Source: Betaproteobacteria bacterium | Lineage (GTDB): Bacteria > Pseudomonadota > Gammaproteobacteria > Burkholderiales > SG8-39 | Direction of reading: 5' to 3' | Assembly (NCBI GenBank): GCA_009693435.1 | Contig: SHXF01000139.1 | Coordinates: forward strand, 1 to 9,721 | Length of the DNA stretch: 9,721 nt | In this document: positions 1-9,721 of the stretch, piece by piece | Layout of the letters: every line of letters begins with the position of its first letter | Position numbering within the stretch: the first letter of the stretch is position 1 | Notes under the pieces: generated by a model | What the model was told of the DNA's origin: nothing | Databases searched by the model: none | The model's input: only the letters and a program-made list of their open reading frames with translations | Position numbers and translations under genes: made by a program

Positions 1-63
1 GGGGCGCAGGAGTTTTACGATGGTTACGAACAGGTGAATCGCCAAGAGGAGCAGATCGCGCAT
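1..63 (-). CDS. Integrase-core (rve) IS transposase, N-terminal 21 codons only
   Basis: Read on the minus strand from the ATG at 61-63, the sequence gives MRDLLLLAIHL followed by FVTIVKLLRP and then leaves the window. From memory this closely resembles the conserved N-terminus of a group of IS-encoded integrase-core (DDE, rve) transposases common in proteobacteria, which usually begin MRDLLLLAIHL-VT-AKLLRPGG. The catalytic domain lies outside the window, so completeness cannot be judged. The gene points out of the window, and its upstream side (64 to about 147) abuts the truncated Bug gene, so this element probably caused that truncation. The complementary strand is open from 1 to 144 with no family resemblance, and I treat it as a shadow. 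The family call rests on a short peptide and has not been searched. Confidence 0.55.
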   Translation of the reverse strand, partial: MRDLLLLAIHLFVTIVKLLRP

Positions 64-122
64 GGCTTGCACGTTATCACGTTCGCCAATCTCCGCAAGA
101 CTGCACCGCGAGGGCTATTCGA

Positions 123-134
123 GGTAAATTTACC
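123..134. repeat. 12-bp perfect palindrome GGTAAATTTACC in the IS leader
   Basis: The sequence GGTAAATTTACC equals its own reverse complement. It lies between the presumed IS boundary (about 147) and the transposase ATG at 63. It could be a transposase or repressor binding site near the element end. The function is inferred only from position, and a chance palindrome is possible. Confidence 0.3.
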
Positions 135-603
135 AATTCGCTAGGCACACGTAGTTGATTGCTCCCGGGTTTGCCCGCGCGCGATCCACCAGCTCGCGCA
201 GCGAGCCGATGCCGGACGCGGGGAAGACCACCAGCGAGTTCGGCGACGATCCGATCATGGAGATCGGATCGAACGATTTTTCCACGTCGTAGGGCAACGG
301 CCGCACGGCAGCATTCATCACATAAGAGGTGGAAATCATGAGCAGGGTGTAGCCGTCCGCAGGCGCGTTGGCGACCATTTCAGCGCCGATGATGCCGGTC
401 GCGCCGCCGCGGTTATCGATGATCACGGGCTGAGCCAGTTCCGTGGACATGGCGGGCGCCAGGATGCGCGCTGTCACGTCTATGTTTCCGCCTGGGGGGA
501 AAGGCACGATCAAGCGTATCGGTCGATCCGGATAGGCCGCGAGAACTGAGCCGCAACCCATAGCTCCCAACAACAACGCGGCTACCCATTGCATAGACTT
601 CAT
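130..603 (-). pseudogene. Bug/TctC-type solute-binding protein, 3' half lost
   Basis: This encodes 157 residues of a periplasmic tripartite tricarboxylate transporter receptor, about half of the usual 310-330. Visible parts are a signal peptide (about residues 1-22, ending SVLAA), the start motif YPDRPIRLIVPFPPGGNID (24-42), DNRGGATGIIGAE (63-75) and APADGYTLL (80-88). Homology continues to PGAINYV (146-152) and is then replaced by CLANW and a stop that belong to the adjoining insertion sequence. The ATG at 603 has a GGAGA Shine-Dalgarno six to seven bases upstream. It lies 28 bp after the stop of the next Bug gene upstream, so the two were probably a tandem pair. With domain 2 and half the ligand cleft missing, it should not bind ligand. 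The Bug assignment is firm and the loss of function is inferred. Confidence 0.85.
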
Positions 604-631
604 CGGTGTCTCCGTCGGTGAACATCTCGAT

Positions 632-1591
632 TCATTCGGGGCGTATTCCCGTTTGCTTGATCAACTGCACCCAATGCGCGAGGTCTTTGCTGACGAAAGC
701 TCCGAACTCGTCCGGTGAAGTTCCAACGAGTTCGAGGCCTGCAATGATCATCCGCTCTTTCACGTCGGGAAGTTTGAGCACATCCAGTGTATCTTTGTTT
801 ATTTTGCTGATAGTCGCCTTGGGTGTACCTTTGGGAATATGCACACCGTTCCAGCCCAGCACTTCAAAACCCGGGAAACCGGATTCGGCCACGGTAGGGA
901 ATTCCGGCGCTATGGCTGAGCGTTGGGCCCCCGTTACCGCCAGAACCTTGACCTTGCCGCTTTTCACATGCGGCATTGCGGTCGGGGCATACTGAAAAGA
1001 CACCTGTACATGGCCGCCGAGCAAATCAGTCGTGGCTGCGGCCGAACTCTTGTACGGAACATGGACGATATTGACGCGCGCCATGTTCTTGAACAATTCC
1101 GCTGCGAGGTGCGGCGGCGAGCCTATGCCTGAGGTAGAGTAATTGAGCTGCCCGGGTTTCGCGCGCGCCTGCTCGACGAGTTCGGTAACGGTTTTCGCCG
1201 TCACGGAAGGATGGATCAGCAAATAATAAGGCGCCGTCGCAAGCAGTATGACCGGTGCGAAATCGCTAACCAGGCTCGACTGCACATTCGGCGTGAAGCC
1301 CGCATTGATGGTGTGCGTCGCGGTGCTGATCAGCCACGTGTAACCGTCCGGCGTGGATTTGGCAACGATATCCGTGGCAATCGAACCGCCGCCACCAGGG
1401 CGTTGATCCACCAGCACCTGGTGACCCCAGACCGTGCTGAGTTTTTGCGCGGCCATGCGCGGCAGCACGTCAGAGCCCAGTCCCAGCACGACGCGCACCG
1501 GTTTGGCCGGGAAAGTCTGGGCCGATGCCGTAGTTGCCCAAGCGGACACGATGCAGACGCACATCGAAACCGCCAGCCGTGAAATGATCAT
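632..1591 (-). CDS. Bug/TctC-type periplasmic solute-binding protein with a shortened first loop
   Basis: This is a 319-residue extracytoplasmic solute receptor of the tripartite tricarboxylate transporter family, whose ligands are typically small carboxylates or related compounds. I chose the ATG at 1589-1591 because CAGGAGT precedes it with good spacing and a signal peptide follows (residues 1-25, ending TTASAQ); an upstream in-frame ATG at 1690 would add a non-signal extension. Family hallmarks are DQRPGGGGS, STPDGYT, GIGSPPHLAAELF, VHVPYKSS and a C-terminal TGIRPE. The first-strand motif is odd: it reads VRVVLGLGSDVLPR where relatives have a longer I-V-P-F-P-P-G-G-x-x-D stretch, about four residues fewer, so the PPGG ligand loop is missing. 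It reads as full length otherwise. No transporter membrane genes are nearby, so the partner is unknown. Confidence 0.88.
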   Translation of the reverse strand: MIISRLAVSMCVCIVSAWATTASAQTFPAKPVRVVLGLGSDVLPRMAAQKLSTVWGHQVLVDQRPGGGGSIATDIVAKSTPDGYTWLISTATHTINAGFTPNVQSSLVSDFAPVILLATAPYYLLIHPSVTAKTVTELVEQARAKPGQLNYSTSGIGSPPHLAAELFKNMARVNIVHVPYKSSAAATTDLLGGHVQVSFQYAPTAMPHVKSGKVKVLAVTGAQRSAIAPEFPTVAESGFPGFEVLGWNGVHIPKGTPKATISKINKDTLDVLKLPDVKERMIIAGLELVGTSPDEFGAFVSKDLAHWVQLIKQTGIRPE

Positions 1592-2103
1592 CAAATGACT
1601 CCTGATTGCAGAACCCCGTCGAAGCGTACTACGAAGGACAACAGGATGAAAGCACTGTTGACCGGCAGTCGCGAACATCCCGACAGACAACTGTTTCAGG
1701 AGGGCGCCATATTCCGCAGTTTCCGGTTGTCTACCTTGCCATCGCGGGCATAGTCACGAAACGCAAAGTAATGCTTAAGACCGATGCAGGGTTCGAATGA
1801 TCATCGAGAGTGGGGGGCTCAGCAAACACCGCGCGATGTCGCGGGTTTTTAGAGTTGTCCGGTTCTGTAGCACATGAATTGTCCGCTTTTTCTACCGAGA
1901 GCCGGTTCCGCGCTCGACGGCGCATCTGGCGAACGGTTAAGGCGGCCTGTTTCAAGTTTTGTACTATCGCTTTGCCTTCACAGTTGTAATCAGCAAGCTT
2001 GCGCGGTCCGTGAAACACCGCCAGATCGCCGCTAGTGTAGTGCATCATAAGTAACGGAACGTATATGGATCCCTGAACTCCAACGAAAAAGGAGATCAGT
2101 GCC
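1592..2103. other. About 510 bp without a convincing gene; probable IS debris
   Basis: Open frames on both strands here have no family resemblance and no credible start signals. Apart from the ribosome-binding site of the Bug gene at its left end and that of the IS630 remnant at its right end (AAAAAGGAGAT, 2086-2096), the recognisable content is a pair of TTGTCCG direct repeats at 1855-1861 and 1879-1885. The local base composition is less GC-rich than the flanking genes, in keeping with mobile-element remains. Confidence 0.5.
1855..1885 (+). repeat. TTGTCCG direct repeats, 24-bp period
   Basis: TTGTCCG occurs at 1855-1861 and again at 1879-1885, with start points 24 bp apart, in the context TTGTCCGGTTCTGT and TTGTCCGCTTTT. 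Multiple short direct repeats near the ends are typical of transposase-binding termini of IS21-like and some integrase-core elements. I infer a leftover IS end. No transposase gene is attached at this site. Confidence 0.3.
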
Positions 2104-2453
2104 ATGCGAGTTGCCAAGCCAGTTAAGTTGAGTGCCGATGATGATCGAAATCTGCGGATCTTTCCAAGCGAAAGCGTATCGAAGCGCGCGTCCAGATGCG
2201 CGCCCGCATCGTGCTGATGGCCGCCGACGGCATGTTGGACAAGGACATCGCCCAGAAACTCGACATTGACCGGCGCGTTGCGGCGCGCTGGCGCGCCCGC
2301 TTTCTTGCTGCCGGGGTGCAAGGCTTGTTGACGGACACCACGCGCCCGGGGCGTCCGCGCACGGCAAGACGGGACGCCAACGTAAAGAAGGTCGTGCGCA
2401 CCACGCTCGAACAGACACCCAAAGGCGCGATGTCCCCGCCGACTCCAAACTGA
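2104..2453 (+). pseudogene. IS630-family transposase remnant, frameshifted and C-terminally truncated
   Basis: The N-terminal helix-turn-helix region of an IS630-type transposase is readable in two frames. The ATG at 2104 has a good ribosome-binding site (AAGGAG, nine bases upstream) and starts MRVAKPVKLSADDDRNLR. Near 2155-2157 one base appears to be missing. The next frame continues DLSKRKRIEARVQ and MRARIVLMAADGM with DIAQKLDIDRR, WRARFLAAGVQGLL and the linker RPGRPRTARRD, then VVRTTLEQTPKGA, all as expected for the family's DNA-binding domain. Similarity stops at about 2430, where relatives continue with a THWSTR-like segment; here a short unrelated tail ends at the TGA at 2451-2453. The DDE catalytic domain is absent, so the product cannot transpose. 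The terminal repeats of the element were not identified. Confidence 0.75.
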
Positions 2454-2507
2454 CCACCCGTGCGGATTGCGCACTGACCAGTGTTTGTCGAGTGGCAGTG
2501 GTGGTCA
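2449..2507. repeat. Short direct and inverted repeats at the IS630 breakpoint
   Basis: ACTGACCA occurs at 2449-2456 and again at 2473-2480, 24 bp apart. TGACCACC (2451-2458) faces GGTGGTCA (2500-2507) as an 8-bp inverted repeat. The block begins where transposase similarity ends, so it may be the terminus of a second mobile element that replaced the IS630 C-terminus. The repeats are short, so this is tentative. Confidence 0.3.
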
Positions 2508-2589
2508 ATCGCAGATCGGCACAACCTGCCGAAACTGATCAATTTCGAATCGGTGGTAACATGCGCCATTCCATCGCCTTCCGAGCGGC

Positions 2590-2619
2590 TTGCTTTGCTG
2601 ACGGCCAAACGCGGATAAT
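2590..2619 (+). promoter_or_regulatory. Candidate sigma-70 promoter for the plus-strand Bug/CoA-transferase cluster
   Basis: A TTGCTT box at 2590-2595 and a GATAAT box at 2614-2619 are separated by 18 bp and lie about 40 bp before the chosen start of the Bug gene. They fit a -35/-10 pair in the only stretch between the IS remnant and the first gene. A 10-bp direct repeat, GGATAATGCG, recurs at 2613-2622 and 2673-2682. The assignment is by consensus only. Confidence 0.35.
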
Positions 2620-2659
2620 GCGTATCGAACCGACCCGAACTCCAGGACCTACCGCTATC

Positions 2660-3646
2660 ATGCGCAAATTCGGGATAATGCGCTTGCTGCGCACGCTTTG
2701 CACGGCGATCCTCGCTGCCGCAGTAGCCTGTCCCTGTTCAGTTGCCGGCCAGGAATACCCTGCGAAGCCCATCCGGCTGATCGTTCCATTTCCGCCCGGC
2801 GGCGGCACGGACATCCTCGCGCGCCTTGTCGGCCAGAGGCTCACCGAGAGCCTGGGCCGCACGGTCATCGTTGACAATCGCCCCGGTGCGGGCGGCAACC
2901 TCGGCGCCGAACTCGCAGCCAAGGCATCTCCGGACGGCTATTCGCTGTTGATGGTGTCCGCGAGCTACGCGGTCAATGCGACTCTGTACAAACTGGCGTT
3001 CGATCCGTTGCGCGACCTCGCACCCGTCACATTGGTGGCGAATGTGCCGTTTGCCCTCGTCGCAAACCCTGCGCTGCCAGCCGCAACCATAAAGGAGCTT
3101 GTCGCGCTCGCACAAGCAAGACCGGGCGAGATCAACTATGCTTCGTCGGGCAACGGTTCCGCCCCGCACCTGGCCGGCGAATTGTTCACCATGATGACCC
3201 ACACGCGCATGGTTCATGTACCTTACAAGGGCGGTGCGCCCGCGCTGACGGATGTGCTGGGCGGGCAAGTGCAGCTGCTGGTCAGCACCGCGGTCCAGGC
3301 ACTGCCATTTATTAAGTCAGGCAGACTGAAAGCGCTCGGAATATGCGGCCGCAGTCGCTCTGCGGTCCTGCCCGCGGTACCCACCATCGACGAGTCCGGC
3401 GTTCCCGGCTACGACATAAGCAACTGGTTCGGAATACTCGCTCCGAGGCAGACACCGGTGGCCATCGTTGCACGATTGAACAGGGAGATCCTACGGCAGT
3501 TGCAAAGCGACGACCTGAAAGCGCGGTTCGCGACCGATGGCGCCGAAGCCGCCGGCAGCAGCGCCGCGGATTTCGAGCGCGTGATCCGCGCCGACATTGA
3601 TAAATTCGCCCGCATCGTCAAAGCCGCTGGCATCCGAATCAACTGA
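2660..3646 (+). CDS. Bug/TctC-type periplasmic solute-binding protein
   Basis: This 328-residue solute receptor of the tripartite tricarboxylate transporter type has every family block intact: YPAKPIRLIVPFPPGGGTD just after the signal peptide, DNRPGAGGNLGAEL, SPDGYSLL, GNGSAPHLAGELF, HVPYKGGAPALTDVLGG, PTIDESGVPGYD and a C-terminal KAAGIRIN. The signal peptide is basic then hydrophobic and ends near SVAGQ. The frame stays open upstream to 2492, but that extension carries no signal sequence. I prefer the ATG at 2660 (AGGA about 12 bases upstream); the ATG at 2678 is a credible alternative. It leads a plus-strand series with a CoA-transferase 52 bp downstream and a hot-dog dehydratase after that, suggesting that it captures the acid those enzymes then process. 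The ligand cannot be read from sequence. Confidence 0.9.
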   Translation: MRKFGIMRLLRTLCTAILAAAVACPCSVAGQEYPAKPIRLIVPFPPGGGTDILARLVGQRLTESLGRTVIVDNRPGAGGNLGAELAAKASPDGYSLLMVSASYAVNATLYKLAFDPLRDLAPVTLVANVPFALVANPALPAATIKELVALAQARPGEINYASSGNGSAPHLAGELFTMMTHTRMVHVPYKGGAPALTDVLGGQVQLLVSTAVQALPFIKSGRLKALGICGRSRSAVLPAVPTIDESGVPGYDISNWFGILAPRQTPVAIVARLNREILRQLQSDDLKARFATDGAEAAGSSAADFERVIRADIDKFARIVKAAGIRIN

Positions 3647-3698
3647 CCGGCGTCGGTGGCACGCGTAACAGTCGGCCCTCCGCTCCGATGGAGAAAAA

Positions 3699-4958
3699 AT
3701 GACAGTCACTGTAAAACCAAAACAGAGTGCGCGCCGCGGCCCACTGACAGGCGTCCGCGTACTCGATCTTTCGCGGGTCCTCGCCGGTCCGTTCTGCTCG
3801 ATGATCCTGGCCGATCTCGGTGCAGAAGTGATCAAGATCGAGGAAATCGGCGTCGGCGACCAGACGCGCACCATCCCGCCGTTCGTCAACGGCGAGAGCC
3901 ATTATTTTCTCGCCATCAACCGCAACAAGAAAAGCGTCGCGCTCGATGCCCGCACCGAGGAAGGACGCGATGTTCTGCTCAAACTCGCTAAGCGCTGCGA
4001 TGTGGTGCTGGAGAACTTCCGGCCCGGCGTCATGGATCGGCTGGGCCTGGGTTACGAGCGGCTGAAAGCGCTGAAACCCGGGATCATCGTTTGCTCGATC
4101 AGCGGATTCGGAGCGGTAGGATCGATGCGCGACAAGCCATCGTTCGATCTCGTCACTCAGGCGCTGAGCGGTGTAATGAGCATCAACGGCTACGCGGACG
4201 GACCGCCGACCAAGCTCGGGTTGCCGCTCGGCGACATCGGCGGCGGGATGTGGGCAGCGATCGGCGTGCTGGCCGCGATCAACGAGCGCAATACGACAGG
4301 GCGCGGCTCCCGCATCGATCTCAGTCTGCTCGAAGGCCTGATGGGCCTGCTCGGATACCTTGCCGAAATCTTCCTGGTCACCGGCGAGAATCCCGGCCGG
4401 ATGGGCAACAGCCACCACAACATCGTGCCCTACGGCCTGATGACGGTGAAGGACGGGCACATCGTGCTGGCGCTGCATGTGGGTGGATTCTGGCGCAAGT
4501 TCTGCAAGGCCATAGGACGCACGGACCTGATCACGGACCCGCGCTTCAAGACCGTCAAAGACCGGCACCAGAACCGCGCCGAGCTGGAGCGTATGCTGGG
4601 CGAGATCATGCTGACCCGCACGGTGACCGAGTGGCAAACGATCCTCGACGCGGCGGACGTGCCCCATGGCCCGGTGAACAACATTGGCCAGGCGCTCGAC
4701 CAGGCGATCATTCGGGAAAGCGGGTTCCTGCAGGAGACCCGCCACCCCACCGCCGGTACGGTGAAAGTGCTCGGCTGTCCAGTACGTTTCCCCGGCCAGT
4801 TCGCCGCTGTTCAGATCGACCCTCCGCCGCTGTTGGGCGAGCACACGCGCGAAGTGCTCGCATCGCTGGCGGGCCTCGGCGAGGCCGAGATCACGCACCT
4901 GATCGACTCCGGCAAGGCCGCCACCCCCGACAGCGTGCGAGCCAAAGCGCAAGTCTGA
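3699..4958 (+). CDS. CaiB/BaiF-family (class III) CoA-transferase
   Basis: This 419-residue enzyme transfers CoA between a donor acyl-CoA and a carboxylic acid, through an aspartyl-CoA mixed anhydride in family members such as formyl-CoA transferase. The N-terminal signature GVRVLDLSRVLAGPFCSMI (residues 18-36), LGAEVIKIE (40-48), NRNKKSVALD (74-83) and ENFRPGVMDRLGLGY (105-119) are all present. The likely catalytic aspartate is D179 in LGDIGGGMWA, the position equivalent to Asp169 of formyl-CoA transferase. The PSFDLVTQALSGVM segment and the C-terminal PPLLGEHTREVL block are also typical, and length is normal. The ATG follows GGAG with a five-base spacer. It sits between a Bug receptor and a MaoC-like dehydratase, so its substrate is probably the imported acid and its product the next enzyme's substrate. 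Specificity is unknown; citramalate- or mesaconate-type acids are only one possibility. Confidence 0.93.
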   Translation: MTVTVKPKQSARRGPLTGVRVLDLSRVLAGPFCSMILADLGAEVIKIEEIGVGDQTRTIPPFVNGESHYFLAINRNKKSVALDARTEEGRDVLLKLAKRCDVVLENFRPGVMDRLGLGYERLKALKPGIIVCSISGFGAVGSMRDKPSFDLVTQALSGVMSINGYADGPPTKLGLPLGDIGGGMWAAIGVLAAINERNTTGRGSRIDLSLLEGLMGLLGYLAEIFLVTGENPGRMGNSHHNIVPYGLMTVKDGHIVLALHVGGFWRKFCKAIGRTDLITDPRFKTVKDRHQNRAELERMLGEIMLTRTVTEWQTILDAADVPHGPVNNIGQALDQAIIRESGFLQETRHPTAGTVKVLGCPVRFPGQFAAVQIDPPPLLGEHTREVLASLAGLGEAEITHLIDSGKAATPDSVRAKAQV

Positions 4959-5037
4959 TCAGCCGCGGAGCCGGCAGGGAAACGCAGCAGGCTCCCGCCA
5001 GGCCTTCCCGCCACGGATTGAACAAAAGGAACCCCCC

Positions 5038-6186
5038 ATGCCAGCAGAACACGGCCTTGCCACCGACGCGGAACTGGAACGCATCCGCGCCAAAATCGGA
5101 CACAAGGTCACCATCAACGAGCCGCCCTACCTGACCGAGGTCACGCGCGACTCGATCCGCCACTGGGCCCAGGCCACCGGCGACCGCAATCCCCTGTACC
5201 TCGACGAGGCCCATGCCCGCGCATCGCGCCATGGCGGCTTGATCGCCCCGCCCTGCCAGCTTTATGCCTTCAGCCGGATTTCGATCGGCTACCGCGGAGG
5301 CTTGCCCGGCGTGCATTCCTTCTTCGCCGGCTCGCACTGGCGCTGGCATGAACCGATACGTCTGGGCGAGCGCATCGCTCCGGAGGTGACCTTCAAGGAC
5401 CTGGTGGAACTGCCGAGCCGCTTCGCCGGACGCATGTTCAAGCAGATCTCGCTGATCAGTTTTCCGGGCAGCGACGGCCATGAACTGGCGCAGGCCGAGT
5501 CGTGGGGCATGCGTGTCGAGCGCACTGCGGCCAAGGAGAAAGGCAAATACAATAAAGTTGAGTTGGCGACGCCCTACACCACACAGCAGTTGGACGAAAT
5601 AGCACAGCGCTATGCCGAGGAAAAATGCCGCGGCGCAGAACCCCTGCATTTCGAGGATGTCGCAATCGGCCAGCCGCTGCCACAAATCGTGCGCGGTCCG
5701 TACACGGCGACGACCGCAGTCGCCTTCGAACAGGGATGGGGCGGACTGTTCATCAAGGCACACGGATACTGGTTCGACTATCTGCGCCGTCACCCGGCTG
5801 CCGGCATCCCCAATGCATACAATATTCCGGAGCCCCCCGAGGCCGTGCACTGGGATTCGGCGCTGGCGCGCGCTGTCGGCGTACCCGAAGCCTACGACTA
5901 TGGCCCGGAGCGGATTGCCTGGCTCGCCACCATGCTGACCAACTGGATCGGCGACGATGGGTTCCTCGCCGAACTGTACTGCGAAGTGCGGCGCTTCAAC
6001 CTGATCGGCGATCTCACCTATTGCCGTGGCACGGTCGTGTCGAAGGAGGACCGTGACGCCGGTTCAGGCACGGTCAAGCTGGAGATCGAGGCGGTCGATC
6101 AGCGCGGCGATGCGACTGCCGGCGGTTGGGCACAAGTGACGCTGCCGCGGCGGAGCAGCAAGCAGGCACACCGGCGGTCAGGCTGA
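5038..6186 (+). CDS. Double hot-dog MaoC/FAS1-type enoyl-CoA hydratase (dehydratase)
   Basis: These 382 residues carry two hot-dog folds. The N-terminal FAS1-type dehydratase region spans about residues 15-165, with WAQATGDRNPLYLDEAHAR (43-61) and GGLIAPPCQLYA (66-77). The C-terminal MaoC-like region spans about 200-372, with the putative H-x-D catalytic pair at HWD 271-273 and YGPERIAWLATMLTNWIGDDGFL after it. Such proteins hydrate or dehydrate acyl-CoA intermediates. The gene lies 79 bp after the CoA-transferase in the same direction, with AAGGA eight bases before the ATG, which supports a shared acyl-CoA pathway. The last ten residues (SSKQAHRRSG, from residue 373) are encoded by DNA that is antisense Bug-gene sequence, so the original C-terminus seems to have been replaced. 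The core reads intact and the enzyme is probably functional. The substrate is not identifiable. Confidence 0.88.
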   Translation: MPAEHGLATDAELERIRAKIGHKVTINEPPYLTEVTRDSIRHWAQATGDRNPLYLDEAHARASRHGGLIAPPCQLYAFSRISIGYRGGLPGVHSFFAGSHWRWHEPIRLGERIAPEVTFKDLVELPSRFAGRMFKQISLISFPGSDGHELAQAESWGMRVERTAAKEKGKYNKVELATPYTTQQLDEIAQRYAEEKCRGAEPLHFEDVAIGQPLPQIVRGPYTATTAVAFEQGWGGLFIKAHGYWFDYLRRHPAAGIPNAYNIPEPPEAVHWDSALARAVGVPEAYDYGPERIAWLATMLTNWIGDDGFLAELYCEVRRFNLIGDLTYCRGTVVSKEDRDAGSGTVKLEIEAVDQRGDATAGGWAQVTLPRRSSKQAHRRSG

Positions 6187-6325
6187 CGCCGCTGAAGTCT
6201 TTGACTGGATCGTACGGCACGACGGGCAGGACGGCGGCGGTAGACGCAAACTTACTTGCGACAGATAGGTAGGTATAACCGTCGGGTGCCGCCTTGGCGA
6301 CGAATTCGGTGCCGGCAATGCCACT
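6164..6325 (-). pseudogene. Internal fragment of a Bug/TctC solute-binding protein
   Basis: On the minus strand about 54 codons read as the middle of domain 1 of a Bug protein: GIAGTEFVAKAAPDGYTYL, then SVASKFASTAAVLP, VPYDPVKDFSGVSLTAGVP. They match the family order seen in the three intact paralogues here (GxxGTxxVAxxxPDGYTLL ... YDPxKDFxxVxLxxxVP). The signal peptide, PPGG motif and whole C-terminal half are absent, and no ribosome-binding site is seen. It sits between two convergent genes. One end overlaps the 3' end of the dehydratase and the other lies about 10 bp from the stop of the 371-residue protein. It is not a recent copy of the intact Bug genes in the window, since residues differ at many positions. 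I read it as a deletion scar. Confidence 0.8.
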
Positions 6326-6335
6326 TTTTGAAATC

Positions 6336-7451
6336 TTACGTTCGCCGCAATTCCTGAACCGAACCGACAAACCGCCCATCGTGGTGCCGCAGCGCCAGAG
6401 TCACCGAACGCGTCACGCCGAAAGTCGGGATGAAAGCCGAGTGCTTGCCCGCGCCGCCCACCACAACCAGCAGGAAATCCTCCGGCTTCTGCGCCACCGG
6501 TACGCGCGCATCCGGACCAGCGCTGCCGAGGCGCTCGGGGAATTTCAAACGCAGGCGCCGCTCGATATTCTCCTCGGAAAAACGCTCCAGCGAGACCCAC
6601 GCGTGTTCCCACAGGTAGCGTCTGGCATCGGTTTTCGAGTAGCCTCCTCGCGCAACCGTCGCGGCATGCTCGGGACTGAAGGCGATCACTGGCTCGCCGG
6701 AGTAGGCAATGTCGTTGGTGCCGGGGGTCGCCGTTGTCGCGGCTATCATCCGCAGAATGCCCTCGGCGGTAGTGCTCTCATGATCGTTGACGTTATGCGG
6801 TGCTTCTGCGCCTACCAGGGTCACCGTGCTCACATCCATCGCAAAACCGCGCTCGACGTGCAGCGGCTCCCACGGGCTCTCCTGTTCGTTTTCGGCGATG
6901 CAGTAACTAAACTTCGCCGGCGAGCCGAACGTGGCCATATCGCCGGTACCCGGCACCGCTCCGCCGATGTTCACCAGCGCCAGCCGGATCGCGCGGCCAA
7001 TCGTCGAATTGCTCTGCCGTCCCGGCCCGAACGCGTTGTGCCCGGCATTAATGTTGAGTTCCCTCGCCACCGGTCCGTTGACGATCAGCAGCGGCGCGCA
7101 CAAATGAGTCGTCGCCTGGATTCCGTACAGATTGAACGATTCCACGCACATTGCCTCGACGGCCAGCATGACCAGCGGAAAATATTCCGGCCGGCATCCC
7201 GCCATCACCGCGTTCGCGGCCAACCGCCAGGGCGTCGCTTCACCCCAGCGAGGGGGCATGAACCCGATCGGCTGGTTCCACGGACGATCGCAATATTCGA
7301 GCATCTGCTCGACGCGGCGCAGGCTGGGCGGCATGATCGGCAACCCGTCACCCCATCCGCGCTCCAGAAACAATTCGTTCAACGCCTGGAAATCGTCTTC
7401 CGCCGTAAAGCTCACGCCGGGATCGCCCAGCAGATGCGTCAATTCGCTCAT
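6336..7451 (-). CDS. Conserved GWGDGLP-type protein of unknown function, coupled to a UGSC selenoprotein
   Basis: This 371-residue soluble-looking protein has no signal peptide or membrane segment. I recognise the family by its motifs but know no established reaction for it: ERGWGDGLPIMPP (30-42), NAVMAGCRPEY (80-90), QATTHLCAPLLIVNGP (112-127), the glycine-rich NIGGAVPGTGD (161-171), SPWEPLHVERGF (192-203) and VGGAGKHSAFIPTFG (331-345). Cysteines are at 54, 86, 102, 118 and 184; C86 and C118 lie within these motifs. Its ATG (7449-7451) overlaps the TGA stop of the upstream UGSC gene as ATGA, and no separate strong ribosome-binding site is evident, pointing to translational coupling and a joint function with that redox protein. 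A role in thiol/selenol chemistry on the ligand of the upstream Bug receptor is inference from context. The sequence looks complete, ending just before a Bug-gene scrap. Confidence 0.7.
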   Translation of the reverse strand: MSELTHLLGDPGVSFTAEDDFQALNELFLERGWGDGLPIMPPSLRRVEQMLEYCDRPWNQPIGFMPPRWGEATPWRLAANAVMAGCRPEYFPLVMLAVEAMCVESFNLYGIQATTHLCAPLLIVNGPVARELNINAGHNAFGPGRQSNSTIGRAIRLALVNIGGAVPGTGDMATFGSPAKFSYCIAENEQESPWEPLHVERGFAMDVSTVTLVGAEAPHNVNDHESTTAEGILRMIAATTATPGTNDIAYSGEPVIAFSPEHAATVARGGYSKTDARRYLWEHAWVSLERFSEENIERRLRLKFPERLGSAGPDARVPVAQKPEDFLLVVVGGAGKHSAFIPTFGVTRSVTLALRHHDGRFVGSVQELRRT

Positions 7452-7990
7452 CGCGTAAAATTACGGATCAGATCGAGCAGTTGCGGAAGCGCGTGCTCGG
7501 CGCGCGATTTGACTTCAGACATGGCAAGGCCGCCCAACGGATGAGGAATGACGATCAAAGTCATATCCGGCACACCGAAAACCCCCGCCTGCGTTCTCGC
7601 CAGATTCAGAAAGGCTTCGGAACAAACCACCGCGGTCATCGGCCCGCGGCGCCGGAGCTCGGCCATGTCGTGGACACTCCACGACGTGCACGCACCTCAG
7701 TCCGCCATTGCGCTGACGACGAGGTCTGCCTCCGCGGCGAGCTGATCGAGTAGCATCGGGTCCGCCGCGGCCGCGGAGTTCGGCTTGCGCAGCGAACTCA
7801 ACGAACCGATGGGAAGTGCCGCGCGCGATCCTTCGATCAGGAGCGCCAGCAGATGATCTGCATTACCCTTGCTGTTGTCGAGCACGCCCAATCGAATACC
7901 GGCGCCACCATCATACTTGCGCACGCCGATCTTCGCGGGGCGTTGCCGCGGCGGCGCCTCGGGCACGATGAATATATCGCTATTGCTCAA
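7448..7990 (-). CDS. UGSC-family selenoprotein with in-frame UGA read as selenocysteine
   Basis: These 180 residues are read through an in-frame TGA at 7697-7699 (residue 98). The two halves share one frame, and together they give LGVLDNSKGNAD (34-45), ADLVVSAMAD-U-GACTSWSVHDMAELRRRG and AVVCSEAF (120-127), then VIPHPLGGL (147-155). This is the order of the UGSC protein family, whose redox motif is [U/C]-G-S-C-T; here it is U98-G-A-C101-T, with alanine for serine. The start is TTG at 7988-7990, chosen for a perfect GGAGGT six bases upstream. No ATG lies between it and the end of the preceding Bug gene, and an ATG further upstream would overlap that gene entirely. The gene follows the Bug receptor by 61 bp and overlaps the next gene by ATGA. 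The biochemical role is unknown; a thiol/selenol redox function is inferred from the motif. The alternative is a nonsense mutation, made unlikely by the exact motif position and the adjacent SECIS-like hairpin. Confidence 0.85.
7667..7699 (-). promoter_or_regulatory. Sec UGA codon with bacterial SECIS-like hairpin
   Basis: On the minus strand the TGA (7699-7697) is followed after 11 nt by GTCGTGGA, loop GTG, TCCACGAC (7685-7667), a perfect 8-bp stem with a three-base loop. The loop begins 19-20 nt after the UGA, and G is among the first loop bases. Both fit the general bacterial SECIS pattern (apical loop roughly 16-37 nt downstream, G early in the loop). The hairpin lies inside the coding sequence for residues SWSVHD, so it serves both protein and RNA. 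SelB binding is inferred, not shown. Confidence 0.75.
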
Positions 7991-8002
7991 GATATGACCT
8001 CC
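7991..8002 (-). promoter_or_regulatory. Strong Shine-Dalgarno that decides a TTG start
   Basis: The minus strand reads GGAGGTCATATC immediately before TTG at 7990-7988. The GGAGGT core with six bases of spacing fixes translation start at a non-ATG codon and separates the UGSC reading frame from the overlapping 3' end of the Bug gene. Confidence 0.65.
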
Positions 8003-8051
8003 GTTTACAAAGGTTCCCGCCCACTGGGGAAACACATCTATTGCGGACGGT

Positions 8052-9017
8052 TTACTCCATCCTGATACCAACCTCGCGCGCAAGCTTGCCCTTGGTTTCG
8101 AATTCAGCTTTGATATACGCAGCGAATTCCTCCGGCGACGCGCTGGCGGCAAGATCCACACCGCGCTCAACGTAGCGCTTGTGCAATTCAGGCAGGCGCA
8201 CCACGCGCGCCACTTCGCTTTGCAGCCTGACCAGCACCTCACGCGGCGTGCCTGCGGGCGCCATCAAACCATTGAAAGTGATGTCTTCAAAGCCTTTGAG
8301 CCCGGATTCGTCAATGGTTGGAATATTTGGAAACATCGGCGCGCGCTTGAGGCTGGTTAGCCCCAGCGCGCGCACCTTGCCCGACGCAATGTGCGGCGCC
8401 GAGGGCCCCAGTTGGTCGAACATGAGTTGCACATTGCCGCTGATGACATCGATCAGTGCGGGCGCCGCGCCCTTGTACGGCACATGCAGCATTTTGATGC
8501 CGGCCTGACGGCTGAACAACTCGCCCGCGAAATGGCCCGTGCCGCCAGTGCCGCCTGAGCCGTACGCCAGTTGCCCTGGTCTTGATTTGGCGAGCGCGAT
8601 GAATTCCTTCACGGTGCGCACCGGCAGCGCCGGATTAACTTCCAGCACCTGCGGCACCAGGCAGGTCAACGTCACCGCCGCAAAGTCCTTGATGGGATCG
8701 TATCCCGCGGTGGGCATGATAGGCGGCACCGTGGCAAAAGTGTTGGCCATCGCGAGCAGCGTATAGCCGTCGGGCGCGCTGCGCGCCACCATCTGCGTGC
8801 CCACGATACTGCTCGCGCTGGGCCGGTTGTCGACGATCACCTGCTGGCCGAATTTTTCGCTCATGGCTTGTGCCACCCCGCGTACCACGAAATCCACATT
8901 GCCGCCGGGCGCCACCGGCACGATGATGCGTATGGCTTTGGCGGGGTAGTTCTGCGCCGCGACCTGGATTGAAGCCAACGACGCGCACGCTGCGGACAAC
9001 AAGATCATATTTTTCAC
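8052..9017 (-). CDS. Bug/TctC-type periplasmic solute-binding protein leading the UGSC operon
   Basis: This is a 321-residue solute receptor of the tripartite tricarboxylate transporter family. The signal peptide is about residues 1-21, ending IQVAAQ. Family blocks are YPAKAIRIIVPVAPGGNVD, DNRPSASSIVGTQMVA, APDGYTLL, YDPIKDFAAVTL, GTGGTGHFAGELF, HVPYKGAAPALIDVISG, PTIDESGLKGFED and a C-terminal EVGIRME. The start is GTG at 9015-9017, with GGAGG four bases upstream; the ATG three codons later is placed less well. The first loop reads VAPGG rather than FPPGG, a common variation. It is the first gene of the minus-strand cluster, with the UGSC selenoprotein starting 61 bp after its stop. It probably delivers the compound that the two downstream proteins act on. 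The ligand is unknown and no transporter membrane subunits are present in the window. Confidence 0.9.
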   Translation of the reverse strand: MKNMILLSAACASLASIQVAAQNYPAKAIRIIVPVAPGGNVDFVVRGVAQAMSEKFGQQVIVDNRPSASSIVGTQMVARSAPDGYTLLAMANTFATVPPIMPTAGYDPIKDFAAVTLTCLVPQVLEVNPALPVRTVKEFIALAKSRPGQLAYGSGGTGGTGHFAGELFSRQAGIKMLHVPYKGAAPALIDVISGNVQLMFDQLGPSAPHIASGKVRALGLTSLKRAPMFPNIPTIDESGLKGFEDITFNGLMAPAGTPREVLVRLQSEVARVVRLPELHKRYVERGVDLAASASPEEFAAYIKAEFETKGKLAREVGIRME

Positions 9018-9471
9018 TGTGCCTCCGATCGTAGTTAACTGATGCTGCTGCAGCGCCCACGCTGGCCGCGATGACCTCGTATGGTCAAAAAAAGCATCGG
9101 CATTGATTTCCAGAAAAACAAAAGAGTTTTCATTGCTGCGGCCTTGATTGTAGGCCGGTATTACCCAAAAGATCTGCGCAATTTACACCGCAGATTACAT
9201 CTTGGCCACGCCGAAACGACCGGGACCCAATAGCGGCACTCATTGCCACTTACAGTGACAACAACCCTGTCCCGCCCTGCCCCAACAAAAAACTCAGACC
9301 GCCTTCCGGTGATAGTAGCGCAGGAGCCCCAGATCAGTCTTTACTGAGCCGCTTGTCCGGTAAGAAAGAGAGCCAAAATCACAAACCGTACCGAGTGTTC
9401 ACATTATTTCTGGCCGCCAGTACCTAGACCTCAAACCCGCTCAAGCAGCGTTCATGCCGCGAACCGTGTGG
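9018..9471. other. About 450 bp without a recognisable gene, upstream of the Bug-UGSC cluster
   Basis: No frame in this stretch resembles a known family, and it is less GC-rich than the genes around it. It must hold the promoter of the minus-strand cluster, but I see no convincing -35/-10 pair. The only operator-like structure is the dyad TGACC-N6-GGTCA at 9072-9087. I see no tRNA, terminator hairpin or array. Confidence 0.5.
9072..9087. promoter_or_regulatory. Possible operator: TGACC-N6-GGTCA dyad
   Basis: A 5-bp inverted repeat with a six-base spacer lies about 55-70 bp upstream of the GTG start of the Bug gene, where an activator or repressor site would be expected. No regulator gene is in the window, and five-base arms can arise by chance. 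Confidence 0.2.
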
Positions 9472-9560
9472 GGCTCTGTCGCATTAAGCAATTTACGCCA
9501 GAAATTCCTTAATGAAATCAATGCCAATTTCTATCCTCTAGTCCTTAATGCGACAGAGCC
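9472..9560. mobile_element. MITE-like 89-bp unit with perfect 17-bp terminal inverted repeats
   Basis: GGCTCTGTCGCATTAAG at 9472-9488 is the exact reverse complement of CTTAATGCGACAGAGCC at 9544-9560. The 55-bp interior is AT-rich and non-coding. It contains a TCCTTAATG copy (9506-9514) that repeats part of the right end (9542-9550), and a small dyad AGAAATT/AATTTCT. The ends resemble IS terminal repeats beginning GG-[CT]-x-CTGT, such as those of IS6-like elements, but I cannot name the parent. No target duplication is visible: the flanks differ (CCGTGTGG and GCGCGATA). Its right end coincides with the point where an IS3 transposase loses similarity. Confidence 0.6.
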
Positions 9561-9638
9561 GCGCGATACGCCCGCCAGAGCGCATTGCTGAACCACGGCC
9601 ACGGCGTTGCCGCTGTCGATCCACGCTTGGCGAATCAT
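9561..9638 (-). pseudogene. IS3-family orfB transposase, N-terminal remnant
   Basis: The ATG at 9636-9638 overlaps the orfA stop (ATGA) in the -1 frame, the usual IS3 arrangement. The 26 codons before the boundary read MIRQAWIDSGNAV, AVVQQCALAGVSR, matching the start of IS3-type orfB products, which normally continue into a TVY segment. Here similarity stops at 9561, at the inverted-repeat unit; the frame runs on into it and reaches a stop within about ten codons. The integrase-core domain is missing, so it is non-functional. Confidence 0.65.
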
Positions 9639-9721
9639 GGCAGGCTGATCCCGGACTTTTTTTTCAGCCAGTCCAGTTCCATCTTCAGTTTGCCTATCTC
9701 GCTATACAGCAACTCCGGCTC
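9635..9721 (-). CDS. IS3-family orfA transposase, C-terminal end (runs off window)
   Basis: The last 28 residues are visible and end LYSEIGKLKMELDWLKKKSG then ISLP. This is the leucine-zipper-like tail typical of IS3-family OrfA proteins, which carry the helix-turn-helix DNA-binding domain at the N-terminus (outside the window). A run of eight A residues followed by G on the minus strand (9664-9656) encodes KKK and is the classic site of -1 programmed frameshifting that makes the OrfAB fusion transposase. The orfB it would fuse to is cut short at 9561, so the element is defective. Confidence 0.72.
   Translation of the reverse strand, partial: EPELLYSEIGKLKMELDWLKKKSGISLP

Follow-up and report, generated by a model that had tools for sequence, protein, structure and literature searches.

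The stretch of DNA analysed here (9,721 nucleotides from a betaproteobacterium, called the window below) very probably carries the gene of a selenoprotein of the UGSC family, in which an in-frame TGA encodes selenocysteine (Sec). A preliminary description, made from the sequence alone, had proposed a probable UGSC-family selenoprotein with Sec98, and this proposal is supported by the match to the Pfam family PF24696, by the conservation of the TGA, by a hairpin downstream of it and by covariation within that hairpin. Since UGSC has been in print as a selenoprotein family since at least 2008 (PMC2398784, in the part of the text available), the gene adds one member to a known family. The points that go beyond the preliminary description, namely an expansion of the family, a partner protein that we named U1 and an apparent distant link to the glycine reductase GrdB, matter more than the gene itself.

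The window holds the following features:

2492..3646, plus strand: second TctC-type solute-binding protein (PF03401, 237 bits), whose true start is probably downstream of the listed one
3699..4958, plus strand: CoA-transferase family III, CaiB-like (PF02515)
5038..6186, plus strand: MaoC / FAS1-like dehydratase (PF13452, PF01575), convergent with the UGSC-U1 pair
6074..6379, minus strand: TctC gene remnant, a 101-residue ORF between U1 and MaoC (PF03401, 34.8 bits, positions 21-88 of 274)
6336..7451, minus strand: U1, a 371-residue partner protein that matches no Pfam or NCBIfam family
7448..7990, minus strand: probable UGSC-family selenoprotein gene, 180 residues with Sec98, TTG start and terminal TGA (PF24696, 130.9 bits)
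7667..7685, minus strand: candidate bacterial SECIS-type hairpin
7688..7690, minus strand: codon of Cys101 in the UxxC motif
7697..7699, minus strand: in-frame TGA, codon 98, very probably read as selenocysteine
7998..8002, minus strand: GGAGG, putative ribosome-binding site for TTG 7990
8052..9017, minus strand: TctC/Bug-type solute-binding protein just upstream of UGSC (PF03401, 235.7 bits)

Besides these, a short ORF at 2196-2453 has helix-turn-helix matches (PF13551, 45.9 bits) and resembles the start of an IS630-type transposase. At 9474-9558, ctctgtcgcattaa and its own reverse complement face each other with about 57 bases between them, and this inverted pair is possibly the end of a mobile element.

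A UGSC gene divided by an in-frame TGA

On the minus strand, the frame opens with TTG at 7990, runs for 97 codons to the TGA at 7699-7697 and continues for 82 further codons to a stop TGA at 7450-7448, where U1, with its ATG at 7451, overlaps it by 4 bases. The coordinates, phase and lengths previously given for two same-phase frames split only by this TGA proved exact. Ordinary gene calling gives two ORFs, as had been anticipated: a 72-residue one from ATG 7666, the 11th codon past the TGA, and a truncated upstream one. As listed mechanically, the upstream ORF starts at GTG 8242 (181 amino acids), a position that falls within the adjacent TctC. For UGSC the start TTG 7990 is preferable, and the GGAGG upstream likely serves it as a ribosome-binding site. 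Frame adjacency alone is weak proof of readthrough, because seven TGAs in this GC-rich window have more than 80 open codons on each side.

When the readthrough product was compared with PF24696 (cut-off 25 bits), its residues 27-175 aligned with profile positions 22-170 of 172. The two halves searched singly fell on complementary parts of the profile, the upstream half on positions 22-92 with 38.9 bits and the downstream half on positions 106-170 with 50.2 bits, in agreement with the claim that conserved family blocks lie on either side of the TGA. Judged by these matches, homology spanning the TGA goes beyond chance, unlike frame adjacency. The sole NCBIfam match of the readthrough protein at E 0.001 was the UGSC equivalog NF041046, with 118.3 bits, which is 6.7 below the curated cut-off of 125. 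Ten relatives were compared with the same model; eight passed, two fell short at 121.0 and 124.2, and the six closer relatives among those tested scored 121-131. The gene belongs to the Pfam UGSC family and is not filed as an NF041046 equivalog. It resembles the known family in its whole-length Pfam match, in the Sec at the first motif position and in the candidate SECIS element downstream, and differs from it in the score below the NF041046 cut-off and in a motif that reads U-G-A-C, not U-G-S-C. Among 81 close genes including that of the window, the motif continues with GSC in 67, GAC in 13 and GGC in one. Cys101, which is invariant in an alignment of 58 sequences (A4), is likely the resolving cysteine of the UxxC motif.

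Relatives were collected by scanning contigs of reference genomes with search patterns that exclude the Sec codon, and the best 80 of 155 were taken. Together with the window and 30 more divergent stretches from four genomes, the latter being the best-scoring matches of a wider list that includes a few fragments without the TGA, they make up 111 gene stretches. In every one of the 111 the single internal stop is a TGA, and GSC, GAC or GGC comes after it. The preliminary description had placed the TGA on the redox position of the family and had named homologues with neither Sec nor Cys there as counter-evidence; we found TGA at the motif in all 111 stretches and Cys in one database homologue, P0005. 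Annotation cuts UGSC genes, as 97 of 114 protein-database homologues end at the Sec codon according to the script pattern. The others comprise P0005, one homologue with Trp (P0002) and a rest class of 15, at least two of which (P0109 and P0110) seem to stop at the Sec codon too. In the survey of GOS sequences, UGSC homologues with Sec numbered 255 and those with Cys 21 (PMC2398784, available part).

Some of these records are peculiar in themselves. The Trp of P0002 is either a real TGG or a TGA translated with another code. In P0103, which is listed on 5 contigs, and in P0004, part of UGSC is joined in frame to part of U1, as by an internal deletion. The loci L019, L045, L049, L055, L060, L070, L079 and L080 come from metagenome-assembled genomes (MAGs) titled Bordetella parapertussis, and their UGSC genes resemble those of MAGs from environmental Betaproteobacteria; the species name appears to be mistaken.

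The hairpin and the reading of the TGA

Bacterial SECIS elements are described as having an apical loop of 3-9 nt, a stem of 4-16 bp, a G in the first two loop positions, a distance of 16-37 nt from the UGA and a minimum free energy of at most -7.5 (PMC13188914, in the part of the article accessible). The hairpin of the window lies within these limits, with a 3-nt loop (GUG), an 8 bp stem, a TGA-to-loop distance of 19 nt and -12.6 kcal/mol. When compared with 200 dinucleotide shuffles, the whole 50-nt stretch that follows the TGA is of ordinary stability (z -0.91, with 31 shuffles as good), and for this reason we used a second control, synonymous recoding that keeps the peptide and follows the family's codon usage. 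The stability of the window hairpin was reached by 0.24% of 5000 such recodings. With 200 recodings for each gene, 105 of the 111 genes were at or under the 5% level and six missed it, four of them at 13-17%; all 111 reach -7.5.

Codon choice within the hairpin also appears constrained. All 81 close genes use AGT for Ser105, whereas AGT makes up 67 of 739 serine codons in the background. Codons 104 and 106 pair through their third bases in all 111 stretches, mostly as G-C and otherwise as C-G, the combinations being TGG with GTC, ATC or ACC, and TGC or GGC with GTG or CTG. Across 52 distinct rows the stem breaks only at its outermost pair (3 rows) or its innermost pair (1 row). The synonymous-site constraint, the compensatory changes and the hairpin support Sec insertion at the level of sequence. 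We consider it very probable that SelB with Sec-tRNA would decode the UGA at 7699-7697 as Sec98 under the direction of the hairpin at 7685-7667.

For 40 of the 80 loci, the genome of the relative was searched for the Sec machinery, which gave 40 genomes in all. selB was over the cut-off in 38 of them and selA in 37, and a tRNA-Sec exceeded the Rfam threshold in 38, with at least 70 bits in 36; the matches at about 47-50 bits could be long tRNAs of the ordinary kind. G001, the genome with the closest relative of the window gene (L001, 81% identity), has selA, selB, tRNA-Sec and a UGSC paralogue on one contig. From these genomes we infer that the organism of the window probably has the Sec machinery too.

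Three other accounts of the TGA have to be weighed against this reading. One is that an ancestral TGC or TGG turned into TGA in the window genome, by pseudogenization or sequencing error. In its favour, gene callers would give two short ORFs, P0005 has Cys and P0002 has Trp at the position, and decayed paralogues do exist (L182 and L184 in genome G013). We nevertheless regard this as very unlikely, given that all 111 stretches have the TGA there and no other stop, that both halves are conserved and that the hairpin is under constraint; a sequencing error is implausible because the TGA is present at the same codon in 80 other loci. The Trp of P0002 is also what a gene call under code 4 would print if this organism used UGA as a general Trp codon or had reassigned it in another way. 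But TctC_c, TctC_b, CaiB, MaoC and UGSC in the window all end with a TGA stop, P0005 has Cys at the aligned position, and selA, selB and tRNA-Sec are present in relatives, all of which makes a reassignment extremely unlikely.

Two separate proteins could arise by termination at the TGA and re-initiation at ATG 7666, from which the 72-residue ORF is open. However, the residues GxCTSWSVHD between the TGA and that ATG are among the most conserved, and the AlphaFold2 (AF2) model gives one domain in which strand 90-96 runs into helix 99-114, so that we hold this account to be highly improbable as well. We therefore keep to the reading of the UGA as Sec98.

The partner U1 and a possible distant relation to GrdB

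Scoring of 7997 candidates gave 7930 database relatives of U1, and U1 lies directly downstream of UGSC in 74 of the 80 loci. The loci without an adjacent U1 are L026, L043, L056, L061, L075 and L079; in L056, L061 and L075 a TctC gene directly follows UGSC. Eleven of the 30 divergent paralogues encode UGSC and U1 fused in a single frame of 529-536 residues. In the roughly 1.5 kb of flank fetched for the others, U1 was found close downstream of UGSC in eight and was not found in 11. By its description, the UGSC/Unknown_1 fusion, in which UGSC is joined to a second domain of unknown function (PMC2398784, available part), is like these fused paralogues, whose partner here is U1. The convergent arrangement of UGSC-U1 with MaoC and CaiB seen in the window recurs in L001 and L002. 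A close homologue of the second TctC of the window is present there too, on the far side of CaiB in L001 and in the gap between U1 and MaoC in L002, a gap that in the window is occupied by the TctC remnant at 6074-6379. A fold search with U1 gave no confident match, and its role is therefore a guess.

For UGSC itself, the AF2 model (with Cys replacing Sec) has a mean pLDDT of 90.5 and places Sec98 at the N-terminal end of a helix, right after the third, central strand, with Cys101 beside it. The solved structures listed as matches are of Rossmann, flavodoxin and receiver types, in a list from which absence leaves a thioredoxin topology possible. The predicted fold appears to be a Rossmann-like alpha/beta fold rather than a thioredoxin-like one, whereas a likely Trx-like fold had been suggested earlier for UGSC (PMC2398784, available part).

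Profile comparison with hhalign aligned UGSC with GrdB at E 1.2e-5, Sec on Sec, and with a score of 44.5, whereas the highest of 60 column-shuffled controls scored 24.9. Masking the Sec column lowered the score to 36.6, and taking out UGxC lowered it to 26.1 (E 0.0074), barely over the control maximum. The NCBI GrdB model TIGR01917 matched three of 10 UGSC relatives across the Sec site (E 6e-5 to 2e-4) with 20.2-22.2 bits, below the equivalog level of 602.2 bits, and matched neither the other seven relatives nor, at E 0.001, the window protein. At the same E-value the Pfam GrdB family PF07355 gave no match to the UGSC protein, which matched only UGSC, and UGSC showed no significant similarity to the short PrdB-like family (E 0.18). 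These profile links suggest that UGSC is distantly related to the selenocysteine half of GrdB without being a GrdB member. GrdB and the PrdB-like proteins share with UGSC a hydrophobic stretch before the Sec and similar blocks after it, and the UxxC spacing is common to three of eight full-length and all 11 short GRDB-type genes read here. In contrast to UGSC, the other five full-length genes lack the Cys of UxxC; UGSC differs from GrdB also in being less than half as long as full GrdB and in having no PF07355 match.

The GRDB-family genes just mentioned, 8 full-length and 11 short PrdB-like ones, lie in L111-L129 (for example L111:1501-2805 and L114:1501-2643). All 19 stop at a TGA beyond which in-frame conserved tails follow (UGxxx-R-x-G or UPNCT), and they are likely further selenoproteins, as these tails suggest.

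By analogy, we tentatively propose a GrdB-like mechanism that involves U1. The selenolate of Sec98 would attack a substrate activated by, or presented with, U1, as in GrdB/PrdB; a carbon-heteroatom bond would be cut reductively, and the resulting Sec-Cys selenenylsulfide would then be reduced, resetting the enzyme. The many paralogues with U1, and often with TctC nearby, would represent one module adapted to different substrates, and the copy in the window may be tied to a CoA pathway of CaiB and MaoC. A general thiol-disulfide (thioredoxin-like) redox function, an alternative that concerns the mechanism only and leaves the selenoprotein itself in place, is a possibility that we hold with equal reserve. 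The UxxC motif speaks for it, and UGSC is listed among redox selenoproteins in the available parts of PMC2398784 and PMC13188914. The fold types matched by the AF2 model, the position of Sec after the third strand and the profile links to GrdB speak against it, and enzymes specific for different substrates would better explain why a genome carries tens of divergent paralogues with an almost invariable partner. Given the link to GrdB and the nearly constant presence of U1, the GrdB-like mechanism is a testable enzymatic hypothesis for an uncharacterised selenoprotein family.

Expansion of UGSC in one betaproteobacterial family

The number of UGSC matches per genome ranged from 1 to 58 across the genomes of the 40 relatives. 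UGSC was present in all 74 genomes searched from the taxonomic family of G013, a betaproteobacterial one (at most 40 candidates scored per genome), and selA was over the cut-off in 67 of them. In an even draw across the class, UGSC was found in three of 274 genomes, one of them G013 (at most 12 candidates scored in each).

For G013, 56 of the 58 matches were listed, and 55 regions were fetched to cover them. A TGA at the U-G-x-C motif was found in 53 of the 55; the exceptions are L182, which is frameshifted and has a changed motif, and L184, which has neither TGA nor motif. Among the 53, two have a further stop and one is partial. Over 65 residues on each side of the Sec, the 53 proteins have a median pairwise identity of 27% and a maximum of 77% (25% and 72% with longer flanks), and since no pair reaches 90% identity or more, these paralogues are not strain duplicates. 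In their predicted structures, 50 of the 53 regions agree with the rules for distance, stem and loop G. G013 is a MAG in which contamination is possible, and selA is single-copy there.

The largest bacterial selenoproteomes are given as 57 and 63 genes, all families together (PMC13188914, accessible part), figures against which the 53 TGA-motif regions of G013 come from one family alone. Our literature search, which was incomplete in its coverage, found no report of a UGSC expansion. It is conceivable, although we hold it to be rather unlikely as a whole, that this is the largest known expansion of a single selenoprotein family, built up in one uncultured group of Betaproteobacteria, with tens of divergent UGSC-U1 selenoenzymes per genome that are distantly related to GrdB/PrdB, each with an uptake protein and a pathway of its own. 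If this were true, these bacteria would possess a selenium-dependent toolkit with which to degrade many organic acids reductively, and would do so without belonging to the classic anaerobic fermenters of amino acids.
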